From the NCBI RefSeq assembly GCF_037076455.1, contig NZ_AP028679.1, positions 945,501 through 1,009,500 of the forward strand: DNA of 64,000 nt, in the 5' to 3' direction. The notes beneath the pieces are model-generated. The model had not been told where the DNA came from. It ran no database searches and worked only from the letters and a program-made list of their open reading frames with translations. Origin of the DNA: Desulfoferula mesophila. GTDB lineage: Bacteria > Desulfobacterota > Desulfarculia > Desulfarculales > Desulfarculaceae. Made by a program: the position numbers and the translations under genes. This document shows positions 1-64,000 of this stretch, piece by piece. Each line of letters begins with the position of its first letter. Position 1 is the first letter of the stretch.

Positions 1-630
1 GGCGAGATGCCCCTGGACGCCCAGACCAAGTTCCTGCGGGTGCTCCAGGACGGCATGATCACCCGCCTGGGCGACAACCGTCCCGTCAAGGTGGACGTGC
101 GGGTCATCGCCGCCACCAACGAGGACCTGGTGGAGCGGGTGGCCAGCAAGGGCTTCCGCCAGGACCTCTATTTCCGCCTCAGCGTGGTGGAGCTGAACAT
201 CCCCCCCCTGCGGGCGCGCCTGGACGACCTTCCCCTTTTGGTGGAGCATGTTCTGGGACGCATTTCCTACAAGCTGGGCGCCCGCCAACTGGGCATCTCC
301 CCCGAGGCCCTGGAGGTGCTCAGCCGCTACCCCTGGCCGGGCAACGTGCGCGAGCTGGGCAACATCCTGGAGATGGCCGCCATCGTCTGCGACGACCGGG
401 ATATCCAGGTGGAGCACCTGCCCCAGCGCCTTTTCCGGGCCGGCCTCACCGCCCCGGTGAGCCAAACGGTGCAACCCCTCAAGCAAATGGAGGCCGAGGT
501 GCTCAAAAACGCCCTGGCCGAATGCGATGGCAACGTGGCCAAGGTGGCCCGCAAGCTGGGTCTGTCGCGCAGCACCATCTATCGCCGCATGAAGGAGCTG
601 GGGATCGGCAAGTCCGTCAGCTTCGACTAA
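1..630 (+). CDS. Sigma-54-dependent activator (enhancer-binding protein), C-terminal part, cut by window edge
   Basis: The reading frame is open from base 1, so the N-terminus and the front of the AAA+ domain lie outside the window. What remains is the second half of the AAA+ ATPase domain of NtrC-type activators: the segment beginning GEMPLDAQTKFLRVLQ, the arginine-rich DLYFRLSV stretch and the WPGNVREL signature. A Fis-type helix-turn-helix follows at the C-terminus (NVAKVARKLGLSRSTIYRR). Such proteins hydrolyse ATP to open sigma-54 RNA polymerase promoters. The next gene on the same strand is preceded by a good sigma-54 promoter and a palindromic site, so this is the obvious candidate activator for it (inference; AcoR-like by context). 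The sensor domain, which would tell the signal, is not visible. Confidence 0.93.
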   Translation, partial: GEMPLDAQTKFLRVLQDGMITRLGDNRPVKVDVRVIAATNEDLVERVASKGFRQDLYFRLSVVELNIPPLRARLDDLPLLVEHVLGRISYKLGARQLGISPEALEVLSRYPWPGNVRELGNILEMAAIVCDDRDIQVEHLPQRLFRAGLTAPVSQTVQPLKQMEAEVLKNALAECDGNVAKVARKLGLSRSTIYRRMKELGIGKSVSFD

Positions 631-683
631 CTCCGGTCCAACCAGAAAGCGTCATGCTGTGTTGGCGGCATCGCTTAGACCTC

Positions 684-1154
684 GACGTATATAAGAATAC
701 GTCTGCGGTCTGCGCTTGCCGCCGCCTTGCCTGACGCTTCCTGGTTGGACCTGGGGCCAGGCCATTTGGCACCTCCTCGGCGTATAGAAGAATACGCCTG
801 CGGCCCTCGTCATCGGCCGGTCGCCTTGTCTGGCGTCGGCTGGCTGTGCCGGGGTCACAACGCTTCGCCGGCGTTTGTAAGAATACGCGTGCGGGTCTCG
901 CTGGCCCGACGCCTTGCCTAGCACCGCATGGCTGCGCCGGGTGATTGGCCAGCCACCGCCATACTGCGTTGCCGGCCTCGCTCGGGCCTCGGCGTATGGA
1001 AGAATACGCCTGCGGCCCTCGTCATCGGCCGGTCGCCTTGTCTGGCGTCGCCTGGCTGTGCCGGGACTGTTCAGGTAACACGCGTCTGCGCTTGCCGCCG
1101 CCTTGCCTGACGCTCCCTGGTTGGAACCGGGGGCCATGCCATTTAGCACCTCCT
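684..1154 (+). repeat. Array of about five degenerate 90-120-base repeats with conserved hairpins
   Basis: Four units carry the same small hairpin. Arms GACGTAT/ATACGTC lie at 684-703, GGCGTAT/ATACGCC at 779-798 and again at 991-1010, and GCGTTT/ATACGC (one mismatch) at 871-886. The loops are six bases and end in AAGA. The 75-base blocks 779-853 and 991-1065 differ at only two positions. The blocks 708-777 and 1084-1154 are also near copies of each other. The segment CGCCTTGCCTGACGC and variants recur downstream of each hairpin. Arm changes are compensatory between the 684 unit and the two GGCGTAT units, which suggests that folding matters. Function is unknown; a repetitive extragenic element or relics of unequal crossing-over are both possible. 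Confidence 0.8.
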
Positions 1155-1257
1155 GACCCCACAAGCAGCCTCAAGCAGCGTTTCCGGCCGTGCCGCCAAG
1201 CTCCGCGCCGCGTCGTCGGCTTTCGCGCCTTCTACGATTTGTTTACTTGCCCAAAAG

Positions 1258-1302
1258 TGTGTCATTATGAGACATGCGCTGTTTCATGCGACACCTGTCG
1301 CA
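1258..1302 (+). promoter_or_regulatory. Candidate upstream activator sites of the sigma-54 promoter
   Basis: Bases 1287-1302 read TGCGACACCTGTCGCA, a perfect inverted repeat with seven-base arms and a two-base centre. A second, weaker dyad with TGTC/GACA arms lies at 1260-1274. Both are 85-130 bases upstream of the sigma-54 promoter at 1388, the usual range for enhancer sites bound by NtrC-family activators. The link to the truncated activator at 1-630 is inferred from position. Confidence 0.6.
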
Positions 1303-1387
1303 GGGGACGAGGCGAGGAGCCCGTGGGCTCTCTGGAAAAATCAACGTATTTACCTTTGGTTAGCTCTCGGGCCCCTGGCCGGACATC

Positions 1388-1403
1388 TGGCACGTCTCCT
1401 GCA
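1388..1403 (+). promoter_or_regulatory. Sigma-54 (-24/-12) promoter
   Basis: TGGCACGTCTCCTGCA matches the consensus TGGCACG-N4-TTGCA at all but one of the conserved positions and keeps the GG/GC spacing of ten bases. It sits about 55 bases before the E1-alpha start codon and directly downstream of an enhancer-binding-protein gene and its candidate palindromic sites. Confidence 0.72.
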
Positions 1404-1458
1404 ACCAGCTTAAACCCATTAGCCACGTGACACGTCTAGTCGCCTTCTGGAGGTTGAT

Positions 1459-2427
1459 ATGGATATTCCCTCTAAAACCGTGCGCGAGTTGTACCGGACC
1501 ATGGTGGTTATCCGGGCATTCGAGGAAAAAGTTCAAGATCTCTATGCCAGGGGACACATACCCGGCCTGGCTCACCTGTACATCGGCGAAGAGGCCATCG
1601 CGGCCGGGGTGTGCGCCAATCTTGGTGACCGGGACTACATCACCAGCACCCACCGGGGCCACGGCCACGTCATCGCCAAGGGCGCCCTGCTCAAGCCCAT
1701 GATGGCCGAGCTCTACGGCAAGGAGACCGGCTACTGCAAGGGCAAGGGCGGCTCCATGCACATCGCCGACGTGAACCTGGGCATCCTGGGGGCCAACGGC
1801 ATCGCCGGTGGCGGTCTGCCCATCGCGGTGGGCGCTGGGCTTTCGTGCAAGATGAAATACCCCGGCCAGGTAACCGTCTGCTTCTTCGGCGACGCCTCCT
1901 CCAACAACGGGACCTTCCACGAGTCGCTCAACTTCGCCGCCGTGCACAAGCTGCCGGTCATCTTCGTTTGCGAAAACAACGGCTTCGGCATTTCGGTCTC
2001 CCAGAAGCAGCACCAGGCCATCGTGGACATCTCGGTGCGGGCGGCGGGCTACAACATGCCCGGCATCACCGTGGACGGCAACGACGTGCTGAGCGTGTAC
2101 CTGTCCTCGGCCGAGGCCATCGAGCGGGCCCGCCAAGGCGAAGGCCCCACGCTGCTGGAGTACAAGACCTACCGTTGGCGCGGCCACCACGAGGGCGACC
2201 CCAACCAGGGCGGCCGCTACCGCACCAAGGAAGACATCCAGGCCTGGGTAGAGAATTGCCCCATCAAGCGCCTGGAGGCGTATCTGACCAAGAACAAGGT
2301 CATGACCAAGAAACAGATGCAGGCGGTTTGGGATGAGGTGGAGAAGGAGATCGACGACTCCATCGAGTTCGCGGAACAAAGCCCGTTCCCGCCCCTCGAA
2401 GAAATGTTCCAAGACGTGTTGGCCTAG
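1459..2427 (+). CDS. Thiamine-diphosphate 2-oxoacid/acetoin dehydrogenase E1, alpha subunit
   Basis: A 322-residue E1-alpha of the pyruvate/acetoin dehydrogenase type. It decarboxylates or cleaves the substrate with thiamine diphosphate and passes the acyl group to a lipoyl arm. The cofactor motif runs from GDA at residues 144-146 to the NN pair at 173-174, and the STHRGHGH segment near 63-70 is typical. GGAGG lies six bases before the ATG. It heads a tight run E1-alpha, E1-beta, E2, E3. Full 2-oxoacid decarboxylases and acetoin-cleaving enzymes are very similar, so the substrate cannot be read from sequence. A sigma-54 activator upstream and short-chain and zinc alcohol dehydrogenases downstream favour an acetoin-like diketone or alcohol route (inference). 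Confidence 0.92.
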   Translation: MDIPSKTVRELYRTMVVIRAFEEKVQDLYARGHIPGLAHLYIGEEAIAAGVCANLGDRDYITSTHRGHGHVIAKGALLKPMMAELYGKETGYCKGKGGSMHIADVNLGILGANGIAGGGLPIAVGAGLSCKMKYPGQVTVCFFGDASSNNGTFHESLNFAAVHKLPVIFVCENNGFGISVSQKQHQAIVDISVRAAGYNMPGITVDGNDVLSVYLSSAEAIERARQGEGPTLLEYKTYRWRGHHEGDPNQGGRYRTKEDIQAWVENCPIKRLEAYLTKNKVMTKKQMQAVWDEVEKEIDDSIEFAEQSPFPPLEEMFQDVLA

Positions 2428-2442
2428 GGGAGGGTTAGAAAA

Positions 2443-3426
2443 ATGAGTCGCGTAATTACTTATGCTCAAGCGCTGAACGAGGCCCTGGCCTATTGCATGG
2501 AAAAAGACGACAGCGTGTTCGTCATGGGCGAGGACGTGGGCCGCTACGGCGGCATCTTCCAGGTGACCGCAGGCTTGCAGGAACGCTTCGGCGTGGACCG
2601 GATCATGGATACCCCCATCTCCGAGGCCGCCTTCGTGGGCGGCGCGGTGGGCGCGGCCATGACCGGCATGCGTCCGGTGGTGGAGATCATGTTCATCGAC
2701 TTCATCACCGTGGCCATGGACATGGTGGTCAACCAGATGGCCAAGATGCACTTCATGTTCGGCGGCCGGGCCAAGGTGCCCATGGTGCTCCGGGTCAACA
2801 TCGGGGCCGGGCGCGGCACCGCGGCCCAGCACTCCCAGAGCTTCCACGCCATTTTTCAGCACATACCGGGCATCAAGATCGCCATGCCCTCCACGCCCTA
2901 CGACGCCAAGGGCATGCTCATCGAGGCCATCCAGGACGACAACCCGGTGCTGTTCGTGGAACACAAGAAAATATATATCGACAAGGGCGAGGTTCCCGAG
3001 GAGGCCTACACCGTGCCCCTGGGCAAGGCCAAGGTGGTGCGCCCGGGCAAGGACATCACCGTGGTGGCCACCTTGAACATGGTGGCCAAGGCGCTGGCCG
3101 TGGCCGAGGAAATGGCGGGCAAGGGCGTGGACATGGAGGTCATTGACCTGCGCTCGTTGTGCCCCCTGGATCGGGAAGCGGTGCTGGCCTCGGTGCGCAA
3201 GACCGGCACCCTGATCACCGCCGACGAGGGCTGCCACACCGGCAACATGGGCGGCGAGCTGGCGGCCACGGTGGCCGAACAGGCCCTGGATTCGCTCAAG
3301 GCCCCCATCGTGCGGGTTTCCGGCCCGGACACCCCGGTGGCCTTCAGCCCTCCCCTGGAGCAGGCCTTCATCCCCAGCGAGCAAGACCTGAAGGACGCGG
3401 TCAACCGGGTTCTGGAATATCTCTAG
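2443..3426 (+). CDS. Thiamine-diphosphate 2-oxoacid/acetoin dehydrogenase E1, beta subunit
   Basis: A 327-residue transketolase-like E1-beta that pairs with the alpha subunit encoded 15 bases upstream to form the alpha2-beta2 E1. It has the family's N-terminal [10 protein letters not shown] segment, which contributes the glutamate that activates thiamine, the [17 protein letters not shown] stretch, and the C-terminal domain with [13 protein letters not shown]. Length is normal for the family. An AGGGGAGG-type ribosome site precedes the ATG. Confidence 0.93.
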
Positions 3427-3438
3427 GGGGAGGCCGCC

Positions 3439-4467
3439 ATGCAAGAGCTTAGCAAAAGCCAAGTCAGGGCCATGCCCGCGGCGCGCGCTCTGGCGCGTGA
3501 AAAGGGCCTGGACCTGGCGGCCATAACCGGAAGCGGCCCGGACGGCTGCATCCTGGTCAAGGACGTTCAGGCCAGCCAGGCCGCACCGGCCCAGGCTCCG
3601 GCCTTGGCCGGCGCGTCGGCCAAGGTGACCAGCCTGGCCCGCAAGCTGGCCCAGCAAAAGGGCGTGGATCTTTCCGCCGTGCAGGGCACCGGCCCGCGCG
3701 GGCGCATCACCAAGGCGGACGTGCACAGAGCGGCCGCCGCTCCCGCCCCGGCGGCGGGCGGCGCCATCGCCGGCCAGAAGGTCCCCGCCACCTCCATGCG
3801 CAAGACCATCGCCCGGCGCCTGTCGGCCTCGGCCTTCACCGCACCGCACATCTATTTCTTCAGCGACGTTAAGATGGACTCCCTGCTGGCCCTGTACAAG
3901 GACATCAAACAGGAGATCCTGGAGCGCCACGGAGTGAAGATCTCGGTCAACGATCTCTTGATCAAGGCCGTGGCCCTTACCCTGGAAGAGTTCCCCCACG
4001 TCAACGCCTCCTTTGATGGTGAAAACATCGAGGTGTGGCAAGACGTGAACGTGGGGCTGGCCGTGGCCCTGGACGAAGGGCTCATCGTGCCGGCCATCGC
4101 CGAGGCCAACCTGGCCAGCCTATGGGAGATAGCCTCCCAGCGGGCCGACCTGGTGGACCGGGCCCGGGACCGCAAGCTGCAGGCCGACGAGATCGGGCGC
4201 GGCACCTTCACCATCTCCAGCCTGGCCCAGTACGAGATCACCCACTTCACGGCCATCATCAATCCGCCGCAAAGCGCCATTCTCTCGGTGGGCAAGACCC
4301 AGGAGAAGGTGGTGGCCGAAAACGGCCAGGTGGTGGTGCGCCAGGTGGCCACCCTGGGCCTGTCGGTGGACCACCGCATCATCGACGGCGCGGTGGCCGC
4401 GCAATTTTTGACTAGCCTGAAAAAGAAACTCGAACGGCCGGCGCTCATGTTCATGGAGCTGGGTTGA
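3439..4467 (+). CDS. Dihydrolipoamide acyltransferase (E2) with two subunit-binding domains and no lipoyl domain
   Basis: A 342-residue E2. Two peripheral subunit-binding domains are seen in tandem, residues about 10-45 and 62-98, each ending in a GSGPDG or GTGPRG turn. The catalytic acyltransferase domain spans about 115-342 and keeps the DHRIIDG active-site motif near 311-317. The usual N-terminal lipoyl domain with its DK-containing hairpin is missing: the protein begins directly with a binding domain. The complex's only visible lipoyl domain is at the N-terminus of the next gene product, E3. So the swinging arm must be supplied in trans. The frame is intact and the start has a GGGGAGG site, so this is an architecture and not a truncation artefact. 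Confidence 0.9.
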
Positions 4468-4489
4468 TAGCAGGGCAAGGAGGCACAAA

Positions 4490-6238
4490 GTGGCCGTTGA
4501 AATAGTTCTCCCCATGCTGGGGGTGACCGTAGAAAAGGGCACCATCATCGAGTGGTTGAAAACCGAAGGTGATGCGGTGGCCAAGGGCGAGTCCCTTTAT
4601 ATAGTAGAGGCGGACAAGGTGACCACCGAGGTGGAGTCGCCTTCCGACGGCATCCTGGGGCGCATCCTGGTGCCCGCCGGGGTGGAGGTTCCCGTGCTCA
4701 CCGTGGTGGGCGTCATCGTGGCCCAGGGCGAGGCGGTGCCCGACAACTACCAGGTCGTGGGCGGCGCCGCCGAGGCTCCCGCGCCGGCGCCCGCCCCGGA
4801 ACCGGCGGCCGACGCCTACAGCGCGGCCACGCCCCAGGCCGAGGCGCAAAACTACGACTACGACGTGGCGGTGATCGGCGGCGGCCCCGGCGGCTACGTG
4901 GCCGCCATCCGGGCCGGTCAGATGGGGGCCAGGGTGCTCCTGGCCGAAAAGGACGCCCTGGGGGGCACCTGCCTGAACCGGGGCTGCATCCCCACCAAGT
5001 CCCTGCTCTCCGACGTGCACCCGCTGCACCAGATCCGCAAGTCGGCGGTGTACACCGGCGCCGGCAAGCTGGCCGCCAGCCTTTCCAAGATGATGCAGCG
5101 CAAGGACGAGGTGGTGGGCCGCATGTCCGCCGGGGTGGAGGGCCTACTCAAGGCCAACAAGGTCACCTTGTCCAAGACCGAGGCCAAGTTCGTGGACGCC
5201 CACACCCTGGAGCTCACCGGGCCCGAGGGCGCCAAGAAGGTAAGCGCGGCCAAGGTGATCATCGCCACCGGCTCGCGCCCCTCCGAGGTGCCGCCGTTGC
5301 CGGTGGACGGCAAGGCGGTGATCAACAGCGATCACGCCTTGAGCCTCAAGGAGGCCCCCAAGTCCATGGTCATCGTGGGCGGCGGGGTCATCGGGGTGGA
5401 GTTGGCCACCATCTTCAGCCTGTTGGGCTCCAAGGTGACCATCGTGGAGCTGCTGCCCTCCATCGTCGCCATGGAAGACCCCGAGGCGGTGGCCGCGCTC
5501 AAGAGCGCCCTGGAGGAGCTGGGCATCGAGATCATCACCGAGGCCCGGGCCCAAAAGGTGAAAAAGGGCAAGAACGGTCCCTCGCTGGTCATCACCAACG
5601 GCGACGACCGCGAGCGCACCCTCAAGGCCTCGCTGGTCCTGGTGGCCGTGGGCCGCGCCCCCAACACCGAGGGCTGGGGCCGCGACGCCCTGGGCCTGGA
5701 GATGGACGGTCCCTTCGTCAAGGTCAACGCCCGCATGGAGACCTCGGTCCCCGGCGTCTACGCCATCGGCGACGTGGTGGGCAAGTCCATGCTGGCCCAC
5801 ACCGCCTCCGAGGAAGGCGTGGTGGCGGTGGAAAACCTCATGGGGGCCAGCCGCCAGATGGACTACGACCGCATCCCCAACTGCGTCTACACCTTCCCCG
5901 AGGTGGCTTCGGTGGGCCTGAGAGAGGCCCAGGCCGCCAGCCGGGGGCTGAAGGTCAAGGTGGGCAAGTTCCCCTACCGGTTCAGCGGCAAGGCGGCGGC
6001 CATGGGCGAGGAACAGGGCCTGGTCAAGATCGTCAGCGATCCCGAGCTGGGCGAGATCCTGGGCGCCTGCATCGTGGGCCAGCACGCCACCGACCTGATC
6101 GGCGCCGTGGCCCTGGCCATGGACCTGGAGGCCACCGTGGACGACCTGGGCGAGGTGGTCATGGGCCACCCCACCCTGGCCGAGACGGTGAAGGAGGCGG
6201 CCCTGGATTGCCTCGGGCGAGCTATCCACAAGCCCTGA
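4490..6238 (+). CDS. lpdA: Lipoyl-domain / dihydrolipoamide dehydrogenase (E3) fusion
   Basis: A 582-residue protein starting at GTG with AAGGAGG seven bases upstream. Residues 1-80 form a lipoyl domain with the lipoylated lysine expected at Lys43 (motif EADKVTTE). An alanine/proline-rich linker covers about 92-120. The rest is a complete flavin disulfide reductase: FAD motif GGGPGG near 130-135, redox disulfide Cys161/Cys166 in GGTCLNRGCIPTK, a second NAD-binding GGG motif, and the dimer-interface GHPTLAET segment. E3 reoxidises dihydrolipoamide with NAD+. Lipoyl-E3 fusions are known in acetoin and some pyruvate complexes, but here the fusion carries the complex's only evident lipoyl domain. 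Lipoyl synthase is encoded 7 kb downstream on the same strand. Confidence 0.95.
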   Translation: MAVEIVLPMLGVTVEKGTIIEWLKTEGDAVAKGESLYIVEADKVTTEVESPSDGILGRILVPAGVEVPVLTVVGVIVAQGEAVPDNYQVVGGAAEAPAPAPAPEPAADAYSAATPQAEAQNYDYDVAVIGGGPGGYVAAIRAGQMGARVLLAEKDALGGTCLNRGCIPTKSLLSDVHPLHQIRKSAVYTGAGKLAASLSKMMQRKDEVVGRMSAGVEGLLKANKVTLSKTEAKFVDAHTLELTGPEGAKKVSAAKVIIATGSRPSEVPPLPVDGKAVINSDHALSLKEAPKSMVIVGGGVIGVELATIFSLLGSKVTIVELLPSIVAMEDPEAVAALKSALEELGIEIITEARAQKVKKGKNGPSLVITNGDDRERTLKASLVLVAVGRAPNTEGWGRDALGLEMDGPFVKVNARMETSVPGVYAIGDVVGKSMLAHTASEEGVVAVENLMGASRQMDYDRIPNCVYTFPEVASVGLREAQAASRGLKVKVGKFPYRFSGKAAAMGEEQGLVKIVSDPELGEILGACIVGQHATDLIGAVALAMDLEATVDDLGEVVMGHPTLAETVKEAALDCLGRAIHKP

Positions 6239-6250
6239 TCAGCATAGACC

Positions 6251-6280
6251 GGACGGCCGGGGCGCCCGCCTCGGCCGTCC
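6251..6280 (+). terminator. Hairpin after the dehydrogenase genes
   Basis: Nine-base arms GGACGGCCG and CGGCCGTCC flank a 12-base loop just after the E3 stop codon. There is no T-tract, so it may be an attenuator or mRNA-stabilising hairpin and not a full terminator. Confidence 0.45.
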
Positions 6281-6363
6281 GAACTCCTGATGTTTGCCTA
6301 AAGCGCTTGTGAGGAGGGCCGCGTGGCAGGTGTTACGAACAAAGTGAAATCCTAAGGAGACCA

Positions 6364-7233
6364 ATGGATACTTTGGCCGCGTTGCCTGTGCAAGCGCTGC
6401 ACGGATTGGTTTACGGGATGCTGCTGTTTTTGGTGGCATCTGGTCTCACCCTGATCTTCGGCATGATGGGGGTGCTCAACTTCGCCCACGGCGCCCTGTA
6501 TATGCTCGGGGCCTATTTCTCCTTCTCCGTCCTGCAATGGACCGGACAGTTCTGGTTGAGCCTGTTGGTGGCCCCGCTGCTGGTGGCCTTGGCCGGAGTC
6601 GCCATCGAGCGCTTTTTCCTGCGCAAGGTCCATTCCTACGGGCACGCCCACGAGTTGTTGCTCACCTTCGGCGTGGCCTACATCATCGAAGAGTTGGTGA
6701 AAATCTTCTGGGGCAACGAGCCGCTCAGGGTGGTGCTGCCGCAGTGGCTGGACGGCTCGGTCCACCTGCTGGGCACCGAATATCCGGTGTACCGCCTGTT
6801 CATCCTGGCCGTGTCCACCATCGTGTTCATCATCATGTTTTTCGTTTTGTACAAGACCAGGGCGGGCATCATCGTGCGGGCGGCGGTGGCCAACAAGCGC
6901 ATGGTAGGCGCCCTGGGCTTCAACGTGCCCCTGGTGTTCTTGCTCCTTTTTGGCATGGGCGCCTGGCTGGCCGGCCTGGCCGGGGTGATCGGCGGGCCCT
7001 ACCTCATCACCAACCCGGCCATGGCATCCACCATCATCATCGACCTGTTCGTGGTGGTGGTGGTGGGCGGTCTGGGTTCCATCCAGGGGGCGCTCATCGC
7101 CAGCCTGCTCATCGGCCAACTGCAATCCATCGGCATCCTGATCCTGCCCCAGTTCGCCATCTTCTTTGAGTTCCTGCTGATGGCCCTGGTGTTGATCTTC
7201 CGGCCTCACGGCCTGATGGGAGAGAGCAAATGA
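6364..7233 (+). CDS. livH: Branched-chain amino-acid-type ABC transporter permease LivH
   Basis: A 289-residue integral membrane protein of the LivH family, one of two permeases of the HAAT-type ABC importer. It shows the family's early segment LTLIFGMMGVLNFAHGALYMLGA (partly quoted: GVLNFAHGALYMLG) and the late cytoplasmic loop VGGLGSIQGALIAS with the EAA-like coupling helix. AAGGAG precedes the ATG. The gene overlaps livM by four bases (ATGA). HAAT importers also carry aromatic acids, amides and other carboxylates, so the substrate here may be the feedstock of the neighbouring dehydrogenases. Confidence 0.94.
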   Translation: MDTLAALPVQALHGLVYGMLLFLVASGLTLIFGMMGVLNFAHGALYMLGAYFSFSVLQWTGQFWLSLLVAPLLVALAGVAIERFFLRKVHSYGHAHELLLTFGVAYIIEELVKIFWGNEPLRVVLPQWLDGSVHLLGTEYPVYRLFILAVSTIVFIIMFFVLYKTRAGIIVRAAVANKRMVGALGFNVPLVFLLLFGMGAWLAGLAGVIGGPYLITNPAMASTIIIDLFVVVVVGGLGSIQGALIASLLIGQLQSIGILILPQFAIFFEFLLMALVLIFRPHGLMGESK

Positions 7234-8228
7234 CCTCCAGCGCATGGCTAAAGCGGGTGTTGTTGTTGGCCGGCCTGGCGGTCCTGGCTTTCATGCCCTG
7301 GCTGGTGGGCGAGTATCCCCTGAACCTGATCATCACCATGATCATCTATTCGTTGTTCGCGCTGAGCTACAACGTTCTGTTCGGACAGGCCGGGCTGCTT
7401 TCCTTCGGCCACGCCGCCTACTTCGGGGTGGGCGCCTATACCTCGGTGCTGCTGTTCAAGGATCTGGGCTATAGCCTGTTGCCGGGCATCCTGGGCGCGG
7501 GCCTGGCCGGAGGCATCCTGGGCATAATCCTGGGCCTTTTCGTGGTGCGCCTGGGCGGCACCTATTTCGCCCTGCTTACCCTGGCCTTCAACGCCCTGAT
7601 CTATGCCGGGGCCGAAAAATGGCGGGGCCTGACCGGCGGCGAGGACGGGGTGGCGGCCATGCGGCCGGATCTGCACATCCCCTTTGTGGGCGACATTGGG
7701 ATGTTCACCACGGTGCATTGGTACTACTTCGTGCTTATCGTGGTGCTCTTGTCCACCTGGTTCTGCTGGCACTTCACCCGCACCCCCCTGGGACGGCTCA
7801 ACGAATGCCTCAGGGAAAACGAAGACCGGGCCCGCTTCATCGGCTACAACGTGTATCTGTCCAAGGTCGCGGTGAACGTCATCAGCGCCTTTTTCGCGGG
7901 CCTGGCCGGAGGCATGGCCGGGGCCTTCCAAGAGTTCGTCACCGTCACCTTCATCAACCTGGACAAGGCCACCGACGTACTGATCATGACCTTTGTGGGC
8001 GGCTCGGGAACCTTCTGGGGGCCCATACTGGGAGCCTGCTTCCTTACCTACCTCAACCAGATCCTTAGCGACCTGACCGAACACTGGACTCTGATCCAAG
8101 GGATCATTTTCGTACTGCTGGTCATGTACGCGCCCCAGGGGCTCAGCGGGATTTTGATTTCTCTCAAAGCCCGCTTGTTCCCTGCTCGGAGCGCCGCACT
8201 GAACCCGGCCGCCAAGGGGGAGGGTTAA
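7230..8228 (+). CDS. livM: Branched-chain amino-acid-type ABC transporter permease LivM
   Basis: A 332-residue second permease. Hydrophobic helices alternate through the whole chain; the conserved LFGQAGLLSFGHAAYFGVGAY region (GQAGLLSFGHAAYFGVGA) lies near residue 50 and the coupling loop FVGGSGTFWGPILGA near 255. The ATG overlaps the livH stop, indicating translational coupling. Length and order match the usual livHMGF arrangement. Confidence 0.94.
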   Translation: MTSSAWLKRVLLLAGLAVLAFMPWLVGEYPLNLIITMIIYSLFALSYNVLFGQAGLLSFGHAAYFGVGAYTSVLLFKDLGYSLLPGILGAGLAGGILGIILGLFVVRLGGTYFALLTLAFNALIYAGAEKWRGLTGGEDGVAAMRPDLHIPFVGDIGMFTTVHWYYFVLIVVLLSTWFCWHFTRTPLGRLNECLRENEDRARFIGYNVYLSKVAVNVISAFFAGLAGGMAGAFQEFVTVTFINLDKATDVLIMTFVGGSGTFWGPILGACFLTYLNQILSDLTEHWTLIQGIIFVLLVMYAPQGLSGILISLKARLFPARSAALNPAAKGEG

Positions 8229-8232
8229 GCCC

Positions 8233-8982
8233 ATGAATATGTTGGAGGTCAAGGGCCTGTGTAAATCTTTCGGCGATATCAAGATCATCTGCGGCATCGA
8301 CTTGGCCGTGGAGAAGGGACAGCGTCACGCCATCATCGGGCCCAACGGCGCGGGCAAGACCACCTTTTTCAACCTGCTCAGCGGCCACTACAAGCCCACC
8401 GCCGGGGATATATATTTCAAGGGTCACAAGATAAGCGGGCTGCAGCCTTATCGGATCAACCGCCTAGGCCTGGGCCGCTCCTTCCAGATCACCAACGTTT
8501 TCCCCGGGCTCACCGTCTTGGAGAACGTGCGCTCGGTGGTGCTCTCGCGCCACGGGGTGCGCTTCAACTTCTGGAGCACCGTGGCGGGCATGGAGGAGAT
8601 CAACCGGGAGTGCATGGACATCCTGGAGCAGATCGGCCTGGCCGGGCGGGCCGACCACCTGGCCGGAGAAATGGCCTACGGCGAGCAGCGGGCCCTGGAG
8701 ATCGGCCTGGTCTTGGCCTCCCAGCCGGAGATGATTCTCCTGGACGAGCCCACCGCGGGCATGAGCATCGACGAGACCCGCGAGGCGGTGAAACTGGTGG
8801 ACCGGGTGACCAAGGGCAAGACGCTGATGATCATCGAGCATGACATGGAGGTGGTGTTTTCCCTGGCCGACGTGATAACCGTGATCAGCTACGGCGAGGT
8901 GCTCGCCAGCGGCACTCCGGAGGAGATACGCAATCATCCCAGGGTCCGTGAAGCTTATCTGGGGACGGGTACGGTATGCTGA
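8233..8982 (+). CDS. livG: ABC transporter ATP-binding protein LivG
   Basis: A 249-residue ATPase of the HAAT importer. Walker A GPNGAGKT lies at 36-43, the signature region contains AYGEQRALEIGLVLASQP where a shortened form replaces the textbook LSGGQ, as is common in LivG, and Walker B is MILLDEPTAGM. GGGGGAGG precedes the ATG at 8233; a second ATG six bases on is an alternative. The 3' end overlaps livF by seven bases. Confidence 0.93.
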   Translation: MNMLEVKGLCKSFGDIKIICGIDLAVEKGQRHAIIGPNGAGKTTFFNLLSGHYKPTAGDIYFKGHKISGLQPYRINRLGLGRSFQITNVFPGLTVLENVRSVVLSRHGVRFNFWSTVAGMEEINRECMDILEQIGLAGRADHLAGEMAYGEQRALEIGLVLASQPEMILLDEPTAGMSIDETREAVKLVDRVTKGKTLMIIEHDMEVVFSLADVITVISYGEVLASGTPEEIRNHPRVREAYLGTGTVC

Positions 8983-9686
8983 AACTGGACAAGGTCAATA
9001 CCTATTACGGCGAAAGCCACGTGCTCTTCGACATCAGCCTGGAAGTGAACCCGGGCGAGATCGTGGCCTTGGTGGGGCGCAACGGGGTGGGCAAGACCAC
9101 CACCATGATGACCATCATGGGTCTGGTGCAACCCAAGTCGGGCTCCATTACCTTCAAGGGCAAACAGATCGCGGGCAAGGCTCCCCACCAGATCGCCATG
9201 GCCGGGCTGGGTTTCGTGCCCGAGGAGCGCTGGATATTCCCCAACCTTACGGTGCATCAGAACCTGCTCATGGGCATCAAGCCCGGCCACATGAACAAGC
9301 CGGTGGATGACGGCTGGAGCATCGAGCGGGCCTACGACAGCTTCCCGCGCCTGGCCGAAAGGCGCAATCAAAAGGGTGGGGTGCTCTCCGGCGGCGAAAT
9401 GCAGATGCTCACCATCGTGCGCAGCCTCATGGGCAACCCGGACCTGATCCTCATCGACGAGCCCACCGAGGGCCTGGCCCCCATCATCGTGGAACGGGTC
9501 AACGAGGTGATCCACCAGATAAACCGGGCCGGGACCACGGTGCTCTTGGTGGAGCAGAAGCTCAACGTCTGCCTGGATCTGGCCCAGCGGCTTTACGTGC
9601 TCAGCAAGGGCGACATCAAGTGGACCGGCACCCCCGGCGAATTGGAATCACGCCAGGACATCCGCAAGGAGTTCCTGGAGGTTTGA
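8976..9686 (+). CDS. livF: ABC transporter ATP-binding protein LivF
   Basis: A 236-residue second ATPase. Walker A GRNGVGKT near 34-41, signature LSGGEMQMLTI near 133, Walker B LILIDEPTEGLAP, and a terminal FLEV typical of LivF. The start lies inside the livG end, so translation is coupled. It forms the LivG/LivF heterodimer that drives import through LivHM. Confidence 0.93.
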   Translation: MLKLDKVNTYYGESHVLFDISLEVNPGEIVALVGRNGVGKTTTMMTIMGLVQPKSGSITFKGKQIAGKAPHQIAMAGLGFVPEERWIFPNLTVHQNLLMGIKPGHMNKPVDDGWSIERAYDSFPRLAERRNQKGGVLSGGEMQMLTIVRSLMGNPDLILIDEPTEGLAPIIVERVNEVIHQINRAGTTVLLVEQKLNVCLDLAQRLYVLSKGDIKWTGTPGELESRQDIRKEFLEV

Positions 9687-9753
9687 CGGCACAAGGTTCT
9701 TGTACACGGCCGCCCCGGCGGCCCGCAACCTTACCAGGGAGAGAGGTAGGATT

Positions 9754-10962
9754 ATGAGGAAAATCGGATTAGTACTGGCTATCGCTGGTGCCTTGGCCAT
9801 GGTGGCCACCGCGGCCATGGCCGGAGGCGTGGTGAAATTCGGGGTTAACGAGATTCGCTCCGGCGCCTTCAAGAGCAACGGCGACCGCACCATTTGGGGC
9901 ATCGAGGCGGCGGTGAAGGAAGCCAACGACGCCGGCGGCCTGTTGGGCAAGAAGATCGAGCTGGTGGTCATGGACAACCAGATGAAGGGCGAGATCGCGG
10001 TGCGCAACGTAAAGCGCATGGTCCTGGAGGACAAGTGCGAGGTCATCATCCAGGGCTCCTCCTCCGGCGTGGGCGGCGCCATCGCCCAGACCATGCCCCG
10101 CTACAAGAAGATCTACCTGGACACCAACGCCGAGGCCATGGGCATCACCGGCGAGAACTTCACCCCCTACACCTTCCGCACCTGCATGAACGCGGGCATG
10201 CACGTCAAGGCCCTGGCCCACTACTTCGCCAAGAAGGGCTACAAGAAGGTCTTCTTGATCAACCAGGACTACTCCTGGGGTCATGACGTGGCCAAGTACT
10301 ACAAGATGTTCATCGAGAAGCTGGCTCCGGGCACCAAGGTGGTGGGCAGCGAGTTCCACAAGGTGTTCAACAAGGACTTCGGTCCCTACATCAGCAAGAT
10401 CCAGGCCTCCGGCGCCGACTACGTGATCAGCGGCAACTGGGGCACCGACCTGACCCAGCTCATCGTGCAGTCCCGCAGCCTGGGCATGAACCTGCCCATC
10501 GGCTGCACCTTCTTGGATGACGACGGCGTGGGCGCGGTGGCCGGCGACGCCGCCATCGGCTGCGTGCAGGCCAACATGTACCTGCTAGGCGTGAACAACC
10601 CCCGGGCCAAGGAGTTCGAGGACACCTTCCACAAGAACAGCGGCGGCAAGTGGCCCAGCTTCGTGATCATGGAGGCCTACCTGGGCACCAAGATGTACAT
10701 CGAGGCGGTGAAGAAGGCCGGCAGCTTTGACACCGACAAGGTCATCAAGGCCTTTGAGGGCCTGAGCTACACCGGCCCCGTGGGCAACATGACCATGCGC
10801 AAAGAGGACCACCAGAACCAGACTCCGGCGGTGGTCGGCGTGGTGAAGGGCAAGACCAAGTACTACCCCTTCGCCTATCCCACCCCCGAGATGGTGCTCC
10901 CCGCCAAGGACGTCAGCCTGACTCTGGAAGAGAGCGGCTGGAAGCCCTACAAGGGCAAGTAA
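9754..10962 (+). CDS. Periplasmic substrate-binding protein of the HAAT importer
   Basis: A 402-residue protein of the Leu/Ile/Val-binding (type I periplasmic binding) family. The ATG at 9754 is chosen because GAGAGG lies just upstream and it gives a clean signal peptide (MRKIG..., cleavage after AMA near residue 23). The mature part begins VVKFGVNEIRSGAFKSNG and later shows DYVISGNWGTDLTQLI, typical of the two-lobed fold. It follows livF by 67 bases and supplies substrate to LivHMGF. The ligand cannot be assigned; divergence from LivK and the catabolic setting leave aromatic or other carboxylates possible. A strong hairpin follows the gene. Confidence 0.9.
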   Translation: MRKIGLVLAIAGALAMVATAAMAGGVVKFGVNEIRSGAFKSNGDRTIWGIEAAVKEANDAGGLLGKKIELVVMDNQMKGEIAVRNVKRMVLEDKCEVIIQGSSSGVGGAIAQTMPRYKKIYLDTNAEAMGITGENFTPYTFRTCMNAGMHVKALAHYFAKKGYKKVFLINQDYSWGHDVAKYYKMFIEKLAPGTKVVGSEFHKVFNKDFGPYISKIQASGADYVISGNWGTDLTQLIVQSRSLGMNLPIGCTFLDDDGVGAVAGDAAIGCVQANMYLLGVNNPRAKEFEDTFHKNSGGKWPSFVIMEAYLGTKMYIEAVKKAGSFDTDKVIKAFEGLSYTGPVGNMTMRKEDHQNQTPAVVGVVKGKTKYYPFAYPTPEMVLPAKDVSLTLEESGWKPYKGK

Positions 10963-10975
10963 AACGACCCCTGTG

Positions 10976-11007
10976 CCGGGTGGGCCGCCATGGCGCGGCC
11001 CGCCCGG
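10976..11007 (+). terminator. Intercistronic hairpin after the binding-protein gene
   Basis: Arms CCGGGTGGGCCGC and GCGGCCCGCCCGG pair over 13 positions with one mismatch and lack a T-tract. A hairpin here would stabilise the upstream mRNA or partly terminate, fitting the usual excess of binding protein over downstream enzymes. Confidence 0.5.
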
Positions 11008-11043
11008 TCCCTCCCGACACCTTAATAAGAGGCGATAGCGACA

Positions 11044-11481
11044 ATGCAGGCACAATGGCATCACGTGGGCATCTCGGTGGCCGATCTGGAGCGGGCGCTG
11101 CACTTCTACCGGGACTTGCTGGGCTTCGAGGTGGTATGGGATCATCCTCAAAGGGGCGGGCCGGAGATGGCCAAGGTGGTGGGGCTTGAAGACGTCAAGG
11201 CCCACATGGTCATGCTCAAGGGCTACGGCACCCACATAGAGCTTTTCGATTACCTCAGCCCCAAGGGCAAGGCGGTGGGCTCGGGCCGCCAGTGCGACTA
11301 CGGCCTCATTCATTTCGCCCTAACCGTGACCGGGCTGCAAGAGCTCTACGACCGCCTGGTGGCCGAGGGGGTGGAGTTCAACTGCCCGCCCCAGGTGCTG
11401 CGTCCCGGGGTCTTGGCCACCTACATGAAGGACCCCGAAGGGGTGACCATAGAACTGGTCGAATACAGCGAGGGGGCTTGA
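11044..11481 (+). CDS. VOC-superfamily (glyoxalase/epimerase fold) protein
   Basis: A 145-residue vicinal-oxygen-chelate protein with two beta-alpha-beta-beta-beta modules. His8 (MQAQWHHVGIS), a glutamate in the THIELFDY strand, the LIHFALTV segment and a glutamate in VTIELVEY are in the positions that usually bind the metal. Such proteins include methylmalonyl-CoA epimerases, lactoylglutathione lyases and ring-cleavage enzymes; the sequence does not settle which. The stop is three bases before the next start (SDR), so the two are co-translated and probably act on the same substrate. Confidence 0.82.
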   Translation: MQAQWHHVGISVADLERALHFYRDLLGFEVVWDHPQRGGPEMAKVVGLEDVKAHMVMLKGYGTHIELFDYLSPKGKAVGSGRQCDYGLIHFALTVTGLQELYDRLVAEGVEFNCPPQVLRPGVLATYMKDPEGVTIELVEYSEGA

Positions 11482-11484
11482 GCC

Positions 11485-12213
11485 ATGATCTTGCAGGGCA
11501 AGAGGGCCGTGGTGACCGGCGGAGCCGCCGGCCTGGGGCTGGCCATCGCCACCGCCTTTGCCGAGGCGGGGGCCAAGGTGGCCATCTGGGACTGGCAACT
11601 GGAGGTGGCCTCGCTGCCGCCTGATAAATTTCCCATCACCGCCAAGGTGGACGTGTCCTCCGGCGAGATGGTGGCCGCCGCGGCGGCCGAGGTGCTGGCG
11701 ACCTGGGGCGGCCTGGATATTCTGGTCAACAACGCGGGCATCTGCATTCCCGGCACGGTGGAGGAACTCAGCGAGAGCGACTGGGACCGGGTGATGGCCG
11801 TGAACCTCAAGGGCACCTTCTTGTGCTCCAAGGCCTTTGCCCCGGCCATGAAGAAACAGGGCGCGGGCAAGATCATCAACCTGGGCTCCATTTCAGGCAA
11901 GATGGGCGGCATCGTGGCGGGCAGCGCCTACAGCGCCTCCAAGGCGGGCATCATGTGCCTGACCATGTCCCTGGCCCGGGAGCTGTCCCCCTTTGGGATC
12001 AACGTCAACGCCATGGCTCCGGGGGTGATCGCCACGGACATGAGCAAGGGCCTGTCCCAGGGCGACTACACCTCCTACAAGCAGACCATCCCCTTGGGCC
12101 GGGTGGGCGAGGCCAAGGAAGTGGCCGCCCTGGCCCGTTTTTTGGCCGGGCCGGACAGCGACTACCTCACCGGCGAGATTATCGACATCAACGGTGGCCA
12201 GTTTATGGACTAG
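11485..12213 (+). CDS. Short-chain dehydrogenase/reductase (acetoin/3-oxoacyl reductase type)
   Basis: A 242-residue classical SDR. The nucleotide motif TGGAAGLG is at 11-18, Asp36 after the second strand predicts NAD(H) preference, NNAG is at 82-85, and the catalytic set is Ser137, Tyr149 and Lys153. It ends with the usual GEIIDINGGQFMD. The substrate is a hydroxy or keto compound; with the adjacent zinc dehydrogenase and E1-E3 complex, a 2,3-diol/acetoin-like route or a beta-oxidation-like step are both possible. Confidence 0.88.
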   Translation: MILQGKRAVVTGGAAGLGLAIATAFAEAGAKVAIWDWQLEVASLPPDKFPITAKVDVSSGEMVAAAAAEVLATWGGLDILVNNAGICIPGTVEELSESDWDRVMAVNLKGTFLCSKAFAPAMKKQGAGKIINLGSISGKMGGIVAGSAYSASKAGIMCLTMSLARELSPFGINVNAMAPGVIATDMSKGLSQGDYTSYKQTIPLGRVGEAKEVAALARFLAGPDSDYLTGEIIDINGGQFMD

Positions 12214-12243
12214 GTCCGTGCGCCTGCCCGGGGAAGATGAACG

Positions 12244-13278
12244 ATGAAAGCACTGCGCAAACTGGCCGGCGGCGAAGGCCACGTGGAACTGGTGGATATC
12301 CCCACCCCCCAGCCCGGCCCCGGACAGGTGCTTGTCAAGGTAAAGAGCGTGGGCATCTGCGGCACGGATCTGCACGTCTGGGAGGGCCGTTTCGACAAGG
12401 TGCGCCCCCCGGTGACCCTGGGCCACGAGTTCGTGGGCGAGGTGGCCGAGCTGGGCCCGGAGGTCACGGGATGGTCCCGGGGCCAGGCCGTGGTCAGCGA
12501 GAGCCAGTCCTCTTCCTGCGGCGCCTGCGAATACTGCCTGGCCGGCCAGAGCAACGTCTGCCCGGAGCGCCTGGCCTACGGCTACGGGGTGGACGGGGGC
12601 ATGGCCGAGTACGCCCTGGTGCGGGCTTCGGGCCTGCACGCCCTGCCCCACGGGGTGGGCTTCAAGCAGGGGGCCATGGTGGAGCCCCTGGCCGTGGCGG
12701 TGCACGCGGTGCTGGAGCGGGGCGTGACCCCGGACCAGGGGCCCGTCTTGGTCAGCGGGCCCGGCCCCATCGGGCTGTTGGTGCTACTGGTGCTGGGCCT
12801 GAGCCGGACCCCGGTCCTGGTGTGCGGCACCAGCAAGGACCGGGTCCGCCTGGAGTTGGCCGAGCGCCTGGGAGCCAAGGCCACGGTCATGGTGGACCGC
12901 GAGGACCTGGGCCAGGCGGCCGAGGAGTTCACCCAGGGCAAGGGCTTCGCCGCAGCCTGGGAGTGCTCCGGCGCGGGTCCGGCCCTGAGCGCGGCTCTAA
13001 GGCTGGTGCGCCGCCAGGGATCGCTGGTGCAGGTGGGCCTCAACGGGGGCGTGCCCAGCCTGGACCTGGACCAGCTCACCCTGAAGGAGCTGACCCTGCG
13101 CGGGGCCTTTGTGCACAACCGGGGCACCTGGGAGCGCTCTTTGGAGCTATTGGGCCAGGGGGCCCTGGACCTGACTCCCCTGATCACCGCGGAGATGCCG
13201 CTGAGCGTGTGGCTAGACGCCTTTGAGCTGTCGCGGGACCAGGTGGGCATCAAGTACCTGCTGAGCCCCGGAGAATAG
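12244..13278 (+). CDS. Zinc-dependent medium-chain alcohol dehydrogenase (threonine/butanediol dehydrogenase type)
   Basis: A 344-residue MDR enzyme. Catalytic zinc ligands Cys39, His61 and Glu62 are present, and four structural-zinc cysteines lie at 92, 95, 98 and 106. The nucleotide domain has SGPGPIGLLVLL near 175. It oxidises a secondary alcohol with NAD(P)+. It follows the SDR by 30 bases and precedes lipA by nine, in the same transcription unit as the dehydrogenase complex by all appearances. Confidence 0.9.
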   Translation: MKALRKLAGGEGHVELVDIPTPQPGPGQVLVKVKSVGICGTDLHVWEGRFDKVRPPVTLGHEFVGEVAELGPEVTGWSRGQAVVSESQSSSCGACEYCLAGQSNVCPERLAYGYGVDGGMAEYALVRASGLHALPHGVGFKQGAMVEPLAVAVHAVLERGVTPDQGPVLVSGPGPIGLLVLLVLGLSRTPVLVCGTSKDRVRLELAERLGAKATVMVDREDLGQAAEEFTQGKGFAAAWECSGAGPALSAALRLVRRQGSLVQVGLNGGVPSLDLDQLTLKELTLRGAFVHNRGTWERSLELLGQGALDLTPLITAEMPLSVWLDAFELSRDQVGIKYLLSPGE

Positions 13279-13287
13279 GGGAGCGCC

Positions 13288-14172
13288 ATGGCCCAGGGAG
13301 GCACCCCCCACCACCGGCCCTCCTGGCTGGTGCAAAAAGCGCCGGATCAGGAGAGCCTGCGCCGCATGCGCGCCCTCATGGAGGGCCAGGCCCTGAACAC
13401 GGTGTGCGTGGAGGCCCAGTGCCCCAACCAGGGGGAGTGCTTTGCCTGCGGCACGGCCACCTTCCTCATCCTGGGCGATATCTGCACCAGGGGCTGCCGC
13501 TTTTGCGCGGTCAAACACGGCCGCCCCGCGCCCATCGATCCCGAGGAGCCCGACCGCCTGGCCCAAACCGCCGCCCAATTGGGCCTGAAGCACGTGGTCA
13601 TCACCTCGGTGACCCGCGACGACCTGCCCGACCAGGGGGCGGGCCAGTTCGCCGCGGCGGTGCGGGCGGTAAAGGCGGCCAGTCCCGACACCAGCGTGGA
13701 GGTGCTCATCCCCGACTTCCAGGGGCGGCTGGAACTGTTGGAAATGGTGGCCCGGGCCCAGCCCGAGGTGATCGCCCACAACCTGGAGACGGTGCCCCGC
13801 TTCTACGGCCCGGTGCGCCGGGGAGCCCAATATGGGCGCTCCCTGGAGGTGGTGGCCAACGTGAAGCGGGTCTCCGCCGCGGCCAGCAAGTCGGGCATCA
13901 TGCTGGGCCTGGGCGAGCGCCGCGAAGAGGTGCTGGGGGTGCTGAGCGACCTGCGCGGGGCGGGCTGCGACATCCTCACCCTGGGGCAATACCTGGCCCC
14001 CTCGCCTGAGCACGCCCCGGTGGAGCGTTTCGTGCCCCCGGCCGAGTTCGACGAGCTGAAGCGGGAGGCCCTGGCTCTGGGCTTCAAGTACGTGGCCGCC
14101 TCGCCCTATGTGCGCAGCTCCTACCGGGCCGACCGGGCCTGGAAGGCGGTGCGGGAGGCGGCCGGCTCCTAG
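13288..14172 (+). CDS. lipA: Lipoyl synthase
   Basis: A 294-residue radical SAM enzyme that inserts two sulfurs into octanoyl groups on lipoyl domains. The auxiliary-cluster cysteines Cys40, Cys45 and Cys51, the radical SAM cysteines Cys66, Cys70 and Cys73, and the C-terminal RSS motif (YVRSSYRA) are all present, so it should be active. Its place at the end of a catabolic run next to a lipoyl-dependent complex suggests dedicated supply of cofactor; no octanoyltransferase or lipoate ligase is seen in the window. Confidence 0.96.
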   Translation: MAQGGTPHHRPSWLVQKAPDQESLRRMRALMEGQALNTVCVEAQCPNQGECFACGTATFLILGDICTRGCRFCAVKHGRPAPIDPEEPDRLAQTAAQLGLKHVVITSVTRDDLPDQGAGQFAAAVRAVKAASPDTSVEVLIPDFQGRLELLEMVARAQPEVIAHNLETVPRFYGPVRRGAQYGRSLEVVANVKRVSAAASKSGIMLGLGERREEVLGVLSDLRGAGCDILTLGQYLAPSPEHAPVERFVPPAEFDELKREALALGFKYVAASPYVRSSYRADRAWKAVREAAGS

Positions 14173-14194
14173 GGCCACGGTACGCGCCAAAAGA

Positions 14195-14223
14195 CAGGGG
14201 CCCGGCCATGCGCCGGACCCCTG
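14195..14223. terminator. Hairpin between convergent lipA and dehydrogenase genes
   Basis: Arms CAGGGG/CCCCTG with an inner CCGG/CCGG pair form a stem between two converging genes. A bidirectional terminator is likely, though the T-tract is poor (CTTGCTTTC). Confidence 0.6.
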
Positions 14224-14242
14224 CTTGCTTTCAAGGCCAGGC

Positions 14243-15328
14243 TCAGGCCAGGAGGGCCGCCTTCACCGCGTCGCCCACCTGGGCGGTGCTCGCCGTGCCG
14301 CCCATGTCCTTGGTGCGCACCGCGCCCTGGGACAGGACCTGGGTCACCGCGTCCTGCACCGCCCGGGACGCCTCGGCCTGGCCCAGATGCTCCAGCATCA
14401 TGCGCACCGACTCTATGGAGGCGATGGGGTTGACCACCCCCAGGCCCGCGTATTTGGGGGCCGAGCCGTGGATGGGCTCGAACATGGAGGGGAACTTCCT
14501 CTCCGGGTTGATGTTGCCCCCGGCGGCAAAGCCCATGCCCCCCTGCAGCATGGCCCCCAGGTCGGTGATGATGTCGCCGAAGAGGTTGGAGGCCACCACC
14601 ACGTCGAAATACTCGGGGTTTTTCACCATCCACATGGTCATGGCGTCCACCAGGGCCAGATCCTGCTTGATGTCCGGATAGTCCGCCGCCACCTCGCGGT
14701 AGATCTTGTCCCAATAGACCATGGAGTAGTTGAGGGCGTTGGACTTGGTGCAGTTGGTGAGCATGCCCACCCGGTCTCCCTCCACCCGGCCCCGGCGTTC
14801 ACGGGCCAGCTCGAAGGCGTAGCGGATCACCCGGTCGCAGCCCTTGCGCGAGAAGACGGCGGTCTGGAAGGCGAAGCCCTCGGGCGCCTCGGGCTTGAAA
14901 AAGCCGCCGGTGCCGGAGTATTCGCCTTCGGTGTTCTCGCGCACCACCACGAAGTCCACGCTCTCGGGGGTGGCGGTGCGTATGGGGGTGGCCACCCCGG
15001 GGTAGAGCTTGATGGGCCTAAGGTTGACGTACTGGTCGAAGCCCTTGCGGATCTCCAGGAGGATGGTGAGCGAGACGTGGTCCGGCACCTTGGCCGCGTC
15101 GCCGATGCAGCCCAGGAAGATGGCGTCAAAGTCCTTGAGGGTGGTGAGCTTGTCCGCGGGGCCCATCTCGCCGTGCTTGAGGTAATAATCGCAACCCCAG
15201 TCGAAGCTTTCCACTCGGCAGGTAAAGCCGAACTTGTCGCCCGCGGCGGCCAGGATCTTCATGGCCTCTTGGGCGATTTCCTGGCCCACCCCGTCTCCGG
15301 GCAGATTGGCTATAGCATAGTCGGTCAT
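14243..15328 (-). CDS. Isocitrate/isopropylmalate-family dehydrogenase (D-malate/tartrate dehydrogenase-like)
   Basis: A 361-residue NAD-dependent beta-decarboxylating dehydrogenase. LPGDGVGQEI at the N-terminus, VVRENTEGEYSG, DAMTMWMV and the ASNLFGDIITDLGAM metal/substrate segment are family signatures, and GSAPKYAG is the NAD-adenine loop. The GD-I-TDLGA pattern with ENTEGEYSG is seen in tartrate/D-malate as well as isopropylmalate enzymes. No leu genes are nearby, so a 2-hydroxy diacid is more likely than leucine synthesis (inference). It has its own promoter (15398-15426) and a palindrome upstream. Confidence 0.88.
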   Translation of the reverse strand: MTDYAIANLPGDGVGQEIAQEAMKILAAAGDKFGFTCRVESFDWGCDYYLKHGEMGPADKLTTLKDFDAIFLGCIGDAAKVPDHVSLTILLEIRKGFDQYVNLRPIKLYPGVATPIRTATPESVDFVVVRENTEGEYSGTGGFFKPEAPEGFAFQTAVFSRKGCDRVIRYAFELARERRGRVEGDRVGMLTNCTKSNALNYSMVYWDKIYREVAADYPDIKQDLALVDAMTMWMVKNPEYFDVVVASNLFGDIITDLGAMLQGGMGFAAGGNINPERKFPSMFEPIHGSAPKYAGLGVVNPIASIESVRMMLEHLGQAEASRAVQDAVTQVLSQGAVRTKDMGGTASTAQVGDAVKAALLA

Positions 15329-15397
15329 GCTGGCCTTTCCTCACAGGCGCCGTTGGCCGGCGTCCCGGTGCTGGTGATTGTTAAAGGTCTTTGAGGT

Positions 15398-15426
15398 TCT
15401 TTACGCAAACCAAGACAGGTTGTCAA
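15398..15426 (-). promoter_or_regulatory. Sigma-70-type promoter for the dehydrogenase at 14243-15328
   Basis: Reading the minus strand, TTGACA (15426-15421) is followed after 17 bases by TAAAGA (15403-15398). The predicted start is about 60 bases ahead of the ATG. Confidence 0.6.
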
Positions 15427-15443
15427 TGATTTTAGAAGGTTAG

Positions 15444-15458
15444 GTCACATTGTGTAAC
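15444..15458. promoter_or_regulatory. CRP/FNR-like palindrome upstream of the promoter
   Basis: GTCACATTGTGTAAC is a dyad with only one arm mismatch. Its centre is about 60 bases upstream of the predicted start site of the minus-strand promoter, a normal place for a CRP/FNR-family activator. The identity of the regulator is not known. Confidence 0.4.
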
Positions 15459-15493
15459 GCGGGGCCAGGGCGGCCCCGGCGGCGGCCAGGGGG

Positions 15494-15952
15494 CTACTTG
15501 CTTTCGTTTTTGCTGTAGATCTGCTTGAGCAAGGCCAGGACGTGGGTTTTTTCCTCACCGGAGAGTTCGCCCACGAAGTTGTCGATGTGCTTTTCCTTTT
15601 CCGGCTGGATGTTTTCCAGAGCCTTTCTGCCCTTGGGGGTGATCTCCAGCAAGGTGACCCGCTCGTCCTGGCTGTAGCGCTTGCGCAGCAAAAAGCCGTC
15701 GCGCTCCATGCGCTTGGCCACCCCGGTCATGTTGGCCCCGGTAACCAGCAATATCTTGCTCACCTTGGTGATGGTGTTGGTGCCGTCCTCCGAGGCGTTG
15801 AGCACCCGAAGCACGTTGTACTGGGTGAAGGTAAGGCCGTAATTCTTGAATATTTCCGAGGCGGTTTTCTTGAACAGTTCGGAAACCCGGACCATGCTCA
15901 TTAAAACTTTTTCATCCACGCTGAGGCTGCTGCGATACCGGCTGATGCTCAT
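15494..15952 (-). CDS. MarR-family transcriptional regulator
   Basis: A 152-residue winged-helix protein. The segment YNVLRVLNASEDGTNTITKVSKILLVTGANMTGVAKRMERDGFL is the MarR recognition region in its usual place (quoted parts: TITKVSKILLVTGANMTG, KRMERDGFLLRK), followed by a wing with YSQDERVTLLEITPKGR. Such proteins repress by binding AT-rich dyads and release on phenolic or CoA-ester ligands. It is divergent from the FAD oxidase operon at 16384, so that operon and itself are the likely targets. Confidence 0.9.
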   Translation of the reverse strand: MSISRYRSSLSVDEKVLMSMVRVSELFKKTASEIFKNYGLTFTQYNVLRVLNASEDGTNTITKVSKILLVTGANMTGVAKRMERDGFLLRKRYSQDERVTLLEITPKGRKALENIQPEKEKHIDNFVGELSGEEKTHVLALLKQIYSKNESK

Positions 15953-15996
15953 GAGACCGATCCGTTGGGGTGACGAGAAACTTAAGACGCTAAATA

Positions 15997-16025
15997 AACA
16001 TATTAGTTATTAAAAATTATGTCAA
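15997..16025 (-). promoter_or_regulatory. Sigma-70-type promoter of the marR gene
   Basis: On the minus strand TTGACA (16025-16020) and TATGTT (16002-15997) are 17 bases apart. The spacer and -10 overlap an AT-rich stretch containing ACTAATA, a plausible self-repression site. Confidence 0.6.
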
Positions 16026-16132
16026 CCGGCAAAAGGTAAATTGCCGGCGCCTATATGGCCGGTGGCCGCTGCTGAAGGCTATTTGTCTAAACTTACGAGG
16101 TAATTTGGGGGCGGCCTTGATGGGGGAGCCAA

Positions 16133-16148
16133 GAAAATGATCATTTTC
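16133..16148. promoter_or_regulatory. 16-base perfect palindrome
   Basis: GAAAATGATCATTTTC is identical on both strands and stands between the divergent marR and oxidase promoters. It looks like a dimer binding site and loosely resembles Fur-type half sites; no regulator can be assigned. Confidence 0.45.
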
Positions 16149-16310
16149 GGCCGGACCGTGGGGACGGTCGTTGGGTGGCGCGGCCTGTAATCCGGCTCAC
16201 CGCCAGGTGGGGCGCGCGCGTGGGCCAAATCGTATTGTGTTACATATCATCCCGATACTAATAGATTAATTTGAAATGTGCCATGGCGGGGCCGCCTGAA
16301 GCGAAAATCC

Positions 16311-16339
16311 TTGACAGGGCCAAACTAAACAATTAAATA
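16311..16339 (+). promoter_or_regulatory. Sigma-70-type promoter of the FAD-oxidase operon
   Basis: TTGACA at 16311-16316 and TAAATA at 16334-16339 are 17 bases apart. An AT-rich block runs on to 16358, and GAGGAGGG precedes the ATG at 16384. Confidence 0.65.
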
Positions 16340-16383
16340 AATAATACGTTAAATAAAATGCCGAGCATTGCGAGGAGGGCCCT

Positions 16384-17847
16384 ATGCAAATCAAGGCGAA
16401 GCTGGCGGAGATAGTGGGGAAGGAGCATGTGGACACCACCCGCAAAGCCCTGCTCCCCTATGCCAAGGACCATAGCCTGTTGGAGTGCAACGGCTTGGCC
16501 GATGCGGTGGTGTGGCCGGACACCGCCGAACAGGTGCAGAAGATCGTCCAACTGGCCAACGAGATCAAGATGCCCGTGATCCCGGCAAGTTCGCGGCAGC
16601 ATTTCCACGGCTCCACCCTGCCCAAGATGGGCGGGATCATCGTGGATCTCAAGCGCATGAACCGCATCCTGGACTTTGACGTGCCCGACCGTTTGGTGCG
16701 CATCGAGCCGGGGGTCACCTGGGGCCAGTTGCAGCCGGAGCTGATGAAGATCGGCCACCGCATGGTGATGCCCCTGATGCCCCTGGCCGACAGTTCGGTG
16801 GTGGCCAGCCTTTTGGAGCGCGAGGTGCCCACCAACCCCCGCTACGAGTACGGCGAACCCATGACCTCCAACGAGGTGATCTGGGGCTCGGGCATGCGCT
16901 TCCGCACCGGCTCGGCCAGCGTGCCGGGCTTCCCGGACAAGGCCGACTCCAAGGGCGGCAACCCCGAGGGGCCGGGCACCAACTGGTACCGCTTCTTCCA
17001 GGGGGCCGAGGGCACCATGGGAGTGGTCACCTGGTCCATCGTCAAGTTCGAGTATCTGCCCGAGATCGACAAGACCTACTTCATCACCTTTGACGACATC
17101 GGCGCGGCCGTCGAGCCCCTGTACCAGATGCAGCGGCGCATGATCGGCAACGAGTGCCTGTTGATCAACAACCAGGTGGGGGCACTGATCTTCGGCGACG
17201 GCAGCGACAAGACCTACCAGGCCCTCAAGCGCCAGTTGCCGCCCTGGTTCATCGTGCTGGTGCTCTCCGGGCCGCCGCGCTCGCCGGAGGCCAAGCTGGC
17301 CTACGAGAAAAAGGCCCTGGACGAGGTGTGCGCCAACCAACCCGGGGTTGTCCGGGTGGACGAGTCCCTGGCCGGGGCGGTGGGCCTGGAGCGCAAGCTG
17401 CCGGACATGCTGCGCAACCCCTGGCCCGCCGAGCGCACCTGGTGGAAGCACCAGCTCAAGGGCGAATGCGAGGACCTCTTGTTTATCGCCAAGATGGAGC
17501 AGGCGGCGGCCTTCACCGAGCTGGTGACCGAGACCGCCGGGGCCCACGGCTACGACGTGCGCCAGATGGGGGTGTATCTGCAGCCCATCGAGCAGGGCCG
17601 GGCCTGCCACCTGGAGTACCAGTTCTACTACGACCCGGACGATGCCGACGAAAAGGCCATGGTCAAGGCGCTCTATATGGACGCGGCGGCCAAGTTGTTG
17701 GCGCAAGGGGCCTTCTTCTCCCGGCCCTACGGCCTGCTTTCGCCCATGGTGTTCGAAAAGGCCCGCGGCTACACCAACACCATCACCCGGGTGAAAGAGG
17801 TGCTGGACCCCAACTACGTCATGTGCCCCGGCAATGTCTGTTTCTAA
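16384..17847 (+). CDS. FAD-linked oxidase (FAD_binding_4 / GlcD-related), first of two
   Basis: A 487-residue flavoprotein of the vanillyl-alcohol-oxidase/glycolate-oxidase fold. The FAD domain (about 40-250) has PDTAEQVQKIVQLANE, the LVRIEPGVTWGQLQ strand and a GAEGTMGVVTW stretch; the cap domain and the C-terminal MCPGN segment follow. Enzymes of this group oxidise 2-hydroxy acids or similar alcohols. It is followed after 13 bases by a CCG-type iron-sulfur protein and then by a second, longer FAD oxidase, suggesting one membrane-associated or electron-bifurcating complex. Substrate unknown. Confidence 0.88.
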   Translation: MQIKAKLAEIVGKEHVDTTRKALLPYAKDHSLLECNGLADAVVWPDTAEQVQKIVQLANEIKMPVIPASSRQHFHGSTLPKMGGIIVDLKRMNRILDFDVPDRLVRIEPGVTWGQLQPELMKIGHRMVMPLMPLADSSVVASLLEREVPTNPRYEYGEPMTSNEVIWGSGMRFRTGSASVPGFPDKADSKGGNPEGPGTNWYRFFQGAEGTMGVVTWSIVKFEYLPEIDKTYFITFDDIGAAVEPLYQMQRRMIGNECLLINNQVGALIFGDGSDKTYQALKRQLPPWFIVLVLSGPPRSPEAKLAYEKKALDEVCANQPGVVRVDESLAGAVGLERKLPDMLRNPWPAERTWWKHQLKGECEDLLFIAKMEQAAAFTELVTETAGAHGYDVRQMGVYLQPIEQGRACHLEYQFYYDPDDADEKAMVKALYMDAAAKLLAQGAFFSRPYGLLSPMVFEKARGYTNTITRVKEVLDPNYVMCPGNVCF

Positions 17848-17860
17848 AGGAGGCGGCCAA

Positions 17861-19138
17861 ATGATCGTGGAAGGATCGTTGGAGCTCAAAGATTACATGT
17901 ACGAAATGCGCCGGTGCATGCGCTGCGCCAGCTGCAAGTGGCTCGACCACATCTACATGCCTGACAATCGTTTCGTGTACCGCTGCCCCAGCTACGGCAA
18001 GTACTACTTCTCCAAGGTGGCCTACGGCCGCCTCAAGCTGGGCCTGGCCCTTACCGAGGATCGCCTCAAAGACTCGCCGGGCATGAAGGACATGGTGTTC
18101 CAGTGCCTGATGTGCGGGGCCTGTGACAGCGGCTGCAAGCGCAACCTGGACCTGGAGATCAACTACTCCCTGGAGGCCCTGCGCGGCCACATGGTGGAGA
18201 GCGGGCGCTACCCCAAGCAGCACCAGAAGCTCATCGACAACGTGGTGAAGAGCAAGAACCGCTACGGCCTGCCCGCCAAGGAGCGCACCGCCTGGAAGCC
18301 GACCAAGGCCAAGAAGAAGGCAGACACGGTGTACTTCGCGGGCTGCGGCGCCTCCTACAAACAGACCCAGGTGGCCCAGGCCACCGACAAGATCCTGGGC
18401 AAGCTGGGCGGCTACATGCTGCTGCCCGGCGAGCAGTGCTGCGGCCATCCCCTGTTCGCCATGGGTCACTTTGAGGCCTTCAAGAAGCAGATGGAGATGA
18501 ACCTCAAGGCCTTGGCCAAGACCGGGGCCAAGCGCTTGGTCACCGCCTGCGCCGAGTGCTACAAGACCTGGAAGGTGGACTATCCCCGCCTGATGAAAAA
18601 GAGCACCTGTGATCTGCCCTTCGAGGTGGTGCACATCACCGAACTGGTGGACGAGGCCCTGGGCAAGGGCGAACTGGAGCTCAAAGGCAAGCTGGACATG
18701 AAGCTGGCCTGGCACGACCCCTGTAACCTGGGCCGCATGTCCGAGCCTTACACCCACTGGGAGGGCGACCGCGGCCAGTGGGGCTGTTTGGAGCCGGCCA
18801 AGGGGTTCGAGGCCAAGCAGTTCAACCGGGGCACCGCCGGCACCTACGAGGCTCCCCGCAACATCTTGAAGGCCCTGCAAGGGGTGGAGCTGGTGGAGCT
18901 CAAGCGGCACCACGAGTTTTCCTGGTGCTGCGGCGGCCATGGCGGGGTGCCCGAGGCCTACCCCGACCTGGCGGCCTACGCGGTGGACGAGAGGCTGGAG
19001 GAGGCCAAGGCCGTGGGCGCCGAGGCCGTGGTGAGCGCCTGCCCCTACTGCAAGGAGCAGTTCGAGGCGGGCCAGAAGAAGCGGGACCACCAGGTCCAGG
19101 TCTTCGACATCACCGAGCTGATCGCCCAGGCGCTTTAG
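17861..19138 (+). CDS. Iron-sulfur protein with two CCG domains (GlcF/HdrD-like)
   Basis: A 425-residue protein. The ATG at 17861 has AAAGGAGG eight bases upstream. N-terminal cysteines (CMRCASC, then CLMCGACDSGC near 86-96) can hold iron-sulfur clusters, though the first set is not a textbook CX2CX2CX3C. Two CCG domains follow: one with the GEQCCGHPLF motif and a CAEC, the other with FSWCCGGHGG and ACPYC. CCG domains bind noncubane [4Fe-4S] clusters or quinone-reducing sites in HdrB, GlcF and SdhE. It is sandwiched between two FAD oxidases and probably carries their electrons to the respiratory chain. Confidence 0.9.
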   Translation: MIVEGSLELKDYMYEMRRCMRCASCKWLDHIYMPDNRFVYRCPSYGKYYFSKVAYGRLKLGLALTEDRLKDSPGMKDMVFQCLMCGACDSGCKRNLDLEINYSLEALRGHMVESGRYPKQHQKLIDNVVKSKNRYGLPAKERTAWKPTKAKKKADTVYFAGCGASYKQTQVAQATDKILGKLGGYMLLPGEQCCGHPLFAMGHFEAFKKQMEMNLKALAKTGAKRLVTACAECYKTWKVDYPRLMKKSTCDLPFEVVHITELVDEALGKGELELKGKLDMKLAWHDPCNLGRMSEPYTHWEGDRGQWGCLEPAKGFEAKQFNRGTAGTYEAPRNILKALQGVELVELKRHHEFSWCCGGHGGVPEAYPDLAAYAVDERLEEAKAVGAEAVVSACPYCKEQFEAGQKKRDHQVQVFDITELIAQAL

Positions 19139-19153
19139 AGAAAGGAAGAGGCC

Positions 19154-20893
19154 ATGCCCAAAGTTACCGAGAAGGTATCCAAGGCGGCTTACAACGCCCT
19201 GCAAAACATAGTTGGACCCGAGTGGGTCACCGACGACGTGGCCATCACCGAGAGCTACGTCAAGGGCGGCGAGATCCACGACTGCATCTATCAGCGCGGC
19301 CAGCAGCCCCCCGGCGTGGTGGTCATGCCCAAGGACACCGAAGAGGTGCAGAAGATCGTCAAGGTCTGCATGCGCTACCACCTGCCCTACACCCCCATCG
19401 GAGCCTTCTGGGGGGTGCACTGCGGCGGTAAGGTGCCCTTCCACGTATCCATCGACCTGTCGCGCATGCGCTCGTTGGAGTGGGACGAAAAGCACATGGT
19501 GGCCATCGTGGGGCCGGGCCAGATCCACTCGCCCCTGCAGGCCGAGGCCCAGGAGCGGGGCATGTACACCATGACCCCAGGCGGCGGCTCCCAGGCTGCG
19601 GTGATCGGCAACATGCTCACCTGCAACTACTCGCCCCTCAACTACCGCCTGGGTCTGGCCACCCGGCGCATCCTGGGTGTGGAGTGGGTGCTGCCCAACG
19701 GCGAGGTGATCCGCCTGGGCTCGTTGGCCACCAGTGACGACCCCTACTGGGGCGAGGGCCCCGGCCCGGACCTGCGCGGCCTGCTGCGCGGTTATCTGGG
19801 CTGGTGGGGCAAGGTGGGCATCATCACCAAGATGGCCATCAAGATGCACCCCCTGTTCTTGCCTGAGCGCATGCAGCCGGTGGAGCGGGGCATGCTTTCC
19901 ACCCTGGAGTTTCCGGACAACCGCATCAAGTGGTACAACTTCCGCATGCCCTCGGAGGAGGCCATGCGCAAGGCCATGCGCGAGATCTCCCGCTGCGAGA
20001 TCGGCGCGGCGGTCATGCGCGTGCCCACCATCTGGCGCTACCGGGGCAAGTCGCACTCCCGCGAGGACTTCTGGAGCAAGTGGGGGCCCGACGAGGCCAA
20101 GATCCGCTCTTCCCGGGCCACCAGCTCAGTCTGCCGGGTGCTCTTAATCGGCTACACCAGCGAGGAGCAGCTCCAGTACGAGGAATCGGTGCTCATGGAC
20201 ATCATGAACGGGCTGGGCGCCGAGTTGGGCCGTACCAAGCAGTCGGACCAATCCTGGATCAAGAACGCCGACTCGGCGGGCATGTGGTGGCCGGCCGGCG
20301 GCTACGTGTCGGTGGAGTTCGTGGTGGAGACCCTGGAGCACTCCTTTGCCCGGGGCAAGACCCTGCTCAAGGAAAAGGAGTCCAAGTTCACCCCGCCCTT
20401 GGTGGACGAGTACGGCGAGGAGGGCTGGATCCAGATGACCGACATGGGTCACACCAGCTACTTCGAGTTCCTCATCCAGTGGGACCCGGAGCACCCCCTG
20501 GGCAAGTACGAATCCGGCGAGTACAAGGCCTGGGAACACTGGGTGGCCAGCCAGCGCACCGCCATCGACCACGGCCAGTTCACCGCCAACATCGGCAGCC
20601 TGAGCGTCATGGGCCTCACCGGCCCGGCCTTCGGCCCCAACTACGGCGAGATCTACGACAAGGTGCGCCAGGCGGTGGACCCCCTGGACATCTCCAACCC
20701 GCCCCTGGACCTGCACGACCGGGTCATCGACGAGTTCGCCCCCAAGTGGAAGGAGGACTACAACTTCCAGACCTGGAGCGAGCTGATGCACGATGGCAAG
20801 GAGTGGTGGAAGGTGCTCACCAGCCGGGACATCGAGTGGAAGGACTGCCTGCCGGAGTGGTACTGGGACCGCGACGACAAGGAAATTGGTTGA
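19154..20893 (+). CDS. FAD-linked oxidase (FAD_binding_4), second and longer
   Basis: A 579-residue flavoprotein. The FAD domain has PPGVVVMPKDTEEVQKIVKV, then MRSLEWDEKHMVAIVGPGQI and a GGGSQAAVIGNM pyrophosphate loop, a different PP-loop from that of the first oxidase, so the two are diverged paralogues and not a recent copy. The C-terminal third is longer than in GlcD. GAAAGGAAGAGG precedes the ATG. A hairpin follows the stop. Alkyl-DHAP synthase-like and lactate/glycolate dehydrogenase-like roles are both within the family. Confidence 0.87.
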   Translation: MPKVTEKVSKAAYNALQNIVGPEWVTDDVAITESYVKGGEIHDCIYQRGQQPPGVVVMPKDTEEVQKIVKVCMRYHLPYTPIGAFWGVHCGGKVPFHVSIDLSRMRSLEWDEKHMVAIVGPGQIHSPLQAEAQERGMYTMTPGGGSQAAVIGNMLTCNYSPLNYRLGLATRRILGVEWVLPNGEVIRLGSLATSDDPYWGEGPGPDLRGLLRGYLGWWGKVGIITKMAIKMHPLFLPERMQPVERGMLSTLEFPDNRIKWYNFRMPSEEAMRKAMREISRCEIGAAVMRVPTIWRYRGKSHSREDFWSKWGPDEAKIRSSRATSSVCRVLLIGYTSEEQLQYEESVLMDIMNGLGAELGRTKQSDQSWIKNADSAGMWWPAGGYVSVEFVVETLEHSFARGKTLLKEKESKFTPPLVDEYGEEGWIQMTDMGHTSYFEFLIQWDPEHPLGKYESGEYKAWEHWVASQRTAIDHGQFTANIGSLSVMGLTGPAFGPNYGEIYDKVRQAVDPLDISNPPLDLHDRVIDEFAPKWKEDYNFQTWSELMHDGKEWWKVLTSRDIEWKDCLPEWYWDRDDKEIG

Positions 20894-20902
20894 CCCTGGG
20901 GA

Positions 20903-20932
20903 GGACCGGAGCCATAAATGGGGCTCCGGTCC
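20903..20932 (+). terminator. Hairpin after the second FAD oxidase
   Basis: Perfect 11-base arms GGACCGGAGCC and GGCTCCGGTCC with an eight-base loop. There is no T-tract. Confidence 0.5.
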
Positions 20933-20955
20933 ACCCCTAGCGCGGGAGTCGATCA

Positions 20956-21894
20956 GTGTCTGAAACATCCATTGCGGTCGTGGGCATCGGCGCCACCGGC
21001 GCGGTGCTGGCCGCCGCCCTGCTAAAGCAACGCCCCGACACGGTGCTGGTGGCTTCCTCGGAGGCCAAGGCCCAAACCCTCAAGCAAAATGGCCTGAGCG
21101 TCGATGGGGCCCTGGAATACCAGGCGCCGGTGCGGCGCGCCGTGGGCGGCGTGGCCGCCCTGGCCGACGACCCGCCGGATGTGATCATCCTGGCCACCAA
21201 GACCTTTCACCTGCCCCGGGTGCTGGAGGATCTGGCCCCGGTCTTTTGGCCGAGCATGAAGATCGTCAGCGCCCACAACGGCCTGGGCACCGAGGACCTC
21301 ATCGCCCAGCGCTTCGGCCCCCAGGCGGCGCTGCGCATGTCCTTGAACTACGGGGTGGGCCTGGAGTCCCCCGGCCGGGTGCACGTGGCCTTTTTCAACC
21401 GGCCCAATCACCTGGGGGCGGTGGACGAGGCCAGCCGGGAGGCGGGCCGCCGATTGGCCGAGGCCCTGACCCAGGGCGGCCTGGACACCGAGCTGGTGCC
21501 GGACATCAAGCTGTTCATCTGGAAAAAGATGATCATGAAGTGCACCATGGCCAACATCTGCGCGGTGACCGACCGCACCATCCGGGCCTGCCTGGACGAC
21601 CCGCCCACCCGGCGCATCGCCGACGCCTGTTTCCAGGAGATCCTGGCCGTGGCCAAGGCCAAGGGCTATGACCTGGGGCCGGACTATCTGGAGCAGGTCA
21701 TGGGCTACCTGGACAAGGTGGGGGCCCACAAGGACTCCATGTGCGTGGACCTGGCCAACCGCCAGCCCACGGAGATCGAGTACCTGGGCGGCAAGGTGTG
21801 CGCCTACGCCCAAGAGGTGGGCCTGGAGGTTCACCATTACCAGGTGATGACCGACCTGGTGCGCGCCCTGGAGAACAACTACCTCAAGGCATAG
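20956..21894 (+). CDS. ApbA/PanE-family (ketopantoate reductase-like) oxidoreductase
   Basis: A 312-residue NADP-dependent 2-ketoacid reductase fold starting at GTG. The N-terminal Rossmann motif is VGIGATGAV, and the C-terminal helical domain has the lysine- and asparagine-containing LFIWKKMIMKCTMANI segment where catalytic Lys and Asn are expected. No pan genes are near. With hydroxy-acid oxidases upstream, reduction or oxidation of a branched 2-keto/hydroxy acid is a fair guess, no more. Confidence 0.84.
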   Translation: MSETSIAVVGIGATGAVLAAALLKQRPDTVLVASSEAKAQTLKQNGLSVDGALEYQAPVRRAVGGVAALADDPPDVIILATKTFHLPRVLEDLAPVFWPSMKIVSAHNGLGTEDLIAQRFGPQAALRMSLNYGVGLESPGRVHVAFFNRPNHLGAVDEASREAGRRLAEALTQGGLDTELVPDIKLFIWKKMIMKCTMANICAVTDRTIRACLDDPPTRRIADACFQEILAVAKAKGYDLGPDYLEQVMGYLDKVGAHKDSMCVDLANRQPTEIEYLGGKVCAYAQEVGLEVHHYQVMTDLVRALENNYLKA

Positions 21895-21930
21895 GGCCGC
21901 GCGGGCGGCGAGAAAAGGCTGGGCCCGTTC

Positions 21931-23364
21931 ATGGCCGACGTACTGCTCATCGACACCAACACCACGCCATTCAACGAGGCCTTTCCGGTCTACCCCATCG
22001 GCTTGGACTATCTGCAAGGGGCCCTGGCCGACTCCGGCCGAGGCACGGCCAAAATCCTGGACCTGACCCGGGCGGGCGGTCCCTTGGCCTCGCGCGATCT
22101 GGGCCAGCGGGGGGCGCGCAGCCTGGCCCTGATCCAAAAGGCGGTGGCTTCCCAACCCTGGGAGGTGATCGGTCTGAGCCTGCGCAACATCGACTCCACC
22201 TATCCCGTGCAAGAGGGCGGGGCGGAGCTGCACCACTATCTGCCCCAACTCATCGCCTACCTGGACTGCGTGCAAGCCGCGGCCGCGCCGGATACCCACG
22301 TGCTGCTGGGCGGCACCGGGTTTTCCATGATGCCCGAAGCCTTTCTGGAGGGGCGCCCCGCCACCTGGCACGGCCTGGTGGGCCCGGCCGAGAGCGCCTT
22401 GGTGGGCGCGGTGGAAGCCATCGCGGCGGGCGAGCCGGTGGCGCGCCTGGAGCGGGCCCAGGGCGGCGAGGCCATGGGCCGCCTGCAAAACCGCGAGTTG
22501 CTGGCCCGCTATCTGGAGCTGCCGATAGGGGAGGGCACCTTCGGGGTGCGCAGCAAGGTGGGCTGCGGCTCGGCCTGCGGCTACTGCCCCTATCCCTTGA
22601 TCAACGGTCCGGGACAGCGGCTCAAGGACCCGCGGGCGGTGCTGGAGGAGATCGGGCTGTTGGCCGAGGTGCATGGGGGGCGCTCGTTACCCTTGCGCTT
22701 CATGTTCGCCGATGATATTTTCAACCGCCCTCTGGAGCACGCCAAGGCGGTGGTGGCGGCCATGCGGAGCGAGGGGATCGTCCCTTACTCCTGGCACGCC
22801 TACCTGGACCCCGCCCAGATCGACCGCGAGTTCTTGGAGCTGATCAAGGACACCAACGGGTGGTGCCGCCACGAGCATCCGGACGGCAGCGGCGGGCGAG
22901 CCATGTTTTTCCCCTTTGACCTGGAGAGCGGCAGCGACCGCATGTTGGCCCGCCTGGGCAAGCCCTACGACACCGCGGGGCTGCAGGCCTCTGTGGAGGC
23001 CTTTAAGGAGGCGGCCGCCGGCTGGCTGCGCGGGGGCGAGCTGGACCACGTGGCCTTCGGCTTCCACCTGCTCTTGGGCTACCCCGGCGAGAACGAAGCC
23101 AGCGTGGCCGAGACCTGCGAGCTGATAAACCGCGCCCGGCCCCGGCAGGTGGCCGTGCAGTTGGGGGTCAGGGTGTACCCCCACACCCCCCTGGCCCGGC
23201 GCACCTGGGGCGAGCTGTGGCGCGAGGAAAAGGACCTGTACCAGCCCGTGTTCGTGCCCGTGGACGAACAGGCGGTGCTGGGCTGGCTGCGCCGATACCT
23301 GGACGCGGCCTACGACCGCTTGAGCCGCAAGGGCAACATGCTGCTCATCAGCCGCGAAGAGTGA
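21931..23364 (+). CDS. Radical SAM protein with a degenerate B12-binding-like N-terminal domain
   Basis: A 477-residue protein. The radical SAM cluster motif is CGSACGYC (Cys212, Cys216, Cys219). Residues 1-170 look like the Rossmann domain of B12-binding radical SAM enzymes (MADVLLIDTN, IGLDYLQGAL, VIGLSLRNID, VLLGGTGFSMMP), but the DXHXXG motif that supplies the lower histidine ligand is absent. The C-terminal part has FDLESGSDRMLARLGKPYD and LLLGYPGENEASVAETC, usual for this group. Reaction unknown; methylation or ring rearrangement are typical. It stands alone between a reductase and an acyl-CoA dehydrogenase. Confidence 0.85.
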   Translation: MADVLLIDTNTTPFNEAFPVYPIGLDYLQGALADSGRGTAKILDLTRAGGPLASRDLGQRGARSLALIQKAVASQPWEVIGLSLRNIDSTYPVQEGGAELHHYLPQLIAYLDCVQAAAAPDTHVLLGGTGFSMMPEAFLEGRPATWHGLVGPAESALVGAVEAIAAGEPVARLERAQGGEAMGRLQNRELLARYLELPIGEGTFGVRSKVGCGSACGYCPYPLINGPGQRLKDPRAVLEEIGLLAEVHGGRSLPLRFMFADDIFNRPLEHAKAVVAAMRSEGIVPYSWHAYLDPAQIDREFLELIKDTNGWCRHEHPDGSGGRAMFFPFDLESGSDRMLARLGKPYDTAGLQASVEAFKEAAAGWLRGGELDHVAFGFHLLLGYPGENEASVAETCELINRARPRQVAVQLGVRVYPHTPLARRTWGELWREEKDLYQPVFVPVDEQAVLGWLRRYLDAAYDRLSRKGNMLLISREE

Positions 23365-23404
23365 AAAACGGCGGCGCTCCCGCCTTAGCCAAAAGAGGTT
23401 TCCC

Positions 23405-24544
23405 ATGGATTATGATCTGAGCGAAGAGCACAAACTGATTCAGGAGACGGCGCGGCGTTTCGCGCTGCAAGAGATCGCCCCCCTGGCCAAGGAATGCGAC
23501 CGCCAGGAGCGCTATCCCCGGGAGGTGGTGCGCAAGGCGGCGGAGATCGGCCTGGTGGGCCCCACCATCCCCGAGGAGTACGGCGGCCCGGGTTTCGGAT
23601 TCCTGGAGCAGGCGCTCATCGTGGAGCAGATGGCCCGGGTGGACCTGGGCATCACCCAGGCCATCGAGTCGGCCGCCTTCGGCTCCCAGAACATCGCCTT
23701 TTTCGGCACCGAGGAGCAGAAGCAAAAGTATCTGCCCGCCCTGGCCGCGGGCGAGGCCATCGCCGCCGGAGCCTACACCGAGCCCGACGCGGGCACCGAC
23801 ATCGCCTCGGCCCGCACCAAGGCGGTGGCCGAAGGCGACGAGTGGGTCATCACCGGCAACAAGATGTTCATCACCAACGGCACGGTGTGCGACTACATGG
23901 CCGTGTTCTGCCTCACCGACCCCGAGGCCGCCTCGCCCCACCAGCGCCACAGCCTGATCATGGTGGAGTCGGACCGCCCCGGCGTGGTCGCCACGCCCAT
24001 CAAGGGCAAGATGGGCCTCAGGGCCAGCGACACCGCCGAGGTGGCCTTTGACCAGGTGCGGGTGCCCCTGGACAACCTGGTGGGCACGCGGGGCCAGGGC
24101 TTCAAGCAGCTCATGCACTTTTTCGACGCCACCCGCACCACCGTGGCCTGCCAGGGAGTGGGCCTGGCCCAGGGGGCGTTGGACCTGGCCGTGGCCTATG
24201 CCAAGGAGCGCATCACCTTCGGCCGCCCGCTGATCACCAACCAGGCCATCCAGTTCACCCTGGCCGAGATGGCCACCCGTATCGAGCTGGTCCGCCAGGC
24301 CACCTACAAGGCCGCCTGGCTGGTGGACCAGGACCGCCCGGACCCGGTGCTCAACTCCATGGCCAAGTATTACGCCGGGGAGACGGCGGTGTGGGTGTGC
24401 AACCAGGCCCTGCAGATACACGGCGGCTACGGCTACGTGGACGAATACGACATCTCGCGCTTCTACCGCGACGCCAAGATCCTGGAGATCTACGAGGGCA
24501 CCAAGGAAGCGGAGAAGATGGTCATCGGCCGCAGGATGCTCTAA
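23405..24544 (+). CDS. Acyl-CoA dehydrogenase
   Basis: A 379-residue flavoprotein of normal length. It has the N-terminal helical domain (DYDLSEEHKLIQETARRFA), the middle beta domain with AYTEPDAGTDIAS and ITGNKMFITNG, and the C-terminal helices with QIHGGYGYVDEYDISRFYRD. The catalytic base is expected at Glu364 in IYEGTKE. It oxidises an acyl-CoA to the 2-enoyl-CoA and passes electrons to ETF. It lies 40 bases after the radical SAM gene and is the last gene of the run. Confidence 0.94.
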   Translation: MDYDLSEEHKLIQETARRFALQEIAPLAKECDRQERYPREVVRKAAEIGLVGPTIPEEYGGPGFGFLEQALIVEQMARVDLGITQAIESAAFGSQNIAFFGTEEQKQKYLPALAAGEAIAAGAYTEPDAGTDIASARTKAVAEGDEWVITGNKMFITNGTVCDYMAVFCLTDPEAASPHQRHSLIMVESDRPGVVATPIKGKMGLRASDTAEVAFDQVRVPLDNLVGTRGQGFKQLMHFFDATRTTVACQGVGLAQGALDLAVAYAKERITFGRPLITNQAIQFTLAEMATRIELVRQATYKAAWLVDQDRPDPVLNSMAKYYAGETAVWVCNQALQIHGGYGYVDEYDISRFYRDAKILEIYEGTKEAEKMVIGRRML

Positions 24545-24546
24545 GA

Positions 24547-24594
24547 GGCGCGGCGCGTTCGGGGCGAGGCTAGCCGGGCGAACGCCGCCGCGCC
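24547..24594 (+). terminator. Hairpin after acyl-CoA dehydrogenase
   Basis: Arms GGCGCGGCGCGTTCG and CGAACGCCGCCGCGCC pair with one bulged base. No T-tract follows. Confidence 0.5.
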
Positions 24595-25031
24595 GCGACC
24601 CGACGGCGGGGGCGGCGGTCTCCGAGCAGGGCGATTGGCCGGGGGAATCCAGCGGTTGTCGCGTCTGTCGCGGATAAATAGTTGATAATTTGCTGGATGA
24701 AGAGCATCGCCCCTTTGGGGCCGGCAAATATGAAAACCTTTAATATTAAATACATACAGTTAATTTCTGGGGTGGGCGCCCGGCATGCGGCCCACAAGAG
24801 TAATTAATTCTAATAACATGTAGTAATTATTGCGAGATAGCGTAGTTGTTCCGTTGAAAGGATTGCGAACCACCCCGTGAGATAGCCGAGCCGGACCGAG
24901 TATGGCTCCATCTCGTAGGGAGGGGCTGACTGAGCCTGGGCATCCGAGGTTGGATCGCATATGATCGCTGAACCATCAGCGGTTATCGGAAACTCATTAA
25001 AGCCGGGAACTTATTGATTATAGAAAACTAC

Positions 25032-25061
25032 TTGACAGCGGCGAATTAATTAAACTATAAA
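25032..25061 (+). promoter_or_regulatory. Sigma-70-type promoter of the dctPQM operon
   Basis: TTGACA at 25032-25037 and TATAAA at 25056-25061 are 18 bases apart in an AT-rich block. The heptamer ACTAATA at 25061-25067 also occurs in the marR/oxidase control region, hinting at a common regulator. Confidence 0.6.
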
Positions 25062-25309
25062 CTAATAAGCTATAAATTAACGAGGCGTTGCAAGTGCGGG
25101 CAGCTACCTGCCCCGGCCGGGCAAGCCGACAACGTTGCTAAATCTTCCGAGAACGGGACGGGATCACACAACCTTGACCCACACAATCTGATTCCCTGGC
25201 CCCCGCCGGGCAGCCGAAGCTTAAAACATCCCCTAGGCCTCTTGTTTCAGACGTTTATTAGGGAGCGGAGATAGCCGCGCCCTGCAAACCGAAGCAAAGG
25301 AGGGTTCGG

Positions 25310-26329
25310 ATGGTGGCTAGGATTTTTGGGCCTTGGAGGGGGCTGGTAGGGATCTGGGTGACCTGCATGTTGGCGGCGGCGTTTTTGCTGGCCCCGGCCG
25401 CCGCGGTTCAGGCCAAGGACGTCTATACCATCAAGGCCATTTCGGCCTTCCCCAAAAATCATCCCCACAACCTGGGCCTGCCCCTGTTCATCAAACTGGT
25501 GGAGGAGAAGTCCCAGGGCCGTTTGAAAATCAACTGGCTGGGCGGCCCCGAGGTGGTAAAGACCTTTGACCAGGCCGACGCCCTGCGCCGGGGCTCCGTG
25601 GACATGCTGCTCTACAACCCCTTCTCCTTTTTCAAGCCCCTGGGCGCCGTGTTCATGTGCCGGGGGCTGTCCCAGATCCCGGCCTGGGAAGAGCGCCAGA
25701 CCGGCGCTTTCGACCTGTGGGTCAAGATATTCCGGGAGAAGGTCAACGCCGAGTACCTGGGCTCGCTCAACTCCCTGGTGCCCTTCCGCCTGTTCCTCAA
25801 CAAGAAAATTGACGGCATCGAGGGGCTCAAGGGCCTCAAGATCAGGGTGGCTCCGCTGTATATCCCCTGGATGAAGGCCCTGGGGGCCAAGCCCATCACC
25901 ATTCCGCCCATGGAGATCTATACCGCCATGCAACGCGGGGTGGTGGACGGCTTCGTGTGGCCCGCCTACGCCATACCCGGCCTGGGCTGGCACGAGGTCA
26001 CCAAATACGAGGTCATCCCCGGCGCCTTCCAGATCGAGCCCGCCACCATCGTCAACCTGGACAAGTTCAAGTCCCTGCCCCCGGATTTGCAAAAGGTGCT
26101 CAAGGACGTGACCGAGATAATGGAGGGCATCGACACGGCCCGTTCGCTGGTGCGCATGGAAACCGATTGGAAGATCATGCAAGCCGCCGGCATGAAGAAG
26201 CTGGTCCTGCCCCCCGCCGACGCCAAGAAGTTCGTGGAATTGGCCAACGACGTGACCTGGAAGTACGTGATCGAGCAGGCCCCCAAGTACGGGCCCGAGA
26301 TGCGCAAGCTGACCACCAAGAAGAAGTAA
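25310..26329 (+). CDS. dctP: TRAP transporter solute-binding protein DctP
   Basis: A 339-residue secreted protein. A signal peptide (hydrophobic stretch 13-33, cleavage after VQA) precedes the mature start KDVYTIKAISAFPKNH. The segment IEGLKGLKIRV, then MEIYTAMQRGVVDGFVWP, are DctP/DctP-like hallmarks; the conserved arginine of GLKIRVAP salt-bridges a substrate carboxylate in known members. AAAGGAGGG precedes the ATG. Its ligand is therefore probably an organic acid, which the ligase encoded downstream could convert to a CoA ester. Confidence 0.92.
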   Translation: MVARIFGPWRGLVGIWVTCMLAAAFLLAPAAAVQAKDVYTIKAISAFPKNHPHNLGLPLFIKLVEEKSQGRLKINWLGGPEVVKTFDQADALRRGSVDMLLYNPFSFFKPLGAVFMCRGLSQIPAWEERQTGAFDLWVKIFREKVNAEYLGSLNSLVPFRLFLNKKIDGIEGLKGLKIRVAPLYIPWMKALGAKPITIPPMEIYTAMQRGVVDGFVWPAYAIPGLGWHEVTKYEVIPGAFQIEPATIVNLDKFKSLPPDLQKVLKDVTEIMEGIDTARSLVRMETDWKIMQAAGMKKLVLPPADAKKFVELANDVTWKYVIEQAPKYGPEMRKLTTKKK

Positions 26330-26333
26330 GCCC

Positions 26334-26367
26334 GGCGCCCCGGCTCCCGCGCGGGGGCCGGGGCGCC
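26334..26367 (+). terminator. Intercistronic hairpin between dctP and dctQ
   Basis: Perfect 11-base arms GGCGCCCCGGC and GCCGGGGCGCC with a 12-base loop directly after dctP. This probably protects or partly ends the dctP message so the binding protein is made in excess. Confidence 0.55.
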
Positions 26368-26420
26368 CACCAGGGGCCGCCGCCGCTCCTCGCGGCGCGC
26401 TCAGCCCCTCCGGGAGTCCT

Positions 26421-26945
26421 ATGTCAGGCAGGGCGGTGAAGCTGTTCGACGGCCTGGTGACGGCGGGAGCCGCCGCCGCGGGCCTCATATTCCTGTTCAT
26501 GATGGTGGCGGTGTGCGTGGACGTCATCATGCGCTACTGGTTTCAGAGCCCCATGGGCTGGGTGGTGGAGGTGTGCGAATACCTGCTGCTCTACGTCACC
26601 TTCCTGGGGGCGGCCTGGCTGTTGCGCAAAAACGGCCACGTGCGAGTGGACCTGGTCTACTTCTATCTCAGCGAGCGCTCCATCGCCCGCCTGAAGTACC
26701 TCACCGCCATCGCGGGCACCGTGGCCTGCGCCGTCCTGTTCGTCGTCGGCTGCCAGGCCACCATGGACGCCTTCATCCGGGGCAACCCCGAGATCAAGAC
26801 CCTGAGCATCCCCAAATGGACGCTGTTGTGGGTCATCCCCTATGGCAGCCTGATGCTCACCATCCAATTCGCGCGCCAAACCCTGGAGCACCGGCGGGAC
26901 TACCTGCGGGGAGCTCCGGGGCAAAACCCCAACGAGAGGGCCTGA
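26421..26945 (+). CDS. dctQ: TRAP transporter small permease DctQ
   Basis: A 174-residue protein with four predicted membrane helices. The segment VCVDVIMRYWFQSPMGWVVEV near 32-52 (core VIMRYWFQSPMGWVVE) is the DctQ signature, followed by FLGAAWLLRKNGHVRVDL. It couples the binding protein to DctM. The dctM start lies seven bases after its stop. Confidence 0.9.
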   Translation: MSGRAVKLFDGLVTAGAAAAGLIFLFMMVAVCVDVIMRYWFQSPMGWVVEVCEYLLLYVTFLGAAWLLRKNGHVRVDLVYFYLSERSIARLKYLTAIAGTVACAVLFVVGCQATMDAFIRGNPEIKTLSIPKWTLLWVIPYGSLMLTIQFARQTLEHRRDYLRGAPGQNPNERA

Positions 26946-26952
26946 GGTAGCT

Positions 26953-28266
26953 ATGGAGTGGTGGTGGACCCTGGCCCTGATCCTGGGCGGACTCTTGGCC
27001 ATCCTGGCCACCGGGCTGCCCGTGGCTTTCAGCTTCCTGGTGGTGAACCTCATCGGCGCCTATTGCCTGTGGGGAGGCCTGGCCGGGCTGGAGCAGCTGG
27101 TGGACAGCATCTACAGCTCGGTGACCATGTTCTCCCTGTTGCCCGTGGCCCTGTTCGTGCTCATGGGCGAGCTGCTGCTTCATTCCCAGCTGGCGCTCAA
27201 AGCCATCGACATCGTGGACTCCTGGCTGGGGCGCCTGCCGGGGCGGCTCAGCCTGGTCACCCTGGGGGCGGGCACCATGTTCTCCTGCCTCAGCGGCTCC
27301 AGCATGGGCACCACGGCCATGCTGGGCTCCATCATGATCCCGGAGATGGAGCGGCGCGGCTACCAGCCGGCCATCAGCATCGGCTCGTGCATGAGCGGCG
27401 GCCTGGCCATGATCATCCCACCCAGCGCCCTGGCGGTGATCCTGGCCTCCATCGCCCAGGTCTCGGTGGGCAAGGTGCTGGTGGGCGGGCTCCTGCCCGG
27501 CCTGCTGCTGGCGGCCCTCTACGTCCTCTACATCATCGGGCGCTGCTATTTTAATCCCGCCATCGCCCCCAGCTACCAACCCGAGCCCATCCCCTTGCGC
27601 CACAAGCTGGCCGTGTCGGCCAAGTATCTGCTGCCCATGTCCGGGGTGGTGTTCGTGGTGGTGGGGCTCATCTTCCTGGGGGTGGCCACCCCCACCGAGT
27701 CGGCGGCCATGGGGGCCATGTCGGTGGTGATCCTCTGCGCGGTCTACCGCCGCCTGACCTTCGAGGTTCTCAAAAAATCGCTGGTGGGTACCCTCAAGAT
27801 AGCGGTGATGATGTTCACCATCCTCACCGGCTCCCTGGCCTTCAGCCAGCTTTTGGCCTACACCGGGGCCACCTCGGGCCTGGTGGAGTTCGTCTCCGGC
27901 CTGCCCCTGCATCCGATATTCCTGATGATCGCCATGCAACTGGTGCTCTTGGTGCTGGGCACCTTCATGGAGCAGATCTCCATCATGATGATCACCCTGC
28001 CCATCTTCATGCCCCTGGTGAAGGCCCTGGGCATCAACGAGGTGCTGTTCGTGATCATCATGCTGGTCAACCTGGAGGTGGCCATGAAGACGCCGCCTTT
28101 CGGGTTCCTCTTGTTCGTCATGCGCGGGGTCGCCCCCGAAAAGGTCAGCATGGGCGAGATCATCCGCTCCACGCTGCCCTTCGTGATTATCGACATGGTG
28201 GCCATCGCCCTGATGATGGCCTTCCCGGTCATCGTCTTGCTGCTGCCGGAGCACATCATGCACTGA
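26953..28266 (+). CDS. dctM: TRAP transporter large permease DctM
   Basis: A 437-residue protein with about 12 membrane helices. It has the family loops LSGSSMGTTAMLGSIMIPEM (residue about 114) and MIIPPSALAVILASIAQVS, which shape the sodium and substrate sites, and GVATPTESAAMGAM. With DctP and DctQ it forms a sodium-driven acid importer. Confidence 0.94.
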   Translation: MEWWWTLALILGGLLAILATGLPVAFSFLVVNLIGAYCLWGGLAGLEQLVDSIYSSVTMFSLLPVALFVLMGELLLHSQLALKAIDIVDSWLGRLPGRLSLVTLGAGTMFSCLSGSSMGTTAMLGSIMIPEMERRGYQPAISIGSCMSGGLAMIIPPSALAVILASIAQVSVGKVLVGGLLPGLLLAALYVLYIIGRCYFNPAIAPSYQPEPIPLRHKLAVSAKYLLPMSGVVFVVVGLIFLGVATPTESAAMGAMSVVILCAVYRRLTFEVLKKSLVGTLKIAVMMFTILTGSLAFSQLLAYTGATSGLVEFVSGLPLHPIFLMIAMQLVLLVLGTFMEQISIMMITLPIFMPLVKALGINEVLFVIIMLVNLEVAMKTPPFGFLLFVMRGVAPEKVSMGEIIRSTLPFVIIDMVAIALMMAFPVIVLLLPEHIMH

Positions 28267-28306
28267 CCTTGCCCGGCCCAAGCAACCTGCTCAGGGAGTA
28301 GAGCAA

Positions 28307-29860
28307 ATGAATATAGGAGACATGCTGCGCCGCAGCGCCGAGCGCCTGCCCGACAAACCGGCCCTGATCATGGGCGAGGCCTCGCTCACCTACGGCCAGT
28401 TCAATCGCCGGGCGAACCGGCTGGCCAACGCCCTCATGGCCCAGGGGCTCAAAAAGGGCGACCGGGTGGCGGTGCTCACCAACAACTGCATCGAGTTTTT
28501 CGAGATCTACCTGGCCCTGTGCAAGTCCGGCGGAGTGATGGTGCCCATCAACAACCTGCTGCGCCTGGGCGAGATGAACCGCATCGTGGACTACATCGAG
28601 CCCCGCTTCATCATCTACCACCGCGACTTCCAGGAGCTGGTGACTCAGGTGATGCTGGACAATCCCTGCCTGGAAAAGGCGGTGTGCCTGGGCGGGGAGT
28701 CCGCCACGGATCACCTGGACTACGAGGCGCTCATGGCCGGGGCCAGCGAGGCCGAGCCGGGGGTAGAGATCCGGGGCGAGGACCTGATGAGCATTTTCCT
28801 CACCTCCGGCACCACCGGGCGTCCCAAGGGGGCGCTGCGCACCCACCACCACAACTGCCTCAACGCCCTGAGCGCGGCCATCGAGGTGGGGGTGCGCCCC
28901 GACGACCGGGTGCTCTTGTTGTTCCCCTTCTACCACGTCACCTTTGAGGACCGTTTTTGCCATATGATGCTGGGCAACACCTTTGTCCTGCGCCGGGAGG
29001 GCAGCTTCGATCCGGCCCAGGTCTTGGACCTGCTGACCAGGCATCGCATCACCATCTGCCAGTTCGTGCCCACCATGATCAGCAGCATGCTCGACAACAA
29101 GGACATCGAGACCTACGACCTGAGCGCCCTGCGCCTGATCCTCTACGCGGCCGCGCCCATGCCGGTGGAGCTACTCAAGAAGGCCATGGGCCGCTTCCGG
29201 TGCGGTTTCATGCAGTTCTACGGCCAGACCGAGACCGGCCCCATGACCACCATCCTGCGGCCCGAGGACCACGTGTTGGAAGGCCCGCCGGAGCAGGTGG
29301 AGCGTTTGGCCTCCTGCGGGCGGCCGGTGCTCAACTTCGACACCAGGGTGGTGGACGAAGCCGGCCGGGACGTGCCGCCGGGCCGGGTGGGGGAGCTGGT
29401 GGTGCGCAGCGAAAGCGCGGTGAGCGGCTATTGGCGCCTGCCCGAGGAGAGCGCGGCGGCCATGAAGGATGGCTGGCTGCATACCGGCGACTACGCCCGC
29501 AGGGACGCCGAGGGCTTTATCTTCATCGTGGACCGCAAGGGGGACATGATCATCAGCGGGGGCAAGAACATCTACCCCCGGGAGATCGAGGAGGTGCTCT
29601 ACCAGCATCCGGCGGTGCGCGAGGCCATGGTCATCGGAGTGCCCGACCCCCACTGGGGCGAGTCGGTCAAGGCCATCGTGGTGCTCCATGAGGGCGCCAA
29701 GCTGGAGCCCGCGGAGTTGATCGAGCATTGCAAGGCTAATCTGGCCTCCTACAAAAAACCCCGCACCGTGGAATTTTGGGACTCGCTTCCCAAAAGCCCC
29801 ACCGGTAAGCTGCTCAAGAGAGTGGTTCGCGACCAGTTCCGCGCGGGCGAGACGGCCTGA
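28307..29860 (+). CDS. AMP-forming acyl-CoA synthetase
   Basis: A 517-residue ANL-family ligase that adenylates a carboxylic acid and transfers it to CoA. P-loop TSGTTGRPKG near residue 167, YGQTETG near 305, GWLHTGDYARRD near 387, and the C-terminal GGKNIYPREIEEVLYQHP with the catalytic lysine in SPTGKLLKR. It resembles CaiC-type and medium-chain ligases. Lying 40 bases after dctM, it probably activates the acid brought in by the TRAP system. Confidence 0.92.
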   Translation: MNIGDMLRRSAERLPDKPALIMGEASLTYGQFNRRANRLANALMAQGLKKGDRVAVLTNNCIEFFEIYLALCKSGGVMVPINNLLRLGEMNRIVDYIEPRFIIYHRDFQELVTQVMLDNPCLEKAVCLGGESATDHLDYEALMAGASEAEPGVEIRGEDLMSIFLTSGTTGRPKGALRTHHHNCLNALSAAIEVGVRPDDRVLLLFPFYHVTFEDRFCHMMLGNTFVLRREGSFDPAQVLDLLTRHRITICQFVPTMISSMLDNKDIETYDLSALRLILYAAAPMPVELLKKAMGRFRCGFMQFYGQTETGPMTTILRPEDHVLEGPPEQVERLASCGRPVLNFDTRVVDEAGRDVPPGRVGELVVRSESAVSGYWRLPEESAAAMKDGWLHTGDYARRDAEGFIFIVDRKGDMIISGGKNIYPREIEEVLYQHPAVREAMVIGVPDPHWGESVKAIVVLHEGAKLEPAELIEHCKANLASYKKPRTVEFWDSLPKSPTGKLLKRVVRDQFRAGETA

Positions 29861-29919
29861 CCCTTCCCGGCCCGGCCCGGCGGCACGCAGCAGGGGCCGA
29901 CCGGCCCGGGGAGAGGAGC

Positions 29920-30342
29920 ATGTTGGTCAACAGCGTGGAACGCAAGATCATGTGGGGGGATCTGGACTCCCTGGGGATCGTCTTTTATCCCCGCTTCTAC
30001 GAGTGGATCGACGCCTCGGGGCATTTGTTTTTCGAGGCCCTGGGCTTCAATCTGGGGGAGGTGTGGAAGCAGCGCCAGATCTGCTTCGGCCTGGTCAAGA
30101 CCTCCTGCGAATACCTCGCCCCCGGTCGCTATCACCAGCAAATACGCATCGACACCAAGGTGGCGGAGCTGGCCGCCAAGACGGTGACCTTGGACCACCG
30201 GATTATCGACGCCGCCTCCCAGGCGCTAATGGTCCAGGGCCTGGAAAAGCGCATCTGCTTGGATGTGAGCGACTCCGAGCGTTTCCACGCCCGCGACATC
30301 CCCGCCGACATACACCGGGCCTTGGAGCAAAGCGCCCGCTGA
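29920..30342 (+). CDS. Hotdog-fold acyl-CoA thioesterase (4-hydroxybenzoyl-CoA thioesterase-like)
   Basis: A 140-residue single hotdog domain. IMWGDLDSLGIVFYPRFYEWID near residue 10 (core WGDLDSLGIVFYPRFYEW) contains the aspartate and the position of the 4HBT active site. GGAGAGGAGC precedes the ATG. Placed right after the CoA ligase, it may release CoA from a dead-end or product ester. Substrate unknown. Confidence 0.87.
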   Translation: MLVNSVERKIMWGDLDSLGIVFYPRFYEWIDASGHLFFEALGFNLGEVWKQRQICFGLVKTSCEYLAPGRYHQQIRIDTKVAELAAKTVTLDHRIIDAASQALMVQGLEKRICLDVSDSERFHARDIPADIHRALEQSAR

Positions 30343-30372
30343 ACCCGCCGCTGGACGGGATTTTTTCTCTTG

Positions 30373-30408
30373 CCCAGCCTGGGGTATCGGCAGATACCGC
30401 CAGCTGGG
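30373..30408 (+). terminator. Double hairpin after the thioesterase gene
   Basis: Inner perfect stem GGTATC-GGCA-GATACC inside outer arms CCCAGC/GCTGGG. A second stem GATCCCGCCG/CGGCGGGATC follows at 30426-30459. A run of six T precedes the first stem, so the end of the ligase-thioesterase message is likely here. Confidence 0.5.
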
Positions 30409-30425
30409 TTATCATTGCCGCCTAG

Positions 30426-30459
30426 GATCCCGCCGCAAGGGCAGGCCCCCGGCGGGATC
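30426..30459 (+). terminator. Second hairpin between thioesterase and VOC genes
   Basis: Ten-base perfect arms GATCCCGCCG and CGGCGGGATC, 14-base loop, no T-tract. It may instead lie in the leader of the VOC gene. Confidence 0.4.
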
Positions 30460-30495
30460 GTCTGAAGCGCAACCTCAGCCAAAGGAGAAGCAGCT

Positions 30496-30888
30496 ATGCT
30501 CAAGCCGGCCAAGGACAGTATTGATCTGGGCGTGTTGGTCAAGGACATAGACGCCAGCCTGGCCTTTTACCGCGATACCCTGGGCTTGGCCTACGTGGGC
30601 AGCAATGCCAGCGGCATGGGAACCCTGCACCGGCTGCGCTACGGCACCAGCGACTTCAAGCTGATCGACCCCAGCGAAGTGCCCCCGGCCGGGGCCCAGG
30701 GCATCACCGCCAGTTTGGGCTTTCGCTACGTGACCTTTGTCATCAGCAACCTGGACGAGGTCTGCGCCAAGCTGGCCGAATTGGGCGTCGCCTTCGAGCT
30801 CCAGCCGGTGGAGATTCGCCCCGGCGTGCGCATCGCCATGGTGCAAGACCCCGACGGCAACGTGGTGGAGTTCGTGCAGCTGGGCTGA
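30496..30888 (+). CDS. VOC-superfamily protein
   Basis: A 130-residue glyoxalase-fold protein with paired modules: SIDLGVLVKDIDASLAFYRDTLGL at the start and RIAMVQDPDGNVVEFVQLG at the end, the latter with the usual metal-ligand glutamate. The first module has Asp where many members have His, so metal binding is uncertain. AAAGGAG precedes the ATG. It differs clearly from the VOC protein at 11044. Substrate unknown. Confidence 0.82.
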   Translation: MLKPAKDSIDLGVLVKDIDASLAFYRDTLGLAYVGSNASGMGTLHRLRYGTSDFKLIDPSEVPPAGAQGITASLGFRYVTFVISNLDEVCAKLAELGVAFELQPVEIRPGVRIAMVQDPDGNVVEFVQLG

Positions 30889-31011
30889 GGCCTCCTCGCG
30901 GCGGCGCTTGCCGGCGCGCCACGGTGAATCCAAACTTGCGACCCACCCCGGCCCCCAGGGCCGCGCGGTGGGCGTTTCTCTGTGCGGCGACTACGCTAGA
31001 AGCGGTGGAAG

Positions 31012-32388
31012 ATGACTCTGATAGACCATGCGATCCTGGGGGCCAGCCTGCTGGCCGTGTTGCTGGTGGGCCTGTGGGCCGGACGCGGCGTCACCAAGCT
31101 GGAGCACTTTTCGGTGGCCGGGCGGGAGTTCGGGGCCTGGGTGGTCTTCGCCACCCTGTCCGCCTCCTTCATCGGCGGCGGCTTCACCATGGGCAACGCC
31201 GAGAAGGTGTTCCTGGTGGGCATCGTCAACATCTTCGCCCTGTGGGGCTTCAGCCTCAAGGAGGTGCTGGTGGCCACGGTGATCGCGCCGCGCATGCAGC
31301 GCTTCCCCGATGCCATCAGCGTGGGCGGCATCATGGGGCAGGCCTACGGCAAACCCGGCCGCATGGTCACCGGCGTTTTCGGGGTGATGCTCTGCGCGGG
31401 GATCATGGGGGCCCAGGTGGGGGCCATGGGCTACGTGTTCAACCTCTTTTTGGGGCTGGACTACCTGGTGGGCATCCTCATCGGCTGCAGCATCGCCATC
31501 GCCTATTCCACGGTGGGCGGCATGCGGGCGGTGGTCTTCACCGACATCCTGCAGTTTTTGATCCTGGGGGTGGGCATACCCCTGACCTTGTTCCTGGGGC
31601 TGGACCTGGCCGGCGGGTGGCGGGCGGTGGCCGACAAGGTCCCGGCGGACCACCTGACCCTGCTGGGCGAGATGGGGCCCTGGGCCTTCATCTCCCTGTT
31701 CCTCACCTTTCTCCTGGGCGAGACCCTGGTGCCGCCTTACGTGCAGCGCCTGATGATCGGGCGCAGCGCAGGCCATACCGCCCGGGGCACCCTGTGGTCC
31801 GGCCTGTTCTCGGTGCCCTTTTTCGCCATATCCGGGGCCATCGGCCTGGTGGCTCTGACCATGGCCCCGGACCTGGATCCCAACCTGGCCTTGCCCTATC
31901 TGGTGCAACAGGCCCTGCCCGTGGGGCTCCGGGGCCTGGTAGTGGCGGGCATCATCGCGGTGGTGATGTCCTCGGCCGACTCCTTTCTCAACGGCGCGGC
32001 GGTGTGCCTGACCAGCGACGTGGTGCTGCCGGCCATGCGCAATCCCCTGAGCGAGCGGGGACAGCTTCGGCTGGCCAAGGGAGCCAACCTCATCACCGGC
32101 ATCCTGGCCATCGTCTTCGCCATCAGCATCAAGAGCGTGCTGGGCATCCTGCTCTATGCCTACAACTTTTGGGCTCCGGTGATCCTGCCGCCCCTGGTGG
32201 CCGCCTTTTTCGGCACCCGGGCCGGGGCGGGGGTGTTTTTGGCTGCCGCCGCGGCGGGCCTGGGGGGCACGGTGCTGTGGAACGTGGGTCTGGGCGCGCC
32301 CGGCGGCGTGGACGGCCTTATCATCGGGGTGGGCTGCAACGCCCTGGTGTTTTGGCTGGGCAAGTTCCTGAGCCGCGCTCCGGCCTAG
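31012..32388 (+). CDS. Sodium:solute symporter (SSS family)
   Basis: A 458-residue membrane protein with about 13 helices. The segments SASFIGGGFTMGNAEKVF near 42-60 and VIAVVMSSADSFLNGAAVCLTSDVV near 320 (the SSAD motif) are typical of SSS proteins and place the Na2-site serines. Members carry proline, pantothenate, carboxylates or other solutes. The stop overlaps the convergent stop of the DUF2238 gene. Confidence 0.88.
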   Translation: MTLIDHAILGASLLAVLLVGLWAGRGVTKLEHFSVAGREFGAWVVFATLSASFIGGGFTMGNAEKVFLVGIVNIFALWGFSLKEVLVATVIAPRMQRFPDAISVGGIMGQAYGKPGRMVTGVFGVMLCAGIMGAQVGAMGYVFNLFLGLDYLVGILIGCSIAIAYSTVGGMRAVVFTDILQFLILGVGIPLTLFLGLDLAGGWRAVADKVPADHLTLLGEMGPWAFISLFLTFLLGETLVPPYVQRLMIGRSAGHTARGTLWSGLFSVPFFAISGAIGLVALTMAPDLDPNLALPYLVQQALPVGLRGLVVAGIIAVVMSSADSFLNGAAVCLTSDVVLPAMRNPLSERGQLRLAKGANLITGILAIVFAISIKSVLGILLYAYNFWAPVILPPLVAAFFGTRAGAGVFLAAAAAGLGGTVLWNVGLGAPGGVDGLIIGVGCNALVFWLGKFLSRAPA

Positions 32389-32996
32389 GGCAAGGCGTCA
32401 ATCTGGCGCTGGTGCAGGCGGGTAAGGCAGACCAAGGCCAGGATGGAGCCCAGCAGGCACAGGGCCATGTCGCTCTGGGTGTCCCACACGTAGCCCTGGG
32501 TGCCCAGGAAGTCCTCCGCCGCCGTACCGGTGAGCTCCGCGGTCCACCACTCGATGAGCTCGTAAAAAGCGCTGATGGCCAGGCACACGCTTACCACCAG
32601 AAAACTCAGCCAGCCCCGCCGGGTGACCACGTGGCCCCGCAACAGCACCTCCCGGGTGACCATGGCCGGCACGAAGCCCTGGGCGAAGTGGCCCAGCTTG
32701 TCGTAGTTGTTGCGCCCCAGGTCCAGCGCCTGGCTGAGCCAGTCGAACAGGGGCACCCGGGCATAGGTGTAGTGCCCGCCGATGAGCAGGATGATGGCGT
32801 GCAGCCAGATGAGCAGGTACACCAGGCGGGTGAGGCGAAAGCGGCGATAGGTGATGGCCAGGGCGGCCAGGGCCATTAGCGCGGGCAGCACCTCCAAGAG
32901 CCAGGTGAAGCGGTCGTAGGGCCTAAAGCCCGACCAGGCCAGCAGGGCCAGGAAGCTGACCAGGTAGAACAGGTTGAACTTGTCGGTGCGGTCCAT
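32385..32996 (-). CDS. DUF2238 / YjdF-family inner-membrane protein
   Basis: A 203-residue protein with about six helices. The ATG at 32996 is preferred because GGGAGG lies seven bases upstream. The conserved NYDKLGHFAQGFVPAMVTREVLLR and FYELIEWWTAELTG segments identify the family; its function is not established. The 3' end overlaps the symporter's end tail to tail by three to four bases. Confidence 0.85.
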   Translation of the reverse strand: MDRTDKFNLFYLVSFLALLAWSGFRPYDRFTWLLEVLPALMALAALAITYRRFRLTRLVYLLIWLHAIILLIGGHYTYARVPLFDWLSQALDLGRNNYDKLGHFAQGFVPAMVTREVLLRGHVVTRRGWLSFLVVSVCLAISAFYELIEWWTAELTGTAAEDFLGTQGYVWDTQSDMALCLLGSILALVCLTRLHQRQIDALP

Positions 32997-33074
32997 GGCT
33001 CCTCCCTTGGCCCGGGGCTCTTGCGAGCCCCATGATGCCAAAAACGGCGGCCCAAGGGAAGGCGGACCGGGGCG

Positions 33075-34511
33075 CTAATCCTTGACCAGGTCCGCGCTGC
33101 TCACCACGCACAGGGCTTCGGTGCGCTGGTAGGGCTTGACGCCGGCCACCTCGGTGACCTCCCTGGCGCCGGGCTCGGCGGCGCCGGGCATGCGGAAGGC
33201 GGCCACGTCCACCGGCTCCACCGGGGTCTCGCGGGGGGCGTCCAGCTGGGGCACCCACTCGTAGGGCAGGCGGTAGGCCCGGTAAACCATGTTGAAGCGG
33301 CTGGAGGTGCCGAAGTGGGGACTGATGTACTCCCAGACGATCTGGTGTTCAGCGGTCACCTCGATGATCCGGCCGCCGCTGCCCTCGGTGATGAGGGTGT
33401 TGCCGTTGGGCAGGCGCTGGGCGCTGCTCACAAAGGGGCTGTAGAAGCGGTTGGCGTCCATGGGCATGCGGTAGCCGGCCTCGGCCGGAGTGTATTGCCA
33501 GACGATTTTCAGGCTGACGGGGTCGATCTCCAACACGCGGGAGTAGTCGCGCAGGGCGTTCTTGGTGCCCTTGGGGGCGCCGGGGTTGGGGGCGCCGTAG
33601 CCGGCCCAGCCGCCGTTGTCGAAAACCAGCAAATGGCCCTCGCCGGGCAGGCCGCGGGGGATCAGGTGGGCGTGGTGCTTGCCGATGATCCAGCCCAGCT
33701 TCTTGAGCGCCGGGCTGGCGGCGTAGTCGGGCCCGATGTGCCAGACGACCTTGCCGGAGCTCTTGTCGGTGATGCCGATGATGTTGGCCTCGCGGGCGGA
33801 CCAGATGAGGTTGTCCGGGTGGAAGCGGGCGTCGCCGGCGTCGAACCACTTGTTGGGCCCCAGGGCGGACATGGAGTTGACGTGCATCCAGTCGCCGCCG
33901 CAGTTGCGCAGGTTGGGGTCGCGGCTCAGGATGTTGCGGGCCTCCTCGCTCCATTCGAACTCGTCGAAGTGCTCGTTCAAGACCCACTCCCACACGATCT
34001 GGCCGTCCCAATCCACCTCCACGAAGGCGTCGTCCAATAGCAGCTTGTCCGAGATATTCGGGTTGTGCGCGTTCTTGTGGACCAACACCAGGGTGTTGCC
34101 GCTAAGGGGCTGGGGCTCCAGGCCCGGGGCGTAATAGCCCACCGGGTTGCCCTCGCGCTGGAAATCATGGTGGTGGCGGGCCATCCATTGCGGCTGTTCG
34201 CCGGGGTCTTCGATGTATTCGTGCTCGTTGAAGCGCCAGACCACCTTGCCGTCCCAGTCCACCTGCACCACGTCCTGGTAGTCCTGCATGCCGTACTTGG
34301 TGTTGCGCTCGCCGGTGGAGCCCAGGACGTAACCGCCGGGCAGGATTTTGTTGGGCAGGCCGTGCAGGCCCTTCCACAACTTGACCTCGGCCCCGTTCAT
34401 GTCGATGAGCAAGGCGCCCAGTTCCTTGGCCTGGAATACGGTGTAGCCGCTCCAGCAGCGGGAGGGATCATAAATGGTCGTGCCCGTGGGGTAGATGCTC
34501 GGATAAGTCAT
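33075..34511 (-). CDS. Arylsulfotransferase (ASST)-like beta-propeller protein without signal peptide
   Basis: A 478-residue protein of the aryl-sulfate sulfotransferase superfamily. Repeated strands of the form DWDGKVVWRFNEHEY and DWDGQIVWEW make a propeller. Histidines in ARHHHDF, GGDWMHVNSM and GKHHAHLIPRG are where the family's active-site histidines are found. Known ASST enzymes are periplasmic and move sulfate between phenols; this one begins MTYPSIYPTGTT with no signal sequence, so a cytoplasmic place is predicted. Its start overlaps the GntR gene by four bases, making a two-gene operon. Confidence 0.8.
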   Translation of the reverse strand: MTYPSIYPTGTTIYDPSRCWSGYTVFQAKELGALLIDMNGAEVKLWKGLHGLPNKILPGGYVLGSTGERNTKYGMQDYQDVVQVDWDGKVVWRFNEHEYIEDPGEQPQWMARHHHDFQREGNPVGYYAPGLEPQPLSGNTLVLVHKNAHNPNISDKLLLDDAFVEVDWDGQIVWEWVLNEHFDEFEWSEEARNILSRDPNLRNCGGDWMHVNSMSALGPNKWFDAGDARFHPDNLIWSAREANIIGITDKSSGKVVWHIGPDYAASPALKKLGWIIGKHHAHLIPRGLPGEGHLLVFDNGGWAGYGAPNPGAPKGTKNALRDYSRVLEIDPVSLKIVWQYTPAEAGYRMPMDANRFYSPFVSSAQRLPNGNTLITEGSGGRIIEVTAEHQIVWEYISPHFGTSSRFNMVYRAYRLPYEWVPQLDAPRETPVEPVDVAAFRMPGAAEPGAREVTEVAGVKPYQRTEALCVVSSADLVKD

Positions 34512-35254
34512 GCTTGCTCCTCGAGACGGGGCTGCGAATCCACCAGGCCGTTGGTGCCGAATTTCTCTTCCCAGTCGTCAAAGGCCGGCTTGATCTGCAG
34601 CAGGTGATCGTAAAAAAGTCGCCGAGCCCCCTCGGGGTCGCGCGCCACGATTTTTTCCAAGATCAGCGAGTGCGTAACGCTGTCGTGGTAGATGCGGTCC
34701 TTTTGCCTGAGGCTCAGGATCATGTCCTCGGTGAAATCCAGGAAGATGTTGACCTGCATGGCGAACAGGGGGTTGTGCGAGGCCTGGGCCACCAGGCGGT
34801 GGAACCCGATCTGCCAGCGCACATAATCCGGGGTGCCCTTTGTGGGCACCAACGCCAAGTATTGGCGCAGCCGGTCCAGGTCGTCCTCGTCGGCCCTTTG
34901 GGCGGCCAGCGCCGCCACGGTGGGCTCGATGAGCAGGCGCACCTCCACGATGTGGGCGGGCCGCACCTTGCCCAGGCTGGCCATGTCGCGCATCACCGAA
35001 GTCACCGCGTCGTGGCTCATCTCCTGCACGAAAGCCCCGCCATGGGCCCCCCGCTTCACCTCCACCAGGCCGGACTTCTTCAGGTCCCAGATGGCTTCGC
35101 GCACGATGATGCGCGAGGTGCCGAAGGTCTCGGCCAACTCCCTTTCGTTGGGCAGCCGCTGACCGGGCTGGTATTCCCCGCGAAAGATGGATTGGCGCAG
35201 CTGGTGCGACACCTGCAGGAAACGGCGCGATTTGTCGATGCGCGTGAAGGGCAT
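34508..35254 (-). CDS. GntR-family (FadR/VanR subgroup) transcriptional regulator
   Basis: A 248-residue protein starting at the ATG at 35254. The N-terminal winged helix has GQRLPNERELAETFGTSRIIVREAIWDL, with core LPNERELAETFGTSR, and the C-terminal all-helical FCD ligand domain carries the metal-binding pattern (EVRLLIEP, FHRLVAQASHN, VTHSLILEKIV). Ligands of this subgroup are small carboxylates. It probably controls its partner gene and perhaps the neighbouring TAXI transporter. Confidence 0.9.
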   Translation of the reverse strand: MPFTRIDKSRRFLQVSHQLRQSIFRGEYQPGQRLPNERELAETFGTSRIIVREAIWDLKKSGLVEVKRGAHGGAFVQEMSHDAVTSVMRDMASLGKVRPAHIVEVRLLIEPTVAALAAQRADEDDLDRLRQYLALVPTKGTPDYVRWQIGFHRLVAQASHNPLFAMQVNIFLDFTEDMILSLRQKDRIYHDSVTHSLILEKIVARDPEGARRLFYDHLLQIKPAFDDWEEKFGTNGLVDSQPRLEEQA

Positions 35255-35358
35255 AACTAACACCTTGCCTGGGCGCTTAGCCCGGCTGCCTGGAAATATC
35301 GTTCCTCGGGAACGGGGACTGGTACGGGCCCGCGCATCCGGCTTCTGCGGGGCCGGGG

Positions 35359-35386
35359 CCCCGGCGGGCCGCTGGGCCCGCCGGGG
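35359..35386 (-). terminator. Strong hairpin after the TAXI binding-protein gene
   Basis: Perfect 12-base arms CCCCGGCGGGCC and GGCCCGCCGGGG with a four-base loop, just beyond the stop at 35395. No T-tract. Confidence 0.55.
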
Positions 35387-35394
35387 AATCGGGT

Positions 35395-36411
35395 CTATTC
35401 GGATCCGGCGGGAATCTTGATCCCCTGCTCCTTGTAATACTTGGCCGCGCCGGGATGCAGCTGCATGCCGCCGGCGCGCACCGCGTATTGCATGGTCAAG
35501 TGCTTGAGCCAGGGGTGGGTCTTGGTGTTCTTCTTGGCCTGTTCCCAGAACAGCTTGACGACTTCGTAGGCGGTGGCTTCGTCCATCTTCTGGTTCACAC
35601 AAACGCCCACGATGGAGCCCAGGGTGTAGACGTCCGTGGTGTTGTCCACTCCCTTGCCGTAGATGCCCGCGGGGATGATGCCCAACTCGCGGCCCGTCTT
35701 GGTGGTCACCTTGATGGCCGCCGGGTTGGCGTCATACTCGGCCTTGGTCAGGCCCAGCAGGTGCAGCTTGTTGGTGAGGGAAAGCTGCTCCACCGTGGGG
35801 AAGGGCGCGATGCCTCCGGCCACGTACACGTCGAACTGGCGGTCCTGGAAGCCCTGGAAGGCCGAGGACCAGGAACCCTTGACGTTGTCGAAATCCTTGT
35901 TGGGCTCCATGCCGGTAACGGCGGCCACCCATTCACGCGCCGCGGCCCAGGCGCCGCCGCCGGGGGGGCCCAGGAAAACCCGCTTGCCCTTCATGTCCTT
36001 GAGCTGCTTGATGCCCGCGTCGGCATAGGTCACGAAGTGGTATTGACCGTAGGGGAACCAGAAAAGCAGGCGCAAGTCCTTGGCCAGGGCCGGGGCGTCC
36101 TTGAGCTTTTTGTACATGGCCTTCTGGTTCTTCATGAAGGCGTAGATGTTGGGGTTGGTCATGCATAGATCGATTTTGCCCTTGGCCACGTCGATCATGT
36201 GCTTGGTGGCCGCGCCGGTGGCGTCCACCTTGATCTGCAACTGGTCCTGGGCCTGGTTGATCATGGTGGCCATGGTGGTCATGGTCAGATAGGCCGACGA
36301 TCCCGGGGCGATGGTGGCCATCTTGAGGGTTTTGGCCGCCTGGGCCGGGATGGCCAGGGTCAGGAGCAAGGCTCCGGTTAACAACGCTCGCGATAGGTTT
36401 TTCCTGCTCAT
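35395..36411 (-). CDS. TAXI-family TRAP solute-binding protein
   Basis: A 338-residue exported protein with signal peptide (cleavage near AQAA, residue 26). KTLKMATIAPGSSAYLTMTTMATMI, with core IAPGSSAYLTMTTMA, and the later KGKRVFLGPPGGGA are the TAXI pattern. AAGGAGGGG precedes the ATG. The fused permease is encoded 12 bases upstream. Known TAXI ligands include glutamate and dicarboxylates such as 2-oxoglutarate; no specific ligand can be named here. Confidence 0.9.
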   Translation of the reverse strand: MSRKNLSRALLTGALLLTLAIPAQAAKTLKMATIAPGSSAYLTMTTMATMINQAQDQLQIKVDATGAATKHMIDVAKGKIDLCMTNPNIYAFMKNQKAMYKKLKDAPALAKDLRLLFWFPYGQYHFVTYADAGIKQLKDMKGKRVFLGPPGGGAWAAAREWVAAVTGMEPNKDFDNVKGSWSSAFQGFQDRQFDVYVAGGIAPFPTVEQLSLTNKLHLLGLTKAEYDANPAAIKVTTKTGRELGIIPAGIYGKGVDNTTDVYTLGSIVGVCVNQKMDEATAYEVVKLFWEQAKKNTKTHPWLKHLTMQYAVRAGGMQLHPGAAKYYKEQGIKIPAGSE

Positions 36412-36423
36412 GCCGCCCCTCCT

Positions 36424-38292
36424 TCAGGATTGCATTGATGGTTGACGCAGCCTACGAATAGCCTGCACGTTCAGCAACAGACACATCGCCAGCAGCCCTC
36501 CGCCCATGAGGCCGGAGGCCACGCCGGGGACGATCAGCAATATAGCCGCCAGCAAGCGCAGGGCGCGTTGCCATATAGGCAGCTTGTTCCACTCCCAGCC
36601 TCCCAGAGCGGTGGCGATGCCCCAGGTTGACAACACGAAAATGCACAGGGCCCAGGCCAGGCCGATCAGGCTGAGGTCGCCGACCACCAACAGGATGTCG
36701 GGATGGAAGGCGAACAGATAGGGGATGATGAACCCGGCGATGGCCAGGCGGGTGGCCTGGAAGCCGGTCTCCATGGGGTTGGCCTCCGCGATGGGCGCGG
36801 CGGCGAAGGCCGCCAGGGCCACCGGCGGGGTGACCACGCTGAGCACCCCGAAATACACCACGAACAAATGGGCCGCCATCAACGAGAGCCCCAGCTTGTG
36901 CAACACCGGGCCCAGCACGATGGCGATCATCAGGTAGGCCGCGCCGGTGGGCACCCCCATGCCCATGACCAGGCAGGAGAGCATGACGAACACCAGGGCC
37001 AGCCAAATGTTGCTGGAGGCCACCGACAGCACCGCCTCGGCGAACATGAGGCCGATGCCGGTCATGTTGATCACCCCGATGACGAAGCCGATGGCGCTGA
37101 CGATAATCATCAAAACGGCGCAGGTCTTGCCGGAATCCACCAGGGCGCGCCACCATTTTTCGGGGCGCCGGAATTCCGGGAACAGCACCAGGCTGAACAC
37201 GAAGGCGCTGATCAGGGCGTAGAACCCTGCGTTCTGGGCGGTGCGGCCCGTGATGAGCACCGCGATGATCACCCCCAGGGGCACCACCAGGGCCAGGCTT
37301 TTGACCATGTCGTCGCGGGTCAGCTTGATCCGCTCGTTCTTGGGCAACGCCTCGATCCCCATGCGCTTGGCCTCGATGAACACCACCACGAACAACGAAG
37401 AGTAGTACATGAGCGAGGGGATAAGGGCGGCCACGATGATCTTCAGATAGGGGATGCCGGTGATGTCGGCCATGAGAAAGGCCACCACTCCCATGACCGG
37501 AGGCATGATCTGCCCTCCGGTGGAAGCCGCCGCCTCCACTCCGCCCGCGAAGCTGGGCTTGAATCCGACCTTTTTGATGATGGGGATGGTGAACACCCCG
37601 GTGGAGACCACGTTGGCCACCGCGGTGCCCGAAAGGGAGCCGAACAGGGCCGAGGCGGTCACGGCGGCGTGGGCGGGCCCGCCGGCAAAGCGGCCCGTGG
37701 CGGCCAGGGCGATTTTAAGCAACACCTCGCCCGCGCCGGAGCGCTGCAAGACCGCGCCGAAAACGATGAACACCAGCACGGTGCGGCTTACCACCTCCAC
37801 CGGCCGGCCGAAGACCCCGTCCGTGGAGAACCACAGGTTTTCCACCGCGTGTCGCCAGCCCACGCCGGCCCCCAACAGGGTGGGCGGCAGAAGCAGATAA
37901 GCGCCCGAGGCCAGCACCACCAGCAGCATGGGGATGCCGAAGTATCGGTAGGAAAGATAGCAAGTCAAGGCGATGGCCACCCAGCCCAGGGCGCTTTGCC
38001 CCGGACTGATGGTGATGATGTTCACCTCCTGCTCGAACATCACCACGCCCCACTCCCAGAAAATGTAGATCAAAAACAGCCCGAGCAGGAAATGCAGGGC
38101 TAGAAGGATCTGGTGGGGTGACTTTTTGTCTGGATCATGCTCCAGGCGCAGAAAGCAGATAAGCAGGGCCACAAGCACGGTCAGTCCGGAGACCACCACC
38201 ATGTCGAAAACACCGATGGCAGCCACCACGACCGCGAACAAGGCCATTCCCGCGCACAACAGATTCAAGATGATTTCAATGTTACGAGTCAA
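36424..38292 (-). CDS. TRAP transporter fused permease (4TM/12TM)
   Basis: A 622-residue protein starting at TTG (GGGAG six bases upstream). The first third has the four helices of a DctQ-like part; the rest is DctM-like with SALFGSLSGTAVANVVSTGVFTIPIIKK (core LFGSLSGTAVANVVSTG) and GQIMPPVMGVVAFLMAD. This fusion always pairs with TAXI binding proteins, as here. Confidence 0.92.
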   Translation of the reverse strand: MTRNIEIILNLLCAGMALFAVVVAAIGVFDMVVVSGLTVLVALLICFLRLEHDPDKKSPHQILLALHFLLGLFLIYIFWEWGVVMFEQEVNIITISPGQSALGWVAIALTCYLSYRYFGIPMLLVVLASGAYLLLPPTLLGAGVGWRHAVENLWFSTDGVFGRPVEVVSRTVLVFIVFGAVLQRSGAGEVLLKIALAATGRFAGGPAHAAVTASALFGSLSGTAVANVVSTGVFTIPIIKKVGFKPSFAGGVEAAASTGGQIMPPVMGVVAFLMADITGIPYLKIIVAALIPSLMYYSSLFVVVFIEAKRMGIEALPKNERIKLTRDDMVKSLALVVPLGVIIAVLITGRTAQNAGFYALISAFVFSLVLFPEFRRPEKWWRALVDSGKTCAVLMIIVSAIGFVIGVINMTGIGLMFAEAVLSVASSNIWLALVFVMLSCLVMGMGVPTGAAYLMIAIVLGPVLHKLGLSLMAAHLFVVYFGVLSVVTPPVALAAFAAAPIAEANPMETGFQATRLAIAGFIIPYLFAFHPDILLVVGDLSLIGLAWALCIFVLSTWGIATALGGWEWNKLPIWQRALRLLAAILLIVPGVASGLMGGGLLAMCLLLNVQAIRRLRQPSMQS

Positions 38293-38780
38293 GGCGGCTC
38301 CCTACTACAGGTGGTCGGCATGGTGATTGCGCGATGACAAGCGACCCGGCGCGGCCTGGCGAGGGCGGGCGGAGCTCAAAAAGGCTGTGTGAACCAGGTG
38401 TGGCCCTGTCGTGAACTTGTTGAACGAGACAAGCCACCCTCTGCCGCATCGGTCAATTCCTTTCGGTCAATTCCTTATGGGTAATGGGTTACCAATTATC
38501 ATATTCGTTTGTCAACGGGAAAATCGCTTACGTTTGCACATGGTCGCCGTTGCCCCGCCGAGGAGGGCGAAGAGTTGTATTTTTTGTTTTACTAGCGAGT
38601 GAAAATGACGTTAAATAGTGACATAATCTTGCCTGCCGGACGGTTTGGATTAACCGACACCGCCTGAGAGGTCGTGCGTCTTGTTGGGGGTAAATCTCTA
38701 AAACAACGTTTTCTAAGTCCCAGCTTTTCATGTTGGGCTGAGTAATTACCACTTAGTAGGTACAAAGGATGGAAAAGTCT
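38293..38780. other. Divergent intergenic region between TAXI operon and secreted-protein gene
   Basis: No gene is seen in 488 bases. An inverted repeat GGTAA-TGGG-TTACC lies at 38480-38493, and the 12-mer TCGGTCAATTCC occurs twice, at 38449-38460 and 38463-38474. The dyad fits loosely the TGGT/ACCA operators of FadR-type GntR proteins, and one is encoded at 34508. The stretch is AT-rich and probably holds promoters for both flanks. Confidence 0.55.
38480..38493. promoter_or_regulatory. Candidate GntR-type operator
   Basis: GGTAATGGGTTACC is a dyad with five-base arms upstream of the TAXI permease gene. Assignment to the GntR protein at 34508-35254 is by proximity only. Confidence 0.35.
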
Positions 38781-39218
38781 ATGAAAAAGAGCGTACTGGT
38801 TTTTGCGCTGATCGCAGTGATGGCCCTGGCCGTGCCCTTCATGGCCCAGGCGGCCGACAAACCCGATGGAACGGTGGCGTTCAAAACCCATAACGTGGCG
38901 GTCGGCGTGGGCGTCACCTGGGGTGACGGCACCCTCACCTACAAAGGCAAAACCTACAAGTTCAGCATCGAGGGCCTCAGCTTGCTGGACCTGGGCATGG
39001 GCGACGTGGAAGCCAAGGGCGAGGTGTACAACCTGAAGAAGCTCTCCGACTTCGAAGGTAACTACTCTTCGGTCCAGGCCGGCGCGGCCTTGGGCAAGGG
39101 TGTTGCCGTTTCCCAGCTGGTCAACGACGCTGGCGTGAAGATGAACCTGAAGGCCGTGCAGGACGCCGCGCGCCTGACCCTGGCCCCCGGCGGCATGAAG
39201 ATCAAATTCAAGAAGTAA
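38781..39218 (+). CDS. Small secreted protein, unknown function
   Basis: A 145-residue protein that I do not recognise. The ATG at 38781 is preferred to one 12 bases earlier because GGATGG is eight bases before it. A clean signal peptide (MKKSVLVFALIAV..., cleavage after AQA near 25) leads to about 120 mature residues rich in glycine and beta-strand residues (VGVGVTWGDGTLTYKGKTY, then GAALGKGVAVSQLVNDAGV). The single compact domain suggests a periplasmic or surface protein. It is monocistronic with its own terminator. Confidence 0.75.
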   Translation: MKKSVLVFALIAVMALAVPFMAQAADKPDGTVAFKTHNVAVGVGVTWGDGTLTYKGKTYKFSIEGLSLLDLGMGDVEAKGEVYNLKKLSDFEGNYSSVQAGAALGKGVAVSQLVNDAGVKMNLKAVQDAARLTLAPGGMKIKFKK

Positions 39219-39261
39219 GCGCGCCCATCTGACCTGTCCCTTTAGCGCTTAAAAGAATCGG

Positions 39262-39307
39262 CCGGGATTGCGTACAGCCACTGGGCGGCGCAATCCCGGT
39301 CTTTTTG
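39262..39307 (+). terminator. Intrinsic terminator
   Basis: Perfect 11-base arms CCGGGATTGCG and CGCAATCCCGG followed by TCTTTTT. This is the clearest Rho-independent terminator for the small secreted-protein gene. Confidence 0.85.
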
Positions 39308-39360
39308 TGCGATGCGAAATCCGCCCTAACGGCGCGAGTCATCGGGCCTTAGGAGGGTTG

Positions 39361-40281
39361 TTATCTGCCTAACTGGCGGTCACTCTCCGATAGGTAGTTG
39401 ATGAAGGCTTGAGCCGAGGGAGAAATGGTGACTCCCCTGCGGACAACCACCCCTCCCTGGGTGGCCAGGCGATTCCCCCGCACCGTCAGCTCCCGCAAGG
39501 TCCCGGCCTCGAAATCGGAGCGCAAGACATTTTGGGTGGCCAGTCCGACGGCCAGGCTGTTGGCCACCACCATTTTGGTCAGGAAGAGATCTTCGCACTC
39601 TATCGCCGGTCTGGCGACCACGACACCTTCGGCCGACTTTTCCACTTGCACCATGTCTTGCAAAAAAATCTTCGCGCGCGTGGGTAGCTGCAGGGTGGCC
39701 AGGGGATAGGCGGCCAAATCCTCGACCCGCGCCGGGGCCGTCTCCAGCAGGGGGTGGTCCGGGCGACAAAAAAACACCCCCGATTGGGTGCTCAAGGGAA
39801 TTACCTTGTACTCGGCACAATCCTCCAGGGCGGAGGTTTCGCCCACATACAAATCCAGCTCACCGGATTGCATCCTTTGGGTCAAGCCGGTCCACCCCCC
39901 GGTGCTTATGCGCAGTTTTATTTGGGGATAGTCGGCCACGAAGCGGCCCACCGCCGGCCCGGCCAGGCTGGCCACGTAAACCGGCCCGAACCCCACGCGC
40001 AGGGTGCCTATCTTCATGCCGCGCATCATGTGGAGCTCCCGTTCGGCCTCCTGCAACTGTCCCAAGATGTTGGCCGCGCGGCCCAGATAGGTCTCGCCAA
40101 AGGGTGTGGGGGTGACTTCCGTTTTCTTGCGGTCAAACAGCGGCACCCCCAGGTCTTTTTCCAGCTTTTGTATGGCCCGGGACAAGGCGGGCTGCGAGAT
40201 TCCCAGATCGCGGGCGGCCGCCGTGAAATTACGGTGCTGATCCAGGGCCAGGGCGTAGTACAAGGATTTTAAACTGTCCAT
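39361..40281 (-). CDS. LysR-family transcriptional regulator
   Basis: A 306-residue protein. Residues 1-60 form the LysR helix-turn-helix (ALDQHRNFTAAARDLGISQPALSRAIQKLEKDL, core FTAAARDLGISQPALSRA), the rest is the substrate-binding co-inducer domain. It is divergent from the sulfatase cluster, whose promoter carries a LysR-type dyad, so it is probably that cluster's activator. Its own -10 box ends only six bases before the ATG, so the mRNA may be leaderless. Confidence 0.93.
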   Translation of the reverse strand: MDSLKSLYYALALDQHRNFTAAARDLGISQPALSRAIQKLEKDLGVPLFDRKKTEVTPTPFGETYLGRAANILGQLQEAERELHMMRGMKIGTLRVGFGPVYVASLAGPAVGRFVADYPQIKLRISTGGWTGLTQRMQSGELDLYVGETSALEDCAEYKVIPLSTQSGVFFCRPDHPLLETAPARVEDLAAYPLATLQLPTRAKIFLQDMVQVEKSAEGVVVARPAIECEDLFLTKMVVANSLAVGLATQNVLRSDFEAGTLRELTVRGNRLATQGGVVVRRGVTISPSAQAFINYLSESDRQLGR

Positions 40282-40287
40282 GCAAAA

Positions 40288-40321
40288 ATTATATCGTGGC
40301 CAAAACTATTTTGCATCAAAA
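40288..40321 (-). promoter_or_regulatory. Promoter and operator of lysR, near-leaderless
   Basis: The minus strand reads TATAAT at 40293-40288, six bases before the ATG at 40281, with no ribosome site between. The dyad TTTTGCATCAAAA at 40309-40321 covers the -35 position, as for an autorepressing LysR protein. The -35 itself is poor. Confidence 0.6.
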
Positions 40322-40443
40322 CCGGCCGCCGCCACGCCGCCCTGTTGGGAATAGTTGCTGTTATGCATTAATGTAAACTAGTTAGGTGGCTTGGTGTTAC
40401 CGGGGGCACGGTTTTATAATTTGAAACGATATCTCCGGTGTTT

Positions 40444-40474
40444 ATTGCAAGCAGCCCTGCAATCTCCCTATAAT
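40444..40474 (+). promoter_or_regulatory. Promoter with LysR-type dyad, sulfatase cluster
   Basis: TTGCAA at 40445-40450 and TATAAT at 40469-40474 are 18 bases apart. Overlapping the -35 is the perfect dyad ATTGCA-N8-TGCAAT (40444-40463), with the T-N11-A type layout of LysR sites. Confidence 0.65.
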
Positions 40475-40605
40475 ATTATCAGGTCACCTTCAGGCAGTTT
40501 GTTCTAAAAAAAGCTAGCAGGCAGTCTGTGGGCCGCCTGCCCCCAATCACATGACCTTGGCAAATTCTTACCCTTTAGAGCGGCAGGCAAAACGGAGGTT
40601 TTTTG

Positions 40606-42255
40606 ATGCGATTGCTATCCGGCAAAACGATTTTCATATGGCTCATGGCCCTCATGGTGGGCCTGGCCTTTTTGGCCTCGCCGGCCATGGCGGCCAAGAA
40701 ACCCAACATCCTGTTAATCGTCTCCGATGACACCGGCTATGGTGACATCGGCGTCTATGGTGGCGGCGAGGGCCGCGGCATGCCCACCCCCAACCTGGAC
40801 CGCATGGCGGACGAGGGCATGACCTTCTTCTCCTTCTACGCCCAGCCCAGCTGCACCCCGGGCCGCGCGGCCATGCAGACCGGGCGCATCCCCAACCGCA
40901 GCGGCATGACCACCGTGGCCTTCCAGGGCCAGGGCGGCGGCCTGCCCGCGGCGGAGTGGACCCTGGCCTCGGTGCTCAAGACCGCCGGCTATGAGACCTA
41001 CTTCACCGGCAAGTGGCACCTGGGCGAGGCGGACTACGCCCTGCCCAACGCCCAGGGCTACGACCACATGAAGTATTGCCTGCTGTACCACCTCAACGCC
41101 TACACCTACGGTGATCCCAATTGGTTCCCGGACATGGACCCCAAGCTTAGGGCCATGTTCGACAAGGTGACCAAGGGCGCGCTGACGGGCGACGCCGGCC
41201 AGAAGCCCAAGCAGGACTGGAAGGTCAACGGCGAGTACGTGGACACCCCGGAAAAGGGCCTGGTGGGCATTCCCTTCCTGGACAAATATGTTGAGCAGGC
41301 GGGCCTGGAGTTCCTGGAGAAGGCGGCCAAGTCCGACAAGCCCTTCTTCATCAACGTGAACTTCATGAAGGTGCACCAGCCCAACCTGCCGGCGCCCGAG
41401 TTCAAGCACAAGTCCCTTTCCAAGACCAAGTACGCCGACTCCATCGTGGAGCTAGACGCCCGCATCGGCCACCTCGTGGACAAGCTGAAGGCCCTGGGCC
41501 TGGACAAGAACACCCTGGTCTTCTGGACTACCGACAACGGCGCCTGGCAGGACGTGTATCCCGACGCGGGCTACACCCCCTTCCGGGGAACCAAGGGCAC
41601 GGTGCGTGAGGGCGGCAATCGGGTGCCGGCCATCGCGATCATGCCCGGCAAGATCAAGGCCGGGGTGCGCAACTACGACATCCTGGGCGGCCTGGACTTC
41701 ATGGCCACCTTCGCCAAGCTGGCGGGCATCGAGCTGCCCAGCAAGGACCGCGAGGGCCAGCCCATCATCTTCGACAGCCACGATATGACCCCGGTGCTGT
41801 TCGGCACCGGCAAGTCGGCCCGCACCACCTGGTTCTACTTCACCGAGAACGAGCTGACCCCCGGCGCGGTGCGCGCGAACAACTACAAGGCCGTGTTCAA
41901 CCTGCGCGGCGACGACGGACAGGCCACCGGCGGCCTGGCGGTGGACACCAACCTGGGCTGGAAGGGCCAGGAGAAGTACGTGGCCACGGTTCCCCAGTTG
42001 TTCGACCTGTACCAGGACCCCCAGGAGCGTTACGACCTGTTCATGACCAACTGGACCGAGCGCACCTGGACCATGGTGACCTTCAACGATGCGATTACCG
42101 CGTTGATGAAGACCTACATCAAGTACCCCCCGCGCAAGCTGCAGAGCGAGAGTTACGCCGGTCCCGTAACCCTGAGCAAGTACCAGAACTTCAAGTACAT
42201 CCGCGATTCGTTGGCCAAGGACGGGTTCACCATCCCCATGCCTACGGGCAACTAA
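40606..42255 (+). CDS. Secreted sulfatase (formylglycine-dependent), first
   Basis: A 549-residue type I sulfatase; the ATG at 40606 has GGAGG seven bases upstream. A signal peptide (about 1-30, ASPAMAA) sends it out of the cytoplasm. Asp41-Asp42 bind calcium, and the maturation motif is Cys83-TPGR87; the cysteine must be turned into formylglycine. KWHLGE and TTDNGAWQD are further active-site pieces. It hydrolyses sulfate esters of an unknown compound. In an anaerobe the maturation enzyme would be the radical SAM anSME type, which is not in this window. It begins the exported cluster up to 49.9 kb. Confidence 0.93.
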   Translation: MRLLSGKTIFIWLMALMVGLAFLASPAMAAKKPNILLIVSDDTGYGDIGVYGGGEGRGMPTPNLDRMADEGMTFFSFYAQPSCTPGRAAMQTGRIPNRSGMTTVAFQGQGGGLPAAEWTLASVLKTAGYETYFTGKWHLGEADYALPNAQGYDHMKYCLLYHLNAYTYGDPNWFPDMDPKLRAMFDKVTKGALTGDAGQKPKQDWKVNGEYVDTPEKGLVGIPFLDKYVEQAGLEFLEKAAKSDKPFFINVNFMKVHQPNLPAPEFKHKSLSKTKYADSIVELDARIGHLVDKLKALGLDKNTLVFWTTDNGAWQDVYPDAGYTPFRGTKGTVREGGNRVPAIAIMPGKIKAGVRNYDILGGLDFMATFAKLAGIELPSKDREGQPIIFDSHDMTPVLFGTGKSARTTWFYFTENELTPGAVRANNYKAVFNLRGDDGQATGGLAVDTNLGWKGQEKYVATVPQLFDLYQDPQERYDLFMTNWTERTWTMVTFNDAITALMKTYIKYPPRKLQSESYAGPVTLSKYQNFKYIRDSLAKDGFTIPMPTGN

Positions 42256-42284
42256 GCGGCCCAGCACGGATCACCTGAAAACAG

Positions 42285-42310
42285 AGAGCGCCCCCTTGGG
42301 GGGGCGCTCT
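42285..42310 (+). terminator. Terminator-like hairpin after the first sulfatase
   Basis: Perfect 11-base arms AGAGCGCCCCC and GGGGGCGCTCT with a four-base loop, then TTGCTATCAT. It probably stops or limits readthrough into the next gene. Confidence 0.65.
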
Positions 42311-42400
42311 TGCTATCATAAGAATCGATAGGCGGCGGCCCCCATAGGGCGGCCGGGCTCCAGGCGTGGCTGAAAAAGCCCCAACAAAGGTGGTGCCGGT

Positions 42401-43219
42401 ATGAAATGGTGTGCTGCAACCGTCTGTCTTGTTTTAGTTGCCTTGCTGGGCCTTCCGCTGGCCGCAGGCGCCGCCGAAGCGGGGGACAGCGCCCAGTCGG
42501 CCGCCGATGCCGCGGCCCAGGCCAACAACCCCCTGGCCAACATGACCGCGCTCAATTTTCAGAACTACTACATCGGACGGGTGACCGAGACCGGTGAGGA
42601 CGCCAACCAGTTCTGGGTGCGCTTTGCCCAGCCGTTTTCGGTGGCCAAGACCAACTGGATCATGCGGGCCTCCCTGCCGGTGAACACCTACCCCAACCTG
42701 ATGGACGGGGGCCATGAGACCGGCTTGGGGGATTTCAACATCTTCGCCGCTTATCTGATCGACATCGGCAACCCGGCGATAAGTTTCGGTATCGGTCCTC
42801 AGCTCACGGTGCCCACCGCCACCAAGGACGAGTTGGGCTCGGAGAAATGGTCGGCCGGCGTGGCCAACGTGCTGTTCAACGCCAGCTCGCGGCGTCTCCA
42901 ATACGGCTACCTGCTCACCTGGCAGGCCAGTTTCGCGGGCAACGACGACCGCAGCAACGTGAACACCGGCGCCTTCCAGCCCTTTGCCATGTACCAACTC
43001 GGCAATGGCTGGTACCTGCGTTCGGCGCCGATCTGGGTCTACAACTTTGAAAATGGCGACTACGACGTTCCCCTGGGGGCGGGCGTGGGCAAGGTAATAA
43101 AATCCGGCAAGACGGTGTTCAATATTTTCGTGGAGCCCCAGGTGTCGGTGATCGACGAGGGCGCCGGCTGGCCGGAGTGGCAGATTTTAGCGGGACTCAA
43201 CCTGCAGTTCACCAACTGA
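42401..43219 (+). CDS. Secreted beta-barrel outer-membrane protein candidate, first
   Basis: A 272-residue exported protein. After a signal peptide (cleavage near AGA/AEA, residue 25) it consists of alternating amphipathic strands, ends in an aromatic-containing terminal strand LNLQFTN, and holds segments [13 protein letters not shown] and [17 protein letters not shown] typical of porin-like transporters of the phenol-degradation MetA/TtgA-related family. It is similar in plan to the protein at 47212. It may pass the sulfated substrate or product through the outer membrane (inference). Confidence 0.75.
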
Positions 43220-43365
43220 CGGACCTGAGCAACCCCCCGGGGCCGCGTACGGCCCCTAGATCTTGAGAGGCAGCCCTTCCCCTCATGTTTTTTCACGCCG
43301 GCGGCACCGAGCGCCCAGGAGGGTCCGGTGTCCGTGCGGCGGTCAATAGTTTTGCGGAGGAAACC

Positions 43366-44367
43366 ATGCAATCCAAATGGTCGTTCAGCTTAATCGCAAT
43401 TATTGTGGCGTTCATGGTGTTGGCGGCGGTTCCCTGCTTGGCCGCGGGCGACCCTCTGCCTTCCTGGCGGGACGGCGCCGCCAAGCAGGCCATCATCACC
43501 TTTGTGGACAAGGTCACCCGCGAGGGCGGGCCGGATTACGTGGCGCCCCGGGATCGCATCGCTACCTTTGACAACGACGGCACCCTGTGGTCCGAGCAGC
43601 CGATGTACGTGCAGCTGTTTTTCGTCCTGGAGCGGATTAGGGAGTTGGCCCCCCGGCATCCCGAGTGGAAAAACAACCCCGCGGTGCAGGCGGCCCTGGC
43701 CGGCGACAAAGCCAAGCTGATGAAAATGGGGCACAAGGGCATCCTGGAGTTGGCGGCCCTGACCCACGCCGGCATCACCGCCCAGCAGATGCAGGAGCTT
43801 TCCGCCGCCTGGCTGAAGACCGCGCGCAATCCCGTCAAGCACATGCTTTTCGTGCAGATGATCTATCAGCCCATGGTCGAGCTGCTGGCCTACCTAAGGG
43901 ACAACGGCTTCAAGACCTTCATCGTCTCCGGCGGCGGGGTGGACTTCATCCGCGCCTTCTCCCTGCACGCCTACGGCATCCCGTCGTACCAAGTGATCGG
44001 CTCCAGCCTCAAGAGCAAGTTTGAGTTCAAGGACGGCAAGGCCGAAGTGATCAAGCTGCCCGAGATCAACAGCATCGACGACGGCCCGGGCAAGCCGGAG
44101 AACATCGAGTTGCAGATCGGCCAGCGACCCATCATGGCGGTGGGCAACTCCGACGGCGACCTGCCCATGTTGCAATTCGCCGCCTCCGGCACTGGGGCGC
44201 GCCTGATGATGCTGGTGCATCATGACGACGCGACGCGGGAGTTCGCCTACGACCGCAAGTCGGACATGGGGCGTCTGGACAAGGGGCTGGACATGGCCAA
44301 GAAAAACGGCTGGCTCCTCATCAGCATGAAGAACGATTTCGCCCAGGTGTACCCCACGGCCAAATAG
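43366..44367 (+). CDS. Secreted HAD-family phosphatase
   Basis: A 333-residue haloacid-dehalogenase-fold hydrolase, start at ATG 43366 with GCGGAGG upstream. A signal peptide (about 1-27) precedes the catalytic domain. Motif I is Asp69-N-Asp71-GT (FDNDGTLW), motif II VSGGG (FIVSGGGVD), and motif IV GNSDGDLPM. The pattern is phosphoserine-phosphatase-like but the export signal makes a periplasmic phosphatase likely. It lies between two barrel/sulfatase genes, so its substrate may be the same polar compound after or before desulfation. Confidence 0.88.
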   Translation: MQSKWSFSLIAIIVAFMVLAAVPCLAAGDPLPSWRDGAAKQAIITFVDKVTREGGPDYVAPRDRIATFDNDGTLWSEQPMYVQLFFVLERIRELAPRHPEWKNNPAVQAALAGDKAKLMKMGHKGILELAALTHAGITAQQMQELSAAWLKTARNPVKHMLFVQMIYQPMVELLAYLRDNGFKTFIVSGGGVDFIRAFSLHAYGIPSYQVIGSSLKSKFEFKDGKAEVIKLPEINSIDDGPGKPENIELQIGQRPIMAVGNSDGDLPMLQFAASGTGARLMMLVHHDDATREFAYDRKSDMGRLDKGLDMAKKNGWLLISMKNDFAQVYPTAK

Positions 44368-44425
44368 TAGTAGCATGAGGGCGGGGTTGCTTGCGCAAGG
44401 GTTGTAAGGGCACGAGGAGGCCGTT

Positions 44426-46783
44426 TTGAGCCGTAGAATACACCGGGCGGTTGTCTTGGTCGGGTTGCTGGCGTCCACCGTGGTCTTGGGCTGGGGCGTC
44501 TGTCCGGCCAAGCAGGCCGCCATCCTCTCCCAAGGGGCCTACACCGGCAGCCAGAGCTGCCGCGAGTGTCACGAGCGGTTCTACCAGCTCTGGGCGCCTT
44601 CCCATCACGGCACGGCCATGCAGGACTACAGCGACGCCTTTGCCGCCAAGAACCTTACACCCCAACCGGCCCCCCTGGTCATCCTCAAGGCGAGCTACCA
44701 AGCCCAAATAGGCCCCGGCCAGGGGTGGGTGTTGGAAAAGACCGCCCAAGGCGAGAAGCGCTATTCCATCAAGCACGCTCTGGGCGGCAAGAACATCTTC
44801 TACTTCCTGACGCCCATGGACAAGGGGCGCCTGCAGACCCTGCCGGTGGCCTACGACCTCAACAAGAAGGCCTGGTTCGATACGGCCAAGAGCGGCATCC
44901 GCCACGCCGGCGACCAGCCGGTGGACTGGCGCGATTCCTCCTACACTTTCAACACCTCCTGCCACGGTTGCCACGTCAGCCAGTATTCCCTGAACTACGA
45001 CCCCGAGACCCGCGCCTACCACACCACCTGGAAGGAGCCGGGCATCAACTGCGAAACCTGCCACGGGCCGGGCGAGGCCCACGTGAAGGTTTGCCAGGCG
45101 GCCCCCAAGGGCACGGTGCCCAAGGATCTGGAGATTACCCGGGGCGGCCGCGACTTCACTCCCGAGCAGAACAACGCCACCTGCTCCACCTGCCACGCCA
45201 AGGCGGTTCCCCTCACCCAGAGCTTCATGCCGGGCGACAACTTCTGGGACCACTACGACCTGGCGCTTTTCGAGCACAGCGACTATTACCCCGACGGCCG
45301 GGATCTGGGCGAAAACTACACCTTTACCTCCGCCCTGATGAGCCCCTGCGTAATAGCCGGCAAGCTGGGCTGCACCCATTGCCACACCTCCAGCGGGCGT
45401 TTCCGCCAAAAGAAGGACCCCAACCAGGCCTGCCTGCCCTGTCACGCCGAACGGGTGAAGGAAGCCGCCGCCCACAGCCGCCATAAGGCCGGCACGCCGG
45501 GCAGCCAGTGCATCTCCTGCCACATGCCCATGACCAGCTTCGCGGGCATGCACCGCAGCGACCACTCCATGCTGCCGCCCACCCCGGCGGCCACGCTCAA
45601 GTTCAAATCGCCCAACGCCTGCAATATGTGCCACAAGGACAAGGACGCGGCCTGGGCCGATGCCAAGGTGCGCGCCTGGCACAAGGACGACTACCAGGCG
45701 CCGGTGCTGCGCCGGGCCGCCCTCGTTAAGGCGGCGCGCCAGCGGGACTGGTCGCGCCTGCCAGAGATCCTGGCCTATATAAACAGCCCGCAGCGGGACG
45801 CGGTGTTCTCCGCTTCCCTGGTCCGCCTGCTCGTGGCCTGCCCGGACCAGAGCAAGTGGCCGGTGTTGCTCAAGGCGGCAACGGACCCCTCGCCCCTGGT
45901 GCGCTCCTCGGCCCTGGCCGCCTTGGCCGACTACCGCACCGCTCCGGCGGCCCAGGTGCTCTTCCAGGCCCTGGACGACCCGCGCCGCCTGGTGCGCATC
46001 CGCGCCGCCCAGAGCCTGACCAGCTACCGGATGGCAAGCCTCCCGCCGGAGCGGGAAAAGGCCCTGAACGCCGCGACCCAGGAGTTGCTGGCCTCCCTGA
46101 TGGCCCGGCCCGATACCTGGCACGCCTATTACAACCTGGGCAACTACTACCTGGAGCGCGGCGTGACCCACAAGGCCGTGCCCGCCTACCAGGAGGCCCT
46201 GGCCCTGGAGCCGCAAGCCCTGGTCCCCAGGGTCAACCTGGCCATGGCCTACATCCGCCAGGGGGACGCCCAACAAGCCAAGGCGCAGCTTGCCAAGGCC
46301 TTGGAAATATCCCCGGACAGCGCGGCGGCCAACTTCAACATGGGCCTGTTGCAAGCCGAGGAGGGCAGCACCCAAAAGGCGGAGCGGTCGCTGCGCGCCG
46401 CCCTGAAGGCCGATCCCCAGATGGCCCAGGCGGCCTACAACCTGGGTTTGCTGGTGTACAAGCGCGATCCCAAACAGGGCCTGGAGTTCTGCCGCAAGGC
46501 CTACGAGCTGCAACCCAACCCCCGCTACGGCTACACCCTGGCCTTTCTCCAGCAGCAAAACGGCGATCGCCGGGGCGCGGCCGAGGTGCTCGATTCGCTC
46601 ACCCGGCGCTGGCCGACCTATGCCGACGCCTATTTGCTGTGGGCGGACATGCTGAGCAAGTCCGGCGAGTTCCCGGCCGCCCGGCAGGTGGTGCAAAAGG
46701 CGCTGGAGCACAAGGGGATGTCGCCCGGCGACCAGAGGAGGCTGCAGGCCATGGCCGCCCGGCTGAATCAGGGGAGCAAATAG
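44426..46783 (+). CDS. Octahaem cytochrome c fused to HEAT and TPR repeats
   Basis: A 785-residue exported protein starting at TTG with GAGGAGG six bases upstream. The first 26 residues are a signal/anchor. Eight CXXCH haem sites occur at Cys45, 179, 209, 253, 316, 336, 362 and 399 (first Cys of each), in a cytochrome c554-like part. HEAT-like repeats cover about 430-560 and TPR repeats about 570-785 (WHAYYNLGNYYLERG, AAFNMGLLQ-type units). The repeats probably hold a partner while the haems move electrons. Electron source and acceptor are unknown; the cluster's sulfatases and phosphatase do not need electrons, which makes its presence notable. Confidence 0.9.
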   Translation: MSRRIHRAVVLVGLLASTVVLGWGVCPAKQAAILSQGAYTGSQSCRECHERFYQLWAPSHHGTAMQDYSDAFAAKNLTPQPAPLVILKASYQAQIGPGQGWVLEKTAQGEKRYSIKHALGGKNIFYFLTPMDKGRLQTLPVAYDLNKKAWFDTAKSGIRHAGDQPVDWRDSSYTFNTSCHGCHVSQYSLNYDPETRAYHTTWKEPGINCETCHGPGEAHVKVCQAAPKGTVPKDLEITRGGRDFTPEQNNATCSTCHAKAVPLTQSFMPGDNFWDHYDLALFEHSDYYPDGRDLGENYTFTSALMSPCVIAGKLGCTHCHTSSGRFRQKKDPNQACLPCHAERVKEAAAHSRHKAGTPGSQCISCHMPMTSFAGMHRSDHSMLPPTPAATLKFKSPNACNMCHKDKDAAWADAKVRAWHKDDYQAPVLRRAALVKAARQRDWSRLPEILAYINSPQRDAVFSASLVRLLVACPDQSKWPVLLKAATDPSPLVRSSALAALADYRTAPAAQVLFQALDDPRRLVRIRAAQSLTSYRMASLPPEREKALNAATQELLASLMARPDTWHAYYNLGNYYLERGVTHKAVPAYQEALALEPQALVPRVNLAMAYIRQGDAQQAKAQLAKALEISPDSAAANFNMGLLQAEEGSTQKAERSLRAALKADPQMAQAAYNLGLLVYKRDPKQGLEFCRKAYELQPNPRYGYTLAFLQQQNGDRRGAAEVLDSLTRRWPTYADAYLLWADMLSKSGEFPAARQVVQKALEHKGMSPGDQRRLQAMAARLNQGSK

Positions 46784-47211
46784 CCGGATCGCCTCGGGCC
46801 TGCCCGGCCGGGGCAGGTCCCGCCGCGTGAGGTCCTGGCGGTTGCCACCGCGGTCCCTGTACTGGCGCAAAACCGGCCTCCAGCGGCGGTTCATGGCGCT
46901 TTGGGGGCGAAAAATTTCCAGCCCATATTCTCGCCCGGCCGGACCCAGGCCTCGTTTCATGGCCAGGTGCGGGTAATTACGAGGGAAACCTCCCGGCGCT
47001 TACGGCGGTCAAGGCTGCTCCCAGAATCAATGCGCCCAACATTCCTCTTGCTAGTGATCCATAAAATTAATTAGGCTCGTTACACAATCATGAGGGGCCC
47101 AGGGCTGTGGGTTTCCTGTCCTCAGCCCTCCCCCCGCATAACTTGGCGAGTCCCCTGATCCCAGATTATTGAAAACCGAATAGACGAACCTGCTCATAGG
47201 GAGAACATGTA
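46784..47211. other. Intergenic region inside the exported cluster
   Basis: The 428 bases hold no credible gene. A short hairpin CCTGCCC-GGCCG-GGGCAGG at 46799-46817 follows the cytochrome gene. The stretch at 47055-47100 is AT-rich and may hold the promoter for the second barrel gene; I see no convincing -35/-10 pair. Confidence 0.6.
46799..46817 (+). terminator. Short hairpin after the octahaem gene
   Basis: Seven-base perfect arms CCTGCCC and GGGCAGG with a five-base loop. No T-tract follows. Confidence 0.4.
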
Positions 47212-48078
47212 ATGTCTCGCATGCTGGTAAAAACTGGTGTGGTGTTGTGGTTTGCGCTCCTGGCGGTGGTGTTGGCCGGGCCCGCGGGGGCCGAGGAAAA
47301 AGCGGCCCCCCACGAACAAATGAGTCTGGACCAGGTCTCCAATGAACTCAACAACCCCCTGACCTCTTTGTGGAGCATCAACAACGAGTTCGATTTTCAG
47401 TATTACGGAGGCGACGCGGGCGGTGATGAACTGCAGGCGGTGTGGCAGTTCAGACCGGTGATGCCAGTGGACCTGGGCAACAACTGGATCTACGTGAACC
47501 GCCCCACCATCCCCGTGGTTTTCCAACAGCCTTATTTCAACACAAGCTCCTTCAGCTGGGACGAGGATTCCGGCCTGGGCGACATTCAGTATTTGGGCCT
47601 CATCGGCAAGAGTCTGCCCAACGGCGTTGTGTGGGCCGGAGGCTTCACCTCCAGCTTCCCCAGCGCCAGCCCCAGCGTCTTGGGTTCCGGCAAGTGGTCG
47701 GTGGGCCCGGCCTTCGCGGTGGCCACCTTGCAGAAAAAATACGTCCTGGGGGCCCTGTACCAGCAATGGTGGTCCGTGGCCGGCCAGGAGGATCGCGACA
47801 ACGTCAATTTTTCGGCCCTGCAGGTGTTTTATTTCCTGAACTTCGCGAACGGCTGGCAGGTGGGCGGCTCCCCGGTCCTGAGCGCCAACTGGATGGCCGA
47901 CTCGGACAACCGCTACAACGTGCCAGTGGGCCTGGGAGTCTTCAAAACCCTGCGCTTGGGCAGGCTGCCGGTGCGTATCGGCGTGGAATACGATTACAGC
48001 GTGGTGCAGGAGGACACCTGGGGGCGGGACTATCTGATCAAATTCGTCATAACTCCGGTCATACCGTCGCTTTTCTAG
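47212..48078 (+). CDS. Secreted beta-barrel outer-membrane protein candidate, second
   Basis: A 288-residue exported protein: signal peptide with cleavage near GAE (residue 27), then alternating strands (FRPVMPVDLGNNWIYVNRP, GLGDIQYLGLIGKSL, KWSVGPAFAVATLQKKYVL) and a terminal strand ending VITPVIPSLF, whose last residue is the aromatic expected for barrel assembly. Plan and order match the protein at 42401, so they are probably paralogues, each next to a sulfatase. Confidence 0.75.
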   Translation: MSRMLVKTGVVLWFALLAVVLAGPAGAEEKAAPHEQMSLDQVSNELNNPLTSLWSINNEFDFQYYGGDAGGDELQAVWQFRPVMPVDLGNNWIYVNRPTIPVVFQQPYFNTSSFSWDEDSGLGDIQYLGLIGKSLPNGVVWAGGFTSSFPSASPSVLGSGKWSVGPAFAVATLQKKYVLGALYQQWWSVAGQEDRDNVNFSALQVFYFLNFANGWQVGGSPVLSANWMADSDNRYNVPVGLGVFKTLRLGRLPVRIGVEYDYSVVQEDTWGRDYLIKFVITPVIPSLF

Positions 48079-48165
48079 GACTTCAAGAGAATTTTCCTGA
48101 ATAGCGATCTGCTTGAATGCGCCAGGGAGGCCCTTGGCTTCCCCGGCGGTGTAAGGAGATAGGGT

Positions 48166-49869
48166 ATGGCAAGCAAGCTCTGCTTCGCTCTCGAGGTGCG
48201 CAAATTGTTGGCCTCCGGACTCATGGCCGCCATGATCCTGTGCCTGCCATCCGCTGCGCCGCGGGCGGCGGATATCACCCGGGGATCGGTTACCGGCCAG
48301 GCCACGGCCAAGGGATACGACCACCCCAACCAGTACCTGCACATTCGCCCGGTACCCATCGCGCCCAACATGGAGCCGGTGATTTCTCATCCCGCCCAGG
48401 ACCAGCAGGCCCGCCAAAAGTTGGCCGCGCTGGAGAAACGCTTCGGCAAGAAGCCCAACATCCTCATATTCCTGCTGGACGACGTGGGCTGGCTGGACCC
48501 GGGCTTCAACGGAGGTGGCGAGGCGGTGGGCAACCCCACCCCGGTGATGGACCGCCTGGCCCATGGGGGCCTGGTCCTTACCTCCGCCTATTCCACCCCC
48601 AGTTGCTCGCCCACCCGGGCCACCATCCACACCGGCCAGACCCCCCTGCACCACGGCCTGCTCAGGCCGCCCATGTACGGCGAGGCGGGGGGCCTGGACG
48701 GGGCCGCCACCTTCCCCATGGCCCTGCAAAAGCTGGGCTATGTGACCCAGGGGGTGGGCAAATGGCACATGGGGGAAAACCAGGGCTCCCTGCCTCAAAA
48801 CGTGGGCTATGATGATTTCTACGGCTTTTTGAGCGTCTCGGACGCCTACACCGAGTGGCGGGACCAGTACTTCAACCCCGAGATCGCCCTAAGCCCCGGG
48901 CGTACCGCGGCCATGCAAAAGATGCCTTTTAACCACAACAACGTGCACTGCACCCAGTCCGACAAGGCCAAGTGCGTGGACGTATACGAAGTGAACCTGA
49001 CCACCATCAAGAACCTGGACCAGGACTGGGCGGCCTACAGCGAAAAGTTCATTCGCAAGATGGCGGGGAGCAAGCAGCCCTTCTTCCTCTATCACGCCAC
49101 CCGGGCCGCTCATTTCGACAATTACCCCAACGACGTCTACGCCGGCAAGTCGCCGGCCCGCACCGTTTACAGCGACGCCCTGGTGGAGGTGGACGACATC
49201 CTGGGCCGCCTGGTCAAGGCGCTGGAAGAGACCGGGCAGCTGGAAAACACCCTCATATTCTTCACTTCGGACAACGGCCCCGAGTGCGAGGTGCCTCCCC
49301 ACGGCCGCACCCCCTTCCGGGGTTGCAAGGGCTCCAGTTGGGAAGGTGGGGTCCGGGTGCCGACCTTTGCCTATTGGAAGGGCGTGATCGTCCCGCGCCG
49401 TTCCGATGGCCTGTTCGACCTGGCCGACCTGTTCAACACCGCCATCTCCCTGGCTGGAGCCCCGGGGGCCCAGGCCGCCAAGTACGTGCCCAAAACCCAC
49501 TACATCGACGGCATCGACCAGGCCAGCTTCCTTCTGGCCGACCAGGGCCAGTCCAACCGGCGCAGCCGCATCTACACCATGAACCAATTCCTCTCCGGCA
49601 TCCGCATCGACGAGTTCAAGTTCAACACCGTGGTGCAGTTGGAGCAGGGCATCTTCCAGCGGGGCTACACCGGGGGATTCAGCGGGGCCATGGTGACCTC
49701 CACCGGCGGGGTGGCGATGATCAACCTGTATACCGACCCCAAGGAGGACGTGAGCGTGGGCATCCGTCACATCCCCGTGGATGTGCTTTTGGAAGCCGAG
49801 GGGAACCGCTACCGGGAGGTGCTAAAAAAGTACCCCCCAGTGACCAAGATCGGCTTCGGCCAAAACTAG
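48166..49869 (+). CDS. Secreted sulfatase (formylglycine-dependent), second
   Basis: A 567-residue sulfatase. After a signal peptide (about 1-35) there is an extra 60-residue linker before the catalytic domain. Asp105-Asp106 bind calcium and the maturation motif is Cys147-SPTR151. KWHMGE, the SDNGPEC segment and FRGCKGSSWEGGVRVP are typical. It differs from the first sulfatase across the whole chain, so substrates may differ. A short degenerate fragment of the cytochrome/TPR gene begins four bases after its stop. Confidence 0.93.
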   Translation: MASKLCFALEVRKLLASGLMAAMILCLPSAAPRAADITRGSVTGQATAKGYDHPNQYLHIRPVPIAPNMEPVISHPAQDQQARQKLAALEKRFGKKPNILIFLLDDVGWLDPGFNGGGEAVGNPTPVMDRLAHGGLVLTSAYSTPSCSPTRATIHTGQTPLHHGLLRPPMYGEAGGLDGAATFPMALQKLGYVTQGVGKWHMGENQGSLPQNVGYDDFYGFLSVSDAYTEWRDQYFNPEIALSPGRTAAMQKMPFNHNNVHCTQSDKAKCVDVYEVNLTTIKNLDQDWAAYSEKFIRKMAGSKQPFFLYHATRAAHFDNYPNDVYAGKSPARTVYSDALVEVDDILGRLVKALEETGQLENTLIFFTSDNGPECEVPPHGRTPFRGCKGSSWEGGVRVPTFAYWKGVIVPRRSDGLFDLADLFNTAISLAGAPGAQAAKYVPKTHYIDGIDQASFLLADQGQSNRRSRIYTMNQFLSGIRIDEFKFNTVVQLEQGIFQRGYTGGFSGAMVTSTGGVAMINLYTDPKEDVSVGIRHIPVDVLLEAEGNRYREVLKKYPPVTKIGFGQN

Positions 49870-49872
49870 GTC

Positions 49873-49977
49873 ATGGGTGCACGCTGGCCAAAGGTGCTAG
49901 AGCAGAAAGGGATGTCGCCCGGCGGCCAAAGGAGGCCGCAAGCCATGGCCAACAAGCTGGGCCAGCCGGGCAAGTAA
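49873..49977 (+). pseudogene. 3' remnant of a second octahaem/TPR gene
   Basis: The 34-codon frame ends KVLEQKGMSPGGQRRPQAMA and then NKLGQPGK, a clear match to the end of the protein at 44426-46783, which reads KALEHKGMSPGDQRRLQAMA then ARLNQGSK. The bases agree closely too (around 46700-46783). The rest of the gene is gone. So this side of the cluster once carried its own copy behind the second sulfatase, or the tail was copied here. Confidence 0.8.
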
Positions 49978-50053
49978 TCATTGCCGGCGACCCGCCTTGG
50001 CCCAGTACTTGGCCAGGGCTGGCGTCCGCAAGCATTCGGATCCCAAGCTGGAA

Positions 50054-50087
50054 AAAAGGGGTTGGCCGAGACCGGCTAACCCCTTTT
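50054..50087. terminator. Bidirectional intrinsic terminator
   Basis: Arms AAAAGGGGTT and AACCCCTTTT with inner GGCC pairing sit between convergent transcripts. T-rich ends on both strands make it work both ways. Confidence 0.85.
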
Positions 50088-50120
50088 AATTATAGTAGGT
50101 AACGCTGAGCCCTCTAAGCC

Positions 50121-51047
50121 TCAATATTTTTGAGCCTGGCAGGCCTCGCCGGCTTCGCGCCACAAGGCCCAGAAGCTTTCCGGGTCGGCCAGCAAATAGT
50201 CGCGCATGGGCCTGCACTTGACGCGGAAAATATGGAAACGCGGGCTGGGCAGGCGCAGGGGGCACAGCGTTTCGAAGTTGGCCATGCCTTTGACCACCAT
50301 CAAATCGGCGCGGCCCACCAGGTCCTTGAACTCCTGTGACGCCCGCTCCCATTCCACCCCGGCGCCATCCACCCCGGTGTCCGCCAAATTAGGGAACATC
50401 GGCATCAGCCCGGAGGCCTGCAGATCTGGCCGGGTCAGGTCGTTGAGGGCGGGCCCTCCCTTCACCACCAGGAACACCCGCTCAAAATGACGGCTGAGAT
50501 GCCGGTACAGCGGCAGGTCGAAGAAAATCTCGCCGGCATTGTCGGTGAGATAAAGCGCCGTTCGGTGCCTGGTGGCCAGGAACCGCTCCAGCCGGGGGAT
50601 ATCGTCATGCTGCATGTCCACCCCGGCGGCAAGGACGCGCTCCACCTCGGCCATGGCCTCCTGCGGGGGCTTGAAAAAGTCCAGGCTGTTGCCCAAGGCG
50701 GCCAGCTTGACCAGGGAGGTCAAGTCCGCGCCGATCATTTTTTGCGCCCGGGCGGCGGCTCGCCTCCCGGTGGCTTGCTCCTGGGCCTTGAAGTTGCGGT
50801 AGGGGTCATGCACCCCGGTTTCCCGGCGGATGCCGCGCAGAATGCGGTTGGCCACTTCCGGCGAGGACAGGAGAGTGCCTGCGCTTTGGGCCATGGCCGC
50901 TCGCGCCGCCTGCTGGGCCCGGCGTAGCAATTCAGGGTCGCCTCCGGCGGCGAATTCCGCGGCGGTCGTGGTCAGATCTTCCAGGCACTGCCGGCACTGG
51001 GGAAAGGGCTTGAGCAGCCGGCCTTGTATAAAGGGTGAGGCTATCAT
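50121..51047 (-). CDS. DUF89/ARMT1-family metal-dependent phosphatase
   Basis: A 308-residue protein of the damage-control phosphatase family. Diagnostic pieces are the N-terminal CRQC pair, LTDNAGEIFFDLPLY, VVKGGPALNDLT, VVKGMANFETL and VKCRPM. These bind a divalent metal and a phosphorylated ligand; family members clear damaged sugar phosphates or related metabolites. It overlaps the upstream DUF2080-like gene by four bases. Confidence 0.87.
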   Translation of the reverse strand: MIASPFIQGRLLKPFPQCRQCLEDLTTTAAEFAAGGDPELLRRAQQAARAAMAQSAGTLLSSPEVANRILRGIRRETGVHDPYRNFKAQEQATGRRAAARAQKMIGADLTSLVKLAALGNSLDFFKPPQEAMAEVERVLAAGVDMQHDDIPRLERFLATRHRTALYLTDNAGEIFFDLPLYRHLSRHFERVFLVVKGGPALNDLTRPDLQASGLMPMFPNLADTGVDGAGVEWERASQEFKDLVGRADLMVVKGMANFETLCPLRLPSPRFHIFRVKCRPMRDYLLADPESFWALWREAGEACQAQKY

Positions 51048-51235
51048 GCCGCCTCTCGAGCAAGCCGGATTATCTTGACGCGCTTACCGAGCCATTTCAC
51101 GGGCAGGTAGACCCTGCCGCTTTTGCCGCTGGCGGTCACCTGCTTCTCCACGACCTCCAGGCCGTAAAGTTCGAAACGAACCGAATTTCCTTCGCGGCGC
51201 TCGGCCACGCGCTTGGATTTTTTCGGTTTCGACAA
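51044..51235 (-). CDS. Small DUF2080-like protein
   Basis: A 63-residue basic protein starting at TTG with GGGGAG upstream. KQVTASGKSGRVYLPVKWLGK followed by RVKIIRL is the pattern of DUF2080, often described as transposon-associated and similar to an AbrB-like swapped hairpin. No transposon is seen nearby. Quoted core: SGKSGRVYLPVKWLGKRVK. The ATGA overlap couples it to the DUF89 phosphatase. Confidence 0.7.
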   Translation of the reverse strand: MSKPKKSKRVAERREGNSVRFELYGLEVVEKQVTASGKSGRVYLPVKWLGKRVKIIRLAREAA

Positions 51236-51268
51236 TGGGCTCCCCTGTGCCGCCGAGGTCTTGGACCG

Positions 51269-51293
51269 GGCCCCGTCCCGAGGGGACGGGGCC
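51269..51293 (-). terminator. Hairpin at the end of the aromatic operon
   Basis: Perfect 11-base arms GGCCCCGTCCC and GGGACGGGGCC with a three-base loop, between the large-subunit stop (51305) and the DUF2080-like start. No T-tract. Confidence 0.55.
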
Positions 51294-51304
51294 GCGGCCG
51301 GGTA

Positions 51305-53659
51305 CTATTCCTTCTTCTGTTTCTTAAACGCCTGGTAGACGCGTTCGGGGGTCAGGGGCGTTTCATCGAGCACCAGGCCGGTGGCGTTGCGCACCGCGTT
51401 GAGGATGGCCGGGATGGTGGGCATGATGGCTCCCTCGCCCACCTCCTTGGCCCCGAAGGGCCCATTGGGCTCGCCGGACTCCACCACGATGCACTTGGTC
51501 TCGGGCATGTCCATCACCGTGGGGATGTGGTACTCGCCCAGGCTGGGATTGATGATGCGCCCCTGGGAGTCGAATTTCACCTCCTCGAAAAGCGCCTCGC
51601 CCAGGCCCATGGACACCGAGCCCTGCATCTGGGCCTCCACGCTGGTCAGGTTCACCGCCTGGCCGCAGTCGTGGGCGTCCGTGATGCGCTCCACCTTGAT
51701 CTGGCCCGTCTCGAAGTCCACGCTCACCTCGGCCACCTGGGCCGAGCAGCCGTAGGCCGGGCTGGTGCCCACCGCCGCGCCCTTGTACTTGCCGCCCAAG
51801 ACCGGAGGCTTGTACTTGCCCGTGGCCACCACCGTGCCCCGGCGCAGGTAGGCCAGGCGCGCCGCCTCGCGGAAGGTCAGCTCGTCGCCCTCCGGCGGGT
51901 CCGGCCAGCCGCGGTGCTCCTTGATGTAGCCCGTGCGGATGGCGCTGAAGTCCACCGGATCGCCGCTGATCTTGATCCGGCCCTCCTTGATGTCCAGGCG
52001 GCTCTGCTCGATGCCCAGCTCCTGGGCCAGGGTCTCCAGAATCATGGCCTTGAGGTTTTCCCCCGCCTCCTTGGCGGCGTGGCCGGTCATCAGGGTGGTG
52101 CGCGAGGAATAGGCCCCCAGGTCGATGCCGAAGTCGGTGTCGCCGCTCTTGACCCGCACCTGCTCGTAGTCGATGCCCACCGCCTCGGCGGCGATCATGG
52201 CCATGGTGGTCTCAGAGCCCTGGCCGATCTCGGCCGAGGCGGTGTAGAGCAAAATGCCCCCGCCGTCCTCGTCGGCCTTGATGATGATGGTGCAGTGATA
52301 GGTGTCGCTGCGATAGATGGGATAACCCGCGCCGGAGACGAAGAAGCCGCAGGCCACGCCGATGCCCTTGCCCGGCGGCAGCTTGCCCTTTTTCTCCGCC
52401 CAGCCGGAGCCGGTTTTCACCGCCTCCAAACACTCGCGCATGCCCAGGCTGCTCATGGCCAGGTCGTTGCAAGTAACGTCCCCGGTCTCCATCATGTTCT
52501 TCAGGCGAAGCTCGATGGGGTCCATGCCCAGCTTCTCGGCCACCAGGTCCAGCTGCTGCTCGAAAAGACCCCGGGCGATAACCCCGCCGTGGCCCCGCTG
52601 GGCCCCGCAGGCGGGCTTGTTGGTGTAGATGCGCTGGCCCTGGTAGCGCATGTTGGGCAGCTTGTAGGGGCCGCCCAAGAGAGAGCCGGCGTAGTAAACC
52701 GTGGCGATGCCGAAGGAGGAGTAGGCCCCGCCCTCCAGCGTGGCCTGGTGGTCCAGGGCCATCAGGGTGCCGTCCTTCTTGGCCCCCAGCTTCATGTGGT
52801 GGGTGAAGCCGTGGCGGGCCCGGCTGAAAAGAAACACCTGCTCCCTGGTGTAGGCCATGCGCACCGGACGCCCGGTCTTGATGGCCAAAAAGCTCGAGGC
52901 CAGCTCGATGGGGGTGGCCGAGGCCTTGGGGCCGAAGCCGCCGCCCACGTAGGGCTTGGCCACCCGCACCCGGCTCATGCCCAGGCCGGTGACCATGGCC
53001 ACGGTGCGCTGCACGTAGTGGGGCACCTGGGTGGAGCTGTGCAGGTTGAGCACCCCGTCAGAGTCCACCAGGGCCACGCACTGGTTGGGCTCGATAAAGG
53101 CCCCGTCCTGACGCTTGGAATAAAAACTGCCCTCCTGGATGATGTCGCACTCGGCGAAGGCCGCCTCCACGTCGCCAAACTCCTGCTCCACCTTGGCGCA
53201 GACGTTGTCGGGAAATTCGTCGTGGATCCAGGGAGCCCCCTCGGCCATGGCCTCCTCCACCGTGAGCAGCACCGGCAGGGGCTCGTACTCCACCTCGATC
53301 AGCTCCACCGCCTTGAGCGCGGTGGCCAGATCCTCGGCGGCCACCGCGGCGATCTCGTCGCCCACGTAGCGCACCCGGTCCTTGGCGAAAAGATTCTCGT
53401 CGTAGCGGGCCGGCGACACCCCGTACTTGATGTCCGGCACGTCCTGGGCGGTGATCACCGCCACCACCCCGGGCAAAGCCTGGGCTTTGGAAATGTCGAT
53501 GCTCTTGATCTTGGCGTGGGCCTGGCTGGATTGCAGCATGGCCCCGGCCAGCTCGCCTACGAATTTGAGGTCCTCGATGTAGCGGGCCTTGCCCGTGGAC
53601 TTGTCGGGGGCGTCCTTGCGGGCCGCCCGGCCTCCGATTACCGAGAAGTTGCCGCTCAT
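51305..53659 (-). CDS. Molybdenum hydroxylase, large (molybdopterin) subunit
   Basis: A 784-residue xanthine-dehydrogenase-family large subunit. The N-terminal (aldehyde oxidase a/b hammerhead) domain covers 1-130; the Mo-cofactor domain carries GGGFGPKAS, CGAQRGHGG and GQGSETTMAMIAAEA. The catalytic glutamate is expected in GAKEVGEGAIMPTIPAILNA. It forms a hetero-trimer with the iron-sulfur and FAD subunits encoded just upstream. The order and the CGAQRGHG loop recall 4-hydroxybenzoyl-CoA reductase and related aromatic-CoA hydroxylases; substrate remains open (see FAD subunit). Confidence 0.9.
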   Translation of the reverse strand: MSGNFSVIGGRAARKDAPDKSTGKARYIEDLKFVGELAGAMLQSSQAHAKIKSIDISKAQALPGVVAVITAQDVPDIKYGVSPARYDENLFAKDRVRYVGDEIAAVAAEDLATALKAVELIEVEYEPLPVLLTVEEAMAEGAPWIHDEFPDNVCAKVEQEFGDVEAAFAECDIIQEGSFYSKRQDGAFIEPNQCVALVDSDGVLNLHSSTQVPHYVQRTVAMVTGLGMSRVRVAKPYVGGGFGPKASATPIELASSFLAIKTGRPVRMAYTREQVFLFSRARHGFTHHMKLGAKKDGTLMALDHQATLEGGAYSSFGIATVYYAGSLLGGPYKLPNMRYQGQRIYTNKPACGAQRGHGGVIARGLFEQQLDLVAEKLGMDPIELRLKNMMETGDVTCNDLAMSSLGMRECLEAVKTGSGWAEKKGKLPPGKGIGVACGFFVSGAGYPIYRSDTYHCTIIIKADEDGGGILLYTASAEIGQGSETTMAMIAAEAVGIDYEQVRVKSGDTDFGIDLGAYSSRTTLMTGHAAKEAGENLKAMILETLAQELGIEQSRLDIKEGRIKISGDPVDFSAIRTGYIKEHRGWPDPPEGDELTFREAARLAYLRRGTVVATGKYKPPVLGGKYKGAAVGTSPAYGCSAQVAEVSVDFETGQIKVERITDAHDCGQAVNLTSVEAQMQGSVSMGLGEALFEEVKFDSQGRIINPSLGEYHIPTVMDMPETKCIVVESGEPNGPFGAKEVGEGAIMPTIPAILNAVRNATGLVLDETPLTPERVYQAFKKQKKE

Positions 53660-53662
53660 GAT

Positions 53663-54139
53663 CTACGCCTCGCTCATCTTGGCGGCGGCGTCACTCACCG
53701 CCTCCACGATCTTTTCATACCCGGTGCAGCGGCACAGGTTGCCCGAAAGACCCTTGGTGATCTCCTCCCGGCTGGGCTGCGGGATAACGTCCAGCAGCGC
53801 CTTGGCCGAAAGGATCATGCCCGGGGTGCAAAAGCCGCACTGGATGGCCCCGGCGTCCACAAAGGCCCGCTGCAAGGGATGCAGCTCGCCACCGCTGGCC
53901 AGCCCCTCGATGGTCAGCACCTCCCGGCCCTGGGCCTGCAGCGCCAGCACCAGGCAGGAATTGACCGTCTCGCCGTCCAGGATCACCGTGCAGCAGCCGC
54001 AGTCGCCCACCCCGCAGCCGTGCTTGGTGCCGGTGAGCCCCAGCTCGTCGCGCAGCAGGGAGGTGAGGGTCTGATTGGGCTCCACCAACGCCTGGCGCAC
54101 CACGCCGTTTACCGTAAGGGTGATGGCTTGCTTGCTCAT
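53663..54139 (-). CDS. Molybdenum hydroxylase, [2Fe-2S] small subunit
   Basis: A 158-residue protein with the start at ATG 54139. Two [2Fe-2S] clusters: the plant-ferredoxin-like set HGCGVGDCGCCTVILDGE plus one further Cys, and the second set CGFCTPGM with CRCTGY. All eight cysteines are present. It passes electrons between the Mo and FAD sites. Its ATG overlaps the stop of the FAD gene (ATGA), so the two are co-translated. Confidence 0.93.
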   Translation of the reverse strand: MSKQAITLTVNGVVRQALVEPNQTLTSLLRDELGLTGTKHGCGVGDCGCCTVILDGETVNSCLVLALQAQGREVLTIEGLASGGELHPLQRAFVDAGAIQCGFCTPGMILSAKALLDVIPQPSREEITKGLSGNLCRCTGYEKIVEAVSDAAAKMSEA

Positions 54140-55029
54140 GCTTGCGCCTCCTCGTTGCCTTGGGCCTGGGCCAGGGCCTGCTTCAGGGCCCGCTTGGTCA
54201 GGGTACGCACCATGTCCCGGCGGTAGGCCGCCGAGCCCCTGTGATCGTCGATGGGTTTGGCGTCGGCCGCCGCCGCCTCCGCCGCCGCCTCGATGGCCGC
54301 CTCGTCGGCCGCCCGCCCGGCCAGCGCCTGGGCCGCGCCCGGCGAGAGCAGGGGAGTGGGAGCCACCGCCCCCAGGGCCACCCGGGCCTCCTTGATGGTG
54401 GACCCGTCGTCCTCCAGCATCACCACCGCCGCAACGTTCACCAGCGCGATCTCCATCGCCTGGCGAAGGCCAAGCTTCTGGTAGCCGGCTCCGGAGCCCT
54501 CGGCGGGCTTGGCAATCTTCAGTCCGGTCAGCAGCTCGCCCGGCCGCTTGGCGGTCAGGCCCGGCCCCTGGAAGAACTCCTGCAACGTCACTTCGCGCGA
54601 CCCGTCCGGACCGGCCAGCATCGCCTTGGCCCCCAGGGCCAGCAGCGGCAGGCACATGTCCGCCGCCGGGCGGGCGGTGCACACGTTACCGCCCACGGTG
54701 GCGCGGTTGCGCACCTGGGGCGAACCCAGGGCCCCGGCCCCCAAGGCCAGAACCTTGGCCGCGCCGGTGAGCTCGCCGCTGGCCGCCAAGGCCGAAGCGC
54801 TTAGGCGTGGTCCCACGATCAGCGAACCGTCGGCCGAGCTAAACTCATCCAACCCGGCAATACCCTCAAGGCCCACCAAGTGCTGCGGAGACAGCTTCTT
54901 GTGTTTCATGTTGACCAGCAGATCGGTGCCCCCGGCGATTATCGCCGCCTGGCCACCGTACTGCCCCAGCATCTCCAGCGCCTCGGCCACGCTGGCCGGC
55001 TGGTGATAGCTGAAACTGGGTAAAAGCAT
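54136..55029 (-). CDS. Molybdenum hydroxylase, FAD-binding subunit
   Basis: A 297-residue CO-dehydrogenase-flavoprotein-family subunit. IIAGGTDLLVNMKHK (residues about 30-45) is the FAD motif, and GSPQVRNRATVGGNVCTA the second. Only two cysteines are present, both in the NVCTARPAADMC segment. The FAD subunit of 4-hydroxybenzoyl-CoA reductase carries an extra insert with four cysteines for a [4Fe-4S] cluster; no such insert is here. So the enzyme is a related aromatic or heteroaromatic hydroxylase, or a reductase with another electron path (inference). Confidence 0.92.
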   Translation of the reverse strand: MLLPSFSYHQPASVAEALEMLGQYGGQAAIIAGGTDLLVNMKHKKLSPQHLVGLEGIAGLDEFSSADGSLIVGPRLSASALAASGELTGAAKVLALGAGALGSPQVRNRATVGGNVCTARPAADMCLPLLALGAKAMLAGPDGSREVTLQEFFQGPGLTAKRPGELLTGLKIAKPAEGSGAGYQKLGLRQAMEIALVNVAAVVMLEDDGSTIKEARVALGAVAPTPLLSPGAAQALAGRAADEAAIEAAAEAAAADAKPIDDHRGSAAYRRDMVRTLTKRALKQALAQAQGNEEAQA

Positions 55030-55072
55030 GTTCTTGGCCTCCCAAATAAGATGATTGCCGCCTGCGACGCAG

Positions 55073-55639
55073 CTAATGCTCGCCCCAACGCTGGAATAGG
55101 TTGTGCTCCACGCCCAACAGGTCCAGCGCCTTGCCGATACTCTGGTGAATCAGGTCTTGGATGCTCTGGGGCCGATGATAGAAAGCCGGCACGGGCGGCA
55201 GAATCACCGCACCGTTATCGGCCGCTCTGCTCATCAGTTCAAGATGACCCTTGTGCAGCGGCGTTTCGCGTACCATAAGCACCAAGGGCCGCCGTTCTTT
55301 CAGCGTCACGTCGGCGGCCCGGATCAGCAGGTTGTAGTTGAATGAGTTGGCTATGGCCGAGAGCGTCTTGATGGTGCAGGGGGCCACCAGCATTCCCCGG
55401 TGGAGGAAGGAACCGCTGGCGACCGCGGCGCCCACGTCCGAAATTTCGTGGACCCGCGTGGCCATGGCCTTGACCTCGTCCACCGAGTATTGCGTCTCTA
55501 TGGCCAGGTTGCGGGCGCCCGCCTCGCTCAGGATGAGATGGCAGGGCTGCCCCAGGCCTTGCAGCACCTTGAGCGCCTCCACCCCGTAGATGACCCCGCT
55601 GGCTCCGGATATACCCACTACTAAAGGTAGCTGCGCCAA
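55073..55639 (-). CDS. ubiX: UbiX-family flavin prenyltransferase
   Basis: A 188-residue flavoprotein when read from the TTG at 55639; a GTG at 55708 is an alternative start with a weaker ribosome site, so the N-terminus is not settled. GISGASGVIYG binds FMN, then VAPCTIKTLSAIANS and REtPLHKGHLELM (core REtPLHKG) are the UbiX signatures. It makes prenylated FMN for UbiD-type (de)carboxylases. No UbiD gene is in the window; one should be nearby outside or elsewhere. UbiX homologues are part of known phenol clusters. Confidence 0.9.
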   Translation of the reverse strand: MAQLPLVVGISGASGVIYGVEALKVLQGLGQPCHLILSEAGARNLAIETQYSVDEVKAMATRVHEISDVGAAVASGSFLHRGMLVAPCTIKTLSAIANSFNYNLLIRAADVTLKERRPLVLMVRETPLHKGHLELMSRAADNGAVILPPVPAFYHRPQSIQDLIHQSIGKALDLLGVEHNLFQRWGEH

Positions 55640-55747
55640 GACCTCCCTCGCTTTCCAGTTTCCGCCTGCCGCATGCTCAAGCCCGCAGGGCGCGGCAGAG
55701 GATTTCACCCTGCCGGGGGTAGTGCCGGAAACATCCCGCCATTCGCC

Positions 55748-56419
55748 TCACGCCGCGTGCCCGCAAGTTTGCACGGCGTCGGTTTTTTCGAATATCTTGT
55801 AACCGCCTTGTTCCAAGGCCTTGGCCACGACTCCCACGTCGGTGCCGCCGTCGAAACGCAGGATGATCCGTTTGTCCGTCACGTTGGGCAGGCGCATGGT
55901 GAAAACGCCGTGCAAAATCGCGCCGGTATCCTCCACCAACTTGGACACCTTGCTGATGGTGCCGCTCTCCAGGGGCAGAGCCTCCAGGGTGATGCCGCAC
56001 CATACTTCGTTGGCCCCCAGGATGCTGCTCAGGGCCGAAAAAAGTTCCAGCGAGGAAACCATGCCCACCAACTTCCCGTTTTCCATGACCGGGTAGTTGC
56101 GGATCAAGTCGTCTTGGCCCTTGAGCATGCAGTATTCCACCGAGTCACCGGCTTCCACCGTCTTGGGCATGCGGGTCATGATGTCCCTGATCTTCAGGCG
56201 GTTCAAGAAGTACTCGGTTTCATACTCGCTCTGGGCCCGGGCCACGGCGGTAGCGCATCCTTGCAATTCCTTGCGGGTCACCAAACCTCGCAGTTCGCCT
56301 TGGTCGATCACCGGCAGAGCCCGCAGGTTATTTTCCAGCAGTAAGGCGATGGCATCCGCCACCAAGGTCCCGCTCTCCACGGTTATCGGGTCCCTCTCCA
56401 TCCAATTGCGCAGAATCAT
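55748..56419 (-). CDS. Tandem CBS-domain protein with ACT-like C-terminus
   Basis: A 223-residue cytosolic protein. Two CBS domains lie at about 1-65 (MILRNWMERDPITVESGTLVADAI) and 75-135 (IRDIMTRMPKTVEAGDSVEYC); both quoted cores: MERDPITVESGTLVAD and MTRMPKTVEAGDS. The C-terminal 75 residues look like an ACT-type regulatory fold. In anaerobic phenol degraders a CBS-domain protein is the third, stimulating component of phenylphosphate synthase, so this is the analogue by position. It abuts the Nudix gene with no gap. Confidence 0.85.
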   Translation of the reverse strand: MILRNWMERDPITVESGTLVADAIALLLENNLRALPVIDQGELRGLVTRKELQGCATAVARAQSEYETEYFLNRLKIRDIMTRMPKTVEAGDSVEYCMLKGQDDLIRNYPVMENGKLVGMVSSLELFSALSSILGANEVWCGITLEALPLESGTISKVSKLVEDTGAILHGVFTMRLPNVTDKRIILRFDGGTDVGVVAKALEQGGYKIFEKTDAVQTCGHAA

Positions 56420-56977
56420 CTAAACCCTCCCCGAAAGCACTCCGGCCTGGCTGGCCAGGCCCAAGGCCATGACGCTCATGGCGTTGTGAATTTCGCCGTC
56501 GGCCAACAGCCGCTCCAGTTCGTCGGGCGCGACCAGGACCACCTCTATATCCTCGCCCGCATCCTGCTCCTGGGCCCCGGTGGGCACCATCCCGGTTGCC
56601 GCCACAAAGTGGACCCGGTTGGCCAGAAGGGCGGGCTGGGGCCAGTAGCTGCCCAGGTCGCGCGTTTCTCCGCCGGCATAGCCGGTTTCCTCCTTTAGCT
56701 CGCGGAGGGCGGCCGCCACCGGGTCCGGGTCCGTGGCGTCTAGAAGCCCTCCGGGCACCTCCAGCCCGATTCGGCGGCTGGCGTGGCGGTATTGCCGGAC
56801 CATGATTAGCCGGCCCTGGCTGGTCAGCGCCACGATCTGCAGCCAATCGGGCATGTGCACCACATAAAAGTCCCGTTCCTGGTCGGTGCGCGGCGAAAGG
56901 GCCCGGTCGCGGGTAACCGAGAACAGACCGACCTCGGCTACCGGTTGCGAGCTTAGCAAGGGCCATGCCTTGGTCAT
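56420..56977 (-). CDS. Nudix hydrolase (ADP-ribose pyrophosphatase-like)
   Basis: A 185-residue Nudix protein. The Nudix box is imperfect: the catalytic REL-KEETGY part is intact, but the first glutamate of the box is replaced and spacing differs by one residue (GGLLDATDPDPVAAALRE). The upstream RRIGLEVPGG helix fits ADP-ribose/NDP-sugar hydrolases. Nudix genes occur beside phenol-activation genes in other degraders. Role unknown. Confidence 0.85.
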   Translation of the reverse strand: MTKAWPLLSSQPVAEVGLFSVTRDRALSPRTDQERDFYVVHMPDWLQIVALTSQGRLIMVRQYRHASRRIGLEVPGGLLDATDPDPVAAALRELKEETGYAGGETRDLGSYWPQPALLANRVHFVAATGMVPTGAQEQDAGEDIEVVLVAPDELERLLADGEIHNAMSVMALGLASQAGVLSGRV

Positions 56978-56978
56978 G

Positions 56979-58220
56979 CTATGACGCCGCTCCTACGGTC
57001 TCCAGGGGCAACAGCTCCACAAAGGCCTCCACCACCGCCTCGCCGAAAGCGACGTCTTCCAGGTTTGCGTCCACTTCGCGCAGGGTGATTTCAGGCTTCA
57101 GGTTGGAGCGAAGTTCTTGGGTGAACAGACGGTCTTCTTCCGGCGCGTATACCGATCCGCCTTCGCGGTCAAAGGAGCACCAGCCCTTGGTGGGCATCAT
57201 AAAGGTCACCGGGCCCTGGGCTTGGTTCAGCTTGGCCGCGAAGGCTCGGGCCACTTCTTTTAGCTCTTCCGGGTCGAGGCGCAAGAAGGTTCTCAGCTTG
57301 TCCAGGTCGTACTTGCGCCGCTCGTAGTAATCGGGCTTGTAGCGCGACTTGCGCGGGCTCATCAGGTTCACGCCGCTGGGGGCGATCACCTGGGGGATGC
57401 CTCGTTTGCCCGCCGCCTCCAGGCGGTGGGGCCCGGCGGAGCGCATGCCGCTCATGATGTGTTCGCCCACCCCGCCCGGGGCCAGGTCCACCACCCCGGC
57501 GAAGTAGCCCTGGGCGATCATGTCCTCCATGGCCCGGTCGCAGACCCCGGCGGCGGAGAAGCCGATCACCTGGTAGCCCTTTTCCTCCAGCTTCATGCGC
57601 ACCAGGTGGGCGCAGTGCTCGCAGGGCCCGAACATGCTCATGGCCACCAGGGCTTGGCCCTTGACCGACTCGGGGTTCACGGTCGGCACCTTGGCCAGGC
57701 CCAACGCGGCGGCGGCGGCCCGGTCCAAGACGCTGGTCAGCAGGGGCGAAAGCCCGGCGATCTCCACCACGGTATGGAACAAGAGCAGGTCCCCCGTGTC
57801 AATGTAGCGGGTGGCCAAGCCGGGCAGCGCGGCGGTGGAGGAGACCATGAGCTTGGGCAGTCCGAAGGGCAGGGCCCGCATGACCTCGGAGGCCATGAGC
57901 GAACCGGTGGAGCCGCCCAGGCCCACCACCGCGTCCAAGCTCCCTTTGGCGAAGCGCTCCGCCGCGAGGTTCACCGCGCCCTGGATCATGGCAGCGGTAA
58001 TTTTGGCCCGCTCCCGTGAGGCCCGGATGTCTTCTATTTTCCAGCCGGCGGCGGCGGCCACTTGCCCGGGCGGGATCTCGCACGTCTGGCCCGAGTCCGC
58101 TCCCATGGACAAGTCCATGAGTACAACCTCCGCGCCGCCTTGTTCCATGCGTTCGCGCAAGTAGCGGGTTTCCTGGTGCTTAGTGTCCAGGGTGGATATT
58201 AGCAGCACCGTGGGCGGCAT
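56979..58220 (-). CDS. Tm-1-like ATP-binding protein (UPF0261)
   Basis: A 413-residue protein of the UPF0261 family. It opens VLLISTLDTKHQETRYLRER and has VGLGGSTGSLMASEVMRALP and APSGVNLMSPRKSRYK, typical of the family. Tm-1-type proteins bind ATP in the N-terminal part and carry a TIM-barrel-like C-terminal part in relatives; bacterial members have no known reaction. Its conserved place inside this catabolic operon, one base from its neighbours on both sides, suggests a pathway role. Confidence 0.85.
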   Translation of the reverse strand: MPPTVLLISTLDTKHQETRYLRERMEQGGAEVVLMDLSMGADSGQTCEIPPGQVAAAAGWKIEDIRASRERAKITAAMIQGAVNLAAERFAKGSLDAVVGLGGSTGSLMASEVMRALPFGLPKLMVSSTAALPGLATRYIDTGDLLLFHTVVEIAGLSPLLTSVLDRAAAAALGLAKVPTVNPESVKGQALVAMSMFGPCEHCAHLVRMKLEEKGYQVIGFSAAGVCDRAMEDMIAQGYFAGVVDLAPGGVGEHIMSGMRSAGPHRLEAAGKRGIPQVIAPSGVNLMSPRKSRYKPDYYERRKYDLDKLRTFLRLDPEELKEVARAFAAKLNQAQGPVTFMMPTKGWCSFDREGGSVYAPEEDRLFTQELRSNLKPEITLREVDANLEDVAFGEAVVEAFVELLPLETVGAAS

Positions 58221-58221
58221 G

Positions 58222-59874
58222 TCAGGCCTTTTCCCTAGCCAGCTTGGCCGCGATGTCTTTTTTGAGGTCTTCCTTGTTGATCTTGCCGGAGTCGCCCACC
58301 GTGGGCATGTCTTCGACGATCTCCAGGCGCTCGGGCAGCTTGTACTTGGCGATCTGCTTGCTCAGCAGGAAATCGACCATGTCCTTGAAAGCGAATTCGG
58401 CGCCCGGCTTGGGCACGACGTAGGCGCAGGTCTTCTCGCCCATCTCCTCGTCGGGCATGCCCACCACCGCCACCGAACCCACGGCCGGATGGTTGTTGAG
58501 CATGCCTTCGATCTCGGCGGGATAGATGTTTTGACCGCCGCGGATGATCATGTCCTTCTTGCGGCCCATGATCCACAGGCACTCCTTGTCCAGCTTCACG
58601 ATGTCGCCGGTGGTGCTCCAGCCGTCCGGGTTGAAGACCGTGGACGTCAGCTCCTCGTCGCGATAATAGCCGGCCGGAGCGTGGGGGCCCCGGAACCACA
58701 GCACCCCGGGCTCGCCGTCGGGCACCTGGTTGCCGTCGTCGTCCAGCAGCTTGACCACGTTGCCCGGCAGGGGGCGACCCACCGAGCCGCGCCGCACCTC
58801 CACCGAATCGGTGACCCGGCAGCCGCTCACCGAACCCACGTCCTGGGTGCCCAGGTCGCTGGTGATGGCCGCGCCGAAGCGCTCTTCGGCCTCGGAGGCC
58901 ACCTTGGGAGGCAGATAGCCGCCGGCGGAGCGGATGAAGCGCAGGTTGGACAGGTCGTAGGACTCGATATCCTCCTCCAGCATGCGCACCAGGTGGGTGG
59001 GCACCACCCCGATGGCCGTGACCTTTTCCTTGGCCATGACCTCCAGGGCCAGGCGGGGATCAAACTCCTCCAGCATCACCGTCTTGGCCCCGGCCATGGG
59101 CGCGGCGAAGTAGGTCAGGGTGCCGGCCGCGCCGCCGGCGTGGGGGGCCACCGCCATGGTGATGTCTTCCTTGTTCAGGTCCCAGATGTCGATGCGCCCC
59201 TTGGCGGTGCACACCCTGGAGGCGATGGGCCACTCCACCAGCTTGGGTATGCCGGTGGTGCCGGTGGTGGTGGTCAACAGGGCCACGTCGCCGGTGGTGT
59301 CCAGGCGGCGAGAGTCCAAGAGAGCCTGATCGATTTTGCCCAGGTATTCCTGCGCGGTGGTCACCAGGCTCTTGGTGCCCTCGGGCGCCGCCGCCGGCAC
59401 ATCCTCATCGAACAGGTAGACCTGCTTGAGGCTGGGGAACTTCTGCATGAAGCCCTTGTACATTTCCAGATAGTCGAACTTGCGGTACACGTGGGGGATC
59501 ACCACCATCGAGGCCTGGGTGAGCTCCATCATGTATTCCAGCTCGCGCTGGCGCAGATAGGGGTACACGGTCAGGGAGATGAGCCCGGCCCGCTCGGCGG
59601 CGATGCGGGCCAAGAAGCCGTAGACGCTGTTGGGCGACTGGATGATAACCCGGGCATCCTTGGGCAGCCCGCCCGAGGCCCAGGCCGTGGCGATGGCGTT
59701 GGTCAGGTCTTTGGCCTGGTTCCAGGTGACTCTGTAGCGCGAGTCCACCAAGGCCTCGCGGTCGCCCAGTTGGGCCGCGTTGCGATCATAGAAGTCAAAG
59801 AAGGTCTCATCGGTCCAAAAGCCGTTGCCTTTGAACTCGTCGATCATCGCTTGGGTGTATCGGATTGGTTTCAT
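58222..59874 (-). CDS. AMP-forming CoA ligase, aromatic-acid type
   Basis: A 550-residue ANL ligase. The ATG at 59874 has AAGGAGG upstream and is preferred to a start 63 bases earlier. P-loop LTTTTGTTGIPK near residue 190, WSTTGDIVKLD near 405, and RGGQNIYPAEIEGMLNNHP close to the end with the terminal catalytic-lysine segment DSGKINKEDL. It is related to benzoate/hydroxybenzoate and dihydroxybenzoate-adenylating ligases. It likely makes the CoA ester that the molybdenum hydroxylase uses. It differs strongly from the ligase at 28307. Confidence 0.9.
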   Translation of the reverse strand: MKPIRYTQAMIDEFKGNGFWTDETFFDFYDRNAAQLGDREALVDSRYRVTWNQAKDLTNAIATAWASGGLPKDARVIIQSPNSVYGFLARIAAERAGLISLTVYPYLRQRELEYMMELTQASMVVIPHVYRKFDYLEMYKGFMQKFPSLKQVYLFDEDVPAAAPEGTKSLVTTAQEYLGKIDQALLDSRRLDTTGDVALLTTTTGTTGIPKLVEWPIASRVCTAKGRIDIWDLNKEDITMAVAPHAGGAAGTLTYFAAPMAGAKTVMLEEFDPRLALEVMAKEKVTAIGVVPTHLVRMLEEDIESYDLSNLRFIRSAGGYLPPKVASEAEERFGAAITSDLGTQDVGSVSGCRVTDSVEVRRGSVGRPLPGNVVKLLDDDGNQVPDGEPGVLWFRGPHAPAGYYRDEELTSTVFNPDGWSTTGDIVKLDKECLWIMGRKKDMIIRGGQNIYPAEIEGMLNNHPAVGSVAVVGMPDEEMGEKTCAYVVPKPGAEFAFKDMVDFLLSKQIAKYKLPERLEIVEDMPTVGDSGKINKEDLKKDIAAKLAREKA

Positions 59875-60064
59875 TTGTCTAGAGCCTCCTTGCCTGTCCG
59901 AGGGCGTAGTTGTCCCTTTGAGGTCGGTATGCACCACCCCATTTTTCGTGTCTTACTGCGCCTGGGTTTGTCGGCTGTGCGGGCCTTGGCAGCCTTATTT
60001 CATGGTTCTTTTCAGACTATCCGCCACCCTCTGGCCATCCGGTACCTCCTTCGGGGTTGGTACC

Positions 60065-61150
60065 TTAAGAGAGTTTTTTACCCATCATGAGATTGGACAA
60101 GATGTGATCCATGGCCGTCTTTTTGGGGCCTTGGGTCGGCGTTTTGTCCTGGTCTTTGCAACTCCATACGGTTTCCGGCCGGCTTTGCAGGATGAACACG
60201 TTGCCGGTCTTGGGCATGTCCTTGTCCACCGCCCATTCGATGTCCTGGGGGCAGCCGTAATGTTGTTCGATGACCTTGCCCATGCGGGCCAACTCCAAGA
60301 CGTCCTTGTCTATGGTGGATTGGGCCATCTGCCGCTCCTTGGGCAGGGTCAGCTTGCGCGAGCAATGCTCGGCCGGCTCCAGGGTGTAGTAGACTTCCTT
60401 TTTGGAGATGGTCCTCTCCAGGATTTCCATGCTCACCTTGTCGACCCGGAAGTTGTCCGGGGTGACCTCGCCGGAAACCACCGACTCTCCGAAACCGAAG
60501 TTGGAATCGATGACGATCATGGAGCGGTCGCCGTTGCCCGGATTCAGGGTGAACATGACACCGGCGGTGAAGGCGTTGGCCATCTTCTGGATGCCCACGC
60601 TCAAGGCCACTTCCTCCTGGGCGAAGCCCATTTTGATGCGATAGGCGATGGCCCGGGCGGTGAAGAGGCTGGAGAAGCACTTGCGTACGTGCTCCAACAC
60701 CGACTCCACGCCGCGAATCCACAGGAAGGTTTCCTGCTGCCCCGCGAAGCTGGCTCCGGGCAGGTCCTCGGCGGTGGCGCTGGAGCGCACCGCCACCGGG
60801 GTGGCGGGCAGTCCGCAAATCTTGGACAGGCGGCGATAGTATTCGGCTATGTGGTCTTCCAGATCAACCGCGATGGGGCAGGATTCGATCAGGCCCCGGA
60901 TATAGTCACTGGCCTGATCCAGGGCCGCGGAGTCCTCGTGATTCAGGCCCTCCAGCGCCTCTTTGATCTTGCCGTCTAGCCCCCCGTCGCCGATGAAACG
61001 CCGATACGCTTCGGTGGTGATCGCATAGCCAGGGGGGACGCGAATACCCGCATTGATCAACTCGCCCAAAGAGGCGTTTTTGCCGCCCACCAGCGGCACC
61101 GAGTCCTTGTTGCACTCTTGAAACCAGCAGACCAGAGGTAATTGGGCCAT
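60065..61150 (-). CDS. PEP-synthase-like ATP-binding subunit (phenylphosphate synthase PpsB-like)
   Basis: A 361-residue protein equal to the N-terminal, ATP-grasp half of PEP synthase. VGGKNASLGELINAGIRVP at the start (start chosen at ATG 61150), then VRSSATAEDLPGASFAGQQ and the late FILQSRPETVWS are the PPDK_N signatures, including the arginines that hold ATP phosphates. It lacks the swivelling histidine and PEP/pyruvate domains. The partner encoded upstream supplies the histidine. In phenol degraders, the matching 40 kDa subunit transfers phosphate from ATP. Confidence 0.9.
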   Translation of the reverse strand: MAQLPLVCWFQECNKDSVPLVGGKNASLGELINAGIRVPPGYAITTEAYRRFIGDGGLDGKIKEALEGLNHEDSAALDQASDYIRGLIESCPIAVDLEDHIAEYYRRLSKICGLPATPVAVRSSATAEDLPGASFAGQQETFLWIRGVESVLEHVRKCFSSLFTARAIAYRIKMGFAQEEVALSVGIQKMANAFTAGVMFTLNPGNGDRSMIVIDSNFGFGESVVSGEVTPDNFRVDKVSMEILERTISKKEVYYTLEPAEHCSRKLTLPKERQMAQSTIDKDVLELARMGKVIEQHYGCPQDIEWAVDKDMPKTGNVFILQSRPETVWSCKDQDKTPTQGPKKTAMDHILSNLMMGKKLS

Positions 61151-61258
61151 GTTCGCTCCGCAGTGGCTTGTCACTGATAGCCGTGGGCGCCTTGTCCGCG
61201 GCAAGCAAGTTGATTTCGCCGAAGCCCGGCCGCCCCGGCGGGGCGGCCGGGCAAGTAC

Positions 61259-63106
61259 TTAACGTTCCAGGATGGTCACCTTTCCGGTGCCACCATCCAC
61301 CTTGATTTTCATGCCGGTCTTGATGATGCTGGTACCGTGGCCGGTGCCCACCACCGCGGGCAAGCCGTATTCGCGGCACACGATGGCCGCGTGGCACATG
61401 ACGCCGCCCACGTCGGTGACCGCCGCTTGGATCTTTTGGAAAGCCGGAGCCCAAGAGGGCGAGGTGGTGGGGGCCACCAAGATCTCGTCCTCTTTGAGCT
61501 GGCCGATCTCGGCCACGGTGCGGCACACCCGGGCGAAGCCTTCCACCACGCCGGGGCTGCCGGCGAATCCCTTGAGCTGGTTCACCGATTCGGGGTCGCC
61601 GGCCGCATCCACCTCGGCCCAGGCGTTGAGGGACTCGTTGGTGACGCCCCACAGGACCACGGTGAAGGGCTCCTGGATCACTTCAGGCGCGGTGCCCACG
61701 GCCGCGGGAGGAGTCCACTCGCGGAACTTGTCCATGACTCCCTTGCGCCAGGCGATCTCCTTGGGCCATACCTGGGGGCCGCGCGGCTTGACGCCGGTGG
61801 CCCAGGCGGTGACCACGTCCCACAGGGCTTCCTTTATTTCGGCCCGCGTGAGGTACCAGACGTCCTCGATTTCTTCGATGAATCCATAGTCCATGAGAAT
61901 GGCCGCGACTTCGCGCATCTTGTTCCAGAACACGGAATGGAACCAGTGCTCCACGTAGAACAGATGGTTCTCGACGTAGGGGAACACGGTGCGGGCGGTG
62001 CCCAGAAGCTGTTCGAAGCCGGCCTTGGTCTCCTCGTCAGCCAACAAAGCGCGGTATTCCTCGGTGATGCGGTCACGCTCCTTGATGACTTGGTCCATGG
62101 GCCGTTCGATGGGCTTGCCGGCCCTGACCTTGTCAATGTAGATGCACAGGGAAGCCAGGGGGATGTCCAGGTCGTCGTTCCAGGATTTGTCATGGTGGTA
62201 CCAGCCGGTGCCGGTGGAGGTCCAGAACCAGGGATAGCGGGCCTTCTCAAAGGCGTTCAGCCATTCCTTGCCGTTGGACGTGGCCTCCAGCTCGTCCTTT
62301 ATCTCGACGAACTTTCTTCCGGAGTTGACGATGCCGTCCACATTGAGATCAACCGCCGCCCGGGCCAGTTTCTTGAGCTCTTCATCGGGCCGGTACATGA
62401 TCACGTCGATGCCCGAGACCATCTGAGTAACCCGCTGCAGGGGGATATCCGGGAACACCTTTTGGCAGAAATCCAGGAAGGTCACGTATGCGGCGTAACC
62501 CAGGTTCAAGAACTCGAAGTGGTATTGCCAGCAGAGCAGGCCCAGATCGATCAACTTGTCATAGGCATGGAGTAGCTCATAGCCCGTGGACTTGCCCAGG
62601 CCCTCCATGACGACCGATATGTCTTCCAGCTCGGGGAGGGGCTTGATCTCGAGGGCTTCCAGGTCAGATATGACCTTCTCGAGCTTTTTGATCCACTGAT
62701 CTTCCAGCTTGTTCCAATTCTCGTAGTAGTAGCCGGCCCTCTCCATGAAATGGGCCACCCGGGCCTCGACTTCGGCGGGGTCGGTCACCGGCACCGGCGA
62801 GATGTAGATGTAGCCGTTGATGATGCGGTGATCCACGCCATAAACGGGGGGCACCGCGAAAATGCGGGTGTTGAACTGAGACAGGGCCAGGTACCAGGCC
62901 TCGTCCCAAATTATGTCAAAGGGGTAGATAGGCTCGGGATAATGCAGTCCGTCATAAAACCAGAACATCCCCTTTTCGTACTGTTCGCGCTCCGGGTCGT
63001 CGGTCACGAACTGGTACTGATAAGGGAACATCCGTTCCCAACCTTCAGTGCCGGGTATTTTTTCTACCTCGTGAGGATCAGGAAATCTCCGTTTGCTCTC
63101 GCCCAT
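61259..63106 (-). CDS. PEP-synthase-like phosphohistidine subunit (phenylphosphate synthase PpsA-like)
   Basis: A 615-residue protein. Residues 1-520 are largely helical and resemble the substrate-holding region of phenylphosphate synthase, with no PEP/pyruvate-binding barrel. The C-terminal swivel domain (about 525-615) holds the phospho-acceptor His572 in GGVMCHAAIVCREYG. Length (about 70 kDa) and order match the large subunit of phenylphosphate synthase, in which phosphate passes ATP to His to phenol. The same plan is seen in rifampicin phosphotransferases, so another hydroxyl compound is also possible. It is first in the operon, 350 bases from a divergent LysR gene. Confidence 0.88.
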   Translation of the reverse strand: MGESKRRFPDPHEVEKIPGTEGWERMFPYQYQFVTDDPEREQYEKGMFWFYDGLHYPEPIYPFDIIWDEAWYLALSQFNTRIFAVPPVYGVDHRIINGYIYISPVPVTDPAEVEARVAHFMERAGYYYENWNKLEDQWIKKLEKVISDLEALEIKPLPELEDISVVMEGLGKSTGYELLHAYDKLIDLGLLCWQYHFEFLNLGYAAYVTFLDFCQKVFPDIPLQRVTQMVSGIDVIMYRPDEELKKLARAAVDLNVDGIVNSGRKFVEIKDELEATSNGKEWLNAFEKARYPWFWTSTGTGWYHHDKSWNDDLDIPLASLCIYIDKVRAGKPIERPMDQVIKERDRITEEYRALLADEETKAGFEQLLGTARTVFPYVENHLFYVEHWFHSVFWNKMREVAAILMDYGFIEEIEDVWYLTRAEIKEALWDVVTAWATGVKPRGPQVWPKEIAWRKGVMDKFREWTPPAAVGTAPEVIQEPFTVVLWGVTNESLNAWAEVDAAGDPESVNQLKGFAGSPGVVEGFARVCRTVAEIGQLKEDEILVAPTTSPSWAPAFQKIQAAVTDVGGVMCHAAIVCREYGLPAVVGTGHGTSIIKTGMKIKVDGGTGKVTILER

Positions 63107-63454
63107 AGCCCTATCTCCCTTTGTATAGAGGCCTCTGAAAAAGGGTAACCCTTTTGTTAAGGACCGAGGGAAAACGACTGTGAATCTAAGAGGAGTGAGC
63201 CACTGAAGTCAGCCGCCAATGACCAAAATATTCTGCCAGGCTTCTCAGCCCCTACGTGCAAATTTCATAGAGATGATTTTGGGCACAAATAGATAATGGC
63301 CTACGCGCTGTCTGAGTTTCAAGCCAAATAAAATTATTCTCCTCATAAGCTATGTTTATATGCTGACAAGCTTTATCCCTATTTATCAACCAGTTGAGAT
63401 TCTCGAAAATTGTTTCGAATTGACAGCCAATCGGCACTGTTTTAATATCAAGCC
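63107..63454. other. Divergent control region of the pps-like operon and lysR
   Basis: No gene is seen in 348 bases. The lysR side holds a dyad at 63404-63417 and a strong promoter at 63420-63448. The operon side, 63107-63250, shows an AAAAGGGTTAACC-like stretch (63138-63155) but no clear promoter. Confidence 0.65.
63399..63448 (+). promoter_or_regulatory. Leaderless promoter and LysR-type operator
   Basis: TTGACA at 63420-63425 and TAATAT at 63443-63448 are exactly 17 bases apart, and the -10 ends six bases before the ATG at 63455. The dyad CGAAA-ATTG-TTTCG at 63404-63417 (extended ATTC/GAAT ends) touches the -35. An in-frame TAA at 63443-63445 rules out an earlier start. Confidence 0.72.
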
Positions 63455-64000
63455 ATGAACCTCAATCAACTGCTCACCTTCTTTCATGCCGCCGAGGCCA
63501 TGAATTTCTCCCAGGCGGCGGAGACGCTCAACGTCACCCAGCCGGCGGTGAGTGCCCAGATCAGGAATCTGGAGGAAGATTTAGGTGTCAAGCTTTTTGC
63601 CCGTCTGGGCAAGAAGCTGGTCCTCACCGAACCGGGCGACGTCCTGTTGGCCCATGCCCGCAAGATATTCAAGCTGGAGGAAGAAGCGGCCCAGGCCATC
63701 AAGCAAATGCGCCTGGTGAAAAAGGGGACCTTGAAGCTGGGCACCGCCCGCACCTATGCGCACACCATAATTCCGCCCCTCCTGGCCCGCTTTCAGAGCA
63801 ATTACCCCCTGGTCAACATCGTCCTGATCGAGGGCAGCTCCCGGGAGATGGCCCGGCGCTTGTGGTCGCTGGACATCGAGGTGGCGGTCATCGCCGCTCC
63901 GGGCCGGGTGCGCAGGGTCGACTTCAAGTTTTTCCGCAGCGAGGAGTTGACCCCCATCGTGGCGCCGGAGCACCCCTTGGCCAACAAAAAGGACGTTCCG
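63455..64000 (+). CDS. LysR-family transcriptional regulator, C-terminus cut by window edge
   Basis: 182 codons are visible and the frame stays open to the last base. The helix-turn-helix is near 1-60 (MNLNQLLTFFHAAEAMNFSQ, then AAETLNVTQPAVSAQIRNLE); the co-inducer domain begins at about 90 and is incomplete. It is divergent from the pps-like operon and is its probable regulator. The mRNA appears leaderless, with no ribosome site before the ATG. Confidence 0.92.
   Translation, partial: MNLNQLLTFFHAAEAMNFSQAAETLNVTQPAVSAQIRNLEEDLGVKLFARLGKKLVLTEPGDVLLAHARKIFKLEEEAAQAIKQMRLVKKGTLKLGTARTYAHTIIPPLLARFQSNYPLVNIVLIEGSSREMARRLWSLDIEVAVIAAPGRVRRVDFKFFRSEELTPIVAPEHPLANKKDVP

Follow-up and report, generated by a model that had tools for sequence, protein, structure and literature searches.

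Genes for sulfatases, a HAD phosphatase and an octahaem cytochrome in Desulfoferula mesophila: a possible modular locus for organosulfate processing in the cell envelope

Why does a sulfate-reducer-related bacterium carry genes for sulfatases, outer-membrane barrels, a phosphatase and a multihaem cytochrome in one row, and do these genes belong together? In Desulfoferula mesophila, such a row lies at positions 40606-49977, and in the flanks, of a stretch of 64,000 nucleotides that was analysed as a whole and is here called the window (Table 1). A LysR-type gene on the minus strand is followed on the plus strand by Sulf1, Bar1, HAD, Cyt, Bar2 and Sulf2, and then by a Cyt relic. The initial annotation had read the row as two sulfatases, two barrel proteins, a HAD phosphatase and an octahaem-HEAT-TPR protein behind a divergent LysR gene, all exported and united in a pathway that had not been described. 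All parts were found where they had been placed, their export signals are recognizable in the translations as judged by eye (in the case of the HAD protein only from an internal ATG), and also in the literature searched here the gene set is not described as a unit. Cyt and Bar2 are spaced by 428 nt, and promoter and terminator scans gave no excess over shuffled sequence. TonB/SusCD uptake genes and glycoside hydrolases, by which a polysaccharide utilisation locus would be recognized, are absent among the genes at 38769-51047.

Table 1. Features of the gene row and its flanks, in window positions
Feature	Position	Strand	Basis
EipA-like small exported protein	38769..39218	+	PF06577 24 bits, below cut-off 30.8
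LysR-type regulator, divergent from Sulf1	39361..40281	-	PF00126, PF03466
Palindrome ATGCAAAA-N21-TTTTGCAT, candidate LysR site	40280..40316	.	conserved in G048, G049
Sulf1, predicted exported S1 sulfatase, CTPGR	40606..42255	+	PF00884; arylsulfatase identity; 7AJ0
Bar1, predicted outer-membrane beta-barrel	42401..43219	+	AlphaFold model, Foldseek
HAD-IB type phosphatase, probable start ~43366	43285..44367	+	PF12710; 4OVY
Cyt, octahaem c-type cytochrome with HEAT, TPR	44426..46783	+	8 invariant CXXCH; OcwA/NrfA/c554 relatives
Bar2, predicted outer-membrane beta-barrel homologous to Bar1	47212..48078	+	alignment, BLASTP
Sulf2, predicted exported AslA-type S1 sulfatase, CSPTR	48166..49869	+	PF00884; AslA; 7AJ0
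Decayed copy of the last ~29 Cyt codons, through the stop	49887..49976	+	nucleotide identity to 46693-46782

Sulf1 and Sulf2 are predicted to be Cys-type S1 formylglycine sulfatases: both match PF00884 in profile searches (2e-45 and 1.2e-55) and both have a signature of the required type (CxPxR/CxAxR, Cys or Ser). The ATG of Sulf1 is preceded by GGAGG. Bar1 has no match in Pfam, but its AlphaFold model (pLDDT 77.5) shows a beta-barrel with about 12 strands whose nearest solved folds in Foldseek, FapF, NanC and 4RL8 among them, include a COG4313 channel, and on the basis of this model Bar1 is predicted to be a channel-like outer-membrane barrel. Bar2 is homologous to Bar1 (about 31% by alignment and BLASTP), and it is by this homology only that an outer-membrane beta-barrel is predicted. 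The HAD protein matches PF12710 at 44 bits (cut-off 27), has the DxDGT motif (FDNDGT in the translation), and matches the solved 4OVY over the full length (E 1.9e-105). Its translation probably starts at the internal ATG, as only there the export signal is obtained (MQSKW...CLAAGD).

The divergent LysR gene of the initial annotation was confirmed, and orthologues with 63-65% identity are likewise divergent from Sulf1 in two relatives (G048 and G049). In these, the palindrome in front of Sulf1 is kept although the rest of the intergenic region has diverged; its left arm overlaps the start codon of LysR, and it is a candidate site for the regulator. On the other side of LysR, the EipA-like gene is an optional neighbour of the gene set, with homologues close to Cyt or HAD at the loci L034, L080, L165, L174 and L198. 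Around the set, EipA-like, MscS, SYLF, DUF2092 and Bat-type genes are found repeatedly.

The cytochrome has exactly eight CXXCH motifs that are invariant across 49 homologues, with HEAT and then TPR repeats downstream. Three collinear pieces of its haem domain match the profile of OcwA (E 3e-22), and NrfA and c554 are also matched, indicating that Cyt belongs to the c554/NrfA/OcwA superfamily. In the alignment of the 49 homologues there are fewer invariant histidines than haems, which leaves room for an open haem. The predicted model has a pLDDT of 87.4 (proteins from plasmids were left out of the input alignments of the structure models), and with the whole model as query the structure search returned TPR matches only, so the missing haem folds are uninformative. 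MccA, the octahaem sulfite reductase, binds one haem to a long CX15CH-type motif and has a Cys pair for copper. Cyt has eight ordinary motifs and a single further conserved Cys (308), and its match to MccA (4RKM) covers 29 positions with an E of 0.075. A sulfite reductase of the MccA type was rejected, as the atypical haem motif and the Cys pair are absent. The relic behind Sulf2 comprises 90 nt with 78% identity to the end of Cyt. Its nearest match is the Cyt of the window itself, so that a local duplication is a likelier origin than a cytochrome from elsewhere of which only this trace was left.

Do the six genes form a unit? In the nearest relatives, within the same genus, the set is divided on separate contigs or positions into the three modules LysR/Sulf1-Bar1, HAD-Cyt and Bar2-Sulf2, and the six genes are therefore not one ancestral unit. 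An ancestral six-gene operon was rejected for this reason, and the single six-gene pathway that had been proposed is not supported. The scattering in relatives that would speak against such a pathway is thus seen in part, namely as the split into modules. What recurs in distant bacteria is the core order sulfatase-HAD-cytochrome.

The association of this core is real. In a sample of 395 genomes of the phylum, sulfatases are present in 186, as compared to 25 of the 26 genomes with HAD and 47 of the 52 with Cyt, and HAD and Cyt share 18 genomes (6e-12; like all co-occurrence statistics here, this value ignores shared ancestry). In the family of D. mesophila, S1 sulfatases occur in seven genomes, and Cyt and a close HAD in exactly the same seven. 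Of 51 Cyt loci, 23 have a sulfatase in the vicinity, which is within 1 kb in 15 and on the same strand in 19; more than half of the loci have none in the stretch fetched, some contigs being short. At E 1e-20, sulfatases are lacking from a few of the genomes with Cyt, including G210, the Cyt of which is a close one. Sulfatases that adjoin HAD have nearly all the unusual signature CT[AP]GR. Several signature types are found in those partnering Cyt. The three genes occur in the same order also on plasmids of Rhizobium, the laboratory symbiont Sinorhizobium meliloti (order taken from strain ml66) and Roseibium, where Sulf1 is 71-76% identical to the encoded arylsulfatases and HAD 52-54%, but Cyt only 25-29%. 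The rhizobial copies adjoin a FixL/FixJ-like pair, and a sulfatase is missing next to several of the plasmid cytochromes. With the counts in the phylum and the same order in such distant bacteria, the link of sulfatase, HAD and cytochrome can be taken as non-random, as had been suspected.

We tentatively prefer, at somewhat less than an even chance, to see here a modular locus for organosulfate processing in the cell envelope that includes a redox partner, the substrate and the redox step being what we infer. Its conserved core would be a Cys-type sulfatase, a secreted HAD phosphatase, and an octahaem cytochrome of the c554/NrfA superfamily with HEAT/TPR repeats for docking, with outer-membrane barrels as frequent partners. 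A sulfated compound, or what is made from it, may be sensed by LysR; the barrels may let the compound pass the outer membrane, and the sulfatase would remove ester groups in the periplasm. Were the compound to carry phosphate as well, the HAD protein would do likewise, although an action on the same substrate is conjecture. Docked via its TPR/HEAT part, Cyt could then exchange electrons, in either direction, with the freed product or with a partner enzyme. In Desulfoferula, the AslA-type module Bar2-Sulf2 would have been added to the core beside the cytochrome relic.

Against a common substrate it can be argued that the genes are only loosely co-located in an envelope, stress or low-oxygen programme, with the sulfatases scavenging sulfate on their own. 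The separate modules in relatives, the recurrent EipA-like and other genes around the set, the FixL/FixJ-like pair, and the plasmid cytochromes without adjacent sulfatase are all in line with this, but it is rather unlikely in view of a gene order that is kept across phyla despite very different cytochromes, the preference of HAD for one sulfatase type, and the 15 Cyt loci with a sulfatase within 1 kb. Cyt could also be an OcwA-like terminal reductase for nitrite, hydroxylamine, shuttles or minerals that has its own acceptor, the sulfatases lying nearby for other reasons. OcwA, its profile match beside NrfA and c554, reduces nitrite and hydroxylamine and passes electrons to electrodes (PMC6703420), and an open haem would suit such a role. 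Yet Cyt is strongly linked to sulfatases, has eight haems where OcwA has nine, and carries a long TPR/HEAT arm that is unreported for OcwA, the C terminus of which is a three-helix bundle (PMC6703420), which makes a reductase of this kind improbable.

A very improbable role of Cyt, with or without HAD, is that of an oxygen-independent maturation or activity partner of Cys-type sulfatases where FGE and anSME are absent; that it takes two electrons from the conversion of Cys to formylglycine, bound to the sulfatase via its TPR/HEAT arm, is just as remote. The genome encodes Cys-type sulfatases, but its best anSME match reaches 43 bits against a cut-off of 349. The FGE Cys pair is missing from all three of its PF03781 proteins, and a DNA pattern of the pair gave no match while the control did, with a single pattern and a single positive control. 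Among the HAD genomes, 18 of 26 have no anSME at E 1e-50, and the diversity of signatures in Cyt partners would fit as well. But anSME-like genes are found in the other 8, known maturases work prior to export, G210 has a close Cyt but no sulfatase, and unmodified choline sulfatase retains some activity, so that a maturase is perhaps unnecessary. In favour of such a role, an unidentified sulfatase maturation machinery has been reported for E. coli, as cited in PMC6189696.

If Cyt did act in maturation, this would be an unrecognised further route. The Cys-type sulfatases in genomes without detected maturase provide new organisms in which the reported route can be sought. In several phyla, and in a genetically tractable symbiont, sulfatases keep a link with a phosphatase and a multihaem cytochrome; once the locus is solved, two widespread families, one of cytochromes and one of HAD proteins, would have a function assigned.

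Of the known systems, PsFucS1 (7AJ0, S1_13) is the closest solved structure to Sulf1 and Sulf2 alike (E 4e-103 for Sulf2), but the resemblance is too weak to transfer its substrate, and fucoidan was not adopted as a substrate, since E. coli AslA, with 57-60% identity, is closer to Sulf2. In E. coli, AslA is paired with an anSME gene (AslB), whereas none was found in Desulfoferula. 4OVY is a HAD hydrolase known by structure only, from which no function can be transferred. Sulfur-scavenging ats/ssu clusters, such as in S. medicae, have atsA with ABC transporter genes (PMC4053727), and thus a sulfatase adjoining transport genes as here, but the locus has outer-membrane barrels, HAD and a multihaem cytochrome instead of an ABC transporter. 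From OcwA and its superfamily, which the haem domain of Cyt resembles, Cyt is set apart also by its sulfatase gene neighbours. The plasmid runs of rhizobia and Roseibium, which are annotated but in the literature searched here are not treated as a unit, are also alike: with a two-component pair in the rhizobia where Desulfoferula has LysR, and without a Sulf2 module, they carry the same three genes in the same order.

The gene order proposed in the initial annotation is present, with a LysR gene on the minus strand followed by Sulf1-Bar1-HAD-Cyt-Bar2-Sulf2, all on the plus strand. The window spans C1:945501-1009500 of a 4.48 Mb single-contig genome (G000, completeness 98.7%). Formylglycine signatures were read in both S1 sulfatases (Sulf1, Sulf2), the barrel candidates gained support from a structure model (Bar1) and from homology (Bar2), and the octahaem cytochrome (Cyt) indeed continues into HEAT and TPR repeats; the export signals of the cluster proteins are predictions, judged by eye only. 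The named Cyt-bearing records closest to the window are Desulfarculaceae MAGs. Homologues of an EipA-like small exported protein encoded upstream of LysR recur in other genomes near Cyt or HAD (loci L034, L080, L165, L174, L198), and an ARMT1-like damage-control phosphatase gene beyond Sulf2 adjoins a molybdenum-hydroxylase-like gene.

Features of the cluster and related genes (window positions, or contig C1 of G000 where marked)
Feature	Position	Strand	Remark
EipA-like protein	38769-39218		small, exported
LysR	39361-40281	minus	
Palindrome	40280-40316		candidate LysR site
Sulf1	40606-42255	plus	signature CTPGR
Bar1	42401-43219	plus	modelled beta-barrel, about 12 strands
HAD	43285-44367	plus	PF12710; probable start about 43366
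Cyt	44426-46783	plus	eight CXXCH, then HEAT and TPR repeats
Bar2	47212-48078	plus	homologue of Bar1, about 31% identity
Sulf2	48166-49869	plus	signature CSPTR
Cyt relic	49887-49976		90 nt
ARMT1-like phosphatase	50121-51047	opposite to the row	
Molybdenum-hydroxylase-like	51305-53659		
FGE-domain protein L157	C1:3560637-3561338		no FGE Cys pair
FGE-domain protein L158	C1:856440-857174		no FGE Cys pair
FGE-domain protein L159	C1:4405272-4405898		no FGE Cys pair

The six-gene row is an assembly of three modules, because relatives hold its parts split across contigs or positions. In G049, LysR/Sulf1-Bar1-HAD-Cyt stand together and Bar2-Sulf2 lies on a separate contig; in G048, separate contigs carry LysR/Sulf1-Bar1 and HAD-Cyt; in G050, HAD-Cyt is preceded by a different sulfatase, with Bar2-Sulf2 elsewhere; and in G051 and G052, HAD adjoins a sulfatase and Cyt is located elsewhere. 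Among the genomes examined, the full row was found in the window genome only. Directly after Sulf2 there is a relic that is 78% identical to the 3' end of Cyt and in register with it as far as the stop, where the interval of the initial annotation also closes; it is absent behind Sulf2 in G049 and G050. Together with the 428-nt gap between Cyt and Bar2, the relic would be consistent with the Bar2-Sulf2 module having joined the row later.

Among 20 genomes of the family, S1 sulfatases (E 1e-20) occur in seven, G000 and its relatives G047-G052; Cyt and the close HAD are present in precisely this set of genomes. Searches of a phylum sample of 395 genomes detected HAD (E 1e-60) in 26 genomes, Cyt (E 1e-30) in 52 genomes and a PF00884 sulfatase (E 1e-20) in 186; in 18 genomes HAD and Cyt occur together (hypergeometric 6e-12), and a sulfatase is present in 25 of the HAD genomes (4e-8) and 47 of the Cyt genomes (3e-12), all tests ignoring shared ancestry. 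Of the 51 Cyt loci from outside the genus (fetched stretches up to 20 kb), 23 encode a sulfatase (within 1 kb in 15, same strand in 19), and given the few sulfatases per 4-Mb genome, a few per cent would be expected by chance. The 23 HAD loci outside the genus, many on short contigs, have a sulfatase at 11 and Cyt at eight. In place of the common CSP[ST]R, nearly all HAD-adjacent sulfatases have CT[AP]GR (L149, L150, L164, L165, L168, L176, L177, L181): it was found in 13 of the 15 whose motif could be read, some loci being counted twice. At loci that lack HAD, by contrast, the sulfatases beside Cyt mainly belong to the CxP[STA]R type, so HAD prefers one sulfatase type and Cyt accompanies several. 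A second recurrent Cyt neighbourhood comprises a sulfatase, a PF13557 barrel, DUF2092 and a SYLF-type protein (L029, L033, L035, L044, L077, L084), and in some plasmids and genomes Bat-type genes (MoxR/VWA/BatD) are interspersed with, or adjacent to, HAD, sulfatase and Cyt (L154, L155, L163, L174).

Outside the phylum, arylsulfatase, HAD and a multihaem cytochrome also follow one another in the order of the window on plasmids of Roseibium, Rhizobium and S. meliloti, with identities of 71-76% for Sulf1, 52-54% for HAD and only 25-29% for Cyt. Either the cytochrome has evolved much faster, or distantly related cytochromes have been taken up at this location; each alternative suggests that the position matters. 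In Methylocystis and Methylosinus a sulfatase is paired directly with a cytochrome; on further plasmids the linkage is looser or missing. A FixL/FixJ-like sensor pair adjoins the rhizobial set and hints at redox or oxygen control there. SMa1683, named as an arylsulfatase in an S. meliloti transcriptome (PMC2912261), may from its numbering be the arylsulfatase of the plasmid set.

Composition, order, linkage and modularity of the genes are direct observations, and the likeliest frame for them, although tentative, is the periplasmic pathway of the initial annotation in modular form. A compound would be imported through the barrels, desulfated and dephosphorylated in the periplasm, and a redox step would run through Cyt, with LysR controlling the locus. 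The LysR/Sulf1 intergenic region has little conservation apart from the palindrome ATGCAAAA-N21-TTTTGCAT, which is retained in both G048 and G049 and is a plausible LysR site; the left arm of the palindrome runs into the start codon of LysR. A loose co-location of the genes, to be weighed with the split modules of the relatives on one side and the sulfatase linkage in the phylum on the other, is somewhat less likely and comes next. Very improbable is a role of Cyt in sulfatase maturation. Full activity of S1 sulfatases requires conversion of Cys or Ser to formylglycine, and such a role is weakly favoured by the gap in known maturases: the anSME profile found nothing above cut-off in G000 (best 43 bits, cut-off 349), the FGE cysteine pair is missing from all three FGE-domain proteins there despite several Cys-type sulfatases, and only eight of the 26 HAD genomes have an anSME-like gene (E 1e-50). 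A DNA pattern for the pair, which matched its positive control (record L151, protein reading GGSFLC...YC), was found among 29 genomes in G256 only, a genome without sulfatase at E 1e-20. In E. coli, Cys-type sulfatases are reported to be modified by an unidentified machinery (Benjdia 2007, cited in PMC6189696). However, a choline sulfatase left unmodified retains some activity (PMC6189696), and therefore an absent maturase need not mean absent function.

Every protein family in the cluster is already known, and the claim that no described pathway unites them agrees with the open-access papers searched, among which no description of a sulfatase-HAD-octahaem cytochrome set was found. The C-terminus of Cyt is modelled as a long TPR superhelix, a usual platform for protein binding. 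All eight CXXCH are invariant in 49 homologues. There are five fully conserved histidines outside these motifs and a sixth present in 85% of sequences, fewer than the haems, which may leave at least one haem free to act catalytically. That Cyt is an independent OcwA-like reductase is rather improbable next to the modular pathway, in view of its association with sulfatases. A profile built from 39 haem domains gives OcwA as a match at E 3e-22, in three collinear pieces. The same profile also matches the multihaem cytochrome cf (6QVM), NrfA and c554; for MccA the E value is no better than 0.075. The model places a beta-rich insert behind haem 1; OcwA and MccA have a beta-sheet domain in common (PMC6703420).

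Follow-up and report, generated by a model that had tools for sequence, protein, structure and literature searches.

In the genome of Desulfoferula mesophila, ten minus-strand genes (positions 51305-63106 of the window, i.e., of the whole 64,000-nucleotide stretch analysed, whose last base, 64000, is genome base 1009500) resemble those for phenol activation, include none for a UbiD-type carboxylase, and contain one for a Tm-1-like protein of the UPF0261 family. The locus raises the question of how an activated phenol would be carboxylated here and what the Tm-1-like protein would contribute. Related questions stand in the published accounts of Desulfatiglans anilini, in which the carboxylation of phenylphosphate without all Ppc subunits is left unexplained, with a different mechanism suspected, and in which it is also asked how an energy-poor sulfate reducer affords the phenylphosphate route (PMC6114531 and PMC7500099). 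Our reading, to which we assign a probability of roughly 0.8, is phenol degradation via phenylphosphate in a probable sulfate reducer, in which, more tentatively, a MarK-like protein would deal with the phosphoryl group next to a lone UbiD; the substrate and each reaction in D. mesophila are predicted from sequence.

Operon structure and phenylphosphate synthase

Pfam and NCBIfam profile searches bore out the original prediction of ten head-to-tail genes, encoding a PEP-synthase-like pair, a CoA ligase, a Tm-1-like protein, a Nudix protein, a CBS protein, UbiX, and a three-subunit molybdenum hydroxylase. The nominal intergenic gaps are, from 5' to 3', 54, 127, 1, 1, 0, 39, 43, -4, and 3 bases; five of the nine junctions thus lie between -4 and 4, in agreement with the several gaps or overlaps of 0-4 bases that had been noted, and likelier starts of the second and third genes widen the first two gaps. 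The ten genes are probably co-transcribed. Divergently from them, a LysR-type regulator of 294 aa is encoded on the plus strand, from position 63455 to the window end at 64000 and beyond.

The first gene encodes phenylphosphate synthase alpha (PPSA; 61259..63106, minus strand, 615 aa), with the PEP-utiliser mobile domain (Pfam PF00391) and a score of 1097 bits against NCBIfam NF006152 (cut-off, 723). The phosphohistidine is H572 in GGVMCHAAIVCRE, which is invariant in 17/17 aligned sequences. PPSA shares 76% identity with a protein of Dethiosulfatarculus sandiegensis, ~69% with several Aromatoleum proteins, and 42% with the homologue from the D. anilini phe cluster. The ATP-binding half, phenylphosphate synthase beta (PPSB; 60065..61204, minus strand; Pfam PF01326), is likely to start at the ATG at 61150 (361 aa). 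The reading of the pair as an ordinary PEP synthase was rejected, since PPSB is separate from the six PEP-synthase-like proteins of the genome, and no grouping of the pair with ordinary PEP synthases was found, in a quick tree that carried long-branch warnings. The CBS-domain protein (PPSG; 55748..56419, minus strand; Pfam PF00571) has homologues directly after PPSB in Aromatoleum loci and represents the gamma subunit. The PEP-synthase-like pair and the CBS protein are accordingly identified, at the sequence level, as a phenylphosphate synthase, and the predicted ATP-dependent activation of a hydroxylated aromatic compound is supported.

The sequence relationships of PPSA also bear on the substrate. 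An assignment of the locus to aniline (via phenylphosphoamidate) or to a different hydroxylated aromatic (catechol or a cresol, for example), with phenol as a side substrate, could draw on D. anilini, whose related aniline-activating pair is reported to accept phenol in vitro (PMC7500099) and whose ani cluster likewise contains a ligase homologue and a UPF0261 gene. Such an assignment is improbable given the ~69% identity of PPSA to Aromatoleum proteins; moreover, PPSA matches the two ani alpha-like proteins of D. anilini with ~105 bits each, versus 533 for the phe protein. These values disfavor aniline, but other phenols to a far lesser degree.

The carboxylase beyond the window

The original prediction deduced a changed downstream route from the absence of UbiD. 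This absence holds for the ten-gene unit, but not for the locus: when the sequence beyond base 64000 was inspected, as had been proposed, a UbiD gene was found 718 bases further on (genome 1010218-1011627, plus strand), directly after the LysR gene. The carboxylase seemed to be missing because the window ends before its gene, and the notion of a pathway without carboxylase was rejected. No other UbiD gene was seen in the 19 kb examined around the operon, and the product of this one shares a clade with D. anilini PpcB (02059) in the tree. After the UbiD gene comes a further Tm-1-like gene (TM1b; genome 1011732-1012910, minus strand). When the neighborhoods of relatives were compared, the order Tm-1-like, UbiD, LysR, and PPS-alpha onward proved to be kept in a member of the same genus (G048) and one of the same family (G060), and two further loci (L062 and L063) carry UbiD inside the operon. 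Gene identity, gene order, relatives, and the adjoining UbiD can all be read from the DNA itself. The lack of UbiD inside the ten-gene unit speaks for a route without the enzyme, but given this arrangement such a route is a very remote prospect.

Predicted steps to benzoyl-CoA

On the phenol route, PPS-alpha, -beta, and -gamma would convert phenol to phenylphosphate, which the single UbiD would carboxylate to 4-hydroxybenzoate with prenyl-FMN from the flavin prenyltransferase UbiX (55073..55708, start codon uncertain, minus strand; NCBIfam NF004685, 237 bits versus a cut-off of 188). The AMP-forming aryl-CoA ligase (LIG; 58222..59937, minus strand; Pfam PF00501) would form the CoA thioester; its likely start is the ATG at 59874 (550 aa), which is preceded by AGGAGG, its best PDB matches are 2,3-dihydroxybenzoate-AMP ligases, and its counterparts in D. 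anilini are 02058 and the putative 4-aminobenzoyl-CoA ligase 03870. The molybdenum enzyme would then remove the ring hydroxyl, and the resulting benzoyl-CoA would enter a ring-opening pathway, for which a hydrolase gene is present at another genomic site; BamA and DsrA both exceeded their cut-offs in a profile search of the genome. The Nudix hydrolase (56420..56977, minus strand, 185 aa; Pfam PF00293) is found in only some relatives.

The molybdenum enzyme consists of an FAD subunit (HCRB; 54136..55029, 297 aa), a [2Fe-2S] subunit overlapping it by 4 bases (HCRC; 53663..54139), and a molybdopterin subunit (HCRA; 51305..53659), all on the minus strand. It shares with 4-hydroxybenzoyl-CoA reductase (1rm6) the three-subunit architecture of the xanthine oxidase family, and HCRA is nearest to the alpha subunit of this reductase (TIGR03194, top of its list with 848.5 bits, below the cut-off of 994.55); however, all three subunits stay below the NCBI cut-offs for the reductase. 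The FAD subunit of 4-hydroxybenzoyl-CoA reductase carries an extra [4Fe-4S] cluster in an insertion. In HCRB, which has 297 instead of 324 aa and two Cys in total, this insertion is absent and ~35 residues are missing.

The Tm-1-like protein

The Tm-1-like (virus-resistance-like) protein of the operon (TM1a; 56979..58220, minus strand, 413 aa; Pfam PF06792 and PF23189) is closest in sequence, among PDB entries, to 9mpy (E value of 1.6e-57; ~32% identity over the full length), a UPF0261 protein (Saro_1862) with bound acetovanillone. The AF2 model of TM1a (mean pLDDT, 90.7) matches the folds of Tm-1 and 9mpy; UDP-GlcNAc 2-epimerases, which matched in fold over one domain (Z of ~13), were not accepted as kin. 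In Novosphingobium aromaticivorans, the catabolism of acetovanillone is reported to begin with the single-component kinase MarK (PMC13101465), and Saro_1862 is probably this kinase. TM1a and Saro_1862 are full-length homologues with a common fold; they differ in that Saro_1862 acts in acetovanillone catabolism, whereas the kinase activity of TM1a is putative.

The product of TM1b is nearer than TM1a to plant Tm-1. In a survey of 20 UPF0261 loci (from 19 genomes without a PPSA match at 1e-40 and one with such a match, G048), 14 had only genes nearer TM1b and six (L229, L231, L232, L233, L239, and L246) had genes nearer TM1a, the division by best score being a rough one. The TM1a-like gene is accompanied by UbiD, ligase, or PPS-like genes in L232, L233, and L239; none of these stand beside it in L229, L231, and L246, except for a weak ligase match in L231, which also has HCR-like genes. 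Since UPF0261 genes occur in such other surroundings, the family is not specific for aromatic compounds.

The suggestion that the Tm-1-like protein deals with the phosphoryl group next to the lone UbiD, as a replacement for the HAD phosphatase PpcD of Thauera and Aromatoleum, is tentative, with odds a little short of even. The presence of the two genes was counted across PPSA loci, the HAD protein of Aromatoleum being regarded as PpcD because of its position and fold. TM1a without PpcD was present in 51 of 89 loci, PpcD without TM1a in 28, neither in 10, and both in none. In 11 independent tree pairs, the two genes differed in opposite directions in 7.1 cases on average, alike in 0, and not at all in 3.9 (median P of 0.016; range, 0.001 to 0.125). 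The restriction to TM1a-type genes was made after two exceptions were known from a first count of 88 loci (52, 26, 8, and 2, respectively; median P in the tree test, 0.125), both of which belong to the other Tm-1-like subfamily. In the loci examined, TM1a-type genes and PpcD are mutually exclusive.

These counts rest on a PPSA tree of 135 rows, from which L100, L101, L102, L116, and L198 were omitted as second contig copies and L183, with almost no sequence after its PPSA, was unintentionally absent. The 89 loci are those of the 135 with at least 7.5 kb after PPSA, excluding the distant L097-L099. L082 and L083 overlap on the same contig; L083 was omitted from the 88, but both were counted in the 89. 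A gene was scored if it reached 50 bits on either strand of the sequence retrieved for a locus, at any position within these stretches of up to ~20 kb. The named loci are the 80 best among 400 confirmed relatives, a sample leaning toward close relatives. Single-UbiD clusters usually come with a TM1a-type gene, but no Tm-1-like gene is shown at the single-UbiD loci L105, L113 (a short locus outside the 89), and L179. The original prediction that a Tm-1-like gene had been added stands as an observation, but not as a peculiarity of this operon.

An ARMT1-like phosphatase gene is located at 50121-51047, 257 bases downstream of the operon. As a substitute for PpcD it was dropped, its sole other match in a search of the window and L060-L199 being a weak one (L098).

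The Tm-1-like protein might instead be a second, forward-acting aryl kinase, phosphorylating a different phenol, or phenol itself at one ATP per turnover, independently of the carboxylase. The acetovanillone-binding relative 9mpy and the initiating role of MarK (PMC13101465) speak for such a kinase, which we still judge unlikely: on its own, it does not account for the finding that the TM1a type never occurs with PpcD in the 89 loci. Returning to the phosphoryl-handling role, a more far-reaching version would make TM1a-type UPF0261 proteins the partners of single-UbiD aryl-phosphate carboxylases. Their MarK-like kinase fold would serve to bind phenylphosphate and take over its phosphoryl group, and in evolution they would repeatedly have been exchanged for the extra UbiD subunits and HAD phosphatase module of the Thauera/Aromatoleum type. 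This version is speculative and rather unlikely to hold as a whole. In its boldest form, ADP would accept the phosphoryl group, with the Tm-1-like protein running in reverse and part of the activation ATP regained; this is doubtful because phenylphosphate is a weaker phosphoryl donor than ATP.

Comparison with known phenol clusters

Among the literature matches listed, no paper joined Tm-1-like or UPF0261 proteins with phenol or anaerobic aromatic degradation, and both terms have 0 occurrences in the main texts of the D. anilini papers (PMC6114531 and PMC7500099). The pathway itself is known and this variant has gone unremarked; the new element is the association of TM1a-type genes with single-UbiD clusters and their exclusion of PpcD. 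For both questions raised by those papers, the locus comparison singles out the Tm-1-like gene, whose role is directly testable.

D. anilini was recognised among the relatives by four protein masses equal to published values. Its phe enzymes are described as being present at higher levels with phenol than with benzoate (PMC6114531), and its phe cluster (02049-02059; PMC6114531 and PMC7500099) has a gene set close to the one found here. The shared members are LIG, Tm-1-like, UbiX, HCR in the order B-C-A, PPS alpha and beta, and a UbiD from the same clade. In contrast to the phe cluster, the D. mesophila locus adds the CBS gamma subunit and Nudix, its UbiD lies across the LysR gene, and no PaaK-like ligase was found in the 19 kb examined. 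UPF0261 genes are present in the phe and ani clusters of D. anilini and beside ppc-alpha 03563, and a further Tm-1-like protein was identified by sequence beside the phe cluster. In the in vitro assay described, the carboxylase subunits of D. anilini yielded 4-aminobenzoate without a Tm-1-like protein (PMC7500099), so that the latter is not strictly needed there.

With the pps-ppc phenol cluster of Thauera and Aromatoleum, the locus shares the alpha, beta, and gamma synthase genes and UbiX (in the Aromatoleum loci examined). The carboxylase differs: Thauera (as described in PMC6114531) and Aromatoleum have a HAD protein along with three UbiD-like genes, whereas the 19 kb examined here contain a Tm-1-like gene and one UbiD rather than at least two, but nothing that matches the HAD protein of Aromatoleum (delta subunit, PpcD). 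In many anaerobic phenol-degradation clusters, a Tm-1-like gene thus occupies the place of what, in other bacteria, is part of the classic carboxylase.

The probable phenol cluster and its UbiD gene

All ten operon genes are found on the minus strand (51305-63106), with the families given in the original prediction. The order, 5' to 3', is PPSA (615 aa) and PPSB for phenylphosphate-synthase-like alpha and beta subunits, LIG for an AMP-forming aryl-CoA ligase, the Tm-1-like (UPF0261) gene TM1a, a Nudix gene, PPSG for the CBS-type gamma subunit, UbiX, and HCRB, HCRC and HCRA for the FAD, [2Fe-2S] and molybdopterin subunits of a molybdenum hydroxylase, with nominal intergenic gaps of 54, 127, 1, 1, 0, 39, 43, -4, and 3 bases. 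An ARMT1-like (DUF89) phosphatase-domain gene (50121-51047, -), 257 bases downstream of the operon, has no close counterpart among the relatives' loci searched.

A changed downstream route had been proposed for want of UbiD, but a UbiD gene lies past the window end, behind the LysR gene that begins at 63455. Within the 4.48-Mb single-contig genome, of which the window covers 945501-1009500, the UbiD profile (PF01977) has five matches, four of them above its threshold. The runner-up, at 231 bits (genome 1010512-1011123), belongs to an ORF with all three UbiD domains (genome 1010218-1011627, +), which is adjoined by a second UPF0261 gene, TM1b (genome 1011732-1012910, -). The order UPF0261, UbiD, LysR, and operon is kept in genomes G048 and G060, and UbiD sits within the operon in Dethiosulfatarculus (L062) and at locus L063. 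With UbiD next to LysR here, and next to LysR or inside the operon in relatives, the premise of a UbiD-less route falls. Judged by its gene content, the locus is a phenol cluster of known kind with UbiD past the window edge.

Two further UbiD genes lie less than 17 kb apart in the same genome (L008, 348-1790, 3391-3957, and 15057-16445), one of them with a UbiX-like ORF (by eye) nearby, and both are far from the phenol UbiD in the UbiD tree. Beyond the second Tm-1-like gene are paired transposase-like ORFs (L006, 6412-7520; IS3-type by eye) and a stretch with A+T-rich third positions (L006, 4510-6146).

Predicted phenylphosphate synthase

PPSB does not group with ordinary PEP synthases: in a quick tree with long-branch warnings, a starred branch separates it from the six PEP-synthase-like proteins of its own genome; one row labelled PEP-synthase-like (L099), from a distant PPSA-like locus, falls inside. 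PPSA has matches in 5 of the 63 genomes of the class, its own included (identity of 93%, 85%, 76%, and 75% in the other four), and is about 69% identical to proteins from named Aromatoleum genomes. The PPSG counterpart stands directly after PPSB in Aromatoleum. The PEP-utiliser motif histidine, H572, is invariant in 17/17 aligned relatives and corresponds to His569 of T. aromatica (PMC7500099). On one contig (G108:C329), L082 and L083 are successive phenylphosphate-synthase clusters whose PPSA proteins belong to different clades.

Counterparts in Desulfatiglans anilini

Genome G240 is identified as that of D. anilini through four predicted proteins whose masses equal published values (50.501, 39.928, 52.240, and 51.922 kDa), whereas that of the synthase alpha subunit differs (70.380 kDa with the start chosen here versus 70.027 published). 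The phe cluster reads UbiD, LIG, TM1a, UbiX, HCRB, HCRC, HCRA, PPSA, PPSB, and a PaaK-like ligase, which agrees with the published gene numbers descending from 02059 to 02049, and its enzymes were reported to be more abundant on phenol than on benzoate (PMC6114531). The aniline cluster (contig C56) begins with an HCRA-like gene, a PEP-utiliser protein, and a PPSB homologue and continues with a UPF0261 protein, a LIG homologue, a second alpha-like protein, and UbiD. This order agrees with 03866-03872, which would make 03869 the UPF0261 gene. One ORF of this cluster (L226, 984-3140) combines a PEP-utiliser domain with a response-regulator receiver domain. A third locus encodes a protein with the mass of ppc-alpha 03563, together with PPSA and a TM1a-type gene. 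Tm-1 and UPF0261 are not mentioned in the main texts of PMC6114531 and PMC7500099.

Two modules around PPSA

The label PpcD was given to matches of one Aromatoleum buckelii protein at locus L145, which Pfam assigns to HAD and which was named PpcD for its position. The 88 loci that extend 7.5 kb or more past PPSA were sorted by the presence of any UPF0261 gene and of PpcD: 52 had UPF0261 alone, 26 had PpcD alone, 8 had neither, and 2 had both (L185 and L199, which hold only UPF0261 genes nearer TM1b). With the definition restricted to the TM1a type, a refinement made after this result was seen, 89 rows gave TM1a only in 51, PpcD only in 28, neither in 10, and both in 0. UbiD is single in 47 TM1a loci and double in 4; PpcD loci have three copies (25), four (2), or two (1).

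TM1a changes at least 13 times on the PPSA tree and PpcD 11 times, and close PPSA relatives bear different modules, e.g., L130, L174, and L178 amid PpcD-bearing neighbours. In 11 independent tree pairs differing in TM1a, PpcD differed in the opposite direction in 7.1, in the same direction in 0, and not at all in 3.9 (averages; median p of 0.016, range 0.001-0.125). The 82 rows with UbiD in view gave 9.5, 0, and 1.5 (median p of 0.002), and the first definition 6.5, 1.0, and 3.5 (median p of 0.125). Fisher tests of both counts ignore kinship and were given no weight. The UbiD tree (FastTree, long-branch warnings) sorts largely by module. The window and D. anilini PpcB fall with 24 rows, 42 rows come from Tm-1 loci or loci with neither gene, and three groups, of 34, 34, and 28 rows, derive almost wholly from PpcD loci. 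Some additional UbiD rows from Tm-1 loci, few in number, are placed elsewhere.

Across the phylum (395 genomes), with E-value limits of 1e-40 for PPSA and 1e-3 for UPF0261, raw counts that ignore kinship were 61 with both, 10 with PPSA only, 29 with UPF0261 only, and 295 with neither. The window's genome has only two UPF0261 matches, both at the operon locus, and 1 of 14 control genomes has the family (Haloferax volcanii). Most surroundings of 20 further UPF0261 loci show no phenol-cluster genes; the family as a whole is therefore not aromatic-specific.

Possible role of the Tm-1-like protein

The AF2 model of TM1a (mean pLDDT of 90.7) matches Tm-1 (3wrw; Z of 41.5) and the UPF0261 structure 9mpy (Z of 33.9) over its length, the rmsd of 7.6 to the latter indicating domains that are differently set. 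By sequence, 9mpy is nearest both to TM1a (E of 1.6e-57) and to the proteobacterial UPF0261 type, and TM1b is nearer Tm-1. The title of 9mpy identifies it as Saro_1862 from Novosphingobium aromaticivorans in complex with acetovanillone. In this species the first step of acetovanillone catabolism is carried out by a single-component kinase, MarK (PMC13101465), and Saro_1862 is probably MarK. If so, UPF0261 proteins of the TM1a/9mpy type would have an aromatic kinase fold. A PpcD counterpart in Thauera was reported to restore phenylphosphate carboxylation (PMC6114531). Given such a fold, the mutual exclusion of PpcD and the TM1a type would suggest that TM1a deals with the phosphoryl group on behalf of the single UbiD. 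Against this role, the D. anilini UbiD subunits reportedly worked in vitro without a Tm-1-like protein (PMC7500099). L105, L113, and L179 also depart from the Tm-1 module: each combines a single UbiD with LIG, and no UPF0261 gene was seen there.

Predicted dehydroxylation and comparison with known phenol clusters

HCRA is nearest to 4-hydroxybenzoyl-CoA reductase alpha, and all three subunits score below the NCBI cut-offs for that enzyme. HCRB (54136-55029; 297 aa, 2 Cys) is about 35 residues short against the 324-residue 1rm6 subunit, the absent stretch being, we assume, the [4Fe-4S] insertion. The FAD subunit is likewise short and poor in Cys in D. anilini (one Cys) and in several further homologues from these loci; others have more Cys, e.g., at L077 and L080. 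Electrons may therefore take a different path from that in 4-hydroxybenzoyl-CoA reductase. With the scores under the cut-offs and HCRB short, ring dehydroxylation by the molybdenum enzyme is inferred. The genome encodes BamA (510 bits, cut-off of 464) and DsrA (583 bits, cut-off of 393), so that the host is likely a sulfate reducer with a benzoyl-CoA ring-opening step.

In the literature searched, no remark was found on a Tm-1-like module as a phenol-cluster variant. This module is the part of the locus worth following; the cluster is otherwise of known kind.
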